From: a virus | Virus record (IMG/VR): IMGVR_UViG_3300030098_004363 | Coordinates: 1 to 64,000 of that record | DNA length: 64,000 nt | Reading direction: 5' to 3' (one strand) | Shown: one piece after another, positions 1 to 64,000 of the stretch | Position numbering within the stretch: position 1 is the stretch's first letter | Layout: every line of letters starts with the position of its first letter | Translations under genes and position numbers: made by a program | The notes under the pieces: generated by a model | Database searches by the model: none | The model's input: the letters and a program-made list of their open reading frames with translations, nothing else | Told to the model about the DNA's origin: nothing

Positions 1-2
1 TC

Positions 3-1847
3 GGAGTACAAAGCGATCAAAGAGTTCCTAAAGGAGGTCCAGCTAATGATCTTCACTTAGAGCATCTTGGGCCAAACTTTGTTAGGGAAAGTCGAAGAGG
101 CTTTACACCAACCTTTTCTAACATACTAGATCCTAAAAAGGCCGTATTCCTTAGTGACATTCCGTTGATAGAAACAAATTACGAACTAGATGCTGATGGT
201 AATCCCGACACAACTAGACCTAACCCTATATATCATAATGATTTGAACTTATCGCTTAGTTTTAAAAGTGTAGAAAATGTATATAATTACGATGAGTCTT
301 TTTGCACTAACCCAGAATTTGACAATAAAAAAGACTGCGAAGAGCAAGGGCGGTGTTATAAGAACAAAGAATATTCAACTGCTCCAGAAGTAGAAGTGTC
401 CGGATACAGCTTTTTAACTTGCACACAATCCGACGATCATTATTGGGTTAGGACTGCTTGGTGGTATCCTAAATTTTTATATACTAAACTGACTACATAC
501 TCGGAGCATGATTTCCGAGACGGAGAAAGGATAATAATAAGCGGCGGTAAAAGTGCAGAAGCCACTTGTTTAAATGTTCCTTATCTTCATCCTTCGCCAG
601 AGAGAGGAGATTCAACCGAAAGCCTGTTTAATGCTGAGCTTCCTACTGGAATGGATATGGAAATGGTTGATCAGACTGTGTGTGAGGAAGTTCTTGAGGG
701 TGAATGGTACTTTGACGCTGTAGATCCAACGAAATTAAAAACGGATGGTTGTCCTGCTTTATGCAAGTTAGATGAACTAATAAGCACTATGCAAACTTGC
801 GATTGCCAAAATTGCATACACTGTATTGAAGAGCCAGAAACATGTTACCAGAAAGACAAAAACCATGATGATTTTCCAAAAATTGACTGGACTAAAGTAG
901 ATCTTTCAAAGGACAAATGCAATAGCGATAAAGACTTTGAAAGAAAGTTTATAGAACAACAGTGCATATGTCCATCAGCACCTTACGAGGGTGGTCATGT
1001 AGTGAGCGTTATTAGCCCAACAGAGATTAAGATTCATTACGAAGCAACTCCAATACATAAGTCTCCAGCTGTCAATGAAAGAGAATGGGACGAAACACTA
1101 AAATATGAAGTTTGTAATGAGAAAAGTAAGAGCCATCCTGATTACCCAGATAATCCGTGGCGAGCTATACCAACATCAGTGCGTGAAGAGCAAATAAGAG
1201 TTTTTGGTGTTGATGGTAATGCAATAACAAAGTGTTCATCAGATACCGATTTTGATAGAGAGCTTATAACTGTTTTGCCAAAGGCTGACACTGAAGTAAA
1301 CGATACTAATAACGATAAACACACTTTTGGAATGCTAACAACAGAAGATTTAATTGAACAATCGTTAGATGCAACCAACGAACCTGTTCCACTAACACAT
1401 CTTGGACATCACGTTACTTTAGGGTCGCCAAAAGACTTATACAGAGGGGTACAATATATAACTCCAACACCAGATTTTGATGGTAACTTTGGTCCATATT
1501 TTGGATCCCAGTGGAGTAGAAGTGGTGGTTCGTTTAGAATAAAGGTAGGGCAAGAAGTTCCACTTGATGATTGTAAACAGGGTGAATCTAACACGCCTAC
1601 GATGCTTCATTGGTTATTTACTTTTAATGATGAGGTTTGTAATCATTACTTACCTATCATTGACGAAGACTGTGGAAATATAAATCAAGGAACGTGTAGC
1701 AGAGGTTATGGACCTTATACAGAGGCCATAATGGATGTTAATAGACCGTTCGGTTTCTCAGCACAAGCTTTGTTAAGGGTAGACGTGCATGAAGGTGGTC
1801 CTAGTAGTGCGGCAGATCCTAAACTTGGAACAAAATACCCAGAATGA
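3..1847 (+). CDS. Cys-rich virion-like protein, 5' partial
   Basis: The frame is open from the window edge (first whole codon at base 3), so this is the C-terminal 614 residues of a longer protein. A TTG at 165 could be read as a start, but it has no Shine-Dalgarno and the frame continues upstream without a break. No family is recognised. The chain is acidic and rich in Cys, with a dense cluster CDCQNCIHC and many single Cys, and it carries two diverged copies of a segment C-x-S-D-x-D-F-[ED]-R (about bases 915-950 and 1230-1265), suggesting an internal repeat. The C-terminal third is rich in Gly, Pro and aromatics, as in virion surface proteins. It heads the short plus-strand block with two other virion-like genes. 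A structural or adhesion role is inference from context. Confidence 0.6.
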   Translation, partial: GVQSDQRVPKGGPANDLHLEHLGPNFVRESRRGFTPTFSNILDPKKAVFLSDIPLIETNYELDADGNPDTTRPNPIYHNDLNLSLSFKSVENVYNYDESFCTNPEFDNKKDCEEQGRCYKNKEYSTAPEVEVSGYSFLTCTQSDDHYWVRTAWWYPKFLYTKLTTYSEHDFRDGERIIISGGKSAEATCLNVPYLHPSPERGDSTESLFNAELPTGMDMEMVDQTVCEEVLEGEWYFDAVDPTKLKTDGCPALCKLDELISTMQTCDCQNCIHCIEEPETCYQKDKNHDDFPKIDWTKVDLSKDKCNSDKDFERKFIEQQCICPSAPYEGGHVVSVISPTEIKIHYEATPIHKSPAVNEREWDETLKYEVCNEKSKSHPDYPDNPWRAIPTSVREEQIRVFGVDGNAITKCSSDTDFDRELITVLPKADTEVNDTNNDKHTFGMLTTEDLIEQSLDATNEPVPLTHLGHHVTLGSPKDLYRGVQYITPTPDFDGNFGPYFGSQWSRSGGSFRIKVGQEVPLDDCKQGESNTPTMLHWLFTFNDEVCNHYLPIIDEDCGNINQGTCSRGYGPYTEAIMDVNRPFGFSAQALLRVDVHEGGPSSAADPKLGTKYPE

Positions 1848-1871
1848 TACTGGTAATTAAGGAAATATAAA

Positions 1872-2447
1872 ATGGCTTGTAATGGATGTAATAAAAAATG
1901 GTTAAATTCTCATGGAAGTAAACCTCCTACTCACAGGAGTAAAGGTTTCTTTGGAGACGACGGAGAACTGCCACATGTAGAAGAAGTTGTTATAAATGGT
2001 GGCCTAACTCCATGTGCGTGCAGTTCAGAAGAAGATTCTAGTGGCGTATTTTGTGATAGGCATAAGTGCTGGAAAACTCCAGACCTTGTACAGCTATGCA
2101 AGAAGAGAAAAGATTATTTTGATCTTTGGGAGCAGGGTAGAGGCCCAATGCAAAGCATGTATGAAAATGTCATGAAGGAAGGCACAAAAATAGAAAAAGA
2201 GAAAGAGGAAAAAGATAAAGAAATACTCGAAAGAGACTATTTTATGTCAGACCCCAATATACCTAAAAAATCTAGAGGTTTGGGTGACACGGTTGCGAAA
2301 ATAACTAAAGCTACTGGAATAAAAGCCGCAGTAGATACAGTATTTAACGCTATGGATAAAGACTGTGGATGCAAGGAAAGGCAAAGTAAATTAAACAAAT
2401 TGTTCCCATATGGGAAGAAAAAGAAAACAAAAGGCTTTTTTGAATAA
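1872..2447 (+). CDS. Hypothetical Cys-rich protein
   Basis: A 191-residue protein of no recognised family. The N-terminus has CNGC; the middle has CACSSEEDSSGVFCDRHKC, a cluster that could bind zinc; KDCGC lies near the C-terminus. Residues around 95-125 are highly charged (Glu/Lys) and probably helical, and the tail is basic (KKKKTK). The ATG follows AAGGA at a suitable distance. It sits between two virion-like genes with 24 bases before it and 45 after it, so it probably belongs to the same structural block, perhaps as a minor virion component. That role is inferred from position only. Confidence 0.55.
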   Translation: MACNGCNKKWLNSHGSKPPTHRSKGFFGDDGELPHVEEVVINGGLTPCACSSEEDSSGVFCDRHKCWKTPDLVQLCKKRKDYFDLWEQGRGPMQSMYENVMKEGTKIEKEKEEKDKEILERDYFMSDPNIPKKSRGLGDTVAKITKATGIKAAVDTVFNAMDKDCGCKERQSKLNKLFPYGKKKKTKGFFE

Positions 2448-2450
2448 TGG

Positions 2451-2460
2451 TGTATAATAT
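2451..2460 (+). promoter_or_regulatory. GTGTATAAT-type promoter element
   Basis: GGTGTATAAT followed by ATTATAG lies 33 bases before the ATG of the next gene. The same GTGTATAAT core occurs on the minus strand before three other genes or operons in the window. It resembles an extended -10 element (TATAAT preceded by TG). No convincing -35 is present. Confidence 0.5.
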
Positions 2461-2492
2461 TATAGTAGATAACCTCCATAGGAGAGAGAAAT

Positions 2493-3203
2493 ATGGCTTC
2501 AATAAGTTTTTATGCTGGTAACACAGTTGTAAATCACCTGTCAGGATCTGGGTTAGGGTTTTTTGGTGGTTCTTTTGGTGCATCGGTAGAAATCAACAAA
2601 TTTCAAGACACAACCTTTATTACAGACGGAAATGGTACTGTACAGGGTGGTGCTGCAAACAATGTAAAATACTCAACAGACAGTCTAGGTTTTGCTGCTG
2701 GCATAGTTCCAGCCACAGGTTTAAGATACATACCAAATGAAAAAGCAACAGCTAATATTAGATTTACAAATAGCACGGCTGTTAGAACGCAAAACTGTAA
2801 ATTAAGAATATTCGATAGAACAAATAAAGATCACCCAGCTAGTGGTGTAATTACTAGGGCGTGCGAACTTCTACATCCATCTTCTTCCTATAGTATAGAA
2901 GGTTCTGGAGATGCACTTTGGTGGGGAGGCTCAACCCATACTGGAACAGATGCTCAAGGCTCGTTTCAGGGTTCTCCCAATCCAAGCAGCAGACTTCCTG
3001 CTGGTACTAATACCGTAGGTGGTAGTGGCATTTTCGTCCCATTAGCACAATCTCCCGGCCCTAGTGGTATTTTTGCTGGAGATGGTTCATCTAACACAGG
3101 GCAATACACACAACATGACTGGTATGTTGGAATTTCCGCATCTCCAGACAGCGTTGGAAGTAAAACCCTATATGGACTATACGTGGAGTTAGAATATCTA
3201 TAA
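2493..3203 (+). CDS. Gly/Ser-rich virion structural protein (predicted)
   Basis: A 236-residue protein rich in Gly, Ser, Asn and Thr, low in charge and without membrane segments. This is the composition expected of a phage head-decoration, fibre or capsid-associated protein. It starts MASISFYAG and ends in an aromatic-rich YGLYVELEYL that could be a final beta strand. The start is well supported by AGGAGAG a few bases upstream. It has its own GTGTATAAT promoter-like element and is followed at once by a strong bidirectional terminator, which fits a highly expressed late gene. No specific family was recognised. The other protein in this window with a similar composition is the 221-residue virion-like protein near 58.3-59.0 kb. 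Confidence 0.55.
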   Translation: MASISFYAGNTVVNHLSGSGLGFFGGSFGASVEINKFQDTTFITDGNGTVQGGAANNVKYSTDSLGFAAGIVPATGLRYIPNEKATANIRFTNSTAVRTQNCKLRIFDRTNKDHPASGVITRACELLHPSSSYSIEGSGDALWWGGSTHTGTDAQGSFQGSPNPSSRLPAGTNTVGGSGIFVPLAQSPGPSGIFAGDGSSNTGQYTQHDWYVGISASPDSVGSKTLYGLYVELEYL

Positions 3204-3230
3204 ACCCATATTGCACCCGCTAACTTCACA

Positions 3231-3264
3231 AAAAAAGCCCGACTCATAAGAGACGGGCTTTTCT
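3231..3264. terminator. Bidirectional intrinsic terminator
   Basis: The stem AAAAGCCCG / CGGGCTTTT is flanked by an A-run on the left and a T-run on the right, so it works in both directions. It separates the plus-strand structural block from the converging minus-strand block. Confidence 0.85.
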
Positions 3265-3276
3265 TTTGTCCACCGA

Positions 3277-3612
3277 CTATTCTTCCTGTTGTGTATCAGG
3301 GTTCCATTTAACCCATCCACGGTCGTTTAGCCAGTTTCCTTCCTTATCTTTACGTCGTGGAAACAGTCTTCCACCCTTCTTCATTGTTCCAAATGCTAGC
3401 TTTGCGCCGCAATCCATACAACGAAGTTCGTAGTAAAGATTATCTTCTACTGTGCGAACTTGAAAACGAATATTCTCACTTCCACATTTGCCACAGGCAG
3501 ATTCATCAAAGATTTCTTGAAAATGAGCTAGTTGCTCAAAAACTTCAACTTGAGTATCTGCAATAATTTCTGCACTGATTCTTCCGGTGCTGTTTGTGTA
3601 ATTAACTTTCAT
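3277..3612 (-). CDS. Zinc-ribbon protein
   Basis: A 111-residue protein with two Cys pairs, CGKCG near residue 40 and CMDCG near residue 70, about 28 residues apart. This is a classic zinc ribbon, preceded by a helical region (residues 15-35) and followed by a basic, Trp-containing tail. GGAGAAG precedes the ATG, and the upstream gene ends one base before it (TAA-ATG), so it is probably co-translated with the SAP-domain gene. It is the last gene of the long minus-strand block, just before the shared terminator. Small zinc-ribbon proteins of this type often accompany phage recombination genes. A role as partner of the annealing-like protein next door is inference. Confidence 0.6.
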   Translation of the reverse strand: MKVNYTNSTGRISAEIIADTQVEVFEQLAHFQEIFDESACGKCGSENIRFQVRTVEDNLYYELRCMDCGAKLAFGTMKKGGRLFPRRKDKEGNWLNDRGWVKWNPDTQQEE

Positions 3613-4467
3613 TTAGCTTCTCCAATTCTTATAGCCTTTAATGGATTCTGGAATTTCCGTATTGCCGTTTTGATAATTGTTCAGATGTTTAATCATCAAC
3701 TTAGCACAATCTTTATCAACATCATTGATACTTCTATATTTGTTCTCTCCGATGTTTATAAATTCTAACATATTTATATCAAGCTGGCTACACTTAGTGT
3801 CTATAAATTGAATTTGTTGTTGACTAACTCTACCATCTTGATCTGGAGTGGAAACAGCCTGTTGAACTATCTCCACAATATCTTTTTTAGCAAGCTCTTC
3901 TGCCGCTAGGCATCTAAGCTTCAACGCCTTTCTCAAGGCTCTACCTTCAGCTCTTGTGCTTGCAGTAGCTACAGGATGCGCACAGAACAGGTCGTCTGTA
4001 TTTCCATGCCATACATCAGCGACCTCCTTAAAGGTCTTGTATACACCCGCATTTCCCCAGTTGAATATAACTTGATAAACAACAGTAGCTCTTCCCGGCC
4101 CATTGCTATCTGTAGCAGGAAAAACCTCAACCGGCCCAGACTCTACAATGTCACCTAACAAATCCTCAGCAACACGTCTAAGACCAGCGCAAATAGGATT
4201 TCCATCTATAAGCTCGTTAGACTGAAAGTGACTCATGACGTAATCGTTCCACTCTGGAGACCCGATTACCGGAGCTAGATTTTGCTCCTGAACTTCTTGC
4301 TCTGAAGATTCCTCTTCAAAGACTTCGTCGAACAATGTATTCTCTGACATGATTTCCTCAATTAATTTTACTAAATCGGCTTTTTTTGCACCGCTGGGAA
4401 TCGCACAGTTGTGATCTTCCAGTATCTGCTTTAGTTCTGCAATGTTTTTTTTATTATAATCTATCAT
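3613..4467 (-). CDS. SAP-domain protein, possible single-strand annealing protein
   Basis: The N-terminal ~40 residues (NIAELKQILEDHNC, then KKADLVKLIEE) match a SAP DNA-binding helix-extended-helix. A Glu-rich linker follows, then a globular domain with STRAEGRALRKAL around residue 175. This last segment resembles the conserved helix of Erf/Rad52-like phage annealing proteins (typically ETRAxGRAL). The C-terminal ~90 residues are helical. Seen directly are the SAP motif and the TRAEGRAL helix; the annealing function is inferred from the resemblance. The start overlaps the preceding gene by ATGA. The neighbours, a zinc-ribbon protein and a homing-type nuclease, fit DNA recombination. It could instead be another DNA-binding protein, since no complete family match was possible by eye. 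Confidence 0.5.
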   Translation of the reverse strand: MIDYNKKNIAELKQILEDHNCAIPSGAKKADLVKLIEEIMSENTLFDEVFEEESSEQEVQEQNLAPVIGSPEWNDYVMSHFQSNELIDGNPICAGLRRVAEDLLGDIVESGPVEVFPATDSNGPGRATVVYQVIFNWGNAGVYKTFKEVADVWHGNTDDLFCAHPVATASTRAEGRALRKALKLRCLAAEELAKKDIVEIVQQAVSTPDQDGRVSQQQIQFIDTKCSQLDINMLEFINIGENKYRSINDVDKDCAKLMIKHLNNYQNGNTEIPESIKGYKNWRS

Positions 4468-5252
4468 GTTTCTATTTCAATGAGTCTTTTCGACTGAGGG
4501 GGAAATTTGTTTTCAATTTTTGAAAGCTCCCCAATAACTTGATTGAGAATATCTCTCATTCGCTTCTGGGAGATGTTTTTAATCAAGTTTTTGACACGGA
4601 GAACAACGTAACCCCTATTAATAAGCATACCGGCCTTTTGAGCGTCTGCACGTATATGCTTCTGTAGGCTTTCTTCTCCCCAAATGGGAAGAAAGTGAGC
4701 AGGGCCGTCTATTTCTATAGCGGTTTTAATCCCCGGCACAAATAAGTCAACTTCCATATTTTCGTTAGGAATTAGTCCCTTTTTGTGAAATATAACATCA
4801 TAACCAGCACCCGTCAAGCCTTCGCAGATAAATTTTTCTATTTTTGATCCCTCTTTACTGGCCTTGCGTACAGCTTCAGCGGCAAGCCTTCTGAGATTTG
4901 CTTTGTCTTCTTCAGACATTGAAGCCCATTGCTCCTTAGAAATCTTTGATCGACGCTCTCTTTCGGTCTCTTCCATGTTGTCCCAAAAGTTAGACATGCC
5001 ATTACTGATGGCTATCTTTTCAGCTTCAGTTCGTTTTTTACCTCTGGTGGGATGTTCGTGTCTTCCGGTCTCAATAGCCACTGTTTGCGCAGAACTCCTA
5101 TCCCTAAGATCAACACCCAAAGTGTTTAGCGTTCTTCTGATCTTATTTGGATAAGTACCAATGTCCTGAGCTATTTCGTATGTACTCTTTTTTTGATTTA
5201 CATACTGATCTATGATGTACTCTTTGTACTTCTCTAAAAATTGATTACTCAT
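4464..5252 (-). CDS. Homing-type endonuclease, Vsr-like PD-(D/E)XK domain
   Basis: 262 residues. Residues ~20-50 form a helix-turn-helix (STYEIAQDIGTYPNKIRRTL). Residues ~65-130 carry repeated G-K-x-R-T-E-A-E-K-I-A-I-S type segments like the NUMOD3 modules of homing endonucleases. Residues ~140-235 hold a Vsr/DUF559-like nuclease core: EVDLFVPGIKTAIEIDGPAHF, then RADAQKAGMLINRGYVVLRVK, in which the Asp, Glu and His positions of the fold are present. The architecture points to a free-standing homing endonuclease that cuts DNA and promotes its own spread. No intron or intein was seen around it. It overlaps both neighbours by a few bases, so it is well integrated in the operon. A recombination or repair nuclease is the alternative. 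Confidence 0.6.
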   Translation of the reverse strand: MSNQFLEKYKEYIIDQYVNQKKSTYEIAQDIGTYPNKIRRTLNTLGVDLRDRSSAQTVAIETGRHEHPTRGKKRTEAEKIAISNGMSNFWDNMEETERERRSKISKEQWASMSEEDKANLRRLAAEAVRKASKEGSKIEKFICEGLTGAGYDVIFHKKGLIPNENMEVDLFVPGIKTAIEIDGPAHFLPIWGEESLQKHIRADAQKAGMLINRGYVVLRVKNLIKNISQKRMRDILNQVIGELSKIENKFPPQSKRLIEIET

Positions 5253-5721
5253 GATTAATTATTTCCATTAGTTTGTTGATGTTAAAATTTTCTACAACGC
5301 CGACAACGTCTCTATTGCAATAGTTTTTAATAGCTTTAGCATGATCTTCGCTTCTTGCTATTAGATTTATATCTTGTTTGTTAAAAGCTTGGACGTTGTA
5401 TTCAAACTCCCTACCGTTTCTTCTGCACCACTCTAGATCCCAAACGTAAAAATACTTTCTTCTAGGAGAAAACGTTTTTGATATTGCGAGAGCTGTTGAA
5501 ACTGAGGTCGCTATTGCCGCTCCGTCAAAATTCCAAATCTCATTTATGCACATAGACGAAAAAGTCATTGGCATCATGTTTGAGGTTGAGTTTTGAAAGA
5601 ACGCAACAAAGTCTGTAGAGCTTTCTTCTACATAGTTATTTATATTTTTTATGATGTGGTATGATAGTTGACCGGCGCTTAAGTCATCTATAACTACACC
5701 AACTTTATTAATTTTTTGCAT
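5245..5721 (-). CDS. Hypothetical protein next to glycan genes
   Basis: A 158-residue protein with no recognised family. It begins with a beta strand (KVGVVIDDL), has FYVWDLEWCRR in the middle, and ends with IARSEDHAKAIKNYC and GVVENFNINKLMEII. The last part resembles the closing segment of GT4-type glycosyltransferases, where a residue list is followed by a helix. It is therefore possibly a reduced GT-B-like protein, half the usual size. It lies at the downstream end of the glycan locus and overlaps the following nuclease gene and the preceding epimerase gene. The function is unknown. Confidence 0.45.
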   Translation of the reverse strand: MQKINKVGVVIDDLSAGQLSYHIIKNINNYVEESSTDFVAFFQNSTSNMMPMTFSSMCINEIWNFDGAAIATSVSTALAISKTFSPRRKYFYVWDLEWCRRNGREFEYNVQAFNKQDINLIARSEDHAKAIKNYCNRDVVGVVENFNINKLMEIINHE

Positions 5722-6664
5722 CTGCTTTTTCTTTGTTTGATATATACCACTCTATGGTTTTTTCTATACCGTCTTTAACGGATATTGGTTCCAAGTTGAT
5801 TATTTCTTTCATTCTTGAAGTATCTAATAGCTTTTTCATTTGTCCGTCAGGCTTTTCTGTATTCCAAAAAACATCGCCCTCATACTCCACGGCAGACACT
5901 ATATAGTCAACAAGTTCTTTTATGCTGATGTCATTTCCTGTTCCAATATTGAGAGGTGTTGAGCTGTCGTCGTACTTTTCTAAAGCTTGCACAACTGCTT
6001 CACCGGCGTCGTCTACATACATAAACTCTCTCATAGGAGCGCCAGTACCCCAACATTCAACCTCATCTTCCTCCTCTATTACGGCTTCAACAAATTTTCT
6101 TATCAAAGCACCAACCACCTTAGTCCTAACTAAGTTAAATGTGTCGTGCGGGCCGTATAAATTTGTTACACAAGCTGTCACTGATTTTAAATCGTATTGA
6201 TCTTCATACGCTTCGGCTGCTGCTTGTAGTGTTCTCTTTGCAATACCATGCGCTCTGATTGTTTTGTTAGGAAGTCCATTCCAAAAAGTTTCTTCTTTTA
6301 ACAACTCCATGCCTGTGTCTGGGTAGGCGCAAGAAGTCATAATAGAGAGAACCTTTTTAACTTTCATATATTCGCACGCATGATGTAAATTTAATCCCAT
6401 GACTGTATTTGCGTAAAGAATGTCAGCAGGATACATTCTGTTGAATTCAATCCCGCCGTTATATCCAGCTGCGTGTATGCAATAGTCTGGTCTGGTTGAA
6501 TCCAAAAACATTATGGTAGCTTCAATGTCCATTAGATTTACAACGTCAGAATTGACCTCTATAATTTCTTCTACACCTCTAGTCTCTAAGGCTTTGCATA
6601 TACCCCTTCCAAAAAAACCAGTGCCACCAGTTACTAATACTTTTGAATCTTTTAAATCTATCAT
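5708..6664 (-). CDS. GDP-L-fucose synthase-like SDR, altered active site
   Basis: 318 residues of the extended short-chain dehydrogenase fold. The NAD(P) motif GGTGFFG is at residues 12-18, TSCAYP corresponds to the SSCIYP active-site loop, TNLYGPHDTF is conserved, and WGTGAPMREF is close to the family signature. GDP-L-fucose synthase converts GDP-4-keto-6-deoxymannose to GDP-fucose by epimerisation and reduction. Here the catalytic Tyr of the Y-x-x-x-K motif is His (AHGIAK), and the position of the family's catalytic His (SHVIPAL) is Lys (TKVVGAL). The Lys of YxxxK and the Cys are kept. The activity is therefore probably altered, and a pure epimerase, a reductase or a structural partner are all possible. 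It overlaps its upstream neighbour by ATGA. Confidence 0.65.
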   Translation of the reverse strand: MIDLKDSKVLVTGGTGFFGRGICKALETRGVEEIIEVNSDVVNLMDIEATIMFLDSTRPDYCIHAAGYNGGIEFNRMYPADILYANTVMGLNLHHACEYMKVKKVLSIMTSCAYPDTGMELLKEETFWNGLPNKTIRAHGIAKRTLQAAAEAYEDQYDLKSVTACVTNLYGPHDTFNLVRTKVVGALIRKFVEAVIEEEDEVECWGTGAPMREFMYVDDAGEAVVQALEKYDDSSTPLNIGTGNDISIKELVDYIVSAVEYEGDVFWNTEKPDGQMKKLLDTSRMKEIINLEPISVKDGIEKTIEWYISNKEKADAKN

Positions 6665-7596
6665 GAGTATTGATGCCTAATTTGTAAAATAGGTGCTACT
6701 TTAATTAATTCATTGATGCCAGTCTTCATGTCTACGTCGCACTTAAACCCTTCGGCTTCTAGTTTATCATAACTCACTTCGTAGTCTCTTTGGTCAGCAT
6801 CTTTGCCAATTTCTTCATAATGAACAAAACATCCTGTCTGTTCTTTTACATATTCTGCGAGTTCCCTTTTTGTCCAATTCAAATGGTTAGCTCCGCAGTT
6901 GTAAACTTTGTGTTTCCAGTTACCCATGTTTTCCACACCCATAGTGAAAGCTTTTGCCATGTCTCTTACATGAATAAAAGTTCTGCGAAAATCTGCTTGA
7001 AAAATAGTCAGTATCTTATTCGTCATAGCCTGATACACAAAATCGTTTACGAGCAAATTCACCCGCATACATGGGCTGACACCAAACCCAGTAGCGAACC
7101 TAAAAGAAACAGTGTTTTCTTGTGTTCCCACCATCTCTTCTGCAACCTTCTTATTTACCCCGTAAAGCGATACAGCGTTGAGTGCGGACTCTTCTGTGCA
7201 AATATCCTCCACCTTACCGTACACGCTGCCTGTGGACGCATAAACAAGAGGAATCTTAGGGTTGTAAGCCTCTCTTGCGAAAATAATATTTCTAGTGCCT
7301 TCTACGTTTACCGCCGTTGCCAAAGCGGGCTGGGATTTGCAAGCCGGAAAGCCAACAATAGCAGCGAGATGAATAATAGCGTCACACCCACGTACAGCCT
7401 CCTTCATTTGTTCCAAGACGGTTACATCGCCATATTCAAACTCAAATCTTGGATTTGTTGCTAACGGAATAATTGCGTCACATTGACCCTTATGAAAGTT
7501 GTCAACACACTTTACTTCATAACCTTTGTCTAATAGATGTCGGCACAATACGTTTCCTACGTACCCGCCACCTCCTGTAACTAATATTTTAGGCAT
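6661..7596 (-). CDS. NAD-dependent sugar epimerase/dehydratase (SDR)
   Basis: 311 residues. The N-terminal motif GGGGYVG binds NAD, ASTGSVYG supplies the catalytic Ser/Thr, and LYGVNKKVAE carries the Y-x-x-x-K pair, so the active site is complete. HLAAIVGFPACKSQP is typical of UDP-glucose 4-epimerase-like proteins. It acts on a nucleotide-linked sugar whose identity cannot be read from the sequence. The start was chosen at MPKILVT because AGGAG stands six bases before that ATG; the frame is open 13 codons further upstream but has no Shine-Dalgarno there. It is the first gene after a 115-base gap and may have its own promoter. Confidence 0.8.
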   Translation of the reverse strand: MPKILVTGGGGYVGNVLCRHLLDKGYEVKCVDNFHKGQCDAIIPLATNPRFEFEYGDVTVLEQMKEAVRGCDAIIHLAAIVGFPACKSQPALATAVNVEGTRNIIFAREAYNPKIPLVYASTGSVYGKVEDICTEESALNAVSLYGVNKKVAEEMVGTQENTVSFRFATGFGVSPCMRVNLLVNDFVYQAMTNKILTIFQADFRRTFIHVRDMAKAFTMGVENMGNWKHKVYNCGANHLNWTKRELAEYVKEQTGCFVHYEEIGKDADQRDYEVSYDKLEAEGFKCDVDMKTGINELIKVAPILQIRHQYS

Positions 7597-7626
7597 TTTT
7601 TTCTCCTGTAAGCTACGAAAGCTAAA

Positions 7627-7655
7627 AATATACAAGTGGATTGTTCGACTGGAAA
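7627..7655 (-). promoter_or_regulatory. Possible weak sigma70-type promoter
   Basis: TTTCCA and TATATT are separated by 17 bases in the longest gap inside the glycan locus (7597-7711), just upstream of the epimerase RBS. The match to TTGACA/TATAAT is partial. The rest of this gap holds no gene that I can see. Confidence 0.3.
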
Positions 7656-7711
7656 TTGCACTGTAATTAAGAGTGACATTAAAAATATAAAACCTATATC
7701 TTTACTTCTGG

Positions 7712-8506
7712 TCATAGATCGTTCATTGATGTTATAGTAGCCGTGTCCTCTAATACCCTATCGTAATTTGTATAGGGTATACAAGACATATGGCAAAGAA
7801 AGTCTCCCATATCTGTTAATTCAACAAGTTGGCAATTATTATTCATTATTTCTATAGACTTTGAACAGTCTATTTCAATTTCTTTATAAGCTAGGAAGCA
7901 CAAAAACAAAAGTGACTCTGGTGATATTTCGTCGTTTTTTGTTTTTCCATTTCTGTAGTTGTCTATAGCTAAGTCACTTCCTGTTATAGGGTCTGTCTTA
8001 TTAGCGTAGTGTTTGCATAGCATGGACGCATTATCAAACATTCCTATCAAGTTTTCCGTCTTGCCTCCAATTACGTGATCGGATATGTGGAATTGACTAA
8101 AGTCATCAGAAGTAAACAGAAAATTGCTAGTCGTTATTTTTTCTGGCGCGCTTTTCATTACCTCTATAAATTTAGAAATATCGGTATACTTTTCGTCACA
8201 CCTTACTTTTATAGCGTATTTGGTTTTAACAAGTTTTAATCCATTTAGTGAAGTTGCAGATTGGTATGCTATATTAGAGTTGTTGTAATGATTCTTATAA
8301 TGATCTTTAGAATCTTCAACATACTTGATACCAAGCCTGCTTAGCATCCTTTTTGACGGCTTTACTTTGCTGTCATCCCAAGTTGATATTACAATATTGC
8401 CAACGTGCTTGCTGTAGTTTTCTAAATTTCTAAATGCAGCACCCAGTTTTCCAGATACGCTAACAGAAGGACCTTGTATGACAATCGTTACGTCAGCGTG
8501 TTTCAC
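7712..8506 (-). CDS. WavE-like glycosyltransferase
   Basis: 264 residues. It begins with VTIVIQGP, followed by NLENYSKHV and IVISTWDDS, then TKYAIKVRCDEKY. This order resembles WavE-family lipopolysaccharide synthesis proteins (IQGP start, STW, and KxRSD in place of a DxD metal site). The predicted role is transfer of a sugar to a glycan. The start is GTG: AAGGTGG lies seven bases upstream, the next internal Met is far inside, and the GTG overlaps the end of the preceding gene by 14 bases. The family assignment is from motifs alone; a glycosyltransferase of another GT-A family is the alternative. Confidence 0.6.
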   Translation of the reverse strand: MKHADVTIVIQGPSVSVSGKLGAAFRNLENYSKHVGNIVISTWDDSKVKPSKRMLSRLGIKYVEDSKDHYKNHYNNSNIAYQSATSLNGLKLVKTKYAIKVRCDEKYTDISKFIEVMKSAPEKITTSNFLFTSDDFSQFHISDHVIGGKTENLIGMFDNASMLCKHYANKTDPITGSDLAIDNYRNGKTKNDEISPESLLFLCFLAYKEIEIDCSKSIEIMNNNCQLVELTDMGDFLCHMSCIPYTNYDRVLEDTATITSMNDL

Positions 8507-8963
8507 TAAAACCCACCTTGATTTCTGGCTTTTTATCTTTATAAATTCCTACATAATCTGAACATATTGCATGGCAGTCACGTATTGTGTCCATTGATAT
8601 AAGCTCAGGTTTCATGCAAATAACATTTTCGCCAGTAGCGTAGCCCGGATAACTAATTATTAAACCCCTACTGGTAATAGTATAGAAATCTTCTTGATGC
8701 CAAAAGCAGTGAACGTCTAGCTCTAACAAACATTTTAATGCATCTAAATTTTTAGCGTGTATTAGTAGATTCTTCTGTGTTAAAAACTTTTCGGTTGTTT
8801 CGTATGCTGGTCCATCGTGACCTAAGAACCAAGAGTCTTTTATTTTCCACACATCTATTTCTACAAAGTAATTTTCTTGCAAGGCAGAGTTTATATAGAC
8901 AGGACTGTTTTCTAATCTAGGTTCTGGACCGTAAACGTTACCTCTATGAGATATTAAAATCAT
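8493..8963 (-). CDS. Small GDPD/PI-PLC-like phosphodiesterase domain
   Basis: 156 residues, about 60 percent of the usual size of a glycerophosphodiester phosphodiesterase. ISHRGN with a later EN, VEIDVW and LGHDGP match the HR...E.D...H active-site pattern of that TIM-barrel family, and all key residues of the first half are present. The second half of the barrel is reduced to short strands (LLIHAKN, CFWHQED, ICSDYVG). The likely reaction is hydrolysis of a phosphodiester, perhaps in a lipid head group or a phosphoglycan. It sits in the glycan locus between a WavE-like transferase and a Rossmann-like protein, with overlaps at both ends, which suggests a role in making or trimming a phosphate-linked glycan (inference). 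Confidence 0.6.
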   Translation of the reverse strand: MILISHRGNVYGPEPRLENSPVYINSALQENYFVEIDVWKIKDSWFLGHDGPAYETTEKFLTQKNLLIHAKNLDALKCLLELDVHCFWHQEDFYTITSRGLIISYPGYATGENVICMKPELISMDTIRDCHAICSDYVGIYKDKKPEIKVGFSETR

Positions 8964-9751
8964 AATTTTATTTCTCCGCCAAAGTCTTCCATCATAGTAA
9001 AATTGATACCGTAAAAATCAAATAACTGTCTTGTGTGTCCCCAACCTTCATACTCTCTTGTTATGCCAATTGTATGCACTTTATTAACTCCTTTTAGCCA
9101 AAGCCAGTTTATTAAGAAGTGCAAACAACTACAGTGATTTCTCAGAGTATTGTCTTTTAATAAAAACTGATCTATAGGGCAATGTGTTAAATCGACATCT
9201 TCTCTCAAAAACATCTCTATCTTTTGCGATAATGTGGAAGAGATCGACAGTACCCTAAGTACATTTTCGTAAGCTACATGCGGGTGCAATATTGTACACC
9301 CTTCGTTAACGCCCATTTGTTTTTTGTAGCTTTCAAACTGGCTCATGTGAGCTAACATCTTTGCGTGCTTTGGGCTTTTTTTGTATGTGTACTGAACGTC
9401 CGACCAATCTTTTGTTGAGCTTGGACTGCTAGCTCCAGTGTTAAAAGTGTAGATAGGAGTCGTGTTCGTGACCTCTAGTATTCCAGACTTGCTTCCAGTC
9501 CAGAATCTGGTGGTTAGGCAGTGAGGAACTAAAAAGTGATCAAATCTATCTGAAAAGTTAGATATATTATGGACGAACCTGACCAGATCTAGACAGGTAA
9601 CTATATCTACGTGATCTAGCGCATATATAGCCCTTCCGGTACACAATGTAAAATATTTACTTGCTATCTCCGGTGTAAGATACTCATCTATAGCTGGACC
9701 AGAGCCTATAAGTAAAACAGGTTTATTTATCTGTACTTCTTCCAGAACCAC
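8960..9751 (-). CDS. Rossmann-like protein of the glycan locus (DUF115-like)
   Basis: 263 residues. VLLIGSGPAIDEY near the N-terminus resembles the GPS/GPD nucleotide-binding loop of DUF115 (MAF flagellin glycosyltransferase-like) proteins and of some phage and capsule glycan proteins. The C-terminal part ends with LKGVNKVHTIGITREYEGWG, which fits a second Rossmann-type strand-loop. A glycan-transfer role is inferred from this and from context. The chosen start is GTG, with AGGAAAG upstream, and it overlaps the preceding cupin gene by 29 bases. The family assignment is uncertain. Confidence 0.45.
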   Translation of the reverse strand: MVLEEVQINKPVLLIGSGPAIDEYLTPEIASKYFTLCTGRAIYALDHVDIVTCLDLVRFVHNISNFSDRFDHFLVPHCLTTRFWTGSKSGILEVTNTTPIYTFNTGASSPSSTKDWSDVQYTYKKSPKHAKMLAHMSQFESYKKQMGVNEGCTILHPHVAYENVLRVLSISSTLSQKIEMFLREDVDLTHCPIDQFLLKDNTLRNHCSCLHFLINWLWLKGVNKVHTIGITREYEGWGHTRQLFDFYGINFTMMEDFGGEIKL

Positions 9752-10103
9752 CAGTATCTTTCCTAACTATATCTTTAGGGTCTAATCCGTCTATCCAATA
9801 AACCTCTAACGCTTTTGTGTCTTCCATTGCGACAAATCTATGGTCTATTCCGGGAGGAACGTCAGAAAACATACCTTGTCTCAGTATTGTCTCATCTTCA
9901 CTATCCTGCTTATATATAATAACCTTCAAAGCTCCTTCAAGCACGATAAATCTGTTCCATTTATTTTCATGATGATGACGAGAACAATAGCCATCTTTAT
10001 TAGCTTCTATGTAATGAACCTCACTTGTTGCATTCTCAAAAAAGCATCTTGTTGTTCCCCAAAACTTACCCTGAACAGCGCCCGTTAGTGTTTTATGACC
10101 CAT
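9723..10103 (-). CDS. Cupin-fold sugar isomerase-like protein
   Basis: 126 residues forming a single cupin domain. RHHHENKWNRFIVLEG matches cupin motif 1 (metal-binding His cluster, then Glu and Gly), and GMFSDVPPGIDHRFVA matches motif 2 (P-x-x-x-x-H). The closest type by eye is the cupin part of mannose-6-phosphate isomerase/GDP-mannose pyrophosphorylase proteins. The predicted role is metal-dependent isomerisation or binding of a sugar phosphate or nucleotide sugar in the surrounding pathway. GAGGA precedes the ATG. It could instead act as a sensor, since small cupins vary in function. Confidence 0.65.
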   Translation of the reverse strand: MGHKTLTGAVQGKFWGTTRCFFENATSEVHYIEANKDGYCSRHHHENKWNRFIVLEGALKVIIYKQDSEDETILRQGMFSDVPPGIDHRFVAMEDTKALEVYWIDGLDPKDIVRKDTGGSGRSTDK

Positions 10104-11034
10104 TTAATTCCTCCTCAAAAATGCCTTTTAGATTATCAAACATGACTCCATCCTCCACCTCTTCAATTCTATATTGAAAGTAGGATAGGGATCTGCCTAA
10201 TGAATGCTTCTCTTCAAGTGTTGGCCTATATATATTATTTATCCCATCTAGCTTTGTGCTAGATACTGGTTTAGCTATCGCCTCTCCGAGAACGATTGTA
10301 GGTATTCCGTAGAAGTTAGCTTCTAAAGCAGCGTTACTGGTATGAGTTATGACGCAATACAGATCTTTCTTTAGCAGTTCGTGGTATTTTATCTTATTGT
10401 CGCCTAAAAATATTGTACCTTCTACTTCTTGCTTTGCATTCCAACTTGGTTTAGGTCTGTATATTATAGGACGGTCTGTAAGTTGTCTAATCTCTTTAAC
10501 TATGTTTTTTGTATATGTGGTTGGTTCTTCAATGCCCATATATAGATGGTATTTTGCAGAACTTCCAGCAAACAGTATATACTCACCCTCTTCTTTAAAG
10601 TGAGGTTTTGGCTCTAGAGTTTCTACTTTGGATACTTTTCCGTCTTTTTCATACCACTTTCTTATTGGTATTTTTAGCAGTTCCTCCCACCTATCATCTC
10701 TATCCGAAAACTTATCTAGGTGCTTTAAAGGTTGCCAGCTGTTTGGACTAAATCTTATAAATGCTTCAGGCTTTTTAAGTCTGGCATTTCTACAATACCC
10801 CTTATCCATGTAGATGTAAGGCTTTCCATATTTAATAGCTAAATCTCTTATCCAATCTCCCGTTATCGTAAACACAAAAACAAAATCATACTCTTTGATA
10901 CACTCTTCTTTTTTAGACAGGTCGTTTCTAAGTATGATTTCGGCTACCTGTCCTTGTTTCTCTAGCCCTGCTTTAAGAGCTTTTGAAACAATTTTAAAGT
11001 ATTTGTTATTTTTTATTGGGATTAAAAATTTCAT
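10093..11034 (-). CDS. GT-B glycosyltransferase-like protein, capsule type (paralog 1)
   Basis: 313 residues. The C-terminal half contains TDRPIIYRPKPS and ITHTSNAALEANFYGIPTI, the pattern of GT-B capsule and phosphopolymer transferases, in which a nucleotide-binding loop is followed by a Ser/Asn-rich helix. Two further genes of the locus share the same order of motifs (TDR-x-I-V and T-x-x-SNA/G). The start is at MKFLIP, where stop and start of the two genes overlap as TAATG; an in-frame GTG five codons upstream has weaker support. The role is probably transfer of a sugar or alditol phosphate to a growing glycan. Confidence 0.55.
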   Translation of the reverse strand: MKFLIPIKNNKYFKIVSKALKAGLEKQGQVAEIILRNDLSKKEECIKEYDFVFVFTITGDWIRDLAIKYGKPYIYMDKGYCRNARLKKPEAFIRFSPNSWQPLKHLDKFSDRDDRWEELLKIPIRKWYEKDGKVSKVETLEPKPHFKEEGEYILFAGSSAKYHLYMGIEEPTTYTKNIVKEIRQLTDRPIIYRPKPSWNAKQEVEGTIFLGDNKIKYHELLKKDLYCVITHTSNAALEANFYGIPTIVLGEAIAKPVSSTKLDGINNIYRPTLEEKHSLGRSLSYFQYRIEEVEDGVMFDNLKGIFEEELNGS

Positions 11035-12023
11035 TATCCTGCCAACCACTTAGGATTGTCTATCGTCCACTGTATTGTTTTCTTTAAAGAATCCTCGAAC
11101 GACACAGGATAGCTGTATCCCATATTGCATATTTTTGTATCTTCTAGCGCATATCTTAAGTCGTGTCCGGGTCTAGAAGAATGAAAATCAACTAGTTCGT
11201 AATTAAGCTCTTTTCCTAAAATTTCAGCTACCATTTGTGCTAGTTCTAAATTTGAAACTTCTCTTTGCCCAACAAGATTATACTTGTCTCCAGCTTCTGC
11301 TTTTTCTGTCAAGAATAAAGATACGTCAGCAACGTTTCTTGCGTGTACATAAAATCTAGTTCCGGGATTCTTGTTTGGATCTGAATGTATGTATATCTTT
11401 TCTCCTGCCAATATTTTTTTGATGCATAATGGTAGGTACTTTTCAGGATGCTGTCTTTCACCAATCACATTCATGCAGTTGGTTGTGATGATAGGAAGTC
11501 CATAGGTATTATGAAATGCAATTCCTAACTGCTCTGCCCCAGCTTTACTAGCAGAGTATGGATTTTTTGCCATGTGACGATCCCATTCTTTGTAGGCAGT
11601 TCCTACTGGCGCATCGCCAAACACTTCGTCCGTGCTAAAATTTTGTATGTAGTCGATAGTGTCACAATTTCTGGCAAAATTGAATAGATTACAAGAACCT
11701 ACCACGTTGTCGTAAACAAAACTTAAAGGATCTTCAATACTTCTATCTACATGAGAAGAGGCGGCTAGATGAAAGACTATGCTTACATTACCAATCTGCC
11801 TTGCTAATTGTGAGTTTATTTCAGCCTTTAGGTCGTGGTATAAAAACTTAAATCTTTTTTTCCAAGAAGGGTTAGTTTCAAGAAATTCGGATATTCTATT
11901 GAGGTTTCCAGAAGTGTCCAGCCTATCCAAACAAACAACAAACCAATCTGTATTTTTTAATATATGTTCTATTAGGTGGTGACCTATAAACCCAGCTCCA
12001 CCTGTTACTAGTGCTTTTTGCAT
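11034..12023 (-). CDS. rmlB: dTDP-glucose 4,6-dehydratase (RmlB-like)
   Basis: 329 residues, near the usual 330-360. GGAGFIG binds NAD at the N-terminus, HLAASSHVDRSI is the family segment around residue 88, STDEVFG carries the catalytic Thr-Asp-Glu triplet typical of 4,6-dehydratases, and YSASKAGAE gives the catalytic Tyr and Lys. The enzyme makes the 4-keto-6-deoxy sugar nucleotide that feeds 6-deoxy and amino sugar synthesis. The next genes in transcription order run away from it, while the N-formyltransferase, oxygenase, O-methyltransferase and aminotransferase genes lie just upstream in the same operon, so all are probably one pathway. The TDP specificity is inferred; GDP and UDP 4,6-dehydratases look similar. 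Confidence 0.8.
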   Translation of the reverse strand: MQKALVTGGAGFIGHHLIEHILKNTDWFVVCLDRLDTSGNLNRISEFLETNPSWKKRFKFLYHDLKAEINSQLARQIGNVSIVFHLAASSHVDRSIEDPLSFVYDNVVGSCNLFNFARNCDTIDYIQNFSTDEVFGDAPVGTAYKEWDRHMAKNPYSASKAGAEQLGIAFHNTYGLPIITTNCMNVIGERQHPEKYLPLCIKKILAGEKIYIHSDPNKNPGTRFYVHARNVADVSLFLTEKAEAGDKYNLVGQREVSNLELAQMVAEILGKELNYELVDFHSSRPGHDLRYALEDTKICNMGYSYPVSFEDSLKKTIQWTIDNPKWLAG

Positions 12024-12589
12024 TTTATAAACTCTTTAAATTTTTCACTAAGTTTAAACTCTCCTCTACTATACATAGTAGGAGGATATTTGTAACATTT
12101 TTCTATTTCTTTTTGTTTCATGCTATTTAATAGCTTCAAACTGCTATGCACAAAAAGGGGTGCTATTTCCAGCATTCTTTTATACAAATCAAAAGAACAG
12201 TCAGTATCTAGTACTGGGTATGTTATTTTGCTTATTATTGGGCCGTAATCAAGATCCTCAGTCATTTTGTGAAAAGTCAGCCCCTGTTCTCGCTCTTTAT
12301 TTTTAATAGTATGGTCTAATATATCTCTACCGCCATATTGAGGAAGCAATCCAGTGTGAAGATTGTAAGTGTTTGATGTGTCCTCAACTATGATGTCGTA
12401 TTGAAGTGAGAGTTTTATATCACACGGGTGATTAACATCTACTCTTTTTAGAGGTATGTCTCCTTCGACTGGTGTATTTCTACAAGGTACATAGCCAACA
12501 AGGTTGTAGTCACCCATATCTAAAAGATGTTTAACCGAAAGCTCTGTTAGGTATGAGGAGCCTAGTACAAGTATGTCATAGCTCTTCAT
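12008..12589 (-). CDS. Sugar N-formyltransferase
   Basis: 193 residues with the formyltransferase catalytic core. NLHTGLLPQYGG carries the catalytic Asn (residue 76), LTFHKM the His (107) and DLDYGPI the Asp (114), so the N-H-D triad is complete. Such enzymes transfer formyl from N10-formyltetrahydrofolate to an amino sugar nucleotide such as dTDP-4-amino-4,6-dideoxyglucose. The protein is short because the C-terminal dimer or binding domain of methionyl-tRNA formyltransferase is missing, as in many sugar formyltransferases. It is flanked by the RmlB-like dehydratase and upstream of it by the aminotransferase fusion, which supports the amino-sugar role over fMet-tRNA formation. Confidence 0.75.
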   Translation of the reverse strand: MKSYDILVLGSSYLTELSVKHLLDMGDYNLVGYVPCRNTPVEGDIPLKRVDVNHPCDIKLSLQYDIIVEDTSNTYNLHTGLLPQYGGRDILDHTIKNKEREQGLTFHKMTEDLDYGPIISKITYPVLDTDCSFDLYKRMLEIAPLFVHSSLKLLNSMKQKEIEKCYKYPPTMYSRGEFKLSEKFKEFIKCKKH

Positions 12590-13196
12590 AATATTCGCCT
12601 ATCTTAAAGGACATCCCTTGAGTGACGCTTTTCTTGTCTGTTGTTGTGTATTTTGACTTAGGCAATACCCTAAAATCAAAACTGACCCTAGTAGACCCTG
12701 TCTCGTTTTTCTTGTTTCCGTGTGCTAAGTTAGCTCCGTCCCACATATAGAACTCACCGTAGTCCGCTTCCATAGGGCTAAAGTCTTCTTTTCCTTCTTC
12801 ACTTTCCACCCACACAGTATTTGAGCCAAACGCTTTTGTTAACGGGACGAAAAAATTTACTTCATCTGTGAAATGATTGTAGTCCCTATCTCTGTGAAAA
12901 GCGCCTACCGCAACATTGTTTCTTAGATGAACTCTAAAGGTAGGCTTTTTCTGAAAGATTATAGGTTCGTCAAATAGCGGTTTTATTTCATTTACTACAA
13001 ATTCTCTAAAATTTAAAAAGAACAAATGATCTTCGGGAAGCTCGTAAAACTTTTTGTGATACTTTGAAGATTGGTCTGTGTCTACATCAAATAGTTTTAT
13101 TTCTTCGTGTAGGCATGACATATCTACACAGCTAAAAACCCTCTGCAATATTGAAGCAAATCTGTACTTAAATGTTTTGTATTTAAATTTATTCAT
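12576..13196 (-). CDS. StrG-like iron/2-oxoglutarate oxygenase
   Basis: 206 residues. FHRDRDYNH supplies an H-x-D pair, and AHGNKKNETGSTRVSFDFR supplies the distal His and the Arg that binds 2-oxoglutarate, the facial triad of Fe(II)/2OG oxygenases. The overall sequence matches the StrG type known from streptomycin-type gene clusters. It could hydroxylate or otherwise oxidise a sugar nucleotide or glycan. The start was chosen at MNKFKY because its ATG overlaps the preceding stop as ATGA; the upstream in-frame codon is only a TTG. It sits between the N-formyltransferase and an O-methyltransferase, which suggests a hydroxyl made here could be the methylation site (inference). Confidence 0.65.
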   Translation of the reverse strand: MNKFKYKTFKYRFASILQRVFSCVDMSCLHEEIKLFDVDTDQSSKYHKKFYELPEDHLFFLNFREFVVNEIKPLFDEPIIFQKKPTFRVHLRNNVAVGAFHRDRDYNHFTDEVNFFVPLTKAFGSNTVWVESEEGKEDFSPMEADYGEFYMWDGANLAHGNKKNETGSTRVSFDFRVLPKSKYTTTDKKSVTQGMSFKIGEYYEEL

Positions 13197-13996
13197 TTCC
13201 AAAAATATATTAAACCCCCTCTGCCATAAGCAGAATTCTTTTCATACTTGATGTTAAATTCTGACTTAATCCAATCAATTTGCACTTTGGTTATTTTGTT
13301 ATTCATCACGCTTTCTATGTGTGGCGCCATTTTTCCTACAATTATTCCCGTGCTACATTTTTTTATGATGTTGTCAAAATAGAATTTTTGTACATCGTGA
13401 GTTATCTCTGTAAAAGCAAAGTTAGATATAAACAAATCGTAATGAGTTTTTAGTTTATCAATGTCTTTGTATGGGTTTATGTAGGTAATATTAGGTGTTT
13501 TAAAGTTAGAAAGATAAACTGACTGAAGTTTTAACATGTCTGGAAGATCTACGTGGGTGTAGCTCTTGTAACCAACAATATCGTGAAAAATTTTAGCTTC
13601 TATTCCAAAGCCACATCCAACTTCCACTATGTCAAAGTTTGAGGAGAGGTTGAGATTTTCCTTTATTTTTGTTATGTCGTACAGCGGTGGAAAAACTGAA
13701 TCCGAGCAGTCAATCTTAAAATTTTCACGCTCAAAACTTTGTAGCACAGGATTACCAAATGAGTCCCATTCTTTTATCTTGTCTAAATTTTCAGTTAATA
13801 TCTCTGGGTTGTTTTTTAATAGATAGCTTAATTCACCGTTTGCTCTCTTAGCGTTATCTCCACTTATGTTTTTACGCAAACTTTCTATCTGTCTAAAGTT
13901 GGTATAATCTCCGCTTTCATGCAGTGAAGAAATATCACCTAAAAACTCTATTCTGTACTTTCTAGTCCTGTGCCAAGACTTTTCATGTGACTTCAT
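13193..13996 (-). CDS. Putative sugar O-methyltransferase
   Basis: 267 residues. FDIVEVGCGFGIEAKIFHD around residue 120 is motif I of a class I SAM-dependent methyltransferase, followed by YTHVDLPDMLKLQ (acidic residue at the end of strand 2) and DLFISNFAFTEI (motif IV region). The N-terminal ~100 residues are a helical cap typical of the putative sugar O-methyltransferase family found in glycan clusters. The reaction would be methylation of a sugar hydroxyl. It is one base from the aminotransferase fusion upstream and overlaps the StrG-like gene downstream, so it is co-translated with the amino-sugar pathway. Confidence 0.7.
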   Translation of the reverse strand: MKSHEKSWHRTRKYRIEFLGDISSLHESGDYTNFRQIESLRKNISGDNAKRANGELSYLLKNNPEILTENLDKIKEWDSFGNPVLQSFERENFKIDCSDSVFPPLYDITKIKENLNLSSNFDIVEVGCGFGIEAKIFHDIVGYKSYTHVDLPDMLKLQSVYLSNFKTPNITYINPYKDIDKLKTHYDLFISNFAFTEITHDVQKFYFDNIIKKCSTGIIVGKMAPHIESVMNNKITKVQIDWIKSEFNIKYEKNSAYGRGGLIYFWK

Positions 13997-13997
13997 T

Positions 13998-16040
13998 TTA
14001 ACCCTTTCTCTGTACGTAAAAATCTTTTATCCTGTCCACAATTCTTCTAATTCTGTGTGGTGTCATCCACCAACCAACAGGAACGCAAAGCATATCCTTA
14101 GAAACTTCATCTAGTACTGGTAGTGCATTTGCCTTCGGTTTAAAGTTTTTAAATACAGGATGTGTATCATTTCTGTGATGCACGAGACTGGTTTGTATGC
14201 CTGACTCCTTTAGGTGTTCTGAAAGCTGATCTCTATACATAGCCCTTATAGTAAAAAGCCAGTAACTTGACCGAGACTGATAGTCGTTATCCAGAAGTTT
14301 GACATAACGAAGATCGGAAAGTTTCTTATAGTAGACATCGGCGTTTTCTCTAGTATCTTCTATTGCACTTTTAATATGTGGCATGTTGCCAATTCCAAGG
14401 GCAGAAGAAATGTCATTCATATGAAACTTAAAACCTAAATCTTGAATAGGATACCCGCCTCTGAAATCCTCATTATTATCTCTATCTATTCCAAACCATC
14501 TCTTTTTTCTTGCTATTTGTTTGAACCCGGACGGCGTGATTAAAAGACCTCCATCTCCAGTTGTTAAAGATTTTATGGCCTGAAAACTAAAACAGCTAAA
14601 TGTTGAATTATCGTTAAGAACTGCACCAACAGGACGGTCGTTCCAAGTAGAACCCCAAGCGTGAGCGCAGTCCTCAACAATATATAATAGTTTTTTGTAT
14701 TTTAGCGCGTATTGCTTTTTTATTTCCTGTAGCTTTTTGTAGTCTATTGGATATCCGCCCCAATGAACAAAGCTAAGAATTCTTGTGTTTTCATTAAGTA
14801 GCTTTGCCACCTTGTCTAAATCTATATTTAGATTTGATGGTGATATATCGCACCATTTTATGGAAAGTCCGTTTGAAACTATTGGTAGCAATCCAGCCGC
14901 GCACGTTAATGGACTGCAAACAACTTGACAAGATTCATCTAGAGACTCTGCTTGTTTTATTAGGTCAAACGCAAGATGTAGAGCTGACGTTCCAGAATTA
15001 ACAGTAACTATGTTTTTGTTACTGAAATGAGTCATAAGCTTTTTTTCAAAAATAGTGTTAACTTTGCCTTGAGATACATAGCCTGACCTAAGAACTTTAT
15101 GACTTTCATTTATAGCATCTTCGTGCATAAGAACTCTAAATAGAGGAGTCACCATTTTTTGTGGCTCCACCTGTCTTATATGTTGAACAGCTTCTACAAT
15201 ATTCATTATGTGAGCTGCTTCACTGTGTGGTTCAGTTGCTTTAGCGGAGAATACAGTTCCCTCTTCGTTTCTAGCTTTTATTTTCATTCTTACATGAGAG
15301 CCAAAGTATTCGCCTCCGTTTTTCCAGAAGTAGTTATTTTTTGCATGTTCTGGAGTCTTCATACCGTAGACAGATTGCAGTGTACTTTTTGTGTATGGCC
15401 ATTTGATATGAGGTCTTGTCGCTAGCTGATCCTTTACCTTCATGTCAGCGACAGATTGTCTAACCGACTCATGAGGATAATCTAAATGGTCTAAATAAAC
15501 TTTTGTTCCAGTGTCGCCTTTGTACAGATCGCTTGGCTGTGGAGTAAAGTCAAAGGTAGAGATGTCAACTTTTGTTGTATCCACAAACATGCAGTAAACA
15601 CACGGGAACGTATGACTTGGCCTATCAGACCCATCTATTGCATAAGGTGTCCCAAAGAACGCAAGGTCTTTTTTGTCCATGTAGTCAATTATTTCTACTA
15701 AAGACGGCCCTATAAAAAAGTCAGGGTCTAAAAACAAAGCATATCTAGTTTTAATGTGTGGTATTGTTTTGTTAATACCAGCGGCGTGGTGATAACTTCC
15801 TATATGTATAGCCCTGCTTCTTGGCGGTATATCTATTTCCGATTTAGGAACTCCGTCAACAATTTTAAAGTTAGGAATAGTCTCAACCATGCCCAAGCTT
15901 TTTTCTGGGTGATTATTTGCAACAACCCACTGAAGACCATCTGTTGAATACTCAGATATTAATTTCCAGTTCGCCTCTAAAAAACTTGAACAGTTCCAAG
16001 CTGCGCTAACTATGGTTAAATCACTAATTTGTACCGACAT
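13998..16040 (-). CDS. Glycosyltransferase (GT-A) fused to DegT-type aminotransferase
   Basis: 680 residues in two parts. Residues 1-~290 look like a GT-A glycosyltransferase: TIVSAAWNCSSFL, then ALFLDPDFF with a DxD-like metal site (Asp105, Asp107). Residues ~300-680 are a DegT/DnrJ/EryC1/StrS aminotransferase: VTVNSGTSALHLAF (phosphate-binding), VEDCAHAWGS (Asp457), and FSFQAIKSLTTGDGG with the PLP-binding Lys490. The aminotransferase would convert a keto sugar nucleotide, for example the RmlB product, to the amino sugar that the neighbouring formyltransferase uses. The fused transferase could then use it. Both active sites look intact and the frame is open throughout, so it is not a broken gene. 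The domain pairing is unusual. Confidence 0.75.
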   Translation of the reverse strand: MSVQISDLTIVSAAWNCSSFLEANWKLISEYSTDGLQWVVANNHPEKSLGMVETIPNFKIVDGVPKSEIDIPPRSRAIHIGSYHHAAGINKTIPHIKTRYALFLDPDFFIGPSLVEIIDYMDKKDLAFFGTPYAIDGSDRPSHTFPCVYCMFVDTTKVDISTFDFTPQPSDLYKGDTGTKVYLDHLDYPHESVRQSVADMKVKDQLATRPHIKWPYTKSTLQSVYGMKTPEHAKNNYFWKNGGEYFGSHVRMKIKARNEEGTVFSAKATEPHSEAAHIMNIVEAVQHIRQVEPQKMVTPLFRVLMHEDAINESHKVLRSGYVSQGKVNTIFEKKLMTHFSNKNIVTVNSGTSALHLAFDLIKQAESLDESCQVVCSPLTCAAGLLPIVSNGLSIKWCDISPSNLNIDLDKVAKLLNENTRILSFVHWGGYPIDYKKLQEIKKQYALKYKKLLYIVEDCAHAWGSTWNDRPVGAVLNDNSTFSCFSFQAIKSLTTGDGGLLITPSGFKQIARKKRWFGIDRDNNEDFRGGYPIQDLGFKFHMNDISSALGIGNMPHIKSAIEDTRENADVYYKKLSDLRYVKLLDNDYQSRSSYWLFTIRAMYRDQLSEHLKESGIQTSLVHHRNDTHPVFKNFKPKANALPVLDEVSKDMLCVPVGWWMTPHRIRRIVDRIKDFYVQRKG

Positions 16041-16617
16041 TCTTTGTAACCTTCGCTAATCTTAGATGTATATTGTTTTTTTCTACTATTTCTATTGGTT
16101 CTAGTTTTTCAACAGAAAATGTTTTGTCTTGTAACAGCTCGTCTATTAACTTTTTGCATCCAAAATCGTCTCTGTTTTCGTAGTAATCATCAAATATTAC
16201 AACGGTTTCATCATCCATAAACTTCTTTATGTTGTTCCAGTCGCTTTCTATTGTTTCGACCGAATGTCCACCGTCAATAAATACAAAATCTATTTGTCTA
16301 TCTGGCGAAAATTTTGAAAGAGTACTATTGGTATTTCCCACCATCAGTTTGTGCTGAATACCTTCTCTTTTGAGACGTTTTCTGGTTTGGGCTAAAACTG
16401 GAGGAACTTTACCATTAAATTCCTTAGCCATAAAGTCACTGTCAGCCCAATCAAATATATCAAATCCATAATAAAATACATCGTCGTTGTACTGCTTGGC
16501 TTTGTTTACCATAGTGATCGCGCTATTGCCACGATGAGTACCAACTTCTAGTATCGTTTTTGGTTGTCTATTTTCTACTTCTTCTATTAATGTTTTGTAT
16601 CGCCCAAGTAATTCCAT
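16024..16617 (-). CDS. Class I SAM methyltransferase
   Basis: 197 residues. LEVGTHRGNSAITMV is motif I, HKLMVGNTNSTL and FVFIDGGHSVETIESDWNNI are the later motifs of the Methyltransf_24 type, and VVIFDDYYENRD is motif VI. This family methylates sugars, lipids or small molecules in glycan clusters; here the substrate is not readable. It overlaps the fusion protein downstream and the GT-B-like gene upstream. AGGTG precedes the ATG. Confidence 0.7.
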   Translation of the reverse strand: MELLGRYKTLIEEVENRQPKTILEVGTHRGNSAITMVNKAKQYNDDVFYYGFDIFDWADSDFMAKEFNGKVPPVLAQTRKRLKREGIQHKLMVGNTNSTLSKFSPDRQIDFVFIDGGHSVETIESDWNNIKKFMDDETVVIFDDYYENRDDFGCKKLIDELLQDKTFSVEKLEPIEIVEKNNIHLRLAKVTKNVGTN

Positions 16618-17351
16618 GCTTCACCTGATCTTATTTCTTCTAAAGTCCATTGCTGGTAAGCCAACCCATAAAAAAAGTCACGATCCATAGGTGGATTTTC
16701 TATCTCTGATATTTCCCCAAGCTTTCTTGCTGGGTTAGTGAAGATAGTAGGGACTCCTTCTAATAGAGCTGTTATCCCTGCGTTTGAATGATCTGTCACC
16801 AAAGCCCATGCATTTGGCAAGACCCTTTCTAGCGGTGTTTCATTTTTGATAGAGACGACTATCTCTCTATCCGTATATTTTTTAATTTCTGCGACGGTGT
16901 CTCTTAACCAGTCATGCATACCCCAATGATCTGCCATGTATTTTGATGGGGGTACTACTATTATGTGATTGCCAGTCTTTCTCCAGTCTTTCAGTTGCAA
17001 GCCTTGCATTTTTAATCTAGCAAACCTGTCTGAATTACACTTACTAAGCCCGTCGTGCCAGAAGTTGTTTTTAGTGATCCTGTAATAACCGTCATACGCT
17101 TCTGGTGTGCTTGATCTAAAAAAGTAACCGTGATCAATATGCCAGTAATCCTTTGCGGCTTTTATTGCTTCTCCACACCCTCTAAGTATGCCATAGCTGG
17201 CTACGCGAGGAACAATTATCTTCCTCTTTGCTAGTTCTTGAAGCTTAAATATATTTATGACTCCGCCACCGCAGCCTTCAGCGAACGCTCTGCCGACAAC
17301 TTTGCTTCTTTCGTGTGTTGTCAAGATGGTTTTTGGCGGAGATACTGCCAT
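16587..17351 (-). CDS. GT-B glycosyltransferase-like protein, capsule type (paralog 2)
   Basis: 254 residues. YTDREIVVSIKNETP and VTDHSNAGITALLEGVPTIF repeat the motif order of the two other capsule-type GT-B genes in the locus. The N-terminal half is shorter than in the others, and it contains GYFFRSSTPEAYDGYYRI, as in paralog 3. A C-terminal AYQQWTLEEIRSGEAW also matches paralog 3 (SYAEWSLEEMRQGLPW). The role is probably transfer of a sugar or sugar phosphate. It overlaps the methyltransferase gene by 31 bases and lies one base downstream of the preceding transferase gene. Confidence 0.6.
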   Translation of the reverse strand: MAVSPPKTILTTHERSKVVGRAFAEGCGGGVINIFKLQELAKRKIIVPRVASYGILRGCGEAIKAAKDYWHIDHGYFFRSSTPEAYDGYYRITKNNFWHDGLSKCNSDRFARLKMQGLQLKDWRKTGNHIIVVPPSKYMADHWGMHDWLRDTVAEIKKYTDREIVVSIKNETPLERVLPNAWALVTDHSNAGITALLEGVPTIFTNPARKLGEISEIENPPMDRDFFYGLAYQQWTLEEIRSGEAWNYLGDTKH

Positions 17352-17352
17352 T

Positions 17353-18129
17353 CTATCGTGGATCTTTAGAACCTTTCATAGATGGTAAACCGTGTTCTTT
17401 CCAGTGTATTCCTTTTTTGTGTACTAAATATTCAGCAAAAGGTCCATGTTCTACGACATTGTTTTCTTGGACATCTACAATGTCTCTGGTTGCTATATTT
17501 GTATATTCTTCAACGACCATTCTAAATACATAACCGTCATCCCACCTAAGATATTTTCTAAACTCACCACTCCTGAACTTATTAATAACAATACTTAAGA
17601 GTAAGACCCCCTCTTCTTTTAAGTTAAATCCAATTATACCGGACTCTATCCCAGTGCCTGACTTTTTCCTGTGAGGACCTAAGTGATAGAACATAGAGTG
17701 ACCGCTAAATATCTCCTCTATCTTTGATCCGGGCAGATGTTTATTTACCACCGTGTCGCTATCTAGGAATACTATAGCTTCGTAGTCTGACTTATTATCC
17801 ATAGCCGCGTTGAGTGCTACTATCTTTCTAAACCACTGAGAAGCTCTTTGATTGAATTTGGTTTTTTCCTCATAGACACCTTCAAATTTACCACCAAGCT
17901 CAACAGGTATAATGTCCTCGTTTTCCTTTAACCATGAAGAAAGAAAGTTATCTTGTTCTAAGTCATGAAAAATAAACTTTCTATGGTGGGGAATAACTGC
18001 GTCTAGACCGTCTTCGTGAGCAATAAGTAAATCGCCTTCCGTCTTATACTTGACGAAAGATTCAATCATGTCTCTTCCGGTTGCGTTGTACAGTTTGTTG
18101 TTAAAAGTAGTTACGTATAGGATTTTCAT
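17353..18129 (-). CDS. GT-A glycosyltransferase (GT8-like)
   Basis: 258 residues. IVFLDSDTVVNK near residue 120 is a DxD metal-binding site, and WFRKIVALNAAMD before it is the pattern of the GT8/GT-A helix. The second half has GIESGIIGFNLK, a segment common in retaining GT8 enzymes. It adds a hexose or related sugar to an unknown acceptor. 29 bases separate it from the next gene upstream, the longest gap in this part of the operon. Confidence 0.65.
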   Translation of the reverse strand: MKILYVTTFNNKLYNATGRDMIESFVKYKTEGDLLIAHEDGLDAVIPHHRKFIFHDLEQDNFLSSWLKENEDIIPVELGGKFEGVYEEKTKFNQRASQWFRKIVALNAAMDNKSDYEAIVFLDSDTVVNKHLPGSKIEEIFSGHSMFYHLGPHRKKSGTGIESGIIGFNLKEEGVLLLSIVINKFRSGEFRKYLRWDDGYVFRMVVEEYTNIATRDIVDVQENNVVEHGPFAEYLVHKKGIHWKEHGLPSMKGSKDPR

Positions 18130-18158
18130 GACATGCCTGACAAGTTTTCTGAGGTTGA

Positions 18159-18839
18159 TTATAACGTATGTTTAAATCCGTATATCATTAAGCATTTATT
18201 ATCTACTGGTATTCTACTCGCCCCAATGGACTCTAGAAGGTCGCAGCATAGGTCTTTGTCTTGGTCTATCTCAAAAACAACAACTGGCTTCCACTTTTTC
18301 ATGGTTTCTACAGCGCCTTTGAGTATTCGTAGTTCGTGACCCTGTGTGTCGATTTTGATTAAACCAACTTCACGAAAGTTGTGAGAATCCAATGTTCTTA
18401 CCTCAACGGAATCTTCAGGCTTAAACTTTACACCTTTGATCTCATCTTGGTAAAGTATTTTGCAGTCGCCACAATTTTTAACACCTAAAAGCAAGTTTCC
18501 ATGAGTTCGTGTTTCCCCTAACCCATGACTGTACAAATTGATATTATCTAATTCCTTAACGTTTTCTGTAAAGCACTCTCTGTTTTTTTCAGCTGGCTCA
18601 AACGCTTCTACTGTTGTAAACAGATCAGACATTGGTCTACTCCATATACCAACATTAGCTCCGGCATCGACAAAAGTTCCAAAATTAGTGACATGCTCTA
18701 AGGCTGCTTTTCTAACTCGTCTTTCATAGTAAAGATCCGTATGTGTAGGGTCGGAGTCTTTCTTTTTTCTTTCGTTTATTTTTCTTGTTATAAGTTGGTC
18801 CCCGTCAGGAACGCACCATACATCATTTATCCTGTGCAT
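18159..18839 (-). CDS. FkbM-type methyltransferase
   Basis: 226 residues. FVDAGANVGIWS is motif I, AFEPAEKNRECF follows with the acidic residue of strand 2, and LIKIDTQGHELRILKGA is the FkbM signature. FkbM-family enzymes methylate hydroxyls of glycans and other products. It overlaps the upstream GT-B gene and is the second of three methyltransferases in this locus. Confidence 0.8.
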   Translation of the reverse strand: MHRINDVWCVPDGDQLITRKINERKKKDSDPTHTDLYYERRVRKAALEHVTNFGTFVDAGANVGIWSRPMSDLFTTVEAFEPAEKNRECFTENVKELDNINLYSHGLGETRTHGNLLLGVKNCGDCKILYQDEIKGVKFKPEDSVEVRTLDSHNFREVGLIKIDTQGHELRILKGAVETMKKWKPVVVFEIDQDKDLCCDLLESIGASRIPVDNKCLMIYGFKHTL

Positions 18840-19803
18840 GTTTTAAATTACTCCTTAAGTGTTTCCAAGGCAGTCCCTGTCTCATTTCTTCCAAAGACCA
18901 TTCGGCATATGACATGTCATAAAGCCACTGAGTTCTGCTCGGTTTTTCTGGATCTTCTATTTTTTTGATTGTATGTCCGGCAACGTCATAAGCTAAACAA
19001 ATTGGATCTTCTGTTATAACTGGTATACCATTAAATACTGCATCAACAGCGCCGTTAGACGTTCTTGTTATAGCGCACCAAGCATTTTTTAAATCATCTT
19101 TAATCGGGACTTCTCTAGCGTCGGTAAGAGTAATATCATGAACTCCTTCTGGAGGTCTAATTCTATTTCTTATTTCTTTATCACCTACCGGATGCGTTCT
19201 AAAGACAATTGGTCTATCGGTATACTCTCTCACCCTTTTTACCAAATTATGGTAGTAATCTGTTGGGTCAGTCCACATGTTGGACATGGGGTCGCTCTCA
19301 GTTCCTACATGCGCCAAGCCAGCGCCGTAATGTGTCTGGCCAATAATGAGAACGTGATCTCCAGATGGTCTCCACTCTTTAATTCTCAATCTTCTTTTTT
19401 TAAATCTATCTCTTGGGCTGTTTTCGTTGTAGAAGCTTGCTCCTCTTTTAATTCCGTCAACACCTATAGAAAAATATCTCTCATCCACATTTCTATTTCT
19501 GTCATCACTCAAAATTCCGCAATCAAGCATTATTCTTTGACGGCCAAGTTCTATCATTTTGTTTTTTATAGCGACCCTCATGTAACCTTCTTCAGCCATA
19601 CCATTAGGATCTGAATGAAAGCACAATGACTCATATCTTGTAACTTCGGCTATTTGAAAAGAAATATCGCATTTTTCAAGCTTATGTAAGTCACGTTTTG
19701 ATTTTATTATCTCAACATGATCTCCAGAATCGACAACGCCCTGAGTAAAGGATTCCATTATCTGGTCTGTTCTTCTCTTTGTGTAACATATAGCTACCTT
19801 CAT
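18823..19803 (-). CDS. GT-B glycosyltransferase-like protein, capsule type (paralog 3)
   Basis: 326 residues, the longest of three related genes. The N-terminal Rossmann start (VAICYTKRRTDQIM) and the C-terminal YTDRPIVFRTHP and ITRTSNGAVDAVFNGIPVI fit the capsule-polysaccharide GT-B type. TRPIV..HP and the Ser/Asn helix are the nucleotide-binding parts. The tail ends like paralog 2 (WSLEEMRQGLPWKHL). It shares an A between the upstream stop and its own start (TAATG), showing tight coupling with the GT-A gene upstream. Confidence 0.6.
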   Translation of the reverse strand: MKVAICYTKRRTDQIMESFTQGVVDSGDHVEIIKSKRDLHKLEKCDISFQIAEVTRYESLCFHSDPNGMAEEGYMRVAIKNKMIELGRQRIMLDCGILSDDRNRNVDERYFSIGVDGIKRGASFYNENSPRDRFKKRRLRIKEWRPSGDHVLIIGQTHYGAGLAHVGTESDPMSNMWTDPTDYYHNLVKRVREYTDRPIVFRTHPVGDKEIRNRIRPPEGVHDITLTDAREVPIKDDLKNAWCAITRTSNGAVDAVFNGIPVITEDPICLAYDVAGHTIKKIEDPEKPSRTQWLYDMSYAEWSLEEMRQGLPWKHLRSNLKHAQDK

Positions 19804-20465
19804 TAGAGATAACTCCTCCAGAGTTCAGCATAGTCTACATCTTGCCAGTTCTCAAACCACGGACCACCATTCGTAAAGTGTATTACTGCGGGTGGAGTTT
19901 CGGGTTTATCATACTCACCCTCTAACCAATTCCACTCAAGAGGCAGTTCTCCAATCTCTTCGTCTTTGAGAAATTGAAATCTATGTAAGAACGCGCCAGA
20001 CTCTCCGCTAACTATGTCTTTTGTTAGTGCCTTGTTAGATGGGTGTCCGCAATTCCACAAAATACAGCTAGACCAGTTTTTTCTTGGGTAAGAAACCTGT
20101 TTTTGTCCGTCCATCTTCACAGCGTTTCTGGGTACATAATCATGTTTGACGCACATCAGTGCATATTTGTCATCTGTCATGGAGAACAATTCAGCCACGT
20201 CTTTCGTAAATAGAAAGTCGCAATCTATAAACAATGCCCAGCCGTTGTAATCCGCTAGATATGGTGTTAAAAACCTAGTGTAAGTAAACTCCACGGAACC
20301 AGCTTCTGGTTGCGGTCTGTAATATTCGCCAGTATCAATAAGTGTATCTCTAACAATTGGCGTAATGTCGAGTTCTTGTGATGCGTGTTCTTTTAGAGAT
20401 TTGACACAAACATTATAGGCATCAACTTCTCTACTATCCCATCCGATAAAAACTTTAAGTGTCAT
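19803..20465 (-). CDS. GT-A glycosyltransferase
   Basis: 220 residues. VFIGWDSREVDAYNV at the start, FTYTRFLTPYL in the middle and ALFIDCDFLF (a DxD motif) are typical of small bacterial and phage GT-A transferases with a GT8-like core. The C-terminus has PPAVIHFTNGGPW, where the His-x-x-x-G loop would close the nucleotide site. It transfers a sugar from a nucleotide donor; donor and acceptor are unknown. It starts 10 bases inside the gene encoding the HAD-nucleotidyltransferase fusion. Confidence 0.7.
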   Translation of the reverse strand: MTLKVFIGWDSREVDAYNVCVKSLKEHASQELDITPIVRDTLIDTGEYYRPQPEAGSVEFTYTRFLTPYLADYNGWALFIDCDFLFTKDVAELFSMTDDKYALMCVKHDYVPRNAVKMDGQKQVSYPRKNWSSCILWNCGHPSNKALTKDIVSGESGAFLHRFQFLKDEEIGELPLEWNWLEGEYDKPETPPAVIHFTNGGPWFENWQDVDYAELWRSYL

Positions 20466-21831
20466 TTAAAAATACCTCTAAGTCCTCTGGCGTTCCGAGA
20501 CCCCACATTTTGTCGATGTCGAACACCTTAATTTTTTTCTTGTCTTCTATAGCTTCGTTAAATACAGGGCAAACATAAAACTCGTTGTTTACCCGTCTGT
20601 CTTTTGCAATCATTTGCTCGGCATATTTTACATAGTCGCTACCTTTAGACCAGTAATATACGCCCACCGTTGCCTTGTTGCTGATCGGTTTCTTTTCAGC
20701 AACTTCGGAAACAAACCCATCTTTATCAAGCTTTGCAAAGCTCCACTTTGGATGAACCGATTCAAAAGTTAAAATTCCTCCATCTACACCAGAAGCTTGC
20801 ATTGAATATAAAAACTCATTGCTATTCCAGTCAATAAACTGATCAGAATTTGCTGTTAAAAGCGGCTCATCGTTGTTGATAAATTCTTTTGCCAACAATG
20901 TCGTGCAAGCCGCACCTTCAGTCACTCCGTCAACTTGAACTATTTCACAATTAGGAGCTATCAAGTTAAGTAGGTACTGAAGATTGTATTTTTCATAGTG
21001 ACTTTTTTGAACTATAAATATATGCTGAGCATCAATGTTCAAATTTTCAACGACAACTTGTATCATGGGCTTGCCGTTTACTTCAATAAGTGGCTTAGGA
21101 AAGGTATATCCCGCTTTCTCAAAACGAGAGCCAGCTCCAGCCATTGGTATCAAAACTTTCATATTTCCACCCTGCCATTTAGGTCTTATTGGTTGATGCT
21201 TACATTCAGCTTTTTCTATAGCTTTATGTATGTTATCTAATCTTACGTCTTCTAGACCTTTTACGCCTAAAACATTTCCTCCAGATTTTGCAGCCGCCTC
21301 TCTGCCTATATGAGAGTCTTCTACAATTAAGCATTCTTCTGGGTTAACTCCAGCATGTATCATGCATTTTAGATATATTTCAGAGTGTGGTTTTGGGTTT
21401 TTTACATCTTCATTGGAAAAGTATTCATCTATATATTCTAGGTAGCCTGCCTTTAAAAGCATTAGCTTTACACTAGACCTTATTGAATTTGAAGCGCAGT
21501 ATATCTTATACCCATCGCTGCTAAGCCTTCTTAGTACCATGCATATACCAGCATGTGAAAAGGGACTAACCACGTCTGATATTACTTTTTGTGTGCATTT
21601 TTGTTTTTCTTGCCAAACCTCTGTATGTATATTGGTTGGCAATCCCTTTTCTTTGGACAGTTTGGCCAGTTTCTTTTTTGTAGGAAGTCCGTCATAGGAA
21701 GAAAGGTGTTCTTCAAGCGATATTACATATTCTTCTCCAAATTTAGCCAAAGCTCTATTTAAAGCTTCGTAATGTATATTTCTAGCTTCTACTAATACAC
21801 CGTCAAGATCAAATATTATAACTTTTATCAT
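20455..21831 (-). CDS. HAD phosphatase fused to sugar nucleotidyltransferase
   Basis: 458 residues in two enzymes. Residues 1-~210 are a HAD hydrolase or beta-phosphoglucomutase-like domain: FDLDGVL with the catalytic Asp8 and Asp10, the CASNSIRS motif, KPHSEIYLK (Lys) and VEDSHIG (acidic pair). Residues 224-458 are a nucleotidyltransferase: LIPMAGAGSRF with the signature GXGXR loop, PKPLIEV, and TANSDQFIDW as the DxD-like metal site. The pair would prepare an activated sugar by phosphate handling followed by nucleotide transfer. An ATG with AGGGTGG upstream lies exactly at the domain boundary, so the second enzyme may also be translated alone. It overlaps the next gene by ATGA. Confidence 0.8.
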   Translation of the reverse strand: MIKVIIFDLDGVLVEARNIHYEALNRALAKFGEEYVISLEEHLSSYDGLPTKKKLAKLSKEKGLPTNIHTEVWQEKQKCTQKVISDVVSPFSHAGICMVLRRLSSDGYKIYCASNSIRSSVKLMLLKAGYLEYIDEYFSNEDVKNPKPHSEIYLKCMIHAGVNPEECLIVEDSHIGREAAAKSGGNVLGVKGLEDVRLDNIHKAIEKAECKHQPIRPKWQGGNMKVLIPMAGAGSRFEKAGYTFPKPLIEVNGKPMIQVVVENLNIDAQHIFIVQKSHYEKYNLQYLLNLIAPNCEIVQVDGVTEGAACTTLLAKEFINNDEPLLTANSDQFIDWNSNEFLYSMQASGVDGGILTFESVHPKWSFAKLDKDGFVSEVAEKKPISNKATVGVYYWSKGSDYVKYAEQMIAKDRRVNNEFYVCPVFNEAIEDKKKIKVFDIDKMWGLGTPEDLEVFLNDT

Positions 21832-22493
21832 CCGTATTTCTTACCCCTAAGAAGCATAGGAAAATTAATTCTATTAACTGGCACATTATTATAATCTAAG
21901 TGATATCTTAGTATGTATTCTGGATGTATCATTATGCCGTTTTTAGCATAGTACTCTACGTTGTTATATACAGAATTGTATACGTTCATATCTTCTACAG
22001 AACCAAACGCAAATGAATCTTGGTATCCACCTCTTCCATCAAGACCTTTTGGTATAACTAGATTTGTATATGAAATTTCTAGCTCTTCGTTTGTTATTGG
22101 TCTTTCGTATTCTATTTCTGTTCTGCATCTAAAAACAACATCATAGTTTTCTTTGTTTATCTGCTGATAACACTGCATATTTGTATAAAACATACACATC
22201 ATTCTTTCAGCGCTGGTCTCTGGAGCTTTTGTACGGAAGGAAAAGTTTTTGTCTTTTAGAAACTCATCACAGCTTTCAAGAATCAAAGATTTTGGTTTGT
22301 ACAATTCTAAGAATTCTTCTACAGTACCGTCCTCAGAGAACCTCTTGGTTACATCATTTTCATTTCGCTTTTCAAAATCCCAGCCATAGACGAAGAGATC
22401 TGCGTCTGTAGGATCTATTATGTTTTTAAAAAGTGAGTCTCGGCTTCTAACAAAGCTTCTTAGTTGTCCAGAAAGACAAACCGCAACTTTCAT
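21828..22493 (-). CDS. Glycosyltransferase-like protein, CLSGQLR type
   Basis: 221 residues. VAVCLSGQLRSF at the N-terminus followed by LFVYGWDFEK and DVVFRCRTEIEY is the pattern of a family of uncharacterised proteins in viral and bacterial glycan clusters (CLSGQxR, then a strand ending in R-x-D/E). It is probably a GT-A-like transferase, with RTE in place of the DxD. The role is inferred from context only. ATGA overlaps occur at both ends. Confidence 0.5.
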   Translation of the reverse strand: MKVAVCLSGQLRSFVRSRDSLFKNIIDPTDADLFVYGWDFEKRNENDVTKRFSEDGTVEEFLELYKPKSLILESCDEFLKDKNFSFRTKAPETSAERMMCMFYTNMQCYQQINKENYDVVFRCRTEIEYERPITNEELEISYTNLVIPKGLDGRGGYQDSFAFGSVEDMNVYNSVYNNVEYYAKNGIMIHPEYILRYHLDYNNVPVNRINFPMLLRGKKYG

Positions 22494-23212
22494 AGCTTAT
22501 TTCTTTCAATCCTGTTTTGTTCACAATTACTGAACAAACCTTTGTCGTGTATGATTTTGGGCATAACATAGCAAGTATTCATTTCTTGATGTATCCCTGA
22601 GTTTAGCTGTGAGTCTATTGGATTTTTAGGCTCAAGCTCTATGAGTTTGTTTAAGATAGTTTTATTGATAATAACGCCGTGCATTCCGCCGCAAGTGAAG
22701 TGTGCTTCCGACACGGTTCCCAATGCCACCCCTCCATTCTCATTGTATATTCTTTCAACTGTCTTATTCCAAGGATCGTCAGCCTCTCCTATCCACCAAC
22801 CAAGAAAAAACATATCAAAAACAAAAGGTCTTTTGTTGTTCTCTTCGTACTGATGTGCTATTTGTTCCACCTTAGACATTACATCATCAAATCTCTCTGT
22901 AAAATAAGCATCGTCTTCAAGAAGTAAAAAACGATTTAGCCCCTGTTCTTTTGCTCTTTTGAATATTTCAATATGTGACATGAAAGCGTTGTAGTGTCTG
23001 ATTTTAGTGGTGTCATTTCCATAACTCCAATCAGAAAGATCTGCGTCTTCAACGTCTATTCTATCGTACATATCTGGGTCTAATGTTTTGCCATCACCAA
23101 CGATAAACTTTTCAAACTCAATACCCTTCGACTCGCACTGTCTTTGTAGGTCTTCCCATTCGTCTTTTCGTTTGTCTAAACATAGACATATAGCTTTTTC
23201 TATTCCGAGCAT
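22490..23212 (-). CDS. Glycosyltransferase family 25-like protein
   Basis: 240 residues. CLCLDKRKDEWEDLQRQ opens the GT25 pattern, AFMSHIEIFKRAKEQGLNRFLLLEDDAYF gives the conserved helix and the ED-D metal site, and GGMHGVIINK follows. GT25 enzymes add galactose or glucose to lipopolysaccharide core or capsule. The spacing of these motifs is normal for the family, and the protein is about its usual size. Confidence 0.75.
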   Translation of the reverse strand: MLGIEKAICLCLDKRKDEWEDLQRQCESKGIEFEKFIVGDGKTLDPDMYDRIDVEDADLSDWSYGNDTTKIRHYNAFMSHIEIFKRAKEQGLNRFLLLEDDAYFTERFDDVMSKVEQIAHQYEENNKRPFVFDMFFLGWWIGEADDPWNKTVERIYNENGGVALGTVSEAHFTCGGMHGVIINKTILNKLIELEPKNPIDSQLNSGIHQEMNTCYVMPKIIHDKGLFSNCEQNRIERNKL

Positions 23213-24255
23213 TTTTTCATTTCTTCTAAAAGATATTTTGCCATAGATTCTGTAGTTAAGTATTTTTTTGTATACTCTCTAAAATCTCTTAGCAGATTTT
23301 CATATTCCGCGTTGTTGAAATTTGGATAGTCTATATAACCTCTGGCTGAACCATCTTGTATAGCTTTAGACGTTCCTATAAACGTGTCTTCTTCTGGATC
23401 AAAAGGTTTTTTTGTTCCGGGCATGACTCCAGACATTTTTTTTGCTTTTACGCAAAGGTCTTTAGGAAATCTAAACATGCTTTTTGGAGGACATTTTTCT
23501 ATGTCTGTAAAGTAAGGAACAGAACCGGCTGCTAATATTTCATAATGTCGCATACAATCCCAAGACTCCTCAAGAACATGCTCTCTGCCTTTTTTACACG
23601 TATAAGCAAAGTAACTTTCTTCGTACATATCATAGTAGTCTTTTTCATTATCATAAATGTAAGACTTCATATGCGGATCGTCAAAGTGACCATACGCTGG
23701 AACTAGCGGAGCAAAATCAATCTGTTTTGTCTTACCGCCTAAAGGTCGCAGCTTTTCTTTAGGTATAGAAAATGAGATGGGCTTTGCTTGGCTTGTTTCT
23801 TCGTTTATCTCTCTTTTAAAGAACGGAACTAAAGATATTAAAGAGGTGTCGGTGTAGGGTCTATCCCATCCATCTATCAGGCAAACTCTGTTGGCTGGGT
23901 AAAATTCAAGAACCTTCTTTATAATACCCTTTGCCGTGTTCCAGTCTTGAACCATAGTGTGATGCATAGGACAGATAACATAGTCAAAATATCTGCTTTG
24001 TATCTTGCCGCCAATGTCATCCCTGTCAATCTTTATGTTTGGCAATAAACCATAAGTAGTAAAACCTTTGCCCCACAAGTGAGACAAAGATTCTGGATGG
24101 GCATCATTGTAGACATGCCACATTCTGTAGCCGTCTATGAGATCTTCACCTAACAAAGATCTGAGACCATGAAAGAGAGTGTCTGTCAGATAGTCTCCAG
24201 CCTGTCTTGACGAAATGGCTTGTTGTTGTATTAGTGGGTAGTAGAGTACTTTCAT
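23200..24255 (-). CDS. Exostosin-like glycosyltransferase
   Basis: 351 residues. ESWDCMRHYEILAAGSVPYFTDIEKCPP around residues 230-257 is the WDxxRHYE...AGxVP pattern of exostosin-like (GT47-type) nucleotide-binding domains. The N-terminal half is a Rossmann-like domain beginning VLYYPLIQQQ. It probably adds a sugar to a glycan chain. ATGA overlaps couple it to the epimerase upstream. Confidence 0.55.
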   Translation of the reverse strand: MKVLYYPLIQQQAISSRQAGDYLTDTLFHGLRSLLGEDLIDGYRMWHVYNDAHPESLSHLWGKGFTTYGLLPNIKIDRDDIGGKIQSRYFDYVICPMHHTMVQDWNTAKGIIKKVLEFYPANRVCLIDGWDRPYTDTSLISLVPFFKREINEETSQAKPISFSIPKEKLRPLGGKTKQIDFAPLVPAYGHFDDPHMKSYIYDNEKDYYDMYEESYFAYTCKKGREHVLEESWDCMRHYEILAAGSVPYFTDIEKCPPKSMFRFPKDLCVKAKKMSGVMPGTKKPFDPEEDTFIGTSKAIQDGSARGYIDYPNFNNAEYENLLRDFREYTKKYLTTESMAKYLLEEMKKCSE

Positions 24256-25202
24256 TTGCTTCTCTTTACTACATCAAAGATGACATCTTTTGATTTAGGA
24301 AACTTAGGATTCCAACCCGCAGATTTTAACAATGTGTTACTAGCTCTAATAATTCTATTATCGCCTTTCCAGTTTGCTTCTTCTCCAAGCCACTTTATAG
24401 GCTTTTGTATTTCTAGAGCAGACATTGCTGCTTCCGCAACTTCCTCAACTGTAATTGAATCATCAGGAACTACGTTAAATACCTTGCCTTTTGCATCTTG
24501 TGTACCAAGAAGTATCAGTGCTTCTACCACATCGTCTATATGACAGAAAGGTTTGGTAGATCCGGGATAAGAGCCTAAAGCTTCTAGATTTGGGTTGTCG
24601 CTTTTTATTTTTCTTATGAAGTCTTTTATGATTCCATGAGTCAGTCCGGAGCCTACGGTCGCGCACAATCTAGCAGAAACCCCATCTATTTTGCCTGAAG
24701 ATGTATATGACTCAATTATGCTCTCAGAAGCCCTCTTGGTCATTCCATAAATTGAAGTTGGCTTGCAGGCAGAGGATTCTTTGTATTTTCTGTCAGGGCT
24801 TGGTGAATTAAAAATCCAATCGCCATAAACTATGACAGAAGAAGCCAAGACAACCTTACATCCTTCAGGCGCGTAATGAGCTATTTTTTGTGTACTTACG
24901 GTGTTGTCTAAAATAATGCCATGTGGGTTTTCATCGTCAGGCTTTACTACAGCGTTGCTTGCTAAGTGATATATTAAATCAGGCTTGTGCTGCTTGCATA
25001 TGTTCTCAAAAATGTAGTAGCTATCTTTTGACCTGTCTACTTCGCCAAGGTCTAACGCATAGTGATCGCTAAGTTTAACGTCTCTTTTGGTTATCATTAT
25101 TGGACGGCGGGATACTGTAATCAGTTCGTGTCCAAGAAGTTTTAATTGCAAACAAAGATGCTTTCCTATGAATCCGGTCGATCCAGTCACAAGTATTTTC
25201 AT
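24252..25202 (-). CDS. NAD-dependent sugar epimerase/dehydratase (SDR)
   Basis: 316 residues. GSTGFIG binds NAD, HLASNAVVKPD and ASSVIVYG give the catalytic Ser, and IYGMTKRASE gives the Tyr and Lys, so the catalytic residues are complete. TKPFCHIDDVVEA and the C-terminal NVVPDDSITVEEV are typical of UDP-glucose 4-epimerase-like enzymes. The substrate is an unknown nucleotide sugar. It is one of several SDR enzymes in this locus and lies between two transferases. Confidence 0.8.
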   Translation of the reverse strand: MKILVTGSTGFIGKHLCLQLKLLGHELITVSRRPIMITKRDVKLSDHYALDLGEVDRSKDSYYIFENICKQHKPDLIYHLASNAVVKPDDENPHGIILDNTVSTQKIAHYAPEGCKVVLASSVIVYGDWIFNSPSPDRKYKESSACKPTSIYGMTKRASESIIESYTSSGKIDGVSARLCATVGSGLTHGIIKDFIRKIKSDNPNLEALGSYPGSTKPFCHIDDVVEALILLGTQDAKGKVFNVVPDDSITVEEVAEAAMSALEIQKPIKWLGEEANWKGDNRIIRASNTLLKSAGWNPKFPKSKDVIFDVVKRSK

Positions 25203-26245
25203 TTTTCCACCATGCTATCTACGAACATTAAACATTTTTCCGCTTCTTTAGGCATGTCTAGTTCGGTAAACAGCCTAGCGATTCTGTGAAAATAAGTATG
25301 ATTTTGTAGAACGCAATTAAATCCTTTTTCTGCGTATAGTGCTGCTTCTTTAGGGTGATTGACGTAGTATTGAATTAGTTGCTCAAACTCTTCTGGTGTT
25401 TTTGCAAACAGAACTTCGTCGTTTGTGAATACGTCGTTTGCCATTGACTCAACGTAGTCTGAAATGCAGAAGCCGCCGCTCATCAATACTTTGAACGGTC
25501 TCTCAATTATATCATATCCAAAGTCCTGTGAGTGGGGTTCGCTGACGTTTGGGCAGACGGTAGCAGATCTAAAGGCGTGTTTTACATTTTCATTAGAGAT
25601 TTTTCCGGCGTACTGAACTACCGGCCAATCAGACCCTCCAAAGATTTTTATATTGAACTTGCCGACAGGATGGCACAACCTAAGAAGATATGGATCTAAC
25701 CTTTCTGCTTTGTAAGGCCAATAACCACCCACAAACACTATATCAGATTTTAGAAGATCTACTTCACCAGCGTTTGCATAGTCGAACACATCTGCGCCAT
25801 GCATCATTGAGACAACTTTTACACCTATTACTTCCCACCTATTGTGCGTGACCTTCATCCAATTATCATGGTAATGATTGTGAACGAAGTCAGGCTTGTC
25901 GCACTCTCTCTTAAGTCTTTCTATCCATATAGACTCATCTTTCGTAGCCGTCAGGATGGGATATTTTTCTTTATCCACCTCTTTTTGCATGTCGCCCCAG
26001 TCAGAAGCTCGCATTACAACCTTCATTTCTGGACGCTCTTTTATGCAGTTAAAGAGAGATCTATTCATGTTGTAAGTTTGACCCATAAATATATCGGGTT
26101 CAAACTCATCAAATGCGTCATATGCAGACTTTGTATTTGTGTCCCATAAAATTACTTCGTGACCTATAGCTTGAAAAACTTTAGCCCATCCCATTCTTAT
26201 ATAGTAGTGCGCATGAGGACCGTCACTAGAAATCATAACTTTCAT
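25199..26245 (-). CDS. GT-B glycosyltransferase, CgeB-like
   Basis: 348 residues. The N-terminal MKVMISSDGPHAHYY starts a Rossmann domain. SDIVFVGGYWPYK, the FGGSDW segment, and SEPHSQDFGYDIIERPFKVLMSGGF match the CgeB/Glyco_trans_1_2 type, in which the Glu-x-P-F-x-x-x-x-x-GG loop contacts the nucleotide. Transfer of a sugar to an unknown acceptor is inferred. Overlaps (ATGA) occur at both ends. Confidence 0.65.
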   Translation of the reverse strand: MKVMISSDGPHAHYYIRMGWAKVFQAIGHEVILWDTNTKSAYDAFDEFEPDIFMGQTYNMNRSLFNCIKERPEMKVVMRASDWGDMQKEVDKEKYPILTATKDESIWIERLKRECDKPDFVHNHYHDNWMKVTHNRWEVIGVKVVSMMHGADVFDYANAGEVDLLKSDIVFVGGYWPYKAERLDPYLLRLCHPVGKFNIKIFGGSDWPVVQYAGKISNENVKHAFRSATVCPNVSEPHSQDFGYDIIERPFKVLMSGGFCISDYVESMANDVFTNDEVLFAKTPEEFEQLIQYYVNHPKEAALYAEKGFNCVLQNHTYFHRIARLFTELDMPKEAEKCLMFVDSMVEK

Positions 26246-26961
26246 TTTTTCAAGTCCTTAAGAGAGTCAATTTCTTTTATTTGCATTCGAGGAGGTTCAA
26301 CAGATCTAAAGAAACCTCCAGAGTTTATTATTATATTGAAAAGCTCAAATGGATACATTTTGTTTTTTGTCTTGTCTTGACATAAATCGTTAAACATTTC
26401 AAACTCCAAACCTTCCAAGTATGCTATATGCGCCCATTTAGATTCTAACCCATAAGCAAAGTTTGTAACTTCTCCGTCCACTATAGTTACGCCTATTTCT
26501 TCTTCATCAAATCTAGACTGGCTATCAACAACAATAGAAGAGCCTTTCCTTGTTATGTCATTCAGCGAACTTACATTGAATATAAGATCTCCATATATTA
26601 TCAGTGCATTGTCATGGACTGAGTTGTTTACTCCAAGCCTAAGACTCTCCACTATATTCGATGTTCTATAAGATTGATTTTCTACAATCCTTATGTCTCT
26701 ATCCAGAGTTTTTATAACCCTGTCGGATTCAAACCCTACCACAACTATTATCTCAGAAAACGGGTAAATCTTTTTTACCGTTAATATTATTTTGTCTAGT
26801 ATGGTATGTCTTTGATTTACTGGCAGCAAACACTTAGGGCCATAGGATTTCATTCTATGACCCATACCGGCTACTGGTATAATGACACTTAAAGGTTTAT
26901 CAGCGTCTTTGCCAGCTCCATTGTGCTTCGTTGAGCTTGTAAAACGGTTATATTTACGCAT
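26242..26961 (-). CDS. Sugar nucleotidyltransferase-like protein
   Basis: 239 residues. The core starts after a 24-residue tail at LSVIIPVAGMGHRMKSYGPKCLLPV, the GxGxR...K loop of nucleotidyltransferases, and ALIIYGDLIF supplies the metal-binding Asp. It would activate a sugar phosphate with an NTP. Compared with the fusion protein's transferase domain it is diverged and lacks a C-terminal hexapeptide domain, so choline- or alditol-type nucleotidyl transfer is also possible. Confidence 0.65.
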   Translation of the reverse strand: MRKYNRFTSSTKHNGAGKDADKPLSVIIPVAGMGHRMKSYGPKCLLPVNQRHTILDKIILTVKKIYPFSEIIVVVGFESDRVIKTLDRDIRIVENQSYRTSNIVESLRLGVNNSVHDNALIIYGDLIFNVSSLNDITRKGSSIVVDSQSRFDEEEIGVTIVDGEVTNFAYGLESKWAHIAYLEGLEFEMFNDLCQDKTKNKMYPFELFNIIINSGGFFRSVEPPRMQIKEIDSLKDLKK

Positions 26962-27742
26962 TTGCCCTGTCTTGCAATTTTTCCATTACTCTAGACCAGT
27001 TCTGTTGCCAGACATTTTTGTTCACTACAAAGCTAGAGTTGTCACCTGTTACTCTAACAAGAGTCAGCGACTCTGCAACATGAGCTATGATGTATTTTTC
27101 GCTTATTCTCATCCAAAGATCATAGTCTTCGCATGTTCTCATAGTAGAGTCGTAGTAGCCAGTAGCTTCTTCAACATCTAGTAGTGCTTGTTTGTTTATA
27201 ATGCTTCCGCTATGAACCATGCATTCTTCTATTAATCTTCTTCTGGTGTAAGGTTCTTTATACTCTCTGATTATTTTTCCTGTAGAAGTATGTTTAGTGT
27301 CATAATCAGCATAGACAACTCCAATAGATTTCATGTCCTGTTTCATAACATTGACACACTTTGTTATCTTTTCAGGATACATTTCATCGTCAGCGTCTAA
27401 AATTGCATAGATATCTGTATCCTGCAACGTGTAGTTGATGCCGGTATTTCTAGCAGCACTAGGGCCTCCATTTGTTCTGTTTATAGCAACGAATTTTCTA
27501 TCGGAAAAATCATCACTAGGCCAAGTTATAAAAACTTGCGAACCTTCAAATGTATCGCTGGCAACACTCTTTTCAGAAGAAGTTATTATGTCCCAAGACT
27601 TATCTGTAGAGCCATCATTAACAACGCAAATTGTTATAGGTCCCTCATAGTCTTGGTGCATAGCACTTTTTATAGCTTTTGCTATATACTCTTCGTCGTT
27701 ATAACAAGCTATAAGAATTGTAACTCTAGGATTCTTTTCCAT
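26954..27742 (-). CDS. GT2 glycosyltransferase
   Basis: 262 residues. VTILIACYNDEEYI, VVNDGSTDKS and AILDADDEM (DDxD-like metal site) form the classic GT2 family order, and CEDYDLWMRI is the ED-x-D acid segment. Such enzymes add hexoses to surface glycans. The domain is complete and of normal size, with no transmembrane segment, so the acceptor is probably soluble or lipid-linked on the cytoplasmic side. Confidence 0.85.
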   Translation of the reverse strand: MEKNPRVTILIACYNDEEYIAKAIKSAMHQDYEGPITICVVNDGSTDKSWDIITSSEKSVASDTFEGSQVFITWPSDDFSDRKFVAINRTNGGPSAARNTGINYTLQDTDIYAILDADDEMYPEKITKCVNVMKQDMKSIGVVYADYDTKHTSTGKIIREYKEPYTRRRLIEECMVHSGSIINKQALLDVEEATGYYDSTMRTCEDYDLWMRISEKYIIAHVAESLTLVRVTGDNSSFVVNKNVWQQNWSRVMEKLQDRANA

Positions 27743-28523
27743 TTCTAATTTCTTCCCAAGTCCAAACTACACTTTTGGTACTTCCGTCTTCACTCTGTAT
27801 GCCTTCTATTTTTTCAAGAAGTGTCATTCCGTAGTATCCATTCAAAAACTTATGCATGGTAGCCTGAACAACAGTTCCATTTAGATTTTCATCGCCTTTG
27901 ATATAGACAACAGGTTCAAGTTCTGTGTTCGTTTGCTTGTCAATTAAAGAAATTACATCCTTTGCAGGCTTGTTTCCAGCTCTCAAAACATAGTAGTAGC
28001 TATTGTTAATGTTAGGAAAACACAAATCTATAGATTGGTATTGATATGCCTCTTCTTCCATAATCCTAGTTACTTTGTAATCTATTTCAGAATCTCCAAA
28101 CAAATCTTGAACTGTAGAAATGAATTCTATAGGGTCTGATTCTGAACTATTGGCTATGGTGACATATGAAGCCTCGCCTTCTATTTCCTTAATGCCAGAA
28201 ATAGTTTTTTCTAGATCTTCGGTGGAGGAGTCATTATCAAACAAAACTATAAAGCCTACGGGAAAGACGGCTTCTTCTTTTACTTTGTCTGTTAGACTAA
28301 CGCTTGTGTCAAACGCCTCTTTCCATTCCTGATTTCTGTAGTAGTTGCACCAAGCCTCAACCACAAAGAACTCATTTTCTTCTAAGTCCTCTGCTTCAAT
28401 GATGTCAACTCCCTTTTCTCTAAACTTCTCTACTCGACCTAACTTACACTCTGTCTGTGTTTTGCCAATATAAACAGCAAAAACACAATCTTTACAGGAG
28501 CTAGTTAACTGATTGTCCATCAT
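27726..28523 (-). CDS. Hypothetical protein, N-terminal Cys motif
   Basis: 265 residues with no recognised family. CKDCVFAVYIGKTQTECKLGR near the N-terminus has three Cys that could bind a metal. FPVGFIVLFDNDSSTEDLE and NNSYYYVLRAG in the middle recall strands of GT-A folds, so it may be a diverged transferase. It lies between a GT2 gene and a short methyltransferase-like gene with overlaps of 17 and 4 bases. Two Met in a row at the start leave the exact start uncertain; the second has better spacing to AAGG. The function is unknown. Confidence 0.5.
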   Translation of the reverse strand: MMDNQLTSSCKDCVFAVYIGKTQTECKLGRVEKFREKGVDIIEAEDLEENEFFVVEAWCNYYRNQEWKEAFDTSVSLTDKVKEEAVFPVGFIVLFDNDSSTEDLEKTISGIKEIEGEASYVTIANSSESDPIEFISTVQDLFGDSEIDYKVTRIMEEEAYQYQSIDLCFPNINNSYYYVLRAGNKPAKDVISLIDKQTNTELEPVVYIKGDENLNGTVVQATMHKFLNGYYGMTLLEKIEGIQSEDGSTKSVVWTWEEIRNGKES

Positions 28524-29029
28524 GGCCTTTCTCCTTCTACTAACATATTAACGCCTTGTAATCTTTTCTTTGTAACTTTGATACCTTGTGACTCTAAGAA
28601 AGAGACAAGATCTTCCATAGTCGTATGACTTAATTTAACGCTCCAAGCCTCCTCAAAATTTCCATGCATGAGGACATTAAGAGACTCTGTGTCTATAGCT
28701 TTTTTGTAAAACATCCTACATACTTCTAGAATGTCCGTTCCACCAACGACTATCTTGCCGCCATGCCTAAGCTTACTGATCCAGTGAGCTAAAACTTTTC
28801 TAGACTCTCCAAGCTGTAGATAATCTAGTATGTCTTCTGCTACAATTTCTACACATTCGTTTTCTAGGGTTATTTCATCTAAATTACGAATGTCTGCCTT
28901 TATGACATTTGTTTGTTCATCATTGGCATTCTCTAGAACTACTTCTTCACCCATTCTCTTGAGTGTTGGGTCTATGTTCACAAATCCAGATTTGTAGCCA
29001 GACCCGCCTAGTGTTATGTTAATCTTCAT
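28520..29029 (-). CDS. Reduced SAM methyltransferase-like protein
   Basis: 169 residues. INITLGGSGYKSGFVNID at the start replaces motif I and does not contain the usual GxGxG, so SAM binding is uncertain. VEIVAEDILDYL, SKLRHGGKIVVGGTDI (motif VI-like) and the C-terminal strands fit the second half of a class I methyltransferase. It is either a small diverged enzyme or a partner protein. It is preceded by AGGGGA and sits one base after the GT4 gene upstream. Confidence 0.5.
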   Translation of the reverse strand: MKINITLGGSGYKSGFVNIDPTLKRMGEEVVLENANDEQTNVIKADIRNLDEITLENECVEIVAEDILDYLQLGESRKVLAHWISKLRHGGKIVVGGTDILEVCRMFYKKAIDTESLNVLMHGNFEEAWSVKLSHTTMEDLVSFLESQGIKVTKKRLQGVNMLVEGERP

Positions 29030-29030
29030 C

Positions 29031-30047
29031 TTATCCCCTAAAAAACTTTTTAGCAGTTTGTTTAAGTAAAAAGTCCCACTTCCTGATAAACTCTTCTTGT
29101 GAAAAGTTTTCGACTATGGTTTTTCTTGCGTTTTCGCCTAGCTTTTTAGCAAGCTCTTCGTCATTCAAGAGGTCAACTAAGTATTGCTTTAGCTCTTCTT
29201 CGTCATTACTTATAAAACCGTTAACGCCATTTTCTACAATCTCCGGTATCATACATGTCGCTGTCGTAACAACAGCGCAACCACAAGACATGGCTTCCAG
29301 CAAGGCTGTTGGTACGGGAGATATTGTAGAAGTGTTTAGAAAAATTCTATTGGAAGAGTATGCGTTTACTAATTCTTCTGTGCTGGATGCTGGGACTGAC
29401 AGGCCGGGAGTATCTCCAACAACCTTAAATGGTAAGCCTTGAATGACTCTTTGCCATAAAGTGAATCCGCAACACCAATCTCTATTAATCCAGTCATTAA
29501 CAACGGATAGTATTTGATTTTCTCTCTCTACTTCTTGTGGCTTAAAAGTCTGCGAGTCCACTCCGTGTGTTATTACTGCTGTGTCATTTCCCTGCGGACT
29601 CCAATCCCAGTCGTGTATGCTGTATTCTGATATAAATATGTTTGTGTCGCCTCTCATGTATTTTGTGGATTCTTTTACATTGGGAGGCCAGTAAGGAACT
29701 GGCAATGTATGCTCTAAACTAACCATCGGCAAGTGCAGTCTTTTTGATAAAGGCTCTGCAATTTGAAATTGACCGAATTTGTTTTGAGAGAGAATGAGAT
29801 CAAAATCTACATTCAGTGGTATTTGTGATTCGCCAAGCTCTGGGTTTAGCAGTTGGTAATTCTCTGGTAGAGGAGCGTAATTAGAGTTCCAGTCTTTTAC
29901 ACCTTCAGCTCTGTAGGCATAAAAATTATGGCCAGTCCTGCACAAAAGACTTTCATACCTTTCGTGCGTAGGAAAGGTTAGTATGTTTAGCGGCTCATTA
30001 AATTTTCTGGTCGCTGCTCTTGTTATAGATGCTACTGGATTACTCAT
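29031..30047 (-). CDS. GT4-type glycosyltransferase
   Basis: 338 residues. The C-terminal half holds SPVPTALLEAMSCGCAVVTT, the E-x7-E nucleotide-sugar binding region of GT4, then IPEIVENGVNGFIS. The N-terminal half has SEYSIHDW and HGVDSQTFKP, which match the linker found in the family. It transfers a sugar from a nucleotide donor. It follows the next GT4 gene with an overlap of 8 bases and is the first of three neighbouring GT4 genes. Confidence 0.75.
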   Translation of the reverse strand: MSNPVASITRAATRKFNEPLNILTFPTHERYESLLCRTGHNFYAYRAEGVKDWNSNYAPLPENYQLLNPELGESQIPLNVDFDLILSQNKFGQFQIAEPLSKRLHLPMVSLEHTLPVPYWPPNVKESTKYMRGDTNIFISEYSIHDWDWSPQGNDTAVITHGVDSQTFKPQEVERENQILSVVNDWINRDWCCGFTLWQRVIQGLPFKVVGDTPGLSVPASSTEELVNAYSSNRIFLNTSTISPVPTALLEAMSCGCAVVTTATCMIPEIVENGVNGFISNDEEELKQYLVDLLNDEELAKKLGENARKTIVENFSQEEFIRKWDFLLKQTAKKFFRG

Positions 30048-31164
30048 TCAAAAGCTCTTTTATTAGTTTGCCTATATTTTCGTGAGAATATTTTTGTGCT
30101 TGAACAAGTCCGTTTCTTTTCATCTTGCTGTATTCTTCTTGTTCTGAGCTTTTCATTGTGTATATTTTTCTCATCGCTTTTCTAAGCTGGTTTACATCTA
30201 CGGAGTACCAATCCTCTTCGGCTGTAAAAAGGTCGGCAAAAGTGTCTGTCATTCCAGAAACTGGCTCCCATCTACCGTCAATCAAAATTCCAGAGTCACC
30301 TATATAATCTGCCATTCCTCCAGTATTTGAACATATCGGTGTTTTACCAAAGCCCATAGCGTCAAAAGCTGGTATAGACCAAGCCTCTCCGTAACTAGGC
30401 ATAACGAAGCAGTCGCAAGCCCTGTGAAGACCATAAAGCTCTTGTTCGCCTAAATAATCTGTAACTATTAAGTCTTCTCTATAGTCTTCTAGATTTGCGT
30501 ACTTTTTAAGAGATGTTTTAATTTTATCGCATACATTTTTTATCTCTGCCGCGCACTCGTCGGAAGACATACCATACCTGTTTGATTTTATTAAAATTGA
30601 GACGGGTTCGTCTGGGTCAAACTCTAGATGAAACGCTCTTATAAAAGCCGCCATATTCTTTCTGTTGTTCATCTCGCCAACAAAGTAGAAAGTAAAGGTG
30701 TCTCTTATGTTTGGTATATCAACCTTTCTATGATTGCTTTCAAACTTAGAAAAATCTGTGGCATGAGGAACAACCTTTATTGGTATGTTTACCCCGCTTT
30801 CTTTTGCGGCGTCCACCATTTGATTGTTTATAACCCAAGCTTCGTCTAAACAGTTTATTTTTCTAGCCCAGTTAGATGCCTTAAAATTGCTTGTCTCGCT
30901 TGCGTATAGGGCTATATTTTTCTTAAATCTAGCATTGTAATCCATCATGTGTGGAAGTACGTGCTGTATGCAAACATCACTGCCGATACTGTCTTTTTTC
31001 TCAAGCTCAATTATTCTTTTAGGTATGTCTGGCTTGTTGTTATTTAGTTTTATTGGTCTTGGAACAACGTCTATTCCAGCGGCGTCCATAGAAAGTATGT
31101 AATCTATTGCCGCTTGCGCCCATCCAGTACCATCTCTGTAACAACCTATATAGAGGACTTTCAT
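30040..31164 (-). CDS. GT4-type glycosyltransferase
   Basis: 374 residues, near the family length. YFVGEMNNRKNM is the typical GT4 start of the second domain, and PSYGEAWSIPAFDAMGFGKTPICS is the E-x7 nucleotide-binding segment, followed by GGMADYIGDSGILID. The N-terminal domain has VKVVPHATDF. It adds a sugar to an unknown acceptor. AGGTGG precedes the ATG, and the start overlaps the stop of the following GT4 gene by ATGA. Confidence 0.8.
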   Translation of the reverse strand: MKVLYIGCYRDGTGWAQAAIDYILSMDAAGIDVVPRPIKLNNNKPDIPKRIIELEKKDSIGSDVCIQHVLPHMMDYNARFKKNIALYASETSNFKASNWARKINCLDEAWVINNQMVDAAKESGVNIPIKVVPHATDFSKFESNHRKVDIPNIRDTFTFYFVGEMNNRKNMAAFIRAFHLEFDPDEPVSILIKSNRYGMSSDECAAEIKNVCDKIKTSLKKYANLEDYREDLIVTDYLGEQELYGLHRACDCFVMPSYGEAWSIPAFDAMGFGKTPICSNTGGMADYIGDSGILIDGRWEPVSGMTDTFADLFTAEEDWYSVDVNQLRKAMRKIYTMKSSEQEEYSKMKRNGLVQAQKYSHENIGKLIKELLNE

Positions 31165-32798
31165 CTAACCACCTCTTTCCTTTTTGATTCCCAGAAATTC
31201 CTTCTCTCTGCAAGGTCAGCAACAACCTTGTATGCAATTTCTTTATCAAACGGCTGATATTCTGGGCGAACAAACTTATAAGAGTCCTCATTGAAGTACA
31301 TATCTCCAGTGCCTTCTATGTACATCCCATAATTTAGATCTCTAATCATTCTTGCTTCAAAATAAGTATTAAGTCTTTCAGGCTCTCCTAAAACATTGAC
31401 TATCAGCCATTGAGCATACTCTTGTGTAGGGAGATAGGCAGGAACGTCTATATCTGGGTGGTGTATTCTGGGTGGTGACAGCCAAGTTTCTTGATCGGGT
31501 CTAATTTCTAAAGAATCAAAATACTGCTCCCATTTCTTAGCGGTTGAATCCCATTGGTAGTATTTATCAAAGTTCGCCTTGCAAAGCTTTCCTAAAAATT
31601 GACGATCTTTATCTGACATGTCGAAGAACTTTTTCATCTCCTCCGCAGTCTTGTCGTTGTCGGGTACTGCCCTGTCACAACCAGTTTCCATTTCGTTGTA
31701 GAGAGCTTTTGGCTTTAATGGTATTCCTCCCAATTTTCTAACAACACTACTCATGGCAGAGTAATCAATGCTCATGACAGGCACTCCACAAGCAGCTGCT
31801 TCAACCTGTGGCAAACCGAAACCTTCACTGTTTGCATACTGAACGTACAGATCAAACGTATTCATGATAGAAGCAAGGAATTCATAGCTCGTTCCATTCT
31901 TTACGCTTGATAATCCAGCTCCAGAACCGCCGCATCTTGGGCATTTTGTCTTTGCGTCAGCAAAAAACGATGGAAAAGCATGACCACAGCTTGGGCATAC
32001 ATATGTAAAGATGACCTTGCTTGACAGTGCGTATTTGTTCAGTAGTTTGGGTATGTCCCATCCAATGTCTGGATAGCTAGTGTGGCAGTATAGAAAAACG
32101 TCACTGCTACCACTCTTATCTAAAAACTTTCTAAAAGCTTCAAACAAATCAGGAAATAACTTCCTTCTTTGGTTGCGCATTACAGTGCCAATTATTTTAC
32201 TATCTGGGTCAAACCCTAGTTCAGATTTATGCTTTCTTTTGCTTGCTACTGGTTGGTAGGCTTGGTCGGCAGAAGGAGGAGCGCTACCCAAACAATTAAT
32301 AGCGCCGTTAGACTCTTCTTTTAGAACCTCATATCCCCAATCAGAATAATTAAAAACGCCGTCAGCTTCAGAAAATGTAGCCAACCATTGTTCGTTTTGT
32401 GGGGAAGCATCTACTGTAGGCATTATAACCCAATGAAACATCCTTCTGAATGGCGACCTACTTTGATAGTCAAGCATCCAAAAATCTCGAATGTCAAAAA
32501 CAATATCCGGTTTGAAGCTAAGCAACACTTCCTCAAATCTCCATTCCCCAAACTGGTTTGTAGGAATGGAGTTGTATTGATCTACCTCAGCTTTGTTAGA
32601 GGTGTCGGGCATGTTTGGATAAAAAGTCCACGGAATATTGTTCTTTGCGGCTTCTTCTGGAGTCCCATAACTAGCAAATTCTGCTAATTCGTACTTATCT
32701 GTTTGGTAAAGCCTGTTTAAAACTTCTCTACCATAAGTTGCATAACCTGTATTTAGATAGGTAGCCTCTCCGCAAAATAATATTCTTTTCTTTCTCAT
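31161..32798 (-). CDS. GT4-type glycosyltransferase with zinc-ribbon insertion
   Basis: 545 residues, longer than normal GT4. The N-terminal Rossmann domain begins RILFCGEATYLNTGYATY. The second domain has KIIGTVMRNQRRKLFPDL and YANSEGFGLPQVEAAACGVPV, the family signature. Between these, at residues 268-289, two Cys pairs (CPSC and CPRC, 14 residues between pairs) form a zinc ribbon inserted in the second Rossmann domain. A further C-terminal extension of about 120 residues (from residue ~430) has no counterpart that I recognise. The start was set at the ATG that overlaps the sigma-factor stop (TGATG); an in-frame TTG one codon upstream has no support. It is the most upstream gene of the glycan locus. 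Confidence 0.75.
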   Translation of the reverse strand: MRKKRILFCGEATYLNTGYATYGREVLNRLYQTDKYELAEFASYGTPEEAAKNNIPWTFYPNMPDTSNKAEVDQYNSIPTNQFGEWRFEEVLLSFKPDIVFDIRDFWMLDYQSRSPFRRMFHWVIMPTVDASPQNEQWLATFSEADGVFNYSDWGYEVLKEESNGAINCLGSAPPSADQAYQPVASKRKHKSELGFDPDSKIIGTVMRNQRRKLFPDLFEAFRKFLDKSGSSDVFLYCHTSYPDIGWDIPKLLNKYALSSKVIFTYVCPSCGHAFPSFFADAKTKCPRCGGSGAGLSSVKNGTSYEFLASIMNTFDLYVQYANSEGFGLPQVEAAACGVPVMSIDYSAMSSVVRKLGGIPLKPKALYNEMETGCDRAVPDNDKTAEEMKKFFDMSDKDRQFLGKLCKANFDKYYQWDSTAKKWEQYFDSLEIRPDQETWLSPPRIHHPDIDVPAYLPTQEYAQWLIVNVLGEPERLNTYFEARMIRDLNYGMYIEGTGDMYFNEDSYKFVRPEYQPFDKEIAYKVVADLAERRNFWESKRKEVVR

Positions 32799-33295
32799 CA
32801 ATTAGCTTCCCTAATTTTTTCAAAGAGCGTCTCTAATTTTTTATTCAAAACAACTCTAGTGCAATTTAGAAAATCGCAAATTTCTGCGTTGGTATAATTT
32901 TCAAGCTTTAGCTTGAGTATGAAGTTCTCTTCTTCTGATAGATAATCCGGCACATAATCAAAGAAGCTTTCTTTTATATAGTACTTATCTTTTAGACTTT
33001 TTGCTAAAAGATTGTTGTCAAAGAATACTTTAACATCTTTGTCTTTGTTTTTGCTTTTTAGTTTTTGTATCTCATTCCTAATGCATACGGTAGCATAGGT
33101 AGAAAACTTAGATATATCTTCATCATGTTGTCTTATAGCTCTTAGCAGACCTATCAGTCCGGCCTGTATAAATTCATCTAAGCTAGAGTTTTTAGATAAA
33201 AAAGAAAGAGCTTGACTAACAACCAGTCCGTAATTGTTACGAATTAGTTGGTCTTCAAGCTCTTTGTCCGTTGTATTTCTTCTCTGTTTATTCAT
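32798..33295 (-). CDS. Sigma-70 family RNA polymerase sigma factor (1)
   Basis: 165 residues. LDEFIQAGLIGLLRAIRQHDE and KFSTYATVCIRNEIQKLKS are the sigma region 2 core (the -10 recognition and melting helices), and NYTNAEICDFLNCTRVVLNKKLETL is a region 4-like helix-turn-helix. It is about the size of a small ECF-like or phage late sigma factor. It lies at the junction between the replication block and the glycan locus and overlaps both neighbours, so it could direct transcription of either. Confidence 0.75.
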   Translation of the reverse strand: MNKQRRNTTDKELEDQLIRNNYGLVVSQALSFLSKNSSLDEFIQAGLIGLLRAIRQHDEDISKFSTYATVCIRNEIQKLKSKNKDKDVKVFFDNNLLAKSLKDKYYIKESFFDYVPDYLSEEENFILKLKLENYTNAEICDFLNCTRVVLNKKLETLFEKIREAN

Positions 33296-33704
33296 TTAGC
33301 AGTTCGGATTTTTCGAGCTTACCTTCATTGCTCGCCCCATCCGGAACACTAGACGTGTTTTGATTTGTGTTAAAAAGCTTAAACTCTTTCACTCTAAATC
33401 TTGTCTGAAACTTTTTGTTTCCTTCTTTGTCTGTCCAGTTATTATTTCTAGCTGAGGTCACTACATCTACTATGTCACCCTTTTTACAATATTTGCCAAG
33501 AGTTGTCGCTCCGGTGTCCCAAGCTTCAAAATCAAAGTAATTTACGCTCTTCTTTTTCTTACTTTCTCCGTCAGGGCTTTTTTCTCGCCTATATTCAGTT
33601 ACGGCTAAAGTAAATCGACATAACTCTGTTTTGTCTACTTTGATGAGATGTGGGTCTTCAGTTAGGCGACCAATAAATCGGCAATAATTTGAAATAGTGT
33701 TCAT
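33288..33704 (-). CDS. ssb: Single-stranded DNA-binding protein
   Basis: 138 residues forming one OB-fold. NYCRFIGRLTEDPHLI at the start, LCRFTLAVTEYRRE, YFDFEAWDTGATTLGKYCKKGDIVDV and FQTRFRVKEFKLF follow the SSB order. The C-terminal tail is Ser/Asn/Glu-rich but does not end in the DDDIPF-like tip of bacterial SSB, so interactions with host proteins may differ. The start was set at MNTISNY because AAGGA stands seven bases before that ATG. An open reading frame 22 codons longer would run through the promoter region. Confidence 0.9.
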   Translation of the reverse strand: MNTISNYCRFIGRLTEDPHLIKVDKTELCRFTLAVTEYRREKSPDGESKKKKSVNYFDFEAWDTGATTLGKYCKKGDIVDVVTSARNNNWTDKEGNKKFQTRFRVKEFKLFNTNQNTSSVPDGASNEGKLEKSELLNE

Positions 33705-33741
33705 AGTACCATCCTTGCAATAAGTTGTTCTTACTACATAC

Positions 33742-33770
33742 AATATACGCTCACTAAAGAGCTTTTGCAA
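33742..33770 (-). promoter_or_regulatory. Sigma70-type promoter for ssb
   Basis: TTGCAA and TATATT are separated by exactly 17 bases, immediately after the stop of the polymerase C-part gene and 38 bases before the ssb ATG. The match to host-type -35/-10 boxes is good. It fits early or host-polymerase transcription of ssb and the sigma factor. Confidence 0.6.
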
Positions 33771-35342
33771 CTACAGTTCAAATATTTCGTCTACTATAAC
33801 GCCATCTCTTTTGCCCTTGGATGATTTTCCTATTATAAGTATATTGTTTCCATTATATAGAACATTTTTATATTTAATCCAAGCTTCATTAAAAAGAGTT
33901 ATATTATCAACGCTACCAGTAGCATCCTCTATCTCTAAAAAACCCATTTCATTGCCAGCGTTCTTGCCCTTTTTCGGTACATACTTCCTCGTTTCGGAAA
34001 CTGTTGCGGCAATCATGACCTTGCCCTCTTTGCCATTGATGAGATCTTTACATGTGGTGTCAGCCCTGCTGGTATCTGAAGACTCTACTTTGGAAAAGGT
34101 TAGTGACACGCCGTAGTAATTTTCTTCCGTTCTAACTATCCACTCTGGATCGTCGTGTAGGGAGACTGGCGGATCTTCTAGCTGCTGTATCAAATCTTTT
34201 ACTATCTCCAGTCTATTCTTATTTGTAACCCCGCCACCCTCTTTTCTCGGTCTACCTAGACTTCTAAGAAGCTCTAGCAACGAGTCAAAGGCTTGGTAAT
34301 TTTCTGAAACCCATTCTATTTCTTTGTTGGATAGCTTTTCAAACGTGTCAAATTCATAGAGCATCTTTTGTCTTGAAACTTTAAGGTTTGACAAAACTCC
34401 AGACGATATTAAAGCTCTGGTTGCCGTTTTGTTTATCTTCCTAGAAATGAGGACTAAAAATTCATACCAAGTCCATTCCTTTGATTTCAAAGACTCTTTT
34501 AGATCAGAAATATTATCTCTTATTGTTGCTATCGTATTAGAGCCTAGAGACTTGACGTTTTTGAGTCCAAAGTAGATTGTGTCGTTTATTACGTCAGTCT
34601 CTTCGTTGAGATGATCTAAGGATGGAGGATGTATGAATATATCGTTAGACTTAGCGTCTGTGACAAGCTCCTTGACTTCTTTCTGTGGATCTGGCTTTCC
34701 GCCCGAATACCTAAGATAGTTACAGTAGAACTGTAGCGGATAATGCGTTTTAGCGTATGCGCTCCAATATCCGCAAATAGCATAACTAACAGCATGAGAT
34801 TTGTTAAAGGCGTAACGGCTAGATTTTTCAATCCAACTAAAAATCTCTTCAGCCGTTTCTTTGGTAACGATACCTTTACTATCAGCCCCAGTTAAGAAAG
34901 ACTTCTTTACTTTAGCCATTAGATCTGCCTTCTTTTTGCCGATGGCCTTACGAAGGTCGTCAGCGTCCTGAAGGCTAAAACCAGCTAACTGTTGAGCTAT
35001 CTGCATTGACTGCTCTTGATAAACAAGTACACCCTGAGTTTTCTTTAGGATTGGCTCTAATGATTCGTGTAAATATGTTACTGACTCTTCACCATTCTTC
35101 CTATCGACGTAATGTTGAGTCATAGACTTTCCATCAACTATAGCTTTTAAACATCCCGGACGGATGATGGCTATTAAGTCGGAAAGCTCTTCCATATTCT
35201 TGGGCTTAACTTTCTTAGCCCAACTTCTTCCTAAACTACTCTCTAACTGAAAAACGCCCTTTGTTCTTCCGCTACAGATTGTGTCCCATGTGGACTCGTC
35301 GTCAAAAGATAGGTTTATAGGATCAAAGGTGGATGTTTCCAT
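33771..35342 (-). CDS. dnaE: DNA polymerase III alpha subunit, C-terminal part
   Basis: 523 residues covering the fingers and later domains of a bacterial-type PolIII alpha. KGVFQLES, LSDLIAIIRPGCL, GVLVYQEQSMQIAQQLAGF, ADDLRKAIGKKK and SRYAFNKSHAVSYA are in canonical order. A C-terminal OB-type part ends with GFLEIEDATGSVDNITLF. The catalytic aspartates are not here but in the separate N-part encoded upstream. The start was set at METSTF: its ATG has AAAGG upstream, whereas the longer frame starts at TTG. It overlaps the exonuclease gene by 20 bases. The break between the two halves lies between palm and fingers. Confidence 0.9.
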   Translation of the reverse strand: METSTFDPINLSFDDESTWDTICSGRTKGVFQLESSLGRSWAKKVKPKNMEELSDLIAIIRPGCLKAIVDGKSMTQHYVDRKNGEESVTYLHESLEPILKKTQGVLVYQEQSMQIAQQLAGFSLQDADDLRKAIGKKKADLMAKVKKSFLTGADSKGIVTKETAEEIFSWIEKSSRYAFNKSHAVSYAICGYWSAYAKTHYPLQFYCNYLRYSGGKPDPQKEVKELVTDAKSNDIFIHPPSLDHLNEETDVINDTIYFGLKNVKSLGSNTIATIRDNISDLKESLKSKEWTWYEFLVLISRKINKTATRALISSGVLSNLKVSRQKMLYEFDTFEKLSNKEIEWVSENYQAFDSLLELLRSLGRPRKEGGGVTNKNRLEIVKDLIQQLEDPPVSLHDDPEWIVRTEENYYGVSLTFSKVESSDTSRADTTCKDLINGKEGKVMIAATVSETRKYVPKKGKNAGNEMGFLEIEDATGSVDNITLFNEAWIKYKNVLYNGNNILIIGKSSKGKRDGVIVDEIFEL

Positions 35343-36006
35343 CTGCAAATGCCTTTTCAAATTTTACGCTAGGAGAAACCCTTCTGATAAGCTTCATGAA
35401 GGCAATTAATAGATTGGCAGTGTCTTTTACGTCTTGTAAAGCGTCATGGGCATTTTCTTTGTCCATACCAAGCAAGTCTCTCATTGAATCCATACTTAAG
35501 GATTTAACGTCTGCGTTGTTCTCCATCCACATCCATACCGTATGCATTAAATCAACCTTGTGAATAGGATTAAACAAGCCCTGCCTGCCTGACTTGTTGT
35601 GCGTAGGACCATATTGTTGGCACATACGTTCAACGATAGGCATGTCGAAACCAATTATGTTGTAACCAGCAGCGATAGGAGCGTAGTAGTTTGTTTTTTT
35701 GAAGTTGTACTTATTGACAAAGTTTGTGAACTTTTGCCAAACCGCTTTTGGCTGCGGCGCTTTTGCTAAATCTTCTCTATTCTTTCTAGTGACGGCGAGA
35801 GCTTCGTCCTCTACTGGATCTAAACCCAGCTCAATAGCCTTATCGTCATCTAAAATAGGTCGTATTTCACTATTAAAATAACCTCCGGGCTGCACGGTGA
35901 GCTTGCGCCCATGAATAGCAACTGCGGCAATTTGTGTCGGTTGACACTTATATGGGTTTCTACCACCCGTCTCAAAGTCAAATACAATAATATCTCTGTA
36001 ATTCAT
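35323..36006 (-). CDS. DnaQ-like 3'-5' exonuclease (DEDDh)
   Basis: 227 residues. IVFDFETGG has the first Asp and Glu, GYNIIGFDMPIVE the second Asp, and AHDALQDVKDTANLL the His and last Asp, so the full DEDDh active site is present. This is the epsilon-type proofreading fold. Encoded between the two polymerase halves and overlapping the C-part, it is probably the proofreading subunit of the phage polymerase. It overlaps the small gene upstream by ATGA. Confidence 0.9.
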   Translation of the reverse strand: MNYRDIIVFDFETGGRNPYKCQPTQIAAVAIHGRKLTVQPGGYFNSEIRPILDDDKAIELGLDPVEDEALAVTRKNREDLAKAPQPKAVWQKFTNFVNKYNFKKTNYYAPIAAGYNIIGFDMPIVERMCQQYGPTHNKSGRQGLFNPIHKVDLMHTVWMWMENNADVKSLSMDSMRDLLGMDKENAHDALQDVKDTANLLIAFMKLIRRVSPSVKFEKAFADGNIHL

Positions 36007-36254
36007 CTTATCTTTTTCCTTAGTTCAATAAATTTATTTAACGCTTGTTCAATATCTTCGTAAAGCATACTGAATGGTATTTTTTTTGATGTAGATTCTT
36101 TTTGCTGTAAGCATTTAGGGTTGGAGCAGTGAACTTGATACATATCTTTTTGTACCATCCTGTCATAAAAATCATTTATTTTGCATATCGACAGAGATTT
36201 GAACTCAACGTATCTTTTGTTCTCAATCCTATCTTTTATAAATTGTCTACTCAT
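36003..36254 (-). CDS. Hypothetical 83-residue protein between polymerase halves
   Basis: A small basic protein of no recognised family. CSNPKC in the middle and a helical C-terminus (ALNKFIELRKKIR) are the only visible features. It starts one base after the stop of the polymerase N-part and overlaps the exonuclease gene by ATGA, so it is translated with the polymerase subunits. An accessory role in the polymerase complex is possible but only inferred. Confidence 0.55.
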   Translation of the reverse strand: MSRQFIKDRIENKRYVEFKSLSICKINDFYDRMVQKDMYQVHCSNPKCLQQKESTSKKIPFSMLYEDIEQALNKFIELRKKIR

Positions 36255-36255
36255 A

Positions 36256-38163
36256 TTAAGATTCTTCCAGTTGGTCTCTAATACCCATTACTTTATCTAA
36301 AAGTGAGATGCCTAAAACATCAAACTTGACATGACCCATAGCCTCAAGGTCGTTCATTTCCATACCGGCCATTTTTTCTGAACTAGATTTGTCTCTAACC
36401 ATAGGACATACCTCGTTCAAATTATTGGAGGAAATTACAACTCCAGCTGCGTGCTTACCCTGAGACTTGAATGTACCTTCAATGCGCATTGCTTGTTCAA
36501 ACAATTTTGCATAGTCGCCCTCTAGCTCGCCTTCGTCATTCATCCTGCAATACTCTCTCAAGACTTCCGGCTGATTTATCAAAGTCCACCGTATTACTGA
36601 TGGATCGTCCATGTCCGCTAGTTGGTCAGATATTTCATGTTCGGGTGGTAGACTTTTTGTTATGACATTCATTTCGTCATAACCGCAAGCCTCATTCATA
36701 CGTAGAACTTCTTTAAGTGCGCTTCGCCCTTGAAGTCTTCCAAATGTAACCATTTGACTTACTTTTGAATGTCCATACTTGTCTCTTATATAGTCTATGG
36801 TGTCGTCCCTTCTGGATGCCGGTACATCTATGTCAATATCTGGAAGTGATATGTGATCTTCTGTATTTCTTCCGGCGTTATAAAATCTTTCAAAGATTAA
36901 TCCATACTCAATGGGATCAACCTGTGTTATGCCCACCAAATAAGAAACCAAGCATCCAGCAGCAGAACCTCTTCCGGGTCCGGGAATCCAAGAGTTTGAT
37001 CTAATATTGTTAACTATATCTCTTACTATCAGAAAGTATCCAGACAGGTTTGCATCACTTATGACTTTAAGTTCTTTTTTTATTCTGTCGGCATATATAT
37101 CTTCAGATGTTTTTGTGTTTATCTTACCACTTGGCATGAGGAAATTTTTCCATCCCTCTCTGCATAAATGTTTTAGGTAAGCCTCTTCCGCCATGTCTTC
37201 TGGGCATTTAAACTTAGGCAACATTGGCTGACCAAGAATGTCATAGCTTTCACACATGTCGGCCACATGCATGGTATTCTGCAATTCAGCTTCTGTATGT
37301 ATTGCCTTCATCTCTTGTAAAGTTGGGATGTGGAAGTTGTTAGACTTCATAAACCCAGAGAAACCAACGTCCTCATTGTTATCTAACTTGCTTTTTATCT
37401 TTCTAAGAGTTGTTTTCATCGCAGAACACAAAAGTAGTAGGTGGTCTGGTGAATCCTTCTTTTCTGGATAGTGTGAGTCTGAGGTCGCTATCGAGGGTAT
37501 CTTTAATGTTTTAGCGATATAGCGCATCCCTTGCGCTACAAGCTTTGCTGCTGGAGAGTTATCTTGGTCTATACACTGCACTTCGATTAGAAAGTTTTCT
37601 TTACCAAATATATCCATATATTTGTATGCGACTTTTGTGACTTTCTCAACCCAGCTTGGGTCTATATACTTCTTAACTCCAGCCTCTGTTTCTTGACCAT
37701 ACGCAGCTTTATAGTCTGTAAAAATCGCGTTAGCCATGTCGCTGCCTAAATGCCCACTAAAAGCCAAAAGGTCTCCGTTAGCATATTGACCGAGCAAATC
37801 TAAGTCTAATCGCGGCTTGTAATAATAAACATCTTCATCGTTACTGCGAGATACAGCCTCGATCAATTTTCCCCAGCCAGTCTTGTTCTTTGCCAGCACT
37901 ACAAGATGACTCAGGGTTCTGTTTGATGTTTCTTTTACCGTTGCGTCGTCTTGACTGAGATAGAACTCACAGCCTAACACAGGTTTGATATTTTTTGCTT
38001 TACAAGCCTTAGTGAAAGAGACAGCTCCAGACACGGTTCCGTGATCTGTCAGTGCGCAAGAGCTAAATCCCAAGTCTGCACACCTGCTTGCGATCTGTTG
38101 CGGCCTAGACAGGCCATCAAGTAGGCTGTAGTGACTGTGTAAATGTAATGGAGTCCAATTCAT
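36256..38163 (-). CDS. dnaE: DNA polymerase III alpha subunit, N-terminal part (PHP and palm)
   Basis: 635 residues. The PHP domain begins LHLHSHYSLLDGL and has TDHG at 39-42. The polymerase core includes GPGRGSAAG (396-403), PDIDIDV with the catalytic Asp444 and Asp446, and VKFDVLG with the third catalytic Asp615. The chain stops 20 residues after that Asp, before the fingers. The missing fingers and C-terminal domains are encoded separately downstream. No intein motifs are seen at the end, so joining by a split intein is unlikely and the halves must associate. ATGA overlaps the nuclease gene upstream. Confidence 0.92.
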   Translation of the reverse strand: MNWTPLHLHSHYSLLDGLSRPQQIASRCADLGFSSCALTDHGTVSGAVSFTKACKAKNIKPVLGCEFYLSQDDATVKETSNRTLSHLVVLAKNKTGWGKLIEAVSRSNDEDVYYYKPRLDLDLLGQYANGDLLAFSGHLGSDMANAIFTDYKAAYGQETEAGVKKYIDPSWVEKVTKVAYKYMDIFGKENFLIEVQCIDQDNSPAAKLVAQGMRYIAKTLKIPSIATSDSHYPEKKDSPDHLLLLCSAMKTTLRKIKSKLDNNEDVGFSGFMKSNNFHIPTLQEMKAIHTEAELQNTMHVADMCESYDILGQPMLPKFKCPEDMAEEAYLKHLCREGWKNFLMPSGKINTKTSEDIYADRIKKELKVISDANLSGYFLIVRDIVNNIRSNSWIPGPGRGSAAGCLVSYLVGITQVDPIEYGLIFERFYNAGRNTEDHISLPDIDIDVPASRRDDTIDYIRDKYGHSKVSQMVTFGRLQGRSALKEVLRMNEACGYDEMNVITKSLPPEHEISDQLADMDDPSVIRWTLINQPEVLREYCRMNDEGELEGDYAKLFEQAMRIEGTFKSQGKHAAGVVISSNNLNEVCPMVRDKSSSEKMAGMEMNDLEAMGHVKFDVLGISLLDKVMGIRDQLEES

Positions 38164-39179
38164 TTTTTCTTAGTATCTTCTGCGAGTCTACCGCCGCCAT
38201 CTCCGTATGCTGACAGCTTGTTGACATCTCCGTATTTTTCAACAACTTTTAAGATTCCGTCTTTTCTTATTTCATCTCTAATATGCTGACACACACTTTT
38301 CTTTGAACCTTCTTTGTAAGGTTGGCTAAACTTACAGAGCTTGCGGCACTTCCAATGTGAGTTTTCGTTAGATAAGAGTTTTGGATTTTGACTTCTCTTA
38401 ATTTTCTCAAATTTTTGTCTCAATATGTTTTCTGCTTTTTTGTAGTCGTCTTCGTCAAAGACCATTGAGAAAACACCACCAGCGTTAATATAAAAAATGC
38501 TTACAGAAAACTCTGCTTCTGGGTACATGTTTTTTAGGGCGTAGTAATACAGGAGGAGCTGAGTGTCTTTTTGTAGCTTCTCTAAAGTCTTCTCTTCTCC
38601 AGTAGCCCAGTTAATTCTCTTGCCGGTTTTATAATCTAGTATCTCGTAATAGTTTTCGCCCTGTTTTACGATTAAGTCAACGGTTCCCTTTATAGCCAAG
38701 TTGCCTTTGACATTTTCTTTACCTACCCTGTAGTTGTACTTTGCCCAGTTTTCCTGTATTTCAATGTCGAAGAAAAGCTCTGTCGCAAATACATCTTGAT
38801 TTCTAGGATCAAACATTCCATCCTGATAGGCCACGGCTTTCTCAGCCCATTTTAAGCAGGTTCGTTTTTCAGAGTCCGTAAGGACAACCTCTGGAAAATT
38901 GTTGACATAATAGTCAAAAGCCAAGTCATTTACATACGATAGATCGTCACATTGCTTCAGTGTAAAAGTACCAAGCTCGTCATCAACGACCTTGTCTTCA
39001 CCTTTGGCAACAGCCAGTGACTTGTCTCCAAGTATCTGCATAACCTTATGGGTAATAGTACCCATGAGAGCTTTTTTGTTCGTCTTGTCCTTGTAGGATA
39101 GATTGTACTGGAGAAAATACTTTTGTTCGCAGAACTCCAGAGTTCCTAAACTACTGCTTCTGTGGTAGCAAACTATCAT
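38160..39179 (-). CDS. RecB/Cas4-type nuclease with iron-sulfur cysteines
   Basis: 339 residues. SLGTLEFCEQKYFLQYNL at the start, IKGTVDLIVKQGENYYEILDYKTGK (Asp, then Asp-x-Lys of the PD-(D/E)XK fold) in the middle and KCRKLCKFSQPYKEGSKKSVC near residue 290 give four Cys (one early, three late), the pattern of AddB/Cas4 nucleases with a 4Fe-4S cluster. It is probably a DNA-end processing exonuclease for recombination. The C-terminal 40 residues are Gly/Lys-rich and unique. Confidence 0.75.
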   Translation of the reverse strand: MIVCYHRSSSLGTLEFCEQKYFLQYNLSYKDKTNKKALMGTITHKVMQILGDKSLAVAKGEDKVVDDELGTFTLKQCDDLSYVNDLAFDYYVNNFPEVVLTDSEKRTCLKWAEKAVAYQDGMFDPRNQDVFATELFFDIEIQENWAKYNYRVGKENVKGNLAIKGTVDLIVKQGENYYEILDYKTGKRINWATGEEKTLEKLQKDTQLLLYYYALKNMYPEAEFSVSIFYINAGGVFSMVFDEDDYKKAENILRQKFEKIKRSQNPKLLSNENSHWKCRKLCKFSQPYKEGSKKSVCQHIRDEIRKDGILKVVEKYGDVNKLSAYGDGGGRLAEDTKKK

Positions 39180-39708
39180 CTAAACCATCTAATTCTGTAG
39201 TTATCAAATTGTACATGTCAGTATGAGCGCGAAAACCATTGTTGCCTTCACTCTCTCCTTTTTTGATAAACCTAGCCTGTTTGAAATATTGATCCCTGTC
39301 TTTTTGTCCGATGATCCATATCCTCTTCGGCGTGTGACCATCAAACTGTATGCTCGCAAAAATGTAAAGATCTAACCCTCTCTTGTCCGCTTGGTGCTTG
39401 CTTGTAGCAGCGACTGAAACGTCATAGAAAGGCTTTGGAGCGACTGTGCGCCTTTTAGTCTTTACTTCAATCCTTCTGTCATTTTTGAGGATATCATGCC
39501 CGTATTTGGCATCTCCCTCTTCAAAACTAATAATATCCGCACTGATGTACGCAGCGACGGCTTCTTCCCCAAGAAATCCAGCAAAGTTACCTTTACCCTT
39601 GAGTATTGAATTCTTAATTGATCCCATCTGCTTAGCCTTAGTTTTAGCAGAGTTGACCATATCCTGTGTAAACGGAATTTCTACGATTAAGCCTTTGGAG
39701 TTATCCAT
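39151..39708 (-). CDS. PD-(D/E)XK restriction-like endonuclease
   Basis: 185 residues. GFLGEEAVAAYI, then KYGHDILKNDRRIEVKTKRRT give the Glu...Asp...Glu-Val-Lys order of a restriction-type nuclease core. The rest is beta-rich with YIFASIQFDG. It probably cuts DNA during replication or repair; specificity is unknown. The start was set at MDNSKGL, which has AAAGGA six bases upstream; the ATG two codons earlier is too close to that sequence. It overlaps the nuclease gene downstream by 29 bases and the kinase gene upstream by 22. Confidence 0.65.
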   Translation of the reverse strand: MDNSKGLIVEIPFTQDMVNSAKTKAKQMGSIKNSILKGKGNFAGFLGEEAVAAYISADIISFEEGDAKYGHDILKNDRRIEVKTKRRTVAPKPFYDVSVAATSKHQADKRGLDLYIFASIQFDGHTPKRIWIIGQKDRDQYFKQARFIKKGESEGNNGFRAHTDMYNLITTELDGLDDSLLPQKQ

Positions 39709-40484
39709 CCCCATTCCTTTATAATTTCTAACAATGCTCTATTAGTTTCGTCAATCGTCATGTTTTGGTTGTCAATAACATGATCAAACTTTTTAAAGCC
39801 ATCTAGAGCTGTTTCACTGTCGTGACTATCTTCGTGAGGCTTTCTTGTCAGTCTTATGACCTTACCTCCAGCTTTGCGTATAGCTTTAACTTCGTTTGGG
39901 AAACGTATATCTGGAACAATTGCTAGTTCAGTTCCGCTTTGTTTTATTCTGTTTACACAACTGCGAACCCATATGTCCGATTTGAGTCTTCTGCATATAT
40001 CTGTTCCAAAGTATTGTAAAAATTCTCTTGCTGTAAGATGAGCTTCTGCTTCTGATATCTTCACAAGCTCCGTTTGATCTGGGCCAGAAATTAACCTAGA
40101 CATGTCTTGAATTCTAATATCCGTAAGTGAATTCTTATCTTCGTCTGTTCCGAAACACTGCTCTTCTGACAGGCCGAATAGTTGTATCGCTATTATCTTG
40201 AGGGGGTCGGCAAAACTAAACGATCTCACATAAGGCCAAATTTCTTGTGCTGCGTATTCTACAAATTCGGGATCTCTTCTCTCAATGTCGAGAATGCCCA
40301 ATCCCTCTTCTTCCTCGCCCTTCTCATTAATTGTTATTGTGTTAACAAGAAGTTCGCCAGTGTCTTGGTTCATCATAAACTTCTCAATTACATCATTTAC
40401 CCTAAGTTGGTATCCGTAAAGGAAGTTTGTTGATGTGGTTTTACCGCTTTGCTTTGCTCCAGAGAATCCAATTATCCTAGACAT
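39687..40484 (-). CDS. Deoxynucleoside monophosphate kinase
   Basis: 265 residues. GFSGAKQSGKTT at the N-terminus is the P-loop, FADPLKIIAIQLFGLSEEQCFG matches the conserved segment of phage dNMP kinases of the T4 gene 1 type, and VPDIRFPNEVKAIRKAGGKVIRLTRK is the later signature. It would phosphorylate dNMPs released by host DNA breakdown or made by the deaminase and dUTPase route. It fits the neighbouring nucleotide genes. Confidence 0.8.
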   Translation of the reverse strand: MSRIIGFSGAKQSGKTTSTNFLYGYQLRVNDVIEKFMMNQDTGELLVNTITINEKGEEEEGLGILDIERRDPEFVEYAAQEIWPYVRSFSFADPLKIIAIQLFGLSEEQCFGTDEDKNSLTDIRIQDMSRLISGPDQTELVKISEAEAHLTAREFLQYFGTDICRRLKSDIWVRSCVNRIKQSGTELAIVPDIRFPNEVKAIRKAGGKVIRLTRKPHEDSHDSETALDGFKKFDHVIDNQNMTIDETNRALLEIIKEWGWITPKA

Positions 40485-41520
40485 ACTTGCCCTCCAGTTG
40501 AGGTTTAATTTCGTTTTGTATCTGTTGTACGGTCATCTCGCCAATATCTTTAGCAGAAAACTTTGGTTCGACAATGTTAAAAAGAGTTCCGCATTTTTCT
40601 TTAATTGATCTTCTAGCTTTTTCACCACCTTCGTCGTTATCTGTCAATATAACAACATTAAAGGCTCCAGAAGTTTGTATGATTCTAGACTGTGTATCAC
40701 TGAGTGAAGACCCAAATATACCTACGCAGTTTTCTATCCCTGCTTCGTGAAGCCTCCATACGTCACCCTGACCTTCTACCAAAACAATCGTTTTCTTTTC
40801 TCTTATCTTTTCTTTGGCTAGCCAGTAACCGTATAAGTGAGAGCCTGAGTTGAAGTATTTAGAATTTATCCACTTATAGCCGTTATGATCTTCTTTTGTA
40901 GTTCTTCCTACGCAACCAACATATTCAAAGTTTTCGTCGTAAACGGGAGCTACAATTCTGCCGTTCATCTGTTTGCCTTTTGAATCGCAGTTTCCAACGT
41001 CGAACTTATCCAACACCTCTTTAGTATAACCCCTATTGATGTAATACTTGGAAGGTATCTTTAGACTTTTCCTAATTTCTTCTCTAGGTATGTTTAGTAT
41101 TTTCTGTTTTTTCTGCTTTGTTTTTTGTTGGTACTTTTGTAGTATAGCCGGTATATCTTTTGCTCTATCCTTGATGTCACTTCCGGTTACGTTAAGAAAG
41201 TCCTTGCAAAAATTGATAGCTTCATTGAATGAAACTTCTTTGTCTTTTCTTGCGCTAAGTACAGCTCTAACAAATCCGAGTATTGAATGAGTGTGCTGTT
41301 TTTCGCAACCTCTAGTCCAACACTTCCAAGCGCCTTTCCACTCGCCAAACACGGTCATCGTGCATCCGTGTGGATTGTCAGCACCTTCGTGTATGGGACA
41401 GACAAAGGCGTAGTAATCGCCATTGTCTGTGTAGTCTATTTCTAAAAAATCTAAAAGATCACCTATATTGTCAGACATTAAATCTGCCAAAGCAATCCTG
41501 TCTTCTTTTGTTTGAAACAT
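40477..41520 (-). CDS. dnaG: DnaG-type DNA primase
   Basis: 347 residues. An N-terminal CHC2-type zinc site (Cys41, His44, Cys67, Cys72) is followed by a linker rich in Lys and Gln (KYQQKTKQKKQK), a core with GRIVAPVYDENFEYVGCVGRT, and a Toprim domain: VLVEGQGDVWRLHEAG with Glu, and VVILTDNDEGGEKA with the DxD. It synthesises primers for the PolIII-type polymerase. It is shorter than bacterial DnaG because the C-terminal helicase-binding domain is reduced. It shares the A of TAATG with the helicase stop. Confidence 0.9.
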   Translation of the reverse strand: MFQTKEDRIALADLMSDNIGDLLDFLEIDYTDNGDYYAFVCPIHEGADNPHGCTMTVFGEWKGAWKCWTRGCEKQHTHSILGFVRAVLSARKDKEVSFNEAINFCKDFLNVTGSDIKDRAKDIPAILQKYQQKTKQKKQKILNIPREEIRKSLKIPSKYYINRGYTKEVLDKFDVGNCDSKGKQMNGRIVAPVYDENFEYVGCVGRTTKEDHNGYKWINSKYFNSGSHLYGYWLAKEKIREKKTIVLVEGQGDVWRLHEAGIENCVGIFGSSLSDTQSRIIQTSGAFNVVILTDNDEGGEKARRSIKEKCGTLFNIVEPKFSAKDIGEMTVQQIQNEIKPQLEGKYV

Positions 41521-42977
41521 TAGAATGGCCTCTCCGCTTCTCCACCGTCTTCAATTACGAATCCCTCTCGTTGTAATTGAGTCCCTTTTAAAGCTTCTGA
41601 TTTAGTCATCATTTCTTCAACAGTTCCAATCTCACCTTTCATATCAATATTGATATAGTCGTAATCATCTAAGCCACCACCATGTCTAGTAACGATTGGA
41701 ATTAGTTTTCTATTACCTGTAGCTCCGTTGTCTTCAGCCATTTCTTCGTCAGATTTTGTTTTGAAAATAGTGAAACTACTACAGAGCCAAATCAATCTGT
41801 CAGAACCACTAACAACATCAGTAGATTCTTTTGTAATTCCATCTCTGTTCAGCTGAACAAAGCTCAGGCAAGGAAAGTCATACTCAACAGTCAAGTTGTG
41901 TAGCTTTGTTATTTGAAATCCTAGCACCTGAAACTCTTTCATGCTGTCATTAATTTCATTAGATGCCATAAGTTTTAGATAGTCGTATATGACCATGCAA
42001 TCATTTGTTCTTCCGTTTTCGTCGAAGCCGACACGTTTGACAATCCATCTCCTGATAATCGAAAGTGTTTCTTCAAAAGGCTTCCCAGCTATAGTGATAT
42101 AATCAAACGGAACATCTTTGATTTTTTCTGCGGCCTGAGCAATTCTTTCTTTGCCATTCACCATCTTTGTGAACTTTCCAGTGGAAATATCGTTGATGTT
42201 TATCCCACTGAATCTTGCTAGAAGTCTGTTGAAATGATCCTCTCTTGACATTTCCGTATCTAATATCAAAACAGGAACTTTTAATTCAGTAGCTATGTGA
42301 GCGGCTACATTGTCTGCCAGCATACTCTTTCCTGTTTTAGGACGAGCAGCTATCAGATCCACACATTTACGTCGAAAACCACCACCAATAGCTGCGTCAA
42401 ATCTTGCGAAGCCGCTACTCAAACCCAGCATATCGCAGGGGTTTTCTTCTAAGTGCTGTATATAATTAGAAACTTCGTCCCCAAGAGTTATCGGTCTATC
42501 CTCTACGGAGTTGTTGAGAGTCGAAGATAGTTCAAAAAAAGGAGACTCACCGATTGATATGATAGTGTCAACAGACTCATCCCCTGTGACATCATTTATG
42601 TCTTTTATAACTCTTTTTGCTCTGAGCCTGACATCTCTGGCTATTTCGAGTTTTTTTAGTTTCTTTGCGTGAGTCCTAACATTTTCAAGTTGAACATCGA
42701 AGTTCATTAATCCTTGGATATGATTAGGAGGAACCCTGTCTTTGAAAGAGTCTGTCATTCCTAAATCTTCAGCCGCACTCAAGACGGACGGAAGATCTAT
42801 ACTAGAGCTATTTTCTAATGTCTTTTTTAGGCAAGCATAAATAATTTGATTTTGCTCTAAAGTAAACGTGCTTACATCTATTATGTCGTCAACGTCTATA
42901 AAAGCCTCTGATCCATGTTTAATTATGCCCGATAAAACAACCCTTTCGGACGCTGGATTTGAAATTTGTTCTTCCAT
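41520..42977 (-). CDS. dnaB: Replicative DNA helicase (DnaB family)
   Basis: 485 residues. The N-terminal helical domain is followed by a RecA-like ATPase with ARPKTGKSM (Walker A, ~211-219), LILDTEMSREDHFNRL, CMVIYDYLKL (Walker B-like) and SFVQLNRDG. It unwinds DNA ahead of the polymerase. The size and motif order fit DnaB/gp41-like helicases. GGAGGGTAA precedes the ATG. Confidence 0.92.
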   Translation of the reverse strand: MEEQISNPASERVVLSGIIKHGSEAFIDVDDIIDVSTFTLEQNQIIYACLKKTLENSSSIDLPSVLSAAEDLGMTDSFKDRVPPNHIQGLMNFDVQLENVRTHAKKLKKLEIARDVRLRAKRVIKDINDVTGDESVDTIISIGESPFFELSSTLNNSVEDRPITLGDEVSNYIQHLEENPCDMLGLSSGFARFDAAIGGGFRRKCVDLIAARPKTGKSMLADNVAAHIATELKVPVLILDTEMSREDHFNRLLARFSGININDISTGKFTKMVNGKERIAQAAEKIKDVPFDYITIAGKPFEETLSIIRRWIVKRVGFDENGRTNDCMVIYDYLKLMASNEINDSMKEFQVLGFQITKLHNLTVEYDFPCLSFVQLNRDGITKESTDVVSGSDRLIWLCSSFTIFKTKSDEEMAEDNGATGNRKLIPIVTRHGGGLDDYDYINIDMKGEIGTVEEMMTKSEALKGTQLQREGFVIEDGGEAERPF

Positions 42978-42980
42978 TTG

Positions 42981-43430
42981 TTACCCTCCAATACATCTTG
43001 AGCATCTGTAGAATTCTCCACTTTTAAGTTGAGGGTTTATTTGTTCTGTCTTTCCGCAGACATGGCAAGTAACATCTATCAAATCAACCGGAGGCCGTCT
43101 TGTTGTTCTTTTGACTTCTGGAGTCTTTACTTCCGACGCTTCAAGGCCATCGTCAACAAACTGATTCTCACCAACTTTGATTGATTCTGCTTTTGCATAC
43201 TTAGCGTTACTGTCAGTTTTAGACCTCTTTATTGAAAAGTCTAAGTCTTTTGATTTTTCTTCCCGCACATTTTCTTGCACTGATGCTTCTTGCACTTGTC
43301 CGTCTTCTGGCTCTGGCTCTTCTCCTGATCCTCTTGAGACTGATTCTCCCGTGAGGCTTTTGTAGCCCAGAATAACTTGCTCCATATCATCGTTCAAAAT
43401 TCCTTCTTTGATAAGTTCTAGAGGGGTCAT
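42981..43430 (-). CDS. Hypothetical protein with C-terminal zinc ribbon
   Basis: 149 residues. The N-terminal half is acidic and low in complexity (EEPEPEDGQVQEAS), probably disordered. The C-terminal half ends CHVCGKTEQI...YRCSRC, a zinc ribbon. It lies between helicase and the UvsY-position gene, three bases from the helicase start. A helicase-loading or DNA-binding accessory function is suggested only by position. Confidence 0.55.
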   Translation of the reverse strand: MTPLELIKEGILNDDMEQVILGYKSLTGESVSRGSGEEPEPEDGQVQEASVQENVREEKSKDLDFSIKRSKTDSNAKYAKAESIKVGENQFVDDGLEASEVKTPEVKRTTRRPPVDLIDVTCHVCGKTEQINPQLKSGEFYRCSRCIGG

Positions 43431-43909
43431 TAATACCTTCTCCTTCCAAGTTCCATTAATGCGTCTACTTGTCTACGCATATCTCTAACTTTATTATCTA
43501 TCCAAGTAATGTTATTTTCTGCTGTGCTTTTTGCTTTCATAACGGATTCAGCAAAGTCGTCATTAATTGATAGCGTGTGTAACTTCTGTTCCCATTTCAT
43601 ATATTTACCAAACAGGTGGTCATGCTCTACTGTCATTCTGTAAAGGATGTCATTGCACCAGTTTAGTTTTACTTTGTGTTTGTTTTCTATTTTCTGCACA
43701 TAGCCGCAATATCCAGATAATAAAAAAGCCTTGCGTAGACACTCTTCAGGTTTTAGTTTCTTAAGATCGTCTTCCGTAAGGTTTATGATTTCTTCAACCT
43801 CTGGATGTATTTTTGCGGTTATTATGCCTTTTAGATCACTGTATTCGTTTAGAGATTGTATAAGGCCGTCAAGCTCAAAGTTTTTCGAGTATTGTTTCTC
43901 TCCACTCAT
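43430..43909 (-). CDS. Hypothetical helical protein in the UvsY position
   Basis: 159 residues, mainly alpha-helical. AFLLSGYCGYVQKIENKHKVK and NKVRDMRRQVDALMELGRRRY are the most distinctive parts, with the last a basic helix. The gene lies between recA and the helicase, the place where phages often encode a recombination mediator such as UvsY. There is only a general likeness in size and helical make-up, so the function is a guess. The start was set at the ATG with AAGG five bases upstream; a GTG two codons earlier is the alternative. Confidence 0.45.
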   Translation of the reverse strand: MSGEKQYSKNFELDGLIQSLNEYSDLKGIITAKIHPEVEEIINLTEDDLKKLKPEECLRKAFLLSGYCGYVQKIENKHKVKLNWCNDILYRMTVEHDHLFGKYMKWEQKLHTLSINDDFAESVMKAKSTAENNITWIDNKVRDMRRQVDALMELGRRRY

Positions 43910-44300
43910 CTTCACCTTCCGAAAATTTTAATGATACGAATTCTATAGAATTAAGTTCGCACCATCTCTGTTTGTCTTTATCCCTGCTTTTAGATTTTAG
44001 AAAGTCCGCTTTATTCTTATGGAAAAAACTCACGAACTCAAAGTGCTGCCTTCCGTGAACTTCCACGACAAGATTGTAGGCTGGAATAAAAAAGTCAGCA
44101 TAAAGTTTGGATGGTCTCGACGGCTTGTTTGAGCCGGGAAGGACGACCTCTTCCAAAATTGTATCATAAGGAAAAAGTGATTTCAACAATTTTCTTGCGG
44201 AAATATGCAAGTTTGATCTTGGTCTAATATCCTCGCCAGAAACTGCGTATTTATTCAGTCTCCAATGATGCTCGCGACCGTCAAACCCTTTTACCTTCAA
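43875..44300 (-). CDS. Vsr-like PD-(D/E)XK endonuclease next to recA
   Basis: 142 residues. LYADFFIPAYNLVVEVHGRQHFEF and the following SRDKDKQRWCELNSIEFVSL are the core of Vsr/DUF559-like and EDxHD homing-type nucleases (Asp, Glu-x-His-Gly-x-x-His, then a Lys/Arg-rich helix). It has no extra DNA-binding modules. The start codon is TTG, overlapping the recA stop as TTGA and with GGGAG eight bases upstream. It overlaps the next gene by 35 bases. It may be a repair or recombination nuclease or a homing nuclease. Confidence 0.65.
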   Translation of the reverse strand: MKVKGFDGREHHWRLNKYAVSGEDIRPRSNLHISARKLLKSLFPYDTILEEVVLPGSNKPSRPSKLYADFFIPAYNLVVEVHGRQHFEFVSFFHKNKADFLKSKSRDKDKQRWCELNSIEFVSLKFSEGEDEWRETILEKL

Positions 44301-45388
44301 TACAATATCTCCCTCATTGTGCTGTCAAGCAAGTCCCAGAGATGTGGATACTCATCCATGAAGTCTAATAGCTTAGCCTGTCCTTGAAATTTAAAAAGTC
44401 TTAATACGGCATCTTCATCTGATGGATCGACTTCTTTTTCAGACAGAATATCGGCTACGGAATCTGGGCTGTCAATAGCGAAGTGGCAAGTATACCACGC
44501 ACCAGCCTGTTCGATAATATCAAAATCAACCGCCTGTGAAAATAACTCTTGCTTTTTGTCAAGGCCAACGCCGTAACGAAGCCAGCTAACGGCTCCACCT
44601 CCGGTAAATCCTCCGGCAGAAGAAGTGACAACTTTCCATAAGATGCACTGACCCACCTGTTGCGAGTCTGCCTTGTCGTCAACCTTCCAAGGCTGAACTC
44701 TGTTTATTTCTAAAATAGTGTCAGCTTGATATTGTATTTTTACACCACCGTCAGCTACCTTCTTTTTTCCATAGCCAGAGACATTGGATATGTAGTGTGT
44801 AATCATGATTATAATTACACCTTGTTTAGGAACTACGCCGCCAAGTTTCTTTGTGAAGTTAGATAGTATCTTTTGGAGTCCCGGCCTGTAGTCTCCTCTA
44901 ACTTCTTCGTCTAAATCTTTTTGTGCTATCATAGAAGAAACAGAATCAATGATAATGACAGAACCCGGACATTCTTTGACTATTCTTTCTATAGCCCCTA
45001 AGTACTTCTCTGCGCTTAGAGTTTCAGAAGGTGATTCAAATATGTTGATTTTATCAACGTCTAAGCCTTTTATTCCTTCCAAGTTTTTTCTATTTAGTCT
45101 TCCCTCTACATTTATGTACCATACATCTCTTGAGCCATAGGCTTCTTTCTGTGCGTTAGCGGCTATTTGCAAGGCGGTCGTTGTTTTGCCGCTCTTTGGA
45201 TCTCCTATCATTTGAACCCAACTACCTTCTTGGATTCCGCCGCCAAGAGCGTAATCTAGACAAGGGCTGACAGGAATAATTTGCTTATTTTTAATTTCTT
45301 CAAATACTTCTTTGCCGCTTTTAACAACGTCTTCGCCGTACTTTTTTACGAGCGTATCAAAGATTGAAAGTTCTTTTTTCTTAGCCAT
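44297..45388 (-). CDS. recA: RecA/UvsX-type recombinase
   Basis: 363 residues. MIGDPKSGKTTTALQIA is the Walker A region (Gly62-Thr70), SVIIIDSVSSM the Walker B, and GVIIIMITHYISNVSGYGKKKVADGG fits the L2-like loop region of RecA. The rest has the expected length. It promotes strand exchange and phage recombination-dependent replication. AGGAAG precedes the ATG. The stop overlaps the nuclease gene downstream. Confidence 0.9.
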   Translation of the reverse strand: MAKKKELSIFDTLVKKYGEDVVKSGKEVFEEIKNKQIIPVSPCLDYALGGGIQEGSWVQMIGDPKSGKTTTALQIAANAQKEAYGSRDVWYINVEGRLNRKNLEGIKGLDVDKINIFESPSETLSAEKYLGAIERIVKECPGSVIIIDSVSSMIAQKDLDEEVRGDYRPGLQKILSNFTKKLGGVVPKQGVIIIMITHYISNVSGYGKKKVADGGVKIQYQADTILEINRVQPWKVDDKADSQQVGQCILWKVVTSSAGGFTGGGAVSWLRYGVGLDKKQELFSQAVDFDIIEQAGAWYTCHFAIDSPDSVADILSEKEVDPSDEDAVLRLFKFQGQAKLLDFMDEYPHLWDLLDSTMREILY

Positions 45389-45791
45389 CTAACTTCCTAA
45401 GTTTGCTGATTTTACTTTCTCGACCATAAGGTTTGGAAGGTCTTGCTTTTGTATTGTCTGTATATTCTATCACGTCGGGATTAATTTTATCCAACTGTTT
45501 TTGGGATTGTTTTACAAGAGGTTCTAGATTTTTGACCCTCAAGGAATATATGCGTTTTCCTTTGGGGGAGTTTAGCGCTGAGATTATGGCCTTGTCGGTA
45601 TATTTTTTTAGAAGCTGGTAGGCTTTAGTTATCTGGCTTTGGAATTCTTTTTTCCACTTAGCCGTATTCCATAATGCGTAAGCTGGCCTTCCGACATTTT
45701 GCGATTCAGCTTTTCTCAAGCAAACCATTTCCGCTATGTATTCAGCGGCATTACACGGCTGACCCGTCGTTTTGTGTTTGTAATTGTCCAT
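45381..45791 (-). CDS. Hypothetical basic protein
   Basis: 136 residues, strongly basic, with no recognised family. It has a helical middle (ITKAYQLLKKYTDKAIISAL) and a Lys/Arg-rich tail (YGRESKISKLRKLDG). GGAGC precedes the ATG. It overlaps recA downstream by 8 bases and the gene upstream by 41 bases, so it is expressed with recA. A DNA-binding or recombination-accessory role is possible but not shown. Confidence 0.5.
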   Translation of the reverse strand: MDNYKHKTTGQPCNAAEYIAEMVCLRKAESQNVGRPAYALWNTAKWKKEFQSQITKAYQLLKKYTDKAIISALNSPKGKRIYSLRVKNLEPLVKQSQKQLDKINPDVIEYTDNTKARPSKPYGRESKISKLRKLDG

Positions 45792-46254
45792 TCAATGCTC
45801 CATCCTTCGCTATCAAGCAGTCAGGGTTTGCGAAGGGGTCTCGTTCTTCAACTCTTTCTAAAATCATTTCCGGCATAGCCCATTTTCTAACAAGCAGTCT
45901 GCCATTATCCAAATATCCAACGATGAATGAGTGTAAAGTCTCGCCACCAAACATAAAAGCTGATGCACATTTACAAAAGAAGTATCCGTCCTTGTTGGCG
46001 GGAACATCTTTTGCGTTGGATCTATTTTTAATTTTTAAGTTTGTGACATGCAAACCTTCGTTTTCGCAGTAGATCTTTAGCCTAGCCCAAGCACTTTCTG
46101 GTGTTGCGTTGGGTCTGCCGTCATCTTGGTAGATAGTTTCGCCGTTTGAAAGTTCGGCTATCCACATTGGGTTCTTGTCGCCGTACTGATTTACATAAGA
46201 ATCTAATTGCTTTGCCACGTTGTATTCGCGGTCTGGTATATCAGATAAGTTCAT
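45751..46254 (-). CDS. Hypothetical protein
   Basis: 167 residues of no recognised family. WIAELSNGETIYQDDGRPNA and WARLKIYCENEGLHV look like a small alpha/beta domain, and residues ~90-125 (YFFCKCASAFMFGGETLHSFIVGYL) are hydrophobic without being a clear membrane segment. It sits in the recA-proximal group of small genes. The function is unknown. Confidence 0.5.
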   Translation of the reverse strand: MNLSDIPDREYNVAKQLDSYVNQYGDKNPMWIAELSNGETIYQDDGRPNATPESAWARLKIYCENEGLHVTNLKIKNRSNAKDVPANKDGYFFCKCASAFMFGGETLHSFIVGYLDNGRLLVRKWAMPEMILERVEERDPFANPDCLIAKDGALNGQLQTQNDGSAV

Positions 46255-46255
46255 A

Positions 46256-46585
46256 TTATTTGTCTTTAATTATATGAATTGCATCACTGTATCTTGTGGT
46301 GTTTTGAACTCTTGTAGGTCTAGTTTCATCGGCTAATTCGGACGCAGCTGGCGTCATGATTGTAACTCCACGATCTTCTTTGTGACCCATAAGCTCTCCA
46401 ACTGTGGATTTTTCATCCTGAGCTGTGTCAACATGACCCGTGTCTGTAGACTCGCTAATGTATTTGTTTACAGCGTTCTCTGTTCTATTAAGATCTTTAG
46501 CTATTTCTTCTACAGTCTTATCTGTGTTGTTGTCGATATAGAACTTCTCTACCTTGGTTAGCTTTCCTGTTTTTCTTTTAGACAT
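46256..46585 (-). CDS. Helix-turn-helix DNA-binding protein
   Basis: 109 residues. LTKVEKFYIDNNTDKTVEEIAKDLNRTENAVNKYISE at the N-terminus is a helix-turn-helix of the sigma region 4/Trp-repressor-like type (EEIAKDLNRTENAVNKY being turn and recognition helix). The rest is polar and probably flexible. It is a candidate transcription regulator of the phage. The start was set at the ATG with AGGAG eight bases upstream; a TTG one codon earlier is less likely. Confidence 0.65.
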   Translation of the reverse strand: MSKRKTGKLTKVEKFYIDNNTDKTVEEIAKDLNRTENAVNKYISESTDTGHVDTAQDEKSTVGELMGHKEDRGVTIMTPAASELADETRPTRVQNTTRYSDAIHIIKDK

Positions 46586-46889
46586 CAATAACGCTCCTCT
46601 CGGCCCAAGACAAATAGCTTGATTTTCTAGTTTTTAAATACTCAACGTAAAACTTAAAGGTGTTCTTTTGAACTTTTTTATACTCTGTCATGTTTGACTT
46701 GAGCTTGCCAGAATCCATTCCATAGGGGTCTATGACTCTACCCCTAAAAAACTTGACGTAGTACTTTTCCACTTTTTTGCTTTTTGCTAGATAAGCGCAT
46801 GAATTATCTTCGTCTTCCTGAGATTCCGATCCGTCAGAGTTGTAGTAGGTGTAATCAAACTGTTCTTGTTCAAAAAATTCACTAGTCAT
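46578..46889 (-). CDS. Hypothetical protein
   Basis: 103 residues of no recognised family. An acidic N-terminus (EQEQFDYTYYNSDGSESQEDEDN) is followed by a basic aromatic C-terminal half (KYYVKFFRGRV, TFKFYVEYLKTRKSSYLSW). GGAAAAAG precedes the ATG. It overlaps both neighbours by 8 bases. The function is unknown. Confidence 0.5.
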   Translation of the reverse strand: MTSEFFEQEQFDYTYYNSDGSESQEDEDNSCAYLAKSKKVEKYYVKFFRGRVIDPYGMDSGKLKSNMTEYKKVQKNTFKFYVEYLKTRKSSYLSWAERSVIDV

Positions 46890-47184
46890 TTTTCTTTTTC
46901 CTCATGTGTATATTCATTACACCATCCTCATCTTCTTCCATAGACTCTATTATATCTCTTTCTTTTATTGTTGCATATACAAAAGATCCATTAATTTCAT
47001 GAACCCAGCTCTCGCCTCTGGTATTTTGCGGGGTACATCTCTTATTTACGCAATGAGCTTTTATAAAATGTTTGTCTTCTGTGTCTCCTGTCTTGATGAC
47101 ATTCAGTAATGGTCTATCACAGTCGGCACATGTCACAACTATAAACTCGCCTTTAGCTCTTTCTACATACTTCTTAAATTCCAT
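46882..47184 (-). CDS. Small zinc-ribbon protein
   Basis: 100 residues. CADC and CVNKRC about 24 residues apart form a zinc ribbon, and the tail is acidic then basic (EEDEDG, HMRKKKND). No family was recognised. The start shares the A of TAATG with the FmdB-type gene, so the two zinc-ribbon proteins are translated together. Confidence 0.55.
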   Translation of the reverse strand: MEFKKYVERAKGEFIVVTCADCDRPLLNVIKTGDTEDKHFIKAHCVNKRCTPQNTRGESWVHEINGSFVYATIKERDIIESMEEDEDGVMNIHMRKKKND

Positions 47185-47537
47185 TACTTTTTCCCGTCTC
47201 TAATGTATTTTGCTTTTTGAGACTTGCTCATTTTGTTTATATCGGATTTGCTGGCATCTCCAGACTTTTCCCACCAGTCTTTTTTCTTTTCTTTCTTCTC
47301 TGCATTTTGGTAAGCTCTTTTGTCATCAAGCTCGTAACGTCCCATCTTTTTTGTATTTCTCTCGGCAAGCTGCCCAAGAGTTTTGGCTTCTCCCTTTACA
47401 AAGCCGATGGGAGGCTGATTGATAACAATTTTTATATCTGAACTTCCGCATTTGCAAGGGGAAGGCTCTTCGTTAAAGCCGTGAAATTGCTCAAATTCAA
47501 TTCCACAGGTGTTACATTGATAATCATATGTTGGCAT
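47184..47537 (-). CDS. FmdB-type zinc-ribbon protein
   Basis: 117 residues. MPTYDYQCNTCGIEFEQFHG is the typical start of FmdB-family zinc ribbons (CxxC, then CKCG further on). The remainder is a long basic helix with KDWWEKSGD and KSQKAKYIRDGKK. The family is common in phages next to replication genes, with unknown function. The start is set at the family start, directly after the PhoH stop; a longer open frame of 40 residues upstream overlaps PhoH and is not used. Confidence 0.7.
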   Translation of the reverse strand: MPTYDYQCNTCGIEFEQFHGFNEEPSPCKCGSSDIKIVINQPPIGFVKGEAKTLGQLAERNTKKMGRYELDDKRAYQNAEKKEKKKDWWEKSGDASKSDINKMSKSQKAKYIRDGKK

Positions 47538-47538
47538 A

Positions 47539-48210
47539 TTAATCGTACAGTGCGTTAAGAATTCTTGAAATAATACTATTTCTGACAATGTCCTCTTCCG
47601 TAAGTTCGGAAATGCCGACACCATCAATGTCATCAAGACGCTCAAGAAACTCCTCAAGACCGCCTTGGTCTTTTTTTAGGAGGTCTGTTTGCTCAATGTC
47701 TCCATTGATGACAGCTTTTGAATCCCAGCCGATTCTCGTTATAAACATTTTTAGCTGTTCAAAAGTGGCGTTTTGTGCTTCATCTAATATCATAAAGCAA
47801 TTATGGAAATTTCGCCCTCTCATATATTCCAAAGGCACTACTTCTATCTTGCCTTCTTCTCTGTATGCTTGAACTCTATTGCTATTTAACCTGTACTGCA
47901 TCTCTTCCAGTACAGGCACAAGATAAGGATGTATTTTTTCTTCAAAAGTTCCGGGCAGGAAACCTAAACCCCTACCACTTTCAATTACAGGTCTAGTTAC
48001 AATTATCTTCTCAACCCTTTTATCTAACAAATAATCGCAAGCCAAGCCAACAGCTACCGCTGTTTTTCCTGTACCTGCTGGGCCGGTACAGAAAGTTACG
48101 TCATTTTCTGATATAGTTCTGATGTAACCTTCTTGATTTTTAGTTTTAGGTTTTAAAGCTTTCCTTCTTTTAGTTGGTTGTCCTGCTTCTGGTTTTTTTC
48201 TTCTGGGCAT
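47539..48210 (-). CDS. phoH: PhoH-like ATPase
   Basis: 223 residues. FCTGPAGTGKTAVAVGLA is the Walker A, IIVTRPVIESGRGLGFLPG follows, and CFMILDEAQNATFEQLKMFITRIG is the Walker B and sensor-1 region, the standard PhoH order. The protein carries a basic N-terminal tail (RRKKPEAGQPTKRRKALKPK). PhoH is common in marine and other phages, with possible RNA-helicase or nuclease-related roles. The start was set at MPRRKK, with the dUTPase stop just before it and AGGT upstream. Confidence 0.9.
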   Translation of the reverse strand: MPRRKKPEAGQPTKRRKALKPKTKNQEGYIRTISENDVTFCTGPAGTGKTAVAVGLACDYLLDKRVEKIIVTRPVIESGRGLGFLPGTFEEKIHPYLVPVLEEMQYRLNSNRVQAYREEGKIEVVPLEYMRGRNFHNCFMILDEAQNATFEQLKMFITRIGWDSKAVINGDIEQTDLLKKDQGGLEEFLERLDDIDGVGISELTEEDIVRNSIISRILNALYD

Positions 48211-48211
48211 T

Positions 48212-48646
48212 TTATTTACCTGTAGAGCCAAAGCCTCCATCACCTCTTTGGGTGGAATCTAACTCTTTTACAACATGCTGTATAAAGGTTGGGACTTCTT
48301 GTATTAATAATTGAGCTATTCTGTCCCCCTTCTCTATATGGTACGTCTCTTTAGTGGTGTTATGCAAGCAAACTTTTACCTCACCCCTATACTCAGAGTC
48401 TATAACGCCAGCATGTCTATGAACACCTTTTACACCCATAGAGGATCTATCCCATATTAATCCAGCATAACCTTTTGGTATTGCAACCGCTATTCCGGTG
48501 GAGACTAATACAGTTGCATCTGATGGGATGCTTACGGTTTCAAAAGAATACAAATCCCAACCGGCATCGTTTAGATGACCCTTCGTTGGGACTTGAGATG
48601 ATTCGTGTAGCTGCTTGACTTCAAAAAAGTTGTAATCGTAATTCAC
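48212..48646 (-). CDS. dut: dUTPase (trimeric)
   Basis: 144 residues. HLNDAGWDLYS (motif 1), WDRSSMGVKG (motif 2), HAGVIDSEYRGEV (motif 3), EKGDRIAQLLI (motif 4) and RGDGGFGSTG (motif 5, C-terminal arm) are all present. It hydrolyses dUTP, keeping uracil out of DNA and providing dUMP. The start was set at GTG, which overlaps the preceding small gene's stop as GTGA with AAGGA just upstream; the nine-codon longer frame starts at TTG with no support. Confidence 0.92.
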   Translation of the reverse strand: MNYDYNFFEVKQLHESSQVPTKGHLNDAGWDLYSFETVSIPSDATVLVSTGIAVAIPKGYAGLIWDRSSMGVKGVHRHAGVIDSEYRGEVKVCLHNTTKETYHIEKGDRIAQLLIQEVPTFIQHVVKELDSTQRGDGGFGSTGK

Positions 48647-48786
48647 TTTTCTTCCTTTTTTTCGTATTCCCAAATCAAACTTGAGAGAGTGCTTCTGGTA
48701 ATTTTGTTACCAGCTTCTACTTCTTCGTTGAGTTTTTTAGCGATCCATTTTAGCATGTCATTGTCTATTGTAATACTTCTAAGCAT
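48643..48786 (-). CDS. Ribbon-helix-helix-like small protein
   Basis: A 47-residue gene between nrdJ and dut. Reading on the minus strand gives MLRSITIDNDMLKWIAKKLN, then NKITRSTLSSLIWEYEKKEEK. This has the plan of a ribbon-helix-helix: one short strand (RSITI), helix A, then helix B after TRSTL. The start shares the A of TAATG with the nrdJ stop, and the stop overlaps the dUTPase GTG as GTGA, so it is well placed for coupled translation. It is probably a small DNA-binding repressor that could act on the nrdJ operon (inference). Confidence 0.6.
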   Translation of the reverse strand: MLRSITIDNDMLKWIAKKLNEEVEAGNKITRSTLSSLIWEYEKKEEK

Positions 48787-50987
48787 TAGATGATGTCGCA
48801 CTTTCCTCCGGCGCAAGCCCATTCCTGTTCGGGCTTGACGTTGTTTTCTTCCTCTATAACTTCCGTATAGTCAACCTTAGTAAACTCCCTATTTAAGTCC
48901 ACCCACTCTTTCCAGTTGTAGACATCTTTCATGCAATAGGTAAGCTTTCTTAGGTCTCCTTCAAAATATCTATCCGCAAACTTCTTGCATCTGTCAGCCC
49001 ACTCTTTTTTTCCGTTACCCTTTATCTTAGCTCCGACACCTAAAAGTGAGTCGCAGGCCGACCATAGGTTGTCTTCCCATAGGTTAAGGGCGACCTCTAT
49101 AAGACCGCTGACAAACAAAGATGCGTCTCCGTAGTGACGAACCTGTTCTGTTGGTAGGTAGATTGCGGTGAATGGCGCTTGGGGATAGTCCTTGTCTCCA
49201 GTAATTGGCAACAAAGATATACCACAGAAGTATTTCCTGTTTTTATAAATAAACTTCTCTACTTCTTCCCATTCATCTGGTTTTACATTAATCGTATTAG
49301 AAACATTGTGTACAAGCCAAGGCTTGGTACACAGGGATTTATTAGTGCCGGGAATTACCCAGCTTTGCTGTGTGCTTTTTACATGTGTTAGGAGGTCTAT
49401 AGCTCCAACTTGATTCTTAGTCTTAGATCCCGCAGGAACTTCTACGCAAAATGCAACTACATCGTCGCTATCATTGTTAGACCATACAGACTCTTCACAA
49501 GCTCTTGGGTTCACTTCTCTGAAGTAGTTGTAAATGGGTTCCATCTTATTCGCTTGAACCCTTCGTATATAACGCTTAGCATGATGTGGATGGATACCAG
49601 AGGAAGTACCAAGAACACAACTGCTAGTACCTTCAGGCTTAATACAAGTAGTTCTAGCGGCTTGATTGGTTCCGATGATCTTAGCGACTCTTTTGTTTTC
49701 ATCTTTAACTACTTTAGCCCCTTGCTTCTGCGTGTCAGGATTTAAACATATCTCATGTTTCTCCATTATACCTGTCATGGAAACGCCTAGAAGTGCCTCT
49801 CTACTAACAATATTCTCGCTTGCCTTTCCGAGGTAGGGAAATTTTGCAAACCCAGCCTGAAGAGAGCCAATTATAGAAGCGGCTTTACAGGCTTCAAGGA
49901 AGTCTTCCTCCGTTTTTATCTTAGCGCAATTAATTGTACTTAGATTGCAAGCCTGCCAACCGCTCTCGCCGGTTGTTTCATCTACAGGCCACATGCCAAT
50001 CTCAACACAAGGATTGACTATTAATTCTGTAGAGTCAGACCATACAAAACCCGGCTCTCCAAATTCTTGTACTGATTTCATTAATTCAGAGAACTGTTCT
50101 GCCGTTGTTTTGTCTCTTAACAACAAGGCTGAATTATTAGAACGTCCTCTTTGTGGGTTCTCCACAAACCAAGATCCAGTCTTAGCTTTTGCCATCTCCT
50201 CATCATCTGCGCTAAATAAACATATAGTAGCGCTTCTGCGAACGCCGCCAGAAATAACAGCATCCGCACTGTGCATAACTATGTCGTAAGCTTGAATTGG
50301 AGTGAGATCTCTTATTGACTTGTCACAGAACTCTAGCTCTTTAAGCGCCTTGTCTAAAATTTTTCTGATGCTAGATAGGGCATTTTTTAGGGGTTCTGGA
50401 CCGGGAGCTTTACCGCCGCTAGAATTTAAGAATGCTCCGGCTGGTCTAATTTCAGAGTAATCAAAGTTTACGCTTTTGCCTACGTACTCTGGGAATAGTT
50501 CATCTTGATCGAAATAGCTAGCCACTAAAACACCAACGGCGTCTGACCACCCCTCAATGGTATCTGGTATGACAAACTTCTTAGTTCCGCTTTTATTTCT
50601 AATCAGAGGTGGTAGTTTTTCTACGTGGTGCTTCTGTACAGAAAAGCCAGTACCACAACCGCACAACAAAAGATACATACATTCTTGAAAGAAACGCAGT
50701 CGATCACAAAAAGAGGTGATGCAATTATAGATTCTTGCGTTGTGTTTAAAGATTGGTTTTCCACCAAACTGTAAGGCTCTTTGAGATCCAAGAACTCGCT
50801 TCTTTCGCATCATCTCGTAAGCCCACTCAATGTCTTCGTGTATTTCAGGTTTGTCGAAATACTTGTCAAGCATCATTTGCTTTACTCGACTAACGGCTTC
50901 GTCCCAAGTTTCTCTTCTCTTCTTTTCCGGTATCCATCTTGCATATTTTGCCACAAAAGTATAATCAGAAAGTTCTCGAACAGACAT
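48786..50987 (-). CDS. nrdJ: Class II ribonucleotide reductase, monomeric, adenosylcobalamin type
   Basis: 733 residues, the length of the monomeric ribonucleoside-triphosphate reductase of Lactobacillus. YNCITSFC (Cys89, first redox Cys), LLLCGCGTGFSVQ, NPCVEIGM with the thiyl radical Cys327 and Glu329, ACNLSTIN (Cys347, second redox Cys), the NQAARTTCIKPEGTSS region and a C-terminal CAGGKC pair (Cys725, Cys730) that accepts electrons from thioredoxin are all present. It reduces NTPs to dNTPs and needs vitamin B12 but not oxygen. Two thioredoxin-like proteins are encoded a few kilobases away. It has an unusual structured leader and promoter, described separately. GGAG precedes the ATG. Confidence 0.92.
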   Translation of the reverse strand: MSVRELSDYTFVAKYARWIPEKKRRETWDEAVSRVKQMMLDKYFDKPEIHEDIEWAYEMMRKKRVLGSQRALQFGGKPIFKHNARIYNCITSFCDRLRFFQECMYLLLCGCGTGFSVQKHHVEKLPPLIRNKSGTKKFVIPDTIEGWSDAVGVLVASYFDQDELFPEYVGKSVNFDYSEIRPAGAFLNSSGGKAPGPEPLKNALSSIRKILDKALKELEFCDKSIRDLTPIQAYDIVMHSADAVISGGVRRSATICLFSADDEEMAKAKTGSWFVENPQRGRSNNSALLLRDKTTAEQFSELMKSVQEFGEPGFVWSDSTELIVNPCVEIGMWPVDETTGESGWQACNLSTINCAKIKTEEDFLEACKAASIIGSLQAGFAKFPYLGKASENIVSREALLGVSMTGIMEKHEICLNPDTQKQGAKVVKDENKRVAKIIGTNQAARTTCIKPEGTSSCVLGTSSGIHPHHAKRYIRRVQANKMEPIYNYFREVNPRACEESVWSNNDSDDVVAFCVEVPAGSKTKNQVGAIDLLTHVKSTQQSWVIPGTNKSLCTKPWLVHNVSNTINVKPDEWEEVEKFIYKNRKYFCGISLLPITGDKDYPQAPFTAIYLPTEQVRHYGDASLFVSGLIEVALNLWEDNLWSACDSLLGVGAKIKGNGKKEWADRCKKFADRYFEGDLRKLTYCMKDVYNWKEWVDLNREFTKVDYTEVIEEENNVKPEQEWACAGGKCDII

Positions 50988-51137
50988 GTATGACTCCGTA
51001 AAAAAGTAACACCTAAAACCTAAGCGGTTTGTCTAGGTTAAAAAAAATCACAAGGTTAAACTAAGCGCTTAGGGCTTATTGCACGTCGAGGAGGTGTTAC
51101 TTTAGTCCAGTCTTTATGCTAACTCTTTAAACCCCGA
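50988..51137 (-). promoter_or_regulatory. Structured nrdJ leader (candidate cis-regulatory RNA)
   Basis: The 164 bases between the deaminase and nrdJ hold no gene but are highly structured. A perfect 12-bp pair, AAAGTAACACCT and AGGTGTTACTTT (51003-51014 and 51092-51103), encloses about 77 bases and is followed by a U-run of six on the nrdJ side. Inside, CCUAAGCG can pair with CGCUUAGG (51066-51073 with 51019-51026), while AACCUA can pair with the overlapping UAGGUU (51034-51039). The two pairings cannot form together. GGAG lies just before the ATG. The usual cobalamin box GCCACUG was not found. A regulatory RNA or attenuator is inferred from the pairing. Confidence 0.6.
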
Positions 51138-51140
51138 CAT

Positions 51141-51152
51141 TTTATTATACAC
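51141..51152 (-). promoter_or_regulatory. GTGTATAAT-type promoter of the nrdJ operon
   Basis: AGTGTATAAT followed by AAAAT lies at the stop of the deaminase gene, about 160 bases before the nrdJ start. TATAAT occupies 51144-51149. The core is the same as the three other GTGTATAAT elements. No good -35 box is seen. Confidence 0.55.
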
Positions 51153-51676
51153 TAGAAAAGCGATAGCTGCTTATCATTTTCTTTGTCTACCACAAGATCG
51201 TTCAAGTAAGACCATCTTGGGGTAATCCAATCTATCTTAAGTCCATTTTCAAACAGATGGTCGTGTATTAGCTTATCTTCCTCGGAATAGCCGTGTGCTT
51301 TTTGTCCAGCTAAAATTTTCCAAGTTTTTATGTTGTTTTGCCAAAGCAATTTAGCGCACCTGTAACAAGGCATGTGTGTAACATAGGCTATCACCTTCTT
51401 TTTCGGCCTTATTATCATATTGCTTATTGCATTTTGTTCAGCATGAACCATGAAGGGATATTTGTCCGGCCTAGAAGTAGGAAGGTCGTCGTCAATCACG
51501 CCGGTACAAAAACCGTTGTAACCAGCACTGATTACCCTGTTCTTATGAACCAAAACGCACCCAACTTTCGTTTGAGAGTCGGGACTTCTGGTTGCTGTTA
51601 ATTGTGCAAAATTTATGAAATACTCATCCCAAGTTGGACGAGTCATCGCGTTTTTTTGTTCTTGTTCTTCGTTCAC
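51152..51676 (-). CDS. dCMP deaminase with C-terminal clamp-binding motif
   Basis: 174 residues. HAEQNAIS (His78, Glu80) and PCYRCAK (Cys104, Cys107) form the zinc-dependent cytidine deaminase site, with GYNGFCTG before it as in dCMP deaminases. It converts dCMP to dUMP for thymidylate synthesis. The protein ends in KQLSLF, a consensus bacterial sliding-clamp-binding pentapeptide (QLSLF), which is not a normal feature of deaminases. The start is GTG, overlapping the preceding stop as GTGA. Confidence 0.85.
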   Translation of the reverse strand: MNEEQEQKNAMTRPTWDEYFINFAQLTATRSPDSQTKVGCVLVHKNRVISAGYNGFCTGVIDDDLPTSRPDKYPFMVHAEQNAISNMIIRPKKKVIAYVTHMPCYRCAKLLWQNNIKTWKILAGQKAHGYSEEDKLIHDHLFENGLKIDWITPRWSYLNDLVVDKENDKQLSLF

Positions 51677-51888
51677 GCTTTAGACGTTTCTTGTCTTTTT
51701 TGCTTTTTCTTCTTATCGTCTTGCCCATTTTTATACTGTGGATGAATCCAAATCCACCTTTCTTTTTGAGCGTAGGCTATCATTTTACGAAACGATTCTT
51801 TTTCTGGCAACACCCACGCTGACCTGTCGTCAGAAATTTTCATTTTTTCAGCGCCGTTTTTTACAGCGAGATCCTCATTGAACGTCAT
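51673..51888 (-). CDS. Hypothetical basic protein
   Basis: 71 residues, with a Lys/Gln-rich C-terminal tail (DDKKKKQKRQE) and an aromatic stretch ERWIWIHPQYKNG. No family was recognised. GGAGGT and a second AGG precede the ATG. It is translationally coupled to the deaminase (GTGA) and to the beta-propeller gene (ATGA). Confidence 0.5.
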   Translation of the reverse strand: MTFNEDLAVKNGAEKMKISDDRSAWVLPEKESFRKMIAYAQKERWIWIHPQYKNGQDDKKKKQKRQETSKA

Positions 51889-52856
51889 CCTAAAACCTCC
51901 AGTCCATGTATCGCATGTCTTATATCTTCCTCTAGTTGTATTTCCTTAATGAACTCAGCCTTGTTCAAATCATAAACAAGTATTCTAGCAGGAGAAGAAC
52001 CTACAAACAATAGGTTGTCATGTCTTGCAAGACCTCTGTTCCAGTTGTTTACTGCTATTTCGTCAACACAAAATTTTGCTTTCTTAGATCTTGGTATGGG
52101 AGCTACGTCGAACACAACTCCTCCCATCTGCTTGTTAGCTATGCCTAAACAACTAAAGCTTGTAAAGTTAGCAACAAACATATCTTCATATTCATAAAAG
52201 TTATGTATAAAGCTTGCAGCTTTTGTAACTCTCATGTTTGGAGACGCTATACCCATCTCTTGCAGTATACTACCTGATATATATGGCATAGGCGTTACAG
52301 CCTTGACATCTTCAAAATTGTACAGGCCAGTTATTAGCCCTGAAAAAAGAAGTTCTCCATCATGTGTGCATATTGAATTTATGTGATAGTTGTCATCATG
52401 AGAACGGTCTTTAGGGTCTATCTTTTCTTTACCTGTAAAGGCTTTGTGGTCTGGTAGACTCTTCCCTTTTATTTCCCAAAATCCATGAAGGTTAAAATCT
52501 AGGTCAACTTTTACTATAGCGTCATAAGCTGTTGATGTAGCCCATATGAAACCGTCGTGATAGCATATTTCGTGAATAGATTTGAAGGCTGTCGGGTCTT
52601 GGTGTGACTTTACTATGGAGTAGTCATTTTTATTTAGCTCAATAAAACCGGCAGAATCAGAAACGATAATGCGATCAGGAAGAACACAAATGCCACGCAG
52701 ACCTCTTTCTCCTCCACGCTCATTATCATTGATAAAATCTTTTTGATAAGGCTCATAGTGAACAACCTCCTCTGTATCAACATCAACAACGTATAAACCG
52801 CCGTGAATATCGCCCTGCTTTGCAGCTCTAACGACTGTTGTGCATATAATTTTCAT
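51885..52856 (-). CDS. Beta-propeller protein, DUF4915/YncE-like
   Basis: 323 residues, mostly beta strands. Repeated strand-loop units such as GGLYVVDVDTEEV, GICVLPDRIIVSDSAGFIEL, EICYHDGFIWATSTAYDAIVKVD and NLLFVGSSPARILVYDL give a propeller of about six blades. It resembles proteins found near sulfate- and glycan-related clusters. A binding or lyase-type role with a sugar is possible. It sits directly upstream of the deaminase module and at the downstream end of the second glycan locus. Confidence 0.55.
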   Translation of the reverse strand: MKIICTTVVRAAKQGDIHGGLYVVDVDTEEVVHYEPYQKDFINDNERGGERGLRGICVLPDRIIVSDSAGFIELNKNDYSIVKSHQDPTAFKSIHEICYHDGFIWATSTAYDAIVKVDLDFNLHGFWEIKGKSLPDHKAFTGKEKIDPKDRSHDDNYHINSICTHDGELLFSGLITGLYNFEDVKAVTPMPYISGSILQEMGIASPNMRVTKAASFIHNFYEYEDMFVANFTSFSCLGIANKQMGGVVFDVAPIPRSKKAKFCVDEIAVNNWNRGLARHDNLLFVGSSPARILVYDLNKAEFIKEIQLEEDIRHAIHGLEVLG

Positions 52857-53710
52857 CTAAAATACACCGTAAAATCTTGATATGGTTTTGACACATGTTT
52901 GAAATCAAAATCATTGTACTGTATTCTCATTCCATCTGTATATCTGTGATTGATTCCTAGTTCGCTGTTGTCATAACGTGTTACCTTGTAGTCGGAAACT
53001 TTGTTGCATGAATTATGTAAAACAGCACTATATTCTAAGCACGCCATGTTCGGTGGTATTTTTCCAACAAACGCGCCGTTGTATAAAGCTTTCTGAACTA
53101 CCAGTTCAAATTGCTCAAAATCATCAACGTTAGTTCTTTCTAAAACATTTTTTATTAGATTGTAGTAGTATATATGACCGTTGGTAGAAAATGGCGTAGC
53201 AAAGTTTGTGTAGCTTTTTAATTTTGTTGCATCCCACACAAGAAATCTATCTAAAACAAAGTCGCCCTCTTTTGGTTGATCTATATGAAACGAAGCAGCC
53301 TCGTAAGGGTTTTGTATAACTGTGTTATTGCCGAGTCTTAATGACAAGGAGGACAAACTATGATGCGTAAATAAACTTTTTATTTTTCTATATGAGCAAA
53401 CCTTGTCAAACAAAATGTTTTGGTCGTTAAAAAGACATACAAGCTCTCTAGGGTTTGATAGCAATTCAAGAAGATCTTCATTTATATTTTCGCTTTTTTT
53501 AGCTTTCCACCTGATTGGAAAACTAACGTCTCTTCTGTATTTTTTAGAGAAGTGGTGCTGTGTTTGTTTGTAGCCTTCTTCAAAATAATCGCTCGAAGAT
53601 TCGTATAGAACGGTTATGTCAAATAGGTTGCCGCCATTTATCTTAAGGCTTTCCAAGAGTAGGTGTAGCTGTGCTGGTCTATCTCTAGAGATAATTATGG
53701 TTGTTATCAT
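52853..53710 (-). CDS. GT-A-like glycosyltransferase (paralog a)
   Basis: 285 residues. TTIIISRDRPAQLHLLLESLK and YFEEGYKQTQ match the start of the second protein of this type near the right end of the window (ALIVSKDRACQLRLLLESIK, YEEGYRKLQ). LVCLFNDQNILFDK gives a D-x-N in place of the DxD metal site. It is a GT-A-like domain with a C-terminal part ending FDFKHVSKPYQDFTVYF. It probably adds a sugar to an unknown acceptor. ATGA overlaps connect it to both neighbours. Confidence 0.55.
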   Translation of the reverse strand: MITTIIISRDRPAQLHLLLESLKINGGNLFDITVLYESSSDYFEEGYKQTQHHFSKKYRRDVSFPIRWKAKKSENINEDLLELLSNPRELVCLFNDQNILFDKVCSYRKIKSLFTHHSLSSLSLRLGNNTVIQNPYEAASFHIDQPKEGDFVLDRFLVWDATKLKSYTNFATPFSTNGHIYYYNLIKNVLERTNVDDFEQFELVVQKALYNGAFVGKIPPNMACLEYSAVLHNSCNKVSDYKVTRYDNSELGINHRYTDGMRIQYNDFDFKHVSKPYQDFTVYFR

Positions 53711-54705
53711 CTTAGTGCCTGTAGGCTTGGCGGCAAATCTTTGGCTCTGTACAGTTGAGGTGAACTCATGTTTGTGTTGTACCAGTTAATAGTCTTGGCT
53801 ATGCCAGTCTCTAAACTTGTCTGTGCTTCAAAACCAAGATATTTTTTAGCTCGCGAAGTGTCTAAAAATCTTCTTTCTATTCCGTGTGATGGCTTTTCTT
53901 GCCAGATCATATCTCCTTCATAGCCATACAGCTCACAAATGTTTTTAATCAGCTCTGTTATTTTAGTTTCTACACCACTTCCAATATTGATCAACTCTGG
54001 AGTGTTTTCATTTTCAAGAGCTAGCGATATAGCTTTGACACAATCGTCAACGTAGATAAAGTCTCTGGTTGATTTTGAACTTCCGGAAGAGACAAATTGT
54101 GGCACATTGTTTTCTACTGAAAACCTAGCCTCTGTCAAAACTGATGGTATGATTTTACCGGCATGAGGGTCAAATTCGTCTTTCGGCCCGTATATATCAG
54201 AGAATATAAGAGTTGTATTCTTCATACCAAACTGCTTTCTATAGGCAGAAAGCATGTCGGTTATTGTTCTTTTTGCTATTGCGTAGTGAGCTTTGACTAG
54301 ATGAGGATACCCATTCCAAAAATCATTTTCAACATACGGTATGGGTGAGTTAGAAGGGTAGCAAGCTATGTCTGCAACATTTATTATCCTCTTTACGTCA
54401 TATTGTCTAGCTTCCTCAATTATCTTTATGCTCATATTGAGGTTCTCATACATGAGTCCTCCAGCATATTTAAAGTTTGCTCCTACGCCTCCATTTCTAG
54501 AGGCTAAGTGAATGACGTATTCAGGATGAGTAAAGTCAAACAGCCATCCGACATTTGCTTCTTCACCAAGGTCGAGACCTTGTCTTACACCAGAGGCCGT
54601 AAATACATTTTCATAACCTTGATTTCTCAGCTCTTCATCTAAATGAGTTCCAAGAAAACCCTTTCCTCCGGTTATTAATATTCTGCTTTTTTTGTTAAGC
54701 GACAT
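53707..54705 (-). CDS. GDP-L-fucose synthase-like SDR (second copy)
   Basis: 332 residues, similar in layout to the SDR gene near 6.2 kb. GGKGFLG binds NAD(P), HYAIAKRT keeps the catalytic Tyr and Lys, and YGPKDEFDPHAGK corresponds to the later loop. The active-site SSC of the family is DIAC here and the catalytic His position is Lys. The C-terminal half keeps STRDFIYVDDC and TSRAKKYLGFE. It is therefore a reductase/epimerase of altered activity. It shares the A of TAATG with the thioredoxin gene upstream. Confidence 0.65.
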   Translation of the reverse strand: MSLNKKSRILITGGKGFLGTHLDEELRNQGYENVFTASGVRQGLDLGEEANVGWLFDFTHPEYVIHLASRNGGVGANFKYAGGLMYENLNMSIKIIEEARQYDVKRIINVADIACYPSNSPIPYVENDFWNGYPHLVKAHYAIAKRTITDMLSAYRKQFGMKNTTLIFSDIYGPKDEFDPHAGKIIPSVLTEARFSVENNVPQFVSSGSSKSTRDFIYVDDCVKAISLALENENTPELINIGSGVETKITELIKNICELYGYEGDMIWQEKPSHGIERRFLDTSRAKKYLGFEAQTSLETGIAKTINWYNTNMSSPQLYRAKDLPPSLQALR

Positions 54706-55001
54706 TAAAAATCTTCTAAGAATTGCACTAAATCTTCAGGACTCATGTTGTTTGCTTTTTTTGCAACGTTATGATCTTCATCCATAATTACAACCGTAGG
54801 GTATCTCTCTACGTCAAATTCCGAAACAAATTTTCTATTCTGTGGCTTGTTACAGACTATGAAAGCTGGCTTACCGCTATGATAGGCTTTTACGGCTTTG
54901 ATTACGCTTGGATCAGTCCAAGTATGCTCTTTCATGTGTTGGCAATGAGGACACCATTCGGTAACAAATACCACCACTTGATGTTTTTTCTTCTTACTCA
55001 C
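54705..55001 (-). CDS. Thioredoxin-like protein (WCPHC)
   Basis: 98 residues. VVFVTEWCPHCQHM is the redox site (Cys17, Cys20) and VERYPTVVIMD has the cis-Pro. The start is GTG, overlapping the preceding stop as GTGA, with GGAG eight bases upstream. The CPHC active site is more oxidising than the CGPC of classical thioredoxin, so glutaredoxin- or DsbA-like work is possible. It is likely an electron donor or disulfide helper. Confidence 0.75.
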   Translation of the reverse strand: MSKKKKHQVVVFVTEWCPHCQHMKEHTWTDPSVIKAVKAYHSGKPAFIVCNKPQNRKFVSEFDVERYPTVVIMDEDHNVAKKANNMSPEDLVQFLEDF

Positions 55002-55285
55002 TTTAAAAACTCCAAGAAATTATAAGTGTTCATGAAGTGACCCATTTTTTTAGGTCTTCCTTCTTCATTTACAATAATGACTGTGGGAACGGCAGAGACT
55101 CTGTAAGCAGCAGAAAGCTGTCTTCCGTTAGCTTCATCTATATCTAGATACTGCACAGAATCATATTCAGAGAGTCTTTGTTTTACTTTTGAATCCGATA
55201 GAACACTGGATTTCATTTGTCTACAAGGACCACACCACTGTGCAGAGAATATAAGTACGTGTTTTTCTTTTGTTTTTTCCGTCAT
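54998..55285 (-). CDS. Thioredoxin (WCGPC)
   Basis: 95 residues. LIFSAQWCGPCRQM is the canonical thioredoxin site (Cys18, Cys21), SAVPTVIIV the cis-Pro, and the overall size is normal. It probably reduces the C-terminal cysteines of NrdJ. It is the first gene after a terminator hairpin and overlaps the second thioredoxin-like gene by GTGA. Confidence 0.85.
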   Translation of the reverse strand: MTEKTKEKHVLIFSAQWCGPCRQMKSSVLSDSKVKQRLSEYDSVQYLDIDEANGRQLSAAYRVSAVPTVIIVNEEGRPKKMGHFMNTYNFLEFLK

Positions 55286-55299
55286 GTTATTTCCGTATG

Positions 55300-55331
55300 T
55301 AAAAGCCTAGCCCCTAAGAGAGGCTAGGCTT
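55300..55331 (-). terminator. Intrinsic terminator
   Basis: AAGCCTAGCC and GGCTAGGCTT pair with a nine-base loop and are followed on the minus strand by a short T-run. It ends transcription from the membrane-protein genes upstream. Confidence 0.7.
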
Positions 55332-55349
55332 GCGAATTGCCCGCTAAAG

Positions 55350-55532
55350 TTATTCTTTGTTGGTCTCGGTAACTCTTAGAGAGTCCCCAAGAATCCAAGC
55401 TACAGCCAGAGCTACAATTCTGTTAGTTGTGTCTGGATCTAACCCAAGAGTTTCTTGAGCGGCTACAACAAAAACGCCGCCCACGGCAGTCCAAAATCTA
55501 CGACTCTTAAAAAGAGCTTTAACCTTTTCCAT
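55350..55532 (-). CDS. Small membrane protein, holin-like
   Basis: 60 residues. A basic N-terminus is followed by two hydrophobic stretches, RFWTAVGGVFVVAAQ and TNRIVALAVAWILG, with an acidic turn (LDPDTT) between them. Size and layout resemble small two-span phage holins of the r1t type, but no true family match is claimed. AGGAG precedes the ATG by a good distance. It is the last gene before the terminator. Confidence 0.55.
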   Translation of the reverse strand: MEKVKALFKSRRFWTAVGGVFVVAAQETLGLDPDTTNRIVALAVAWILGDSLRVTETNKE

Positions 55533-55547
55533 TACTATTCTCCTAGT

Positions 55548-55811
55548 CTAAAAAAAAGATTTAATCTTATCCATTATACCACCGCCACCGCCTAAACCGC
55601 CACTTGAAATAACAAAATAAGCGACAAGACCTATACCAATTAAAAATACTAGCCATTTTCTTTTTGCTGCAACAGCAAGAGCCTTGTTGCTAACTTCTTT
55701 AATCTTCTCAAGTTTATAGCTTCGTTTATCGTCTTTTTTATCCAATCTAAGCTTATTCTTGAGTTCTCTCTTCTCGTGTTTAGATAGATTCTTATTTTCT
55801 TCGCTAGCCAT
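55548..55811 (-). CDS. Single-span membrane protein
   Basis: 87 residues. The N-terminal half is highly charged and helical (KHEKRELKNKLRLDKKDDKRSYK), and residues ~52-70 (KWLVFLIGIGLVAYFVISSG) form one membrane segment near the C-terminus, followed by Gly-rich GGLGGGGG. AAGGG precedes the ATG. It may act with the holin-like protein; the function is unknown. Confidence 0.5.
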   Translation of the reverse strand: MASEENKNLSKHEKRELKNKLRLDKKDDKRSYKLEKIKEVSNKALAVAAKRKWLVFLIGIGLVAYFVISSGGLGGGGGIMDKIKSFF

Positions 55812-55974
55812 TTTTTGCTTTACCCTTATAAATTAATGTAACTCCACCCTTTTTATGAGGACCCTTCCTTGAGTATAAGAATACTTCCCCAGTCCTTGGG
55901 TGTTCGTATTCATATTTTATACGACCTTTGGTATTAAGCCTTAGAGCTTCTGTGTATTTATTTTTTTTAAACAT
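55804..55974 (-). CDS. Small basic protein
   Basis: 56 residues. The sequence MFKKNKYTEALRLNTKGR is followed by YEHPRTGEVFLYSRKGPHK and ends KGKAKNG. It is a small strand-rich basic protein. The start shares the A of TAATG with the dipeptidase stop, and the stop lies inside the next gene's start region (ATGGCTAG). The function is unknown; a nucleic-acid or envelope-binding role is only guessed. Confidence 0.5.
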   Translation of the reverse strand: MFKKNKYTEALRLNTKGRIKYEYEHPRTGEVFLYSRKGPHKKGGVTLIYKGKAKNG

Positions 55975-57215
55975 TATTTCCAGCCTTCTAGTAAGAACCT
56001 TAGAGAATTTCTACCTAAAATATTTGTGATTGTACTATCGCTGTATTTGTCTTCGTTTACAGATGACTTTAGACATTTTAGATACCTAGTCAATCTAGGT
56101 AACTCTGATATGTCTGTGATCTCATCTGGAGGATCTGTAAACCCGTCGAAGTCAGTTCCTATTGCAAGAACTTTATCTCCAGCTATATTTATTATGTGAT
56201 CTATTGTACGTTCTATATGCTTTAAGCCTAATCCTGAATCTATTGGGCTTAGCCAATAATTCATAAAGATAATACCTATCAGACAGTTATGGTCTGCTAG
56301 CCACTTTATTTCCCAGTCCTCTAAGTTTAGCGGGTCTGGGTTAACGGCATAAGCACCGATATGGCTAGCAATAACCTTAGACAAGTCATTACCAACTATG
56401 TCATAGACTTCTTGCCTAGCTTTTGGCGTGCAGTGGGTTATGTCTATAATCATACCCATTTCTTTCATGGCTTGCACCACCTTTTTACCAGTTGATGTTA
56501 GACCCTTATTCATATCCCAGCCAGCCATTAGGTTTTTCCAATTACTTCTTTTAATACCGTATTCTGGGTATGGAAACACAGGACTAACCAAGTGGTTTGG
56601 GTAAAAGTGAGCAAGAGTAAGATAGGCAACACCCCTGTTATAGAAGTGTTCAAGATTTTCCATTAGCTCATTTTCTATAAGGGGTTTCACAGCGGTTGTC
56701 TCACCAACACGCTTCTTTGCTAATTCACCATTTAGGGAATGACCTCCCTCCACAGAATGTATCATTGCCAAATTTTCATCAGCAACAGTTTGTTCAAGCT
56801 CTTTTATGTTTTTTACAAATTTAAATTGTCTTTCCGACATAGAGATTGCATTGTAGTCGTCAACTTCTTTTTCCATGCGATCCATCATTGCATTGGTCGC
56901 GTCAAAGTAAGTAGGCTGAAAAACTCTTTTGTTTACAGAAGGATAGAGCCACTTTAGAAATTTGATGAGCTTTTGATCATCCACCCACTCTATCTCAGGT
57001 ATGTAAGATGTGGAAAGAACTACATCTAAACCTCCTTCTTCCATCTTTGGTAGCGTGTTTCTTTCGCTTAGAGGCCAAAAAGCCCTCTTAAATAATCTAG
57101 TTAAGAACCTAGACTCTTTACCGTCAAGAGAACGGTCAAACAAAAAGTTCTTGAGAGTTCCGTGATTGTGCCAGTCAAATATCAAAGATTGTTCGTGTAG
57201 GTTTTTCCAGCTCAT
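55974..57215 (-). CDS. Peptidase M19 (membrane dipeptidase family)
   Basis: 413 residues. FDWHNHG (His16, His18) is the first zinc site, SVEGGHSL carries the bridging Glu, IIDITHCTP and ASHIGAYAV the other His residues, and AIGTDFDGF the final Asp, the M19 order. M19 enzymes cleave dipeptides, including D-amino-acid-containing ones. The HxH at the start differs from the usual HxD. It is unusual in phages. Surrounded by small membrane proteins, it may act on cell-wall peptides during lysis or remodelling (inference). Confidence 0.75.
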   Translation of the reverse strand: MSWKNLHEQSLIFDWHNHGTLKNFLFDRSLDGKESRFLTRLFKRAFWPLSERNTLPKMEEGGLDVVLSTSYIPEIEWVDDQKLIKFLKWLYPSVNKRVFQPTYFDATNAMMDRMEKEVDDYNAISMSERQFKFVKNIKELEQTVADENLAMIHSVEGGHSLNGELAKKRVGETTAVKPLIENELMENLEHFYNRGVAYLTLAHFYPNHLVSPVFPYPEYGIKRSNWKNLMAGWDMNKGLTSTGKKVVQAMKEMGMIIDITHCTPKARQEVYDIVGNDLSKVIASHIGAYAVNPDPLNLEDWEIKWLADHNCLIGIIFMNYWLSPIDSGLGLKHIERTIDHIINIAGDKVLAIGTDFDGFTDPPDEITDISELPRLTRYLKCLKSSVNEDKYSDSTITNILGRNSLRFLLEGWK

Positions 57216-57599
57216 TTAATTAACCCCGCTACCCACGACAAAAATTGGCGAATCAAATTCTTGATAGAATTGAGGAAAGGGCATGACGGACACCTTCAAG
57301 TCCGTTGGCTTTTCTTTTATAGAAATGCTTTCTAGCTGTATAACATTAGATGTTATAGTCTCTGAAGAAAAATTGTCAGTTTTAGCTTCAACAGTAAAAT
57401 AAATCCTTGTCTGTTCTTCTAAAAGATTTCCTTTAGCGTCCCAAGCAGGTATAAAAAATTCATGCTCTCTTGCCCAGCGGTCAAAAACTCTTTGCTCTTT
57501 TAGCGAACCGTTAACATAAATTTTTAATTCTTGACTGGTCACATTTACGTGTAAGTTTGAAATTGGTTCCCACTCAGCTTTAATTTTGGGATACTTCAT
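57216..57599 (-). CDS. Hypothetical beta-rich protein
   Basis: 127 residues, mostly beta strands (LHVNVTSQELKIYVNGS, RIYFTVEAKTDNF, VIQLESISIKEK). A virion or receptor-binding Ig-like domain is possible by composition. GGAGAGAAG precedes the ATG. It lies directly upstream of the dipeptidase. The function is unknown. Confidence 0.5.
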   Translation of the reverse strand: MKYPKIKAEWEPISNLHVNVTSQELKIYVNGSLKEQRVFDRWAREHEFFIPAWDAKGNLLEEQTRIYFTVEAKTDNFSSETITSNVIQLESISIKEKPTDLKVSVMPFPQFYQEFDSPIFVVGSGVN

Positions 57600-57633
57600 T
57601 TTCTTCTCTCCATAAATTCGTGCCTAAAAGACC

Positions 57634-57662
57634 AGAAAATGGCCTGCCTCATATGGCAGACC
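57634..57662 (-). terminator. Possible intrinsic terminator
   Basis: GGTCTGCC and GGCAGGCC pair (one G-U) with a six-base loop and are followed by ATTTTC on the minus strand, just after the Cys-rich membrane gene. The T-run is short, so its strength is uncertain. Confidence 0.45.
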
Positions 57663-57692
57663 ACTCTCTGTTCTATCTCGTCATATTCATAA

Positions 57693-57932
57693 TTATCCGG
57701 TGCAGACAGGACAATCGCATGTGTCAACACAAACACAATCGCCGCCATCAACATCACATTCGCAACCTTCATCGCAATCGCAGCTTTCTGGAATATTAAC
57801 TTCAATGGGATTAGATCCCGGAACGTCTATAATAATTCCATCAAGTCCTCCGTTTTGCCAGATGGCTGCAAGTAAAGCAATCAGTATTGATACTATTGCC
57901 AAGATTCCCTTTTTACTTTTGACAGCCTTCAT
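57693..57932 (-). CDS. Membrane-anchored CxC-rich peptide
   Basis: 79 residues. GILAIVSILIALLAAIW is one membrane segment near the N-terminus (signal anchor), followed by a loop with IIIDVPG and then a tail with nine Cys in about 29 residues, mostly as Asp/Glu-separated CxC units (CDCDEGCEC, CVCVDTCDC). This looks like a metallothionein-type or disulfide-rich extracellular tail. GGAG precedes the ATG. It overlaps the next gene upstream by ATGA. Confidence 0.6.
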   Translation of the reverse strand: MKAVKSKKGILAIVSILIALLAAIWQNGGLDGIIIDVPGSNPIEVNIPESCDCDEGCECDVDGGDCVCVDTCDCPVCTG

Positions 57933-58273
57933 TGTTTTTCTCCAATCTTATTTAGTGTCATGTTTATTTTGTCCAGAGTATCACTTACTCTTTGCATTCT
58001 TTTTGCTTCAATCTCATTTTTCGCATCATAACGGTCTTGCAAGTCATCTAATATTTTTTCGTAATGATCTCTTTGGTTTTTGAAATCACTACTAAAAGTT
58101 TCTTGCATGACAGAAATTTGTTTTTGATGTGAAGGAAGTATAACCTTGGTTGTATACCATAAGTACCATCCCAATAGTCCTGTAGCCGATATAGTTCCCC
58201 AATCAAATGCAAAAGGCATTGTATCGCCAGCTGCAACCAAGAGGGGCGGCAAAAAAGCTAACAGGGTTTTCAT
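57929..58273 (-). CDS. Membrane protein with coiled coil
   Basis: 114 residues. TLLAFLPPLLVAA and TGLLGWYLWYTTKVI are hydrophobic segments near the N-terminus, and residues ~55-110 form a charged helix of the coiled-coil type (KILDDLQDRYDAKNE). This is the plan of a spanin-like or membrane-anchored accessory protein, but no family match is claimed. The start was set at MKTLLAF, with GGAG nine bases upstream; an ATG five codons earlier has no Shine-Dalgarno. Confidence 0.5.
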   Translation of the reverse strand: MKTLLAFLPPLLVAAGDTMPFAFDWGTISATGLLGWYLWYTTKVILPSHQKQISVMQETFSSDFKNQRDHYEKILDDLQDRYDAKNEIEAKRMQRVSDTLDKINMTLNKIGEKQ

Positions 58274-58294
58274 CGTGCAATACTCCATAATATA

Positions 58295-58324
58295 GGGGGT
58301 ATGGGGTATTTACCCCACACCCCC
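58295..58324 (-). terminator. Intrinsic terminator, GC-rich
   Basis: A 13-bp stem made of GGGGGTGTGGGGT and its partner, with one G-U pair and a four-base loop, follows the virion-like gene on the minus strand. The T-run after it is weak (TATATT). It separates the virion-like gene from the membrane-protein genes. Confidence 0.7.
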
Positions 58325-58342
58325 AATTATTACTAAACTTGA

Positions 58343-59008
58343 CTAGCCGGTTATATCGCTATAGTCAACCATATTAGTTGAGTAACTAACGAAGTTGAAT
58401 AGGATAACTGCTTCACCGGGAACAGATCTTGATGGTCTTGCAGCGTCATCTGGGCTATCAGCTTTAGAGTTGTCGATACTGTTATGGTTGTATCGTGTTC
58501 CTCTATTTGTGATGCCAGCCTTAGCTGTACCATCGCTCTGCAACAAGCCTCCGCCAAATAGGTCGAAGATAGTTGTCGCCCATGTACCCTTTTGGTATAC
58601 ACGTTCTGTAAAGTGAAGATTACCAGCACGTCTTGCAGTAGTATCACTACCGGGAATGGAAAGAATTCCACCAGTACCAGATACTCCGCTAATTAAAGTT
58701 GGAGAACCGCCTCTAATCAAAAAGCCCGTGTCAGTTGAAGATCTAGTAACTGCTCTTCCGTTAGGATTATAAGCAAGTGTACCGTCAGATCTTGCTGTGG
58801 TGATTCCGATCTCATTGGCAGTACCAGTATTGGCTTTAACCATTGAACCGTAATCATCAGCACCTTTAACAATGTCAAGGATGCTTTTGTTTGTGTGACG
58901 AGAGCTGCCGATGTTACCACCGTGCATGATTACGCCACCATCGTTGTCTGCTATACCATCGGAAGTTGAACTTTCGCTGATATAATACTTATGTGTGCTT
59001 GTTGCCAT
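58343..59008 (-). CDS. Gly/Ser-rich virion structural protein (predicted)
   Basis: 221 residues rich in Gly, Ser, Thr, Asp and Asn, low in Cys and with no membrane segment. The C-terminus ends AVILFNFVSYSTNMVDYSDITG. The composition and the flanking GTGTATAAT promoter and strong terminator match the 236-residue virion-like protein near 3 kb. A decoration, fibre or tail-associated role is inferred. AGAGAG precedes the ATG. Confidence 0.55.
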   Translation of the reverse strand: MATSTHKYYISESSTSDGIADNDGGVIMHGGNIGSSRHTNKSILDIVKGADDYGSMVKANTGTANEIGITTARSDGTLAYNPNGRAVTRSSTDTGFLIRGGSPTLISGVSGTGGILSIPGSDTTARRAGNLHFTERVYQKGTWATTIFDLFGGGLLQSDGTAKAGITNRGTRYNHNSIDNSKADSPDDAARPSRSVPGEAVILFNFVSYSTNMVDYSDITG

Positions 59009-59080
59009 GTCTATTTCTCTCTATATTTTTATGGCCAGCACTTGTCCTTTTTTTCCTGCGATAAGATTCCTATCCAATAT

Positions 59081-59090
59081 ATTATACACC
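59081..59090 (-). promoter_or_regulatory. GTGTATAAT-type promoter element
   Basis: GGTGTATAAT followed by ATATTGG lies 73 bases before the virion-like gene, at the stop of the DeoC-like gene. It is the same core as at three other places in the window. Confidence 0.55.
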
Positions 59091-59726
59091 ATTTGACAGT
59101 ATATTTTTAGCTATTGAAGAGGAAGTAAATCTAAAACCCTCTATTCCCATATCAGAAAATATATCAAAATACTTTTGTGTTATTCTATTGCTACAAGAAA
59201 TGACTGATATGTCAGTATTTTTCTGTATTGAATGGCAGATAATAGCGTTGTCGCTTGGTTCATCTATTATTGAACCTGTAGAGTTTATAAGAGTGGTTAC
59301 TGTGTTTTTTTCTAAAATTTCACAGACGCTGAGGATTTCTTTTGGTTCAAACAATTTGTATTCAAGAATTGGCCGTAGTACGACCTGATTTTGTTTGCAA
59401 ACGGTTAAGCATGTTTTGAGATCTTCTTCTAATTTTTTCCAGCTTCCCTCTTTTATGTAGCTTGGGTTTAGAACCAAGTCTATAAAAAAAGCTCCATGAC
59501 GTATTGCAAGTAGTATTTCGTGCAATCGTACTTGAGTTGTGCTTATCCCGTAAGGAAAGTCTATAACCGCAGCAAATGTTTGGTCTTTAATAAAATCCTG
59601 CACCCTGCTCATAAATCCGGAAGGCAGGGCAACGCAGTCAACTCCTTGTTCTGAAGATGTAAATATTGTCAGTAAGATGTCATTAAGAGTTGAATCTTGG
59701 CTGTAACAGGCTATTTCGGTAAACAT
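59082..59726 (-). CDS. DeoC-like protein without the catalytic lysines
   Basis: 214 residues. AAVIDFPYGIS, GAFFIDLVLNPSYIKEG and LRPILEYKLFEPKE match the beta-barrel of deoxyribose-phosphate aldolase, including the conserved Asp in FIDLVLN and the Glu in ILEYKL. The catalytic Schiff-base Lys of DeoC (in IKTSTG) is absent (INSTGS here), and the second Lys of the active site is not seen near VISCSNR. It is therefore probably inactive as an aldolase and may bind a ligand or have another reaction. It overlaps the sigma-like gene upstream by 16 bases. Confidence 0.6.
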   Translation of the reverse strand: MFTEIACYSQDSTLNDILLTIFTSSEQGVDCVALPSGFMSRVQDFIKDQTFAAVIDFPYGISTTQVRLHEILLAIRHGAFFIDLVLNPSYIKEGSWKKLEEDLKTCLTVCKQNQVVLRPILEYKLFEPKEILSVCEILEKNTVTTLINSTGSIIDEPSDNAIICHSIQKNTDISVISCSNRITQKYFDIFSDMGIEGFRFTSSSIAKNILSNGV

Positions 59727-60223
59727 TCTCTCAGCTTTTCCAGTGCTATGTTTATGTACCTTCTTGCAGTTTCCCTACTATAATTGTTCCTGTCAGCTAT
59801 TTCCTGCATCGTCATTCTTTCAAAGAATCTTTGATGTAATATATTTTTATATTTTGGAACCAATGTTTCTATTGCTTCCTCCATATTAACAGTTTCATAG
59901 CTTCTTAAGTTTCTGTAATCAGGAGTGTGACTTCCTTCCGACTGTCCATCAATAAAAAAGGCTGTCCTCTTCTTATGCCTATTTATTCTCTGTATTTCTT
60001 TTTTGCACTCCCAATCAATTCTGTTGTACAGAAAGGACGTAAACTTCCTGCCACCATTTGGGTCAAAAGCTTTCATAGCTTCCCAAAGAGCAACCAGTTT
60101 ACATCTTTCTATTTCATCATGAGGTATCGTATTTCTGTATCTTGAACAAACTTTATTCATTATCCTAGTGTTGTCAAGATTGCGATAAGCCTCTAGAAAT
60201 TCACTTTCCGTAACTTCCTTCAT
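59711..60223 (-). CDS. Sigma-70 family-like factor (2)
   Basis: 170 residues. LVALWEAMKAFDPNGGRKFTSFLYNRIDWECKKEIQR is a region 2-like segment, and KNILHQRFFERMTMQEIADRNNYSRETARRYINIALEKLRECL is a region 4-like helix-turn-helix. The two regions are joined by a short linker. It is a second small sigma factor in this window and could read the GTGTATAAT promoters (inference). Confidence 0.7.
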   Translation of the reverse strand: MKEVTESEFLEAYRNLDNTRIMNKVCSRYRNTIPHDEIERCKLVALWEAMKAFDPNGGRKFTSFLYNRIDWECKKEIQRINRHKKRTAFFIDGQSEGSHTPDYRNLRSYETVNMEEAIETLVPKYKNILHQRFFERMTMQEIADRNNYSRETARRYINIALEKLRECLPK

Positions 60224-60497
60224 TAAGTGCTACTTTTCCTTTTAAATTAGAGTCTATAGTTGGACCTTTCAATTCACCGCGAATGTCAACTAACAATCTC
60301 AAAAGTATCGTGTCTCTTTCCCTAGAGTCAAAATACATTGCGTCCATTTTTTTATCCAGCATATCCATCTTCTCTACAAAACTTTTGTCAATTTCTATAT
60401 TCAGCTCAACCTTTTCTTGTTTGAGAAGATAATGAAGACAAAAGGAACTTAATACTATGTTAGCTATTAGAGCTATGCAAAAAATTTTCTTTAACAT
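60201..60497 (-). CDS. Membrane-anchored helical protein
   Basis: 98 residues. KIFCIALIANIVLSSFCLHYLL is one membrane segment or signal anchor near the N-terminus, followed by a charged helix (EIDKSFVEKMDMLDKKMDAMY). The plan resembles a spanin or a membrane accessory protein. AGGTG precedes the ATG. It overlaps the sigma-like gene downstream by 23 bases. The function is unknown. Confidence 0.5.
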   Translation of the reverse strand: MLKKIFCIALIANIVLSSFCLHYLLKQEKVELNIEIDKSFVEKMDMLDKKMDAMYFDSRERDTILLRLLVDIRGELKGPTIDSNLKGKVALNEGSYGK

Positions 60498-60505
60498 GCG
60501 AACAC

Positions 60506-61168
60506 CTATTTTGGTCTAATGCTTTGAATATTCTCATATCCTTTTTCACCAATGATTCCATCCGCAAATCCATAAAAAACAGCCTCTTCAGCGCTGAGAA
60601 GCCAGTCAACTTTGTTTTTTAACTTCTTGGCTATGTAAGACTTAACCTTATCTCTTGTGAGTGACTTGTAGTGCTGTTTGAAAAATTTACCCCTAATACA
60701 CCTATCGGTATATATGTCAAGCATTCTACTGTTTAACTTCTTTTCGTGATCTACCGCAGAGATAACAGCCAAGCTGTTTCCATCAGCAAATACAGAACCA
60801 AAGTGAATCAAAAAATCAGTATCGGGCATAGCTAATCTTAAATCAGAAGCCTGCAATATAACACTACTCATAGAAGAAGCTGTTGAATACGCAACGGTTG
60901 TTACATGACTTGGGCATAGCAATATAGAATCGTATATTGCCATTCCGTCTTGCCAATTACCTCCTATCGTATGCATGTGTATTAACACTTCTTTATTAGG
61001 TTTAATATTTTGAATGATGTGTAGGTTTTTTATAAACGTTGTAGCCATCCTATAATCAACGCCCGGCTCTTCTTCTGCGTTAGAAAAAAAGCCGTGTAAA
61101 TATATTTCTCCAGCTGCGCTATTTAAGCCATAGGAATGTATTTCGTTTATTAAAGAGTCATCGTTCAT
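60506..61168 (-). CDS. clpP: ClpP-like serine protease
   Basis: 220 residues. TVAYSTASSMSSVILQASDLR holds the nucleophile Ser99, FLIHFG the His122, and NKVDWLLSAEEAVFYGFADGI the Asp188, so the full ClpP-type triad is present. The length is close to ClpP. In phages such proteins may act with a host ClpX/ClpA or as a prohead protease. No capsid gene is nearby, so the target is open. Confidence 0.8.
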   Translation of the reverse strand: MNDDSLINEIHSYGLNSAAGEIYLHGFFSNAEEEPGVDYRMATTFIKNLHIIQNIKPNKEVLIHMHTIGGNWQDGMAIYDSILLCPSHVTTVAYSTASSMSSVILQASDLRLAMPDTDFLIHFGSVFADGNSLAVISAVDHEKKLNSRMLDIYTDRCIRGKFFKQHYKSLTRDKVKSYIAKKLKNKVDWLLSAEEAVFYGFADGIIGEKGYENIQSIRPK

Positions 61169-61169
61169 T

Positions 61170-61799
61170 CTAATTTTCGTTTTGAAGAATTAATCCGCCA
61201 AAAATTTCCTTGTCTCTTTCGTATTTAAGAAGTTTATTTAGGTAGCCCTCGTCGTTATCCTCGTTAGTGCTGGCATACTTAACCTCTCCAGTAGGTCTAA
61301 CAAATATTACCCAGTGCTTATCGTAATGTATAGTTTCTTTTATAAGCTCTACGGTATCTTGTGTATACTCATCTACGTCTAGGGTCTTTAAGTCTTCTTT
61401 AATGCTAGAGTTGCATAGTATTGACTCTATGTCTCTCCTAACGTCAGCAAAATTAAAAAGTTTTCCTACCCCTAGAAAAAATCTATACCTACTGCTTATC
61501 TGAAGCAGTTCAACTCCTTCTGCTGTTTCAATTACATTTTGAACAGCTTTTGTTATGTCAAAGTTTGTGTGTCCCATCCAGCAGTCAAACTGGTTTAGAA
61601 CGCTCATCTTGTCGTGCAATTGAGCCATTCCGGTAGGGGTGCTTACCAGCTTTGGTATTTTACTCATAAACTCCAAAGCTTCTTCTATAACGGAACCGTC
61701 CTCGTCTTCTGGGTCGCCTAATGCGTATAGATCTTCAAACAATTCTTCCTCTATTAAATCGTCATCCCATTTTTCCCACGCTATTTTATTAGATGTCAT
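61170..61799 (-). CDS. Hypothetical acidic protein
   Basis: 209 residues, acidic in the N-terminal third (DDDLIEEELFEDLYALGDPEDEDG) and with no recognised family. The rest has a helical middle and a strand-like HYDKHWVIFVRPTGEVKY. AAGGAG precedes the ATG, and a GTGTATAAT element is found 42 bases upstream, so it may be a strongly expressed gene. It is followed one base later by clpP. The function is unknown. Confidence 0.55.
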   Translation of the reverse strand: MTSNKIAWEKWDDDLIEEELFEDLYALGDPEDEDGSVIEEALEFMSKIPKLVSTPTGMAQLHDKMSVLNQFDCWMGHTNFDITKAVQNVIETAEGVELLQISSRYRFFLGVGKLFNFADVRRDIESILCNSSIKEDLKTLDVDEYTQDTVELIKETIHYDKHWVIFVRPTGEVKYASTNEDNDEGYLNKLLKYERDKEIFGGLILQNEN

Positions 61800-61840
61800 G
61801 TTGTACTCCTTACATAGGGAGTTAGTATACTGTCTAAATA

Positions 61841-61850
61841 ATTATACACT
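61841..61850 (-). promoter_or_regulatory. GTGTATAAT-type promoter element
   Basis: AGTGTATAAT followed by TATTTAG stands at the stop of the gene upstream and about 42 bases before the acidic protein gene. It is one of four copies in the window. Confidence 0.55.
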
Positions 61851-62293
61851 TATTTGGTATTTTTTATCACCTTTGTCGGACTCACAACAGGCCCATCATC
61901 TGGGGTAAGACTGGAATGATCTAGCCCAGTAATACTATTAAAAAGACGGATTTTTTGCATGTCTGTAATTCTTTCAACTATTTCGGAAAATAATTTCATT
62001 TCCTCTTCTGTTTCGCACTTGTTTTTGACAAAATCAAAAACATCTGTGACTAAATCTCCGTTAGAAACTTTTTCTAGAAGTTCAGCAAAAGATATATGAG
62101 CGCCTTCTAGTTCAGACCAGTAAACATCTACCCATATATAACCCTCTTTGTCTGTGTGAAAAGATAGCGTGGAAATCCTATCTTCTTCTGGAATTGACAT
62201 TTGTTCTTTTTCAAACTCTTCCTGAATTTTGTCAATTTCATCTTCCAGATCAAACTCTGGCTCTTCCTCTTTCTTTCTAAAAAAGTTAAACAT
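61850..62293 (-). CDS. Hypothetical acidic protein
   Basis: 147 residues. A basic N-terminal tip (FRKKEE) leads to an acidic helix (FDLEDEIDKIQEEFEKEQ), followed by strands (SFHTDKEGYIWVDVYW) and two helices. No family was recognised. AGGAG precedes the ATG. It lies between a glycosyltransferase and the gene with the GTGTATAAT element. The function is unknown. Confidence 0.5.
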   Translation of the reverse strand: MFNFFRKKEEEPEFDLEDEIDKIQEEFEKEQMSIPEEDRISTLSFHTDKEGYIWVDVYWSELEGAHISFAELLEKVSNGDLVTDVFDFVKNKCETEEEMKLFSEIVERITDMQKIRLFNSITGLDHSSLTPDDGPVVSPTKVIKNTK

Positions 62294-63128
62294 TTAAACT
62301 CCTAAATTTGAATGGCATTTCAGTGTGACACCAATTTACATTTTGAAAACCGTACTCTAAGCCATTTAAGTCTATTACTTCGTCGTTAAGATACTTATTG
62401 TTTAAGTATTCTTCTGTGTACGGATACATAAGACCAGCGACCAGAGGAGGGTCTTGGACACAGTTTGTAGCTATACTAAACAGGCAATTCTGTTTGCAGG
62501 CTACCATGTTTTCTTCAGGCACATCTTTCCTGCTTTTACCAGCTATTACGCCCTCCCATTGACGAAGGTAGTCAAAGGGGTATTTGTTTGTTAATTCAGC
62601 CAGTTGTTTTGTTCTGAATACATGTCCATCAAGAGATATGGGGTATCCATAGTTCAGGGTGCTATCCCAATTCTTCCAGTTCCATTTGACAAAGTAGGCA
62701 TTTTCCCCATAGTCCTCCAGATGATACCTTCCGTCTGGCTTCATGTAATACTGGAGTGTTGTGTTCAGGCCGAGCCTAAAAGAAAAGCAAAACACATCGT
62801 CTTCAAATGTGCTTTCTACGTCTTGCCAAGTGATTGGGATTCTTTTATAGAACACGCAATCGTCAACAATGCCACAGATAAAATGACTGCCACATCCATT
62901 GATTGCGTTTTTGAAGTCTGAGACAAAGTCTTGTTCTTGCTGCCAAGCTAAGTTAGGCAATATTTGTTCGGATTGTAATTTTCTGTAACCTTCTTCGTAT
63001 AGAAAATTAGACCCTTTATAGATTATCAATATTTGGTTAAAAAAATTATCAGCGTTAAGCTTTATACTTTCTAAAAGAAGTCTTAGTTGACATGCTCTGT
63101 CTTTTGAGACAATGAGAGCATTTATCAT
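62286..63128 (-). CDS. GT-A-like glycosyltransferase (paralog b)
   Basis: 280 residues. ALIVSKDRACQLRLLLESIKLNADNFF at the start corresponds to IIISRDRPAQLHLLLESLK in the protein near 53 kb, and IYKGSNFLYEEGYRKLQ matches in the same way. FICGIVDDCVFYK gives a D-D pair in place of the DxD metal site. It is a GT-A-like domain with a C-terminal part ending ...NWCHTEMPFKFRSLNV. It overlaps the PAP2 gene upstream by ATGA. Confidence 0.55.
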   Translation of the reverse strand: MINALIVSKDRACQLRLLLESIKLNADNFFNQILIIYKGSNFLYEEGYRKLQSEQILPNLAWQQEQDFVSDFKNAINGCGSHFICGIVDDCVFYKRIPITWQDVESTFEDDVFCFSFRLGLNTTLQYYMKPDGRYHLEDYGENAYFVKWNWKNWDSTLNYGYPISLDGHVFRTKQLAELTNKYPFDYLRQWEGVIAGKSRKDVPEENMVACKQNCLFSIATNCVQDPPLVAGLMYPYTEEYLNNKYLNDEVIDLNGLEYGFQNVNWCHTEMPFKFRSLNV

Positions 63129-63802
63129 TCTTTAAGGTTTTCCTTTATGTTTTCCCAGAGTAGCCTACAAACAATCATGGATGCTTCGTTATCGCTAGGA
63201 TAGTGAACTCCTTGTAAAACTCTGGCTTCACCACACATATCTGCAAGCTTATACCACTGAGTTTTGTGTTCAGGGTAAATATCTGACAGTATTTCAGCGG
63301 TTATAGCGCCGTTATGTTGATGTCCAGAAGGATACGAAGGAGTGTGATGCGTATCAGTTTGTAATGTTGATATAACATAACCAAGCTCAGGAGCTAATTG
63401 ATAAGGTCTAGCTCTACCAAACTTATACTTTAGTTTTAGGATTACAGCATTTGTTTGTTTCTGAACTTTTCTTATGAGATCTTCTGGATAGTAAAGATTA
63501 TTCTTTTTGCAGTAGTCAGAGAAAAGCTGAAAGGCATCGTCATCAACTAAGAGAACTAAATTTCTTTCTTCTTCCGTTAGATTCTTTGTCTTTCTCTCAA
63601 GGATTTGCAGATCTATTTTTGTGGAGTCACTGTCGTTAGCTGGCGGAGGTGGAATTAAGTTTTCCCAATCAACAGTGATGAGATCAAGCTCAACATCCAT
63701 ATCTTTCTTGATTCTGTCGGAAGGTTCGTCGGTATATTTTATGGAGTTTATACTCTGCGCTCTAGCTTTAGAGGCTTTTTGCAGGGGGTGTTCTTTATTC
63801 AT
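63125..63802 (-). CDS. PAP2-type phosphatase
   Basis: 225 residues. KYKFGRARPYQL (Lys..Arg132-Pro), PSYPSGHQHNG (Ser159, Gly160, His161) and EARVLQGVHYPSD (Arg194, His200, Asp204) are the three motifs of the PAP2/vanadium-haloperoxidase fold, all complete. No membrane segments are seen, so it is a soluble acid-phosphatase-like type rather than a membrane lipid phosphatase. It may hydrolyse phosphate esters such as sugar or lipid phosphates. Confidence 0.75.
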   Translation of the reverse strand: MNKEHPLQKASKARAQSINSIKYTDEPSDRIKKDMDVELDLITVDWENLIPPPPANDSDSTKIDLQILERKTKNLTEEERNLVLLVDDDAFQLFSDYCKKNNLYYPEDLIRKVQKQTNAVILKLKYKFGRARPYQLAPELGYVISTLQTDTHHTPSYPSGHQHNGAITAEILSDIYPEHKTQWYKLADMCGEARVLQGVHYPSDNEASMIVCRLLWENIKENLKE

Positions 63803-64000
63803 CTGACACGGCTTTCATTATTTTCTGCACGGTAGCATCCCAAGAGAACTCTTTCGATGTATCAATACCAGCTTGATTTATATTTAGTTCATCACTTTGT
63901 TTTAGCTTATGAACAGACTTCATATGCTCTGCAATTTGATCTATCTGCTCGTCGCCAATCTTTGCCCACTGACCTTGACCTTTGAACCAAATGCCGTCTT
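63795..64000 (-). CDS. Glycosyltransferase-like protein, 5' partial (right edge)
   Basis: The minus-strand frame is open to the window edge, giving the last 67 residues of a protein: DGIWFKGQGQWAKIG, then EHMKSVHKLKQS, and the end ...EFSWDATVQKIMKAVSDE. The last part (FSWDATVQKIM) is a typical end of GT4-type glycosyltransferases. It overlaps the PAP2 start by 8 bases. Confidence 0.55.
   Translation of the reverse strand, partial: DGIWFKGQGQWAKIGDEQIDQIAEHMKSVHKLKQSDELNINQAGIDTSKEFSWDATVQKIMKAVSDE

Follow-up and report, generated by a model that had tools for sequence, protein, structure and literature searches.

On comparative grounds, the 164-nt spacer between the dCMP deaminase gene and nrdJ in the virus DNA analyzed here is a conserved structured RNA in which the helices P1 and P3 form a pseudoknot. 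On balance, we favor the view that this spacer encodes a leader RNA of a new, pseudoknotted family that controls the expression of the phage ribonucleotide reductase (RNR), and its best reading would be a promoter-proximal attenuator or a riboswitch-like leader of the reductase. The window, i.e., the whole stretch of 64,000 nt that was analyzed, comes from a virus record of 93 kb. On its minus strand, the spacer (51151-50988) extends from the dCMP deaminase stop (51152) to the ATG (50987) of nrdJ, which encodes a monomeric B12-dependent reductase.

Architecture of the spacer RNA

As presented in Table 1, the spacer RNA is structured and about 140 nt long, with helices P1 to P4, a TATAAT -10 box before it and a U-run at its end. 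The first-pass annotation of this DNA had described the 164-base gap, the TATAAT on the minus strand and a 12-bp perfect inverted repeat (AAAGTAACACCT with AGGTGTTACTTT) whose arms lie 77 nt apart and which continues into six T. We recovered all of these elements, and the repeat, which corresponds to P3, is conserved by compensatory change. The most telling helix, the pseudoknot helix P1, was absent from that annotation. Since the 3' arm of P1 lies just inside P3, the two helices constitute a pseudoknot. At the junction of P1 and P2, the A-rich UAAAGAG is the most conserved unpaired segment of the RNA. P2 is weak in the window and clear in homologues, where its arms read AGCU/AGCU, AGCGA/UCGCU or AGCC/GGCU, and the P5 mini-hairpin takes the form GCC-GAAA-GGC in members L170 and L185.

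Table 1. Positions of the spacer RNA elements and of the flanking genes in the window.
Feature	Position	Strand	Basis or remark
dCMP deaminase	51152..51676	-	PF00383, E 6e-20; upstream neighbor of the spacer
-10 box TATAAT	51144..51149	-	Inside GTGTATAAT (51144-51152), which overlaps the dCMP deaminase stop
P1 5' arm AUGUCGGGG, pseudoknot helix	51132..51140	-	Pairs with 51083-51091
J1/2, A-rich conserved single strand TTTAAAGAG	51123..51131	-	Conserved columns in the 19-sequence alignment and in divergent members; final two bases in P2
P2 5' arm AGUU	51121..51124	-	Hairpin abutting P3
P2 3' arm GGACU	51104..51108	-	Adjoins P3 5' arm
P3 5' arm AAAGUAACACCU	51092..51103	-	12-bp perfect match with 51003-51014; homologues: AGAGCGACAC
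P1 3' arm CCUCGACGU	51083..51091	-	Adjoins P3 5' arm on its 3' side
P5 mini-hairpin GC AAUAA GC	51074..51082	-	GC/GC kept in 17-18 of 19
P4 5' arm CCUAAGCG	51066..51073	-	Covariation and arm-swap score
P4 3' arm CGCUUAGG	51019..51026	-	Same basis as P4 5' arm
P3 3' arm AGGUGUUACUUU	51003..51014	-	Same basis as P3 5' arm
U-run	51000..51005	-	With P3, terminator-like 3' end of the RNA
Shine-Dalgarno GGAG	50994..50997	-	Sequence; 2 nt past the U-run
nrdJ, class II adenosylcobalamin-dependent ribonucleoside-triphosphate reductase, 733 aa	48786..50987	-	TIGR02505, E 1e-68 (below the model's cutoff), and RNR-II insertion domain

Comparative evidence for the structure

Helix statistics were calculated on an alignment of 19 sequences, in which 98.7% of the cells of P1, 97.4% of those of P3 and 95.4% of those of P4 were paired. 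When the partner register was slid, pairing fell from 93% to about 40%. For P2, only 67% of the cells were paired because the register of this helix shifts between members, and it is legible family by family. Covariation in homologous leaders, which the first-pass annotation had put forward as a check, was observed for P1, P3 and P4: two-sided changes affected 15 of their 25 pairs (4 in P1, 5 in P3 and 6 in P4, i.e., 6 of the 7 P4 pairs). As expected of a structured RNA, compensatory change was widespread, with two-sided changes at 16 of 29 pairs, a result that none of 500 shuffles equaled.

The arms of P1 were further compared by swapping them between 44 distinct members, obtained from 52 loci. 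Approximately 30 forms of the arms exist among these members, for example UGUCGGGG/CCUCGACG, GUGCUAGG/CCUAGCAC and AGACUAAAG/CUUUAGUCU. The native arms of P1 scored 19.0, compared to 13.0 for arms swapped between members and 10.6 for shuffled arms; the corresponding scores for P4 were 17.8 (native), 12.4 (swapped between members) and 11.4. The folding energy of the region was no better than that of shuffles (z -0.03; z -0.98) and is therefore not counted as evidence, the proof of the structure being comparative. A nested pairing of the P1 5' arm with the P3 5' arm, possible in some members, was rejected as it fits neither the window nor L017.

Two mutually exclusive inner pairings had been proposed at first as the basis of a switch. 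One of them, CCUAAGCG with CGCUUAGG, is P4 and is conserved by compensatory change, whereas the other, AACCTA (51034-51039) with TAGGTT (51017-51022), can pair and is not conserved in homologues. With only one of the two conserved, a switch built on their exclusion is not supported. Likewise, the suggested pairing of CACCUCC with the GGAG before nrdJ is not conserved in homologues.

Searches for known families and wider occurrences

No credible family match was obtained with Rfam 15 at the gathering or at permissive thresholds for the window and the further loci scanned, and no tRNA or tmRNA was detected. The earlier remark that this is not obviously a normal B12 riboswitch agrees with the covariance-model check, in which no cobalamin family matched at permissive thresholds. 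In cellular genomes, 41 pattern matches from GTDB, most of them in coding DNA, were read as chance; a search of 398 Pseudomonadota genomes gave no match, which is a weak negative. Chance pattern matches in L234 (66-161 and 856-969) and L254 (about 7284-7394) are repeated inverted elements with arms AGCGACAC...GTGTCGCT. They lie on bacterial contigs (a Cryomorphaceae MAG and an Opitutia MAG) and are unrelated to the leader RNA. The RNA was not found in cultured phages, in which there is no near relative of the region and the RNRs have less than 60% identity. It is undescribed in the literature searched.

The RNA precedes reductases of two classes

Among nrdJ relatives in viral contigs, counterparts of the spacer were observed in other marine phages and were absent from many nrdJ relatives. 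RNA-only DNA patterns containing no gene sequence, combined with a structure filter, retrieved 62 viral contigs. An RNR gene was present 17-441 nt downstream of the RNA in 61 of them (40 nrdA and 21 nrdJ), and the remaining contig ends 177 nt past the RNA. The RNA thus keeps a steady position before one gene function while its flanks vary, as a leader would. Each phage record holds one copy; the weak extra matches were antisense of the same site, plus a marginal one (E 0.1) in G010. When 64 RNR loci without a model match were rescanned with the structure filter, none passed, so that the filter is specific and many relatives either truly have no such RNA or have diverged.

Many copies of the RNA precede a class I nrdA followed by nrdB, and some of the nrdA proteins share no more than about 28-34% identity with the nrdA that was found first. 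The initial description of a leader before a class II RNR therefore stands as regards a conserved structured RNA directly before the reductase, and has to be widened to class I. One or two small genes or ORFs lie between the RNA and the RNR in L079, L182, L208, L212 and L213. In the context table, a dCMP deaminase is upstream of the RNA in 17 of 17 nrdJ members and in none of the nrdA members, whose upstream genes come from several unrelated families. It seems that, with the exchange of the reductase, the genes flanking the RNA on either side were swapped. The RNA of L161, which lies before nrdA, shares 81% identity with the RNA of L083, which lies before nrdJ, and at most 64% with the other nrdA-linked RNAs. 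The reductase class was therefore exchanged behind a kept RNA.

Further upstream of the RNR locus, two proteins are kept in many of these phages, one of 323 aa with a weak DUF4915 match (window 51888-52856, minus strand) and one of 285 aa with no Pfam match (window 52856-53710, minus strand). The phage genome also encodes a membrane dipeptidase (Peptidase_M19, E 2.5e-50; window 55977-57215, minus strand).

Promoter-like and terminator-like ends

The start of the RNA is predicted about 6-7 nt downstream of the TATAAT box, and a GTGTAT box occurs at a fixed place ahead of P1 in nearly all homologues. The motif GTGTATAAT is present four times in the window, compared to 0.63 expected, a number reached in none of 100 shuffles. 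The three further exact copies (2450-2458 on the plus strand, 59081-59089 and 61841-61849 on the minus strand) are in spacers, 30-90 nt before a start codon. Given this excess, and given that each copy stands shortly before a gene or the spacer RNA, GTGTATAAT is probably a phage promoter motif.

At the other end, five or more consecutive T adjoin P3 in about 42 of the 52 parsed members, and most members without it carry a separate terminator hairpin directly after; L004 and L092 have neither. The clade formed by L174-L181, L219 and L222 has two elements between the RNA and nrdA, namely a terminator of canonical form and a TACAAT-like box that is conserved. Judged by sequence, most members thus possess the U-run or separate terminator of a riboswitch-type expression platform, and the promoter and terminator of a small-RNA gene are also recognizable, most clearly in L174-L181. 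In the distant members L175, L267, L268, L271 and L279, the P3 3' arm is joined to the separate terminator hairpin by a shared short linker, AA[AT]TAC[AG].

In the window, the GGAG begins only 2 nt past the U-run, so close that a second promoter, for nrdJ alone, would not fit in between. As P3 is, moreover, only 15 nt from the nrdJ ATG, transcripts must cross the P3 terminator to reach nrdJ, whether they start at the spacer promoter or arrive from the deaminase operon. Control of either termination or translation had been suggested initially; control of termination is plausible, and the pairing at the ribosome site is unconserved.

Proposed function and alternative explanations

Ribonucleotide reductase sets the supply of DNA precursors in phage replication. 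The link of the RNA with the RNR is kept through changes of enzyme class and of upstream neighbor. Cis control of the reductase is the best explanation for this link, and the order promoter, RNA, terminator and ribosome site suggests transcription attenuation. Transcription would start at GTGTATAAT, making the P1 5' arm the 5' end of the RNA, and P2 and P1 would fold first. Once the P3 3' arm is made, the 12-bp stem would close around P5 and P4, and closed P3 with the U-run would stop the polymerase shortly ahead of the ribosome site of nrdJ. The pseudoknot would be the sensing part: a signal that stabilizes or loosens P1/P3 would set the amount of reductase. No competing antiterminator helix is conserved among members, so the route from the signal to the termination switch is not visible in the sequence. 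We also count against cis control the clade with its own terminator and TACAAT-like box, the ends of L004 and L092, and the small ORFs between RNA and RNR.

Because that clade separates the RNA from nrdA in this way, the main rival is an independent small RNA gene that has a promoter and a terminator of its own, is kept beside the reductase and would act in trans, with its targets in the host or the phage. The GTGTAT box fixed before P1 and the terminator that follows P3 in nearly every member would suit such a gene as well. However, the RNA-only scans never place the RNA away from an RNR, though upstream genes and RNR class vary, and the lack of space for a distinct nrdJ promoter in the window also argues against it; we consider this explanation unlikely. 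A plain terminator or mRNA-stabilizing stem without a switch, the remainder being chance, would account for the terminator-like P3 and U-run and for the unexceptional folding energy. It is improbable, as P1, P2 and P4 covary, which a simple terminator does not need.

With regard to the signal, a cobalamin riboswitch or a variant sensing the cofactor of the class II reductase would be in keeping with the B12-dependent gene downstream in the window. Class I nrdA-nrdB makes no use of B12. The lack of an Rfam cobalamin match in the window and its homologues, together with an RNA common to nrdJ and nrdA (40 of the 61 downstream RNRs are of the nrdA type and not B12 genes), makes this hardly credible. 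Since the same RNA precedes both classes, the likeliest signal would be one common to them, i.e., a nucleotide or deoxynucleotide and not B12, or else a protein. The leader could indeed bind a protein or the RNA polymerase instead of a metabolite, as a put-like antitermination RNA or as the target of a phage or host protein that exerts feedback. As this reading is itself a form of cis control, its probability, which we place on the low side, overlaps that of the favored leader. The P3 sequence (GCGACAC/GUGUCGC) is conserved beyond the needs of pairing, J1/2 is conserved and the position is promoter-proximal, all of which speak for a binder; in contrast, the RNR is the sole gene travelling with the RNA, and, given the strong differences between class I and class II enzymes, the RNR itself is unlikely to be a common binder.

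Returning to the attenuator or riboswitch-like leader, the RNA is kept through changes of enzyme class, which suggests as its signal the outcome of the reaction and not the cofactor. We tentatively propose, as a possibility and not as our leading expectation, a new marine-phage riboswitch class whose ligand is a nucleotide or deoxynucleotide and which gates an RNR of any class, the enzyme being swapped and the sensor kept. Overall, these observations point to RNA control of DNA-precursor supply irrespective of the reductase type. The RNA is a candidate RNA sensor for nucleotide metabolism, and it can serve to mark a large group of marine phages that are uncultured.

Comparison with known systems

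Cobalamin riboswitches sometimes precede RNR genes, as for Streptomyces nrdAB. Those of RF00174 and the AdoCbl-variant RF01689 resemble the present RNA as pseudoknotted leaders; unlike them, it matches no cobalamin model and is common to B12-dependent and B12-independent reductases. The manA and wcaG motifs are cis-regulatory RNA candidates from marine cyanophages and metagenomes (PMC2864571), a similar setting, but they are associated with other genes and gave no covariance-model match. In the fluoride/crcB, ZTP/pfl and preQ1 riboswitches, as here, a short RNA that immediately precedes a single kind of gene has a 5' end that pairs into a later loop and a terminator at its end. None of these models matched, and in the present RNA the terminator stem encloses the pseudoknot partner. 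The Weinberg 'nrdJ' motif is reportedly a comparative-genomics candidate, a structured RNA upstream of nrdJ-type reductase genes. The likeness lies in this position, whereas the present RNA also precedes class I nrdA and has no credible match in Rfam 15. With the nrdJ motif compared at the level of its general description, we rate the present RNA as a putative new family among structured regulatory leaders, a kind of RNA that is already known.
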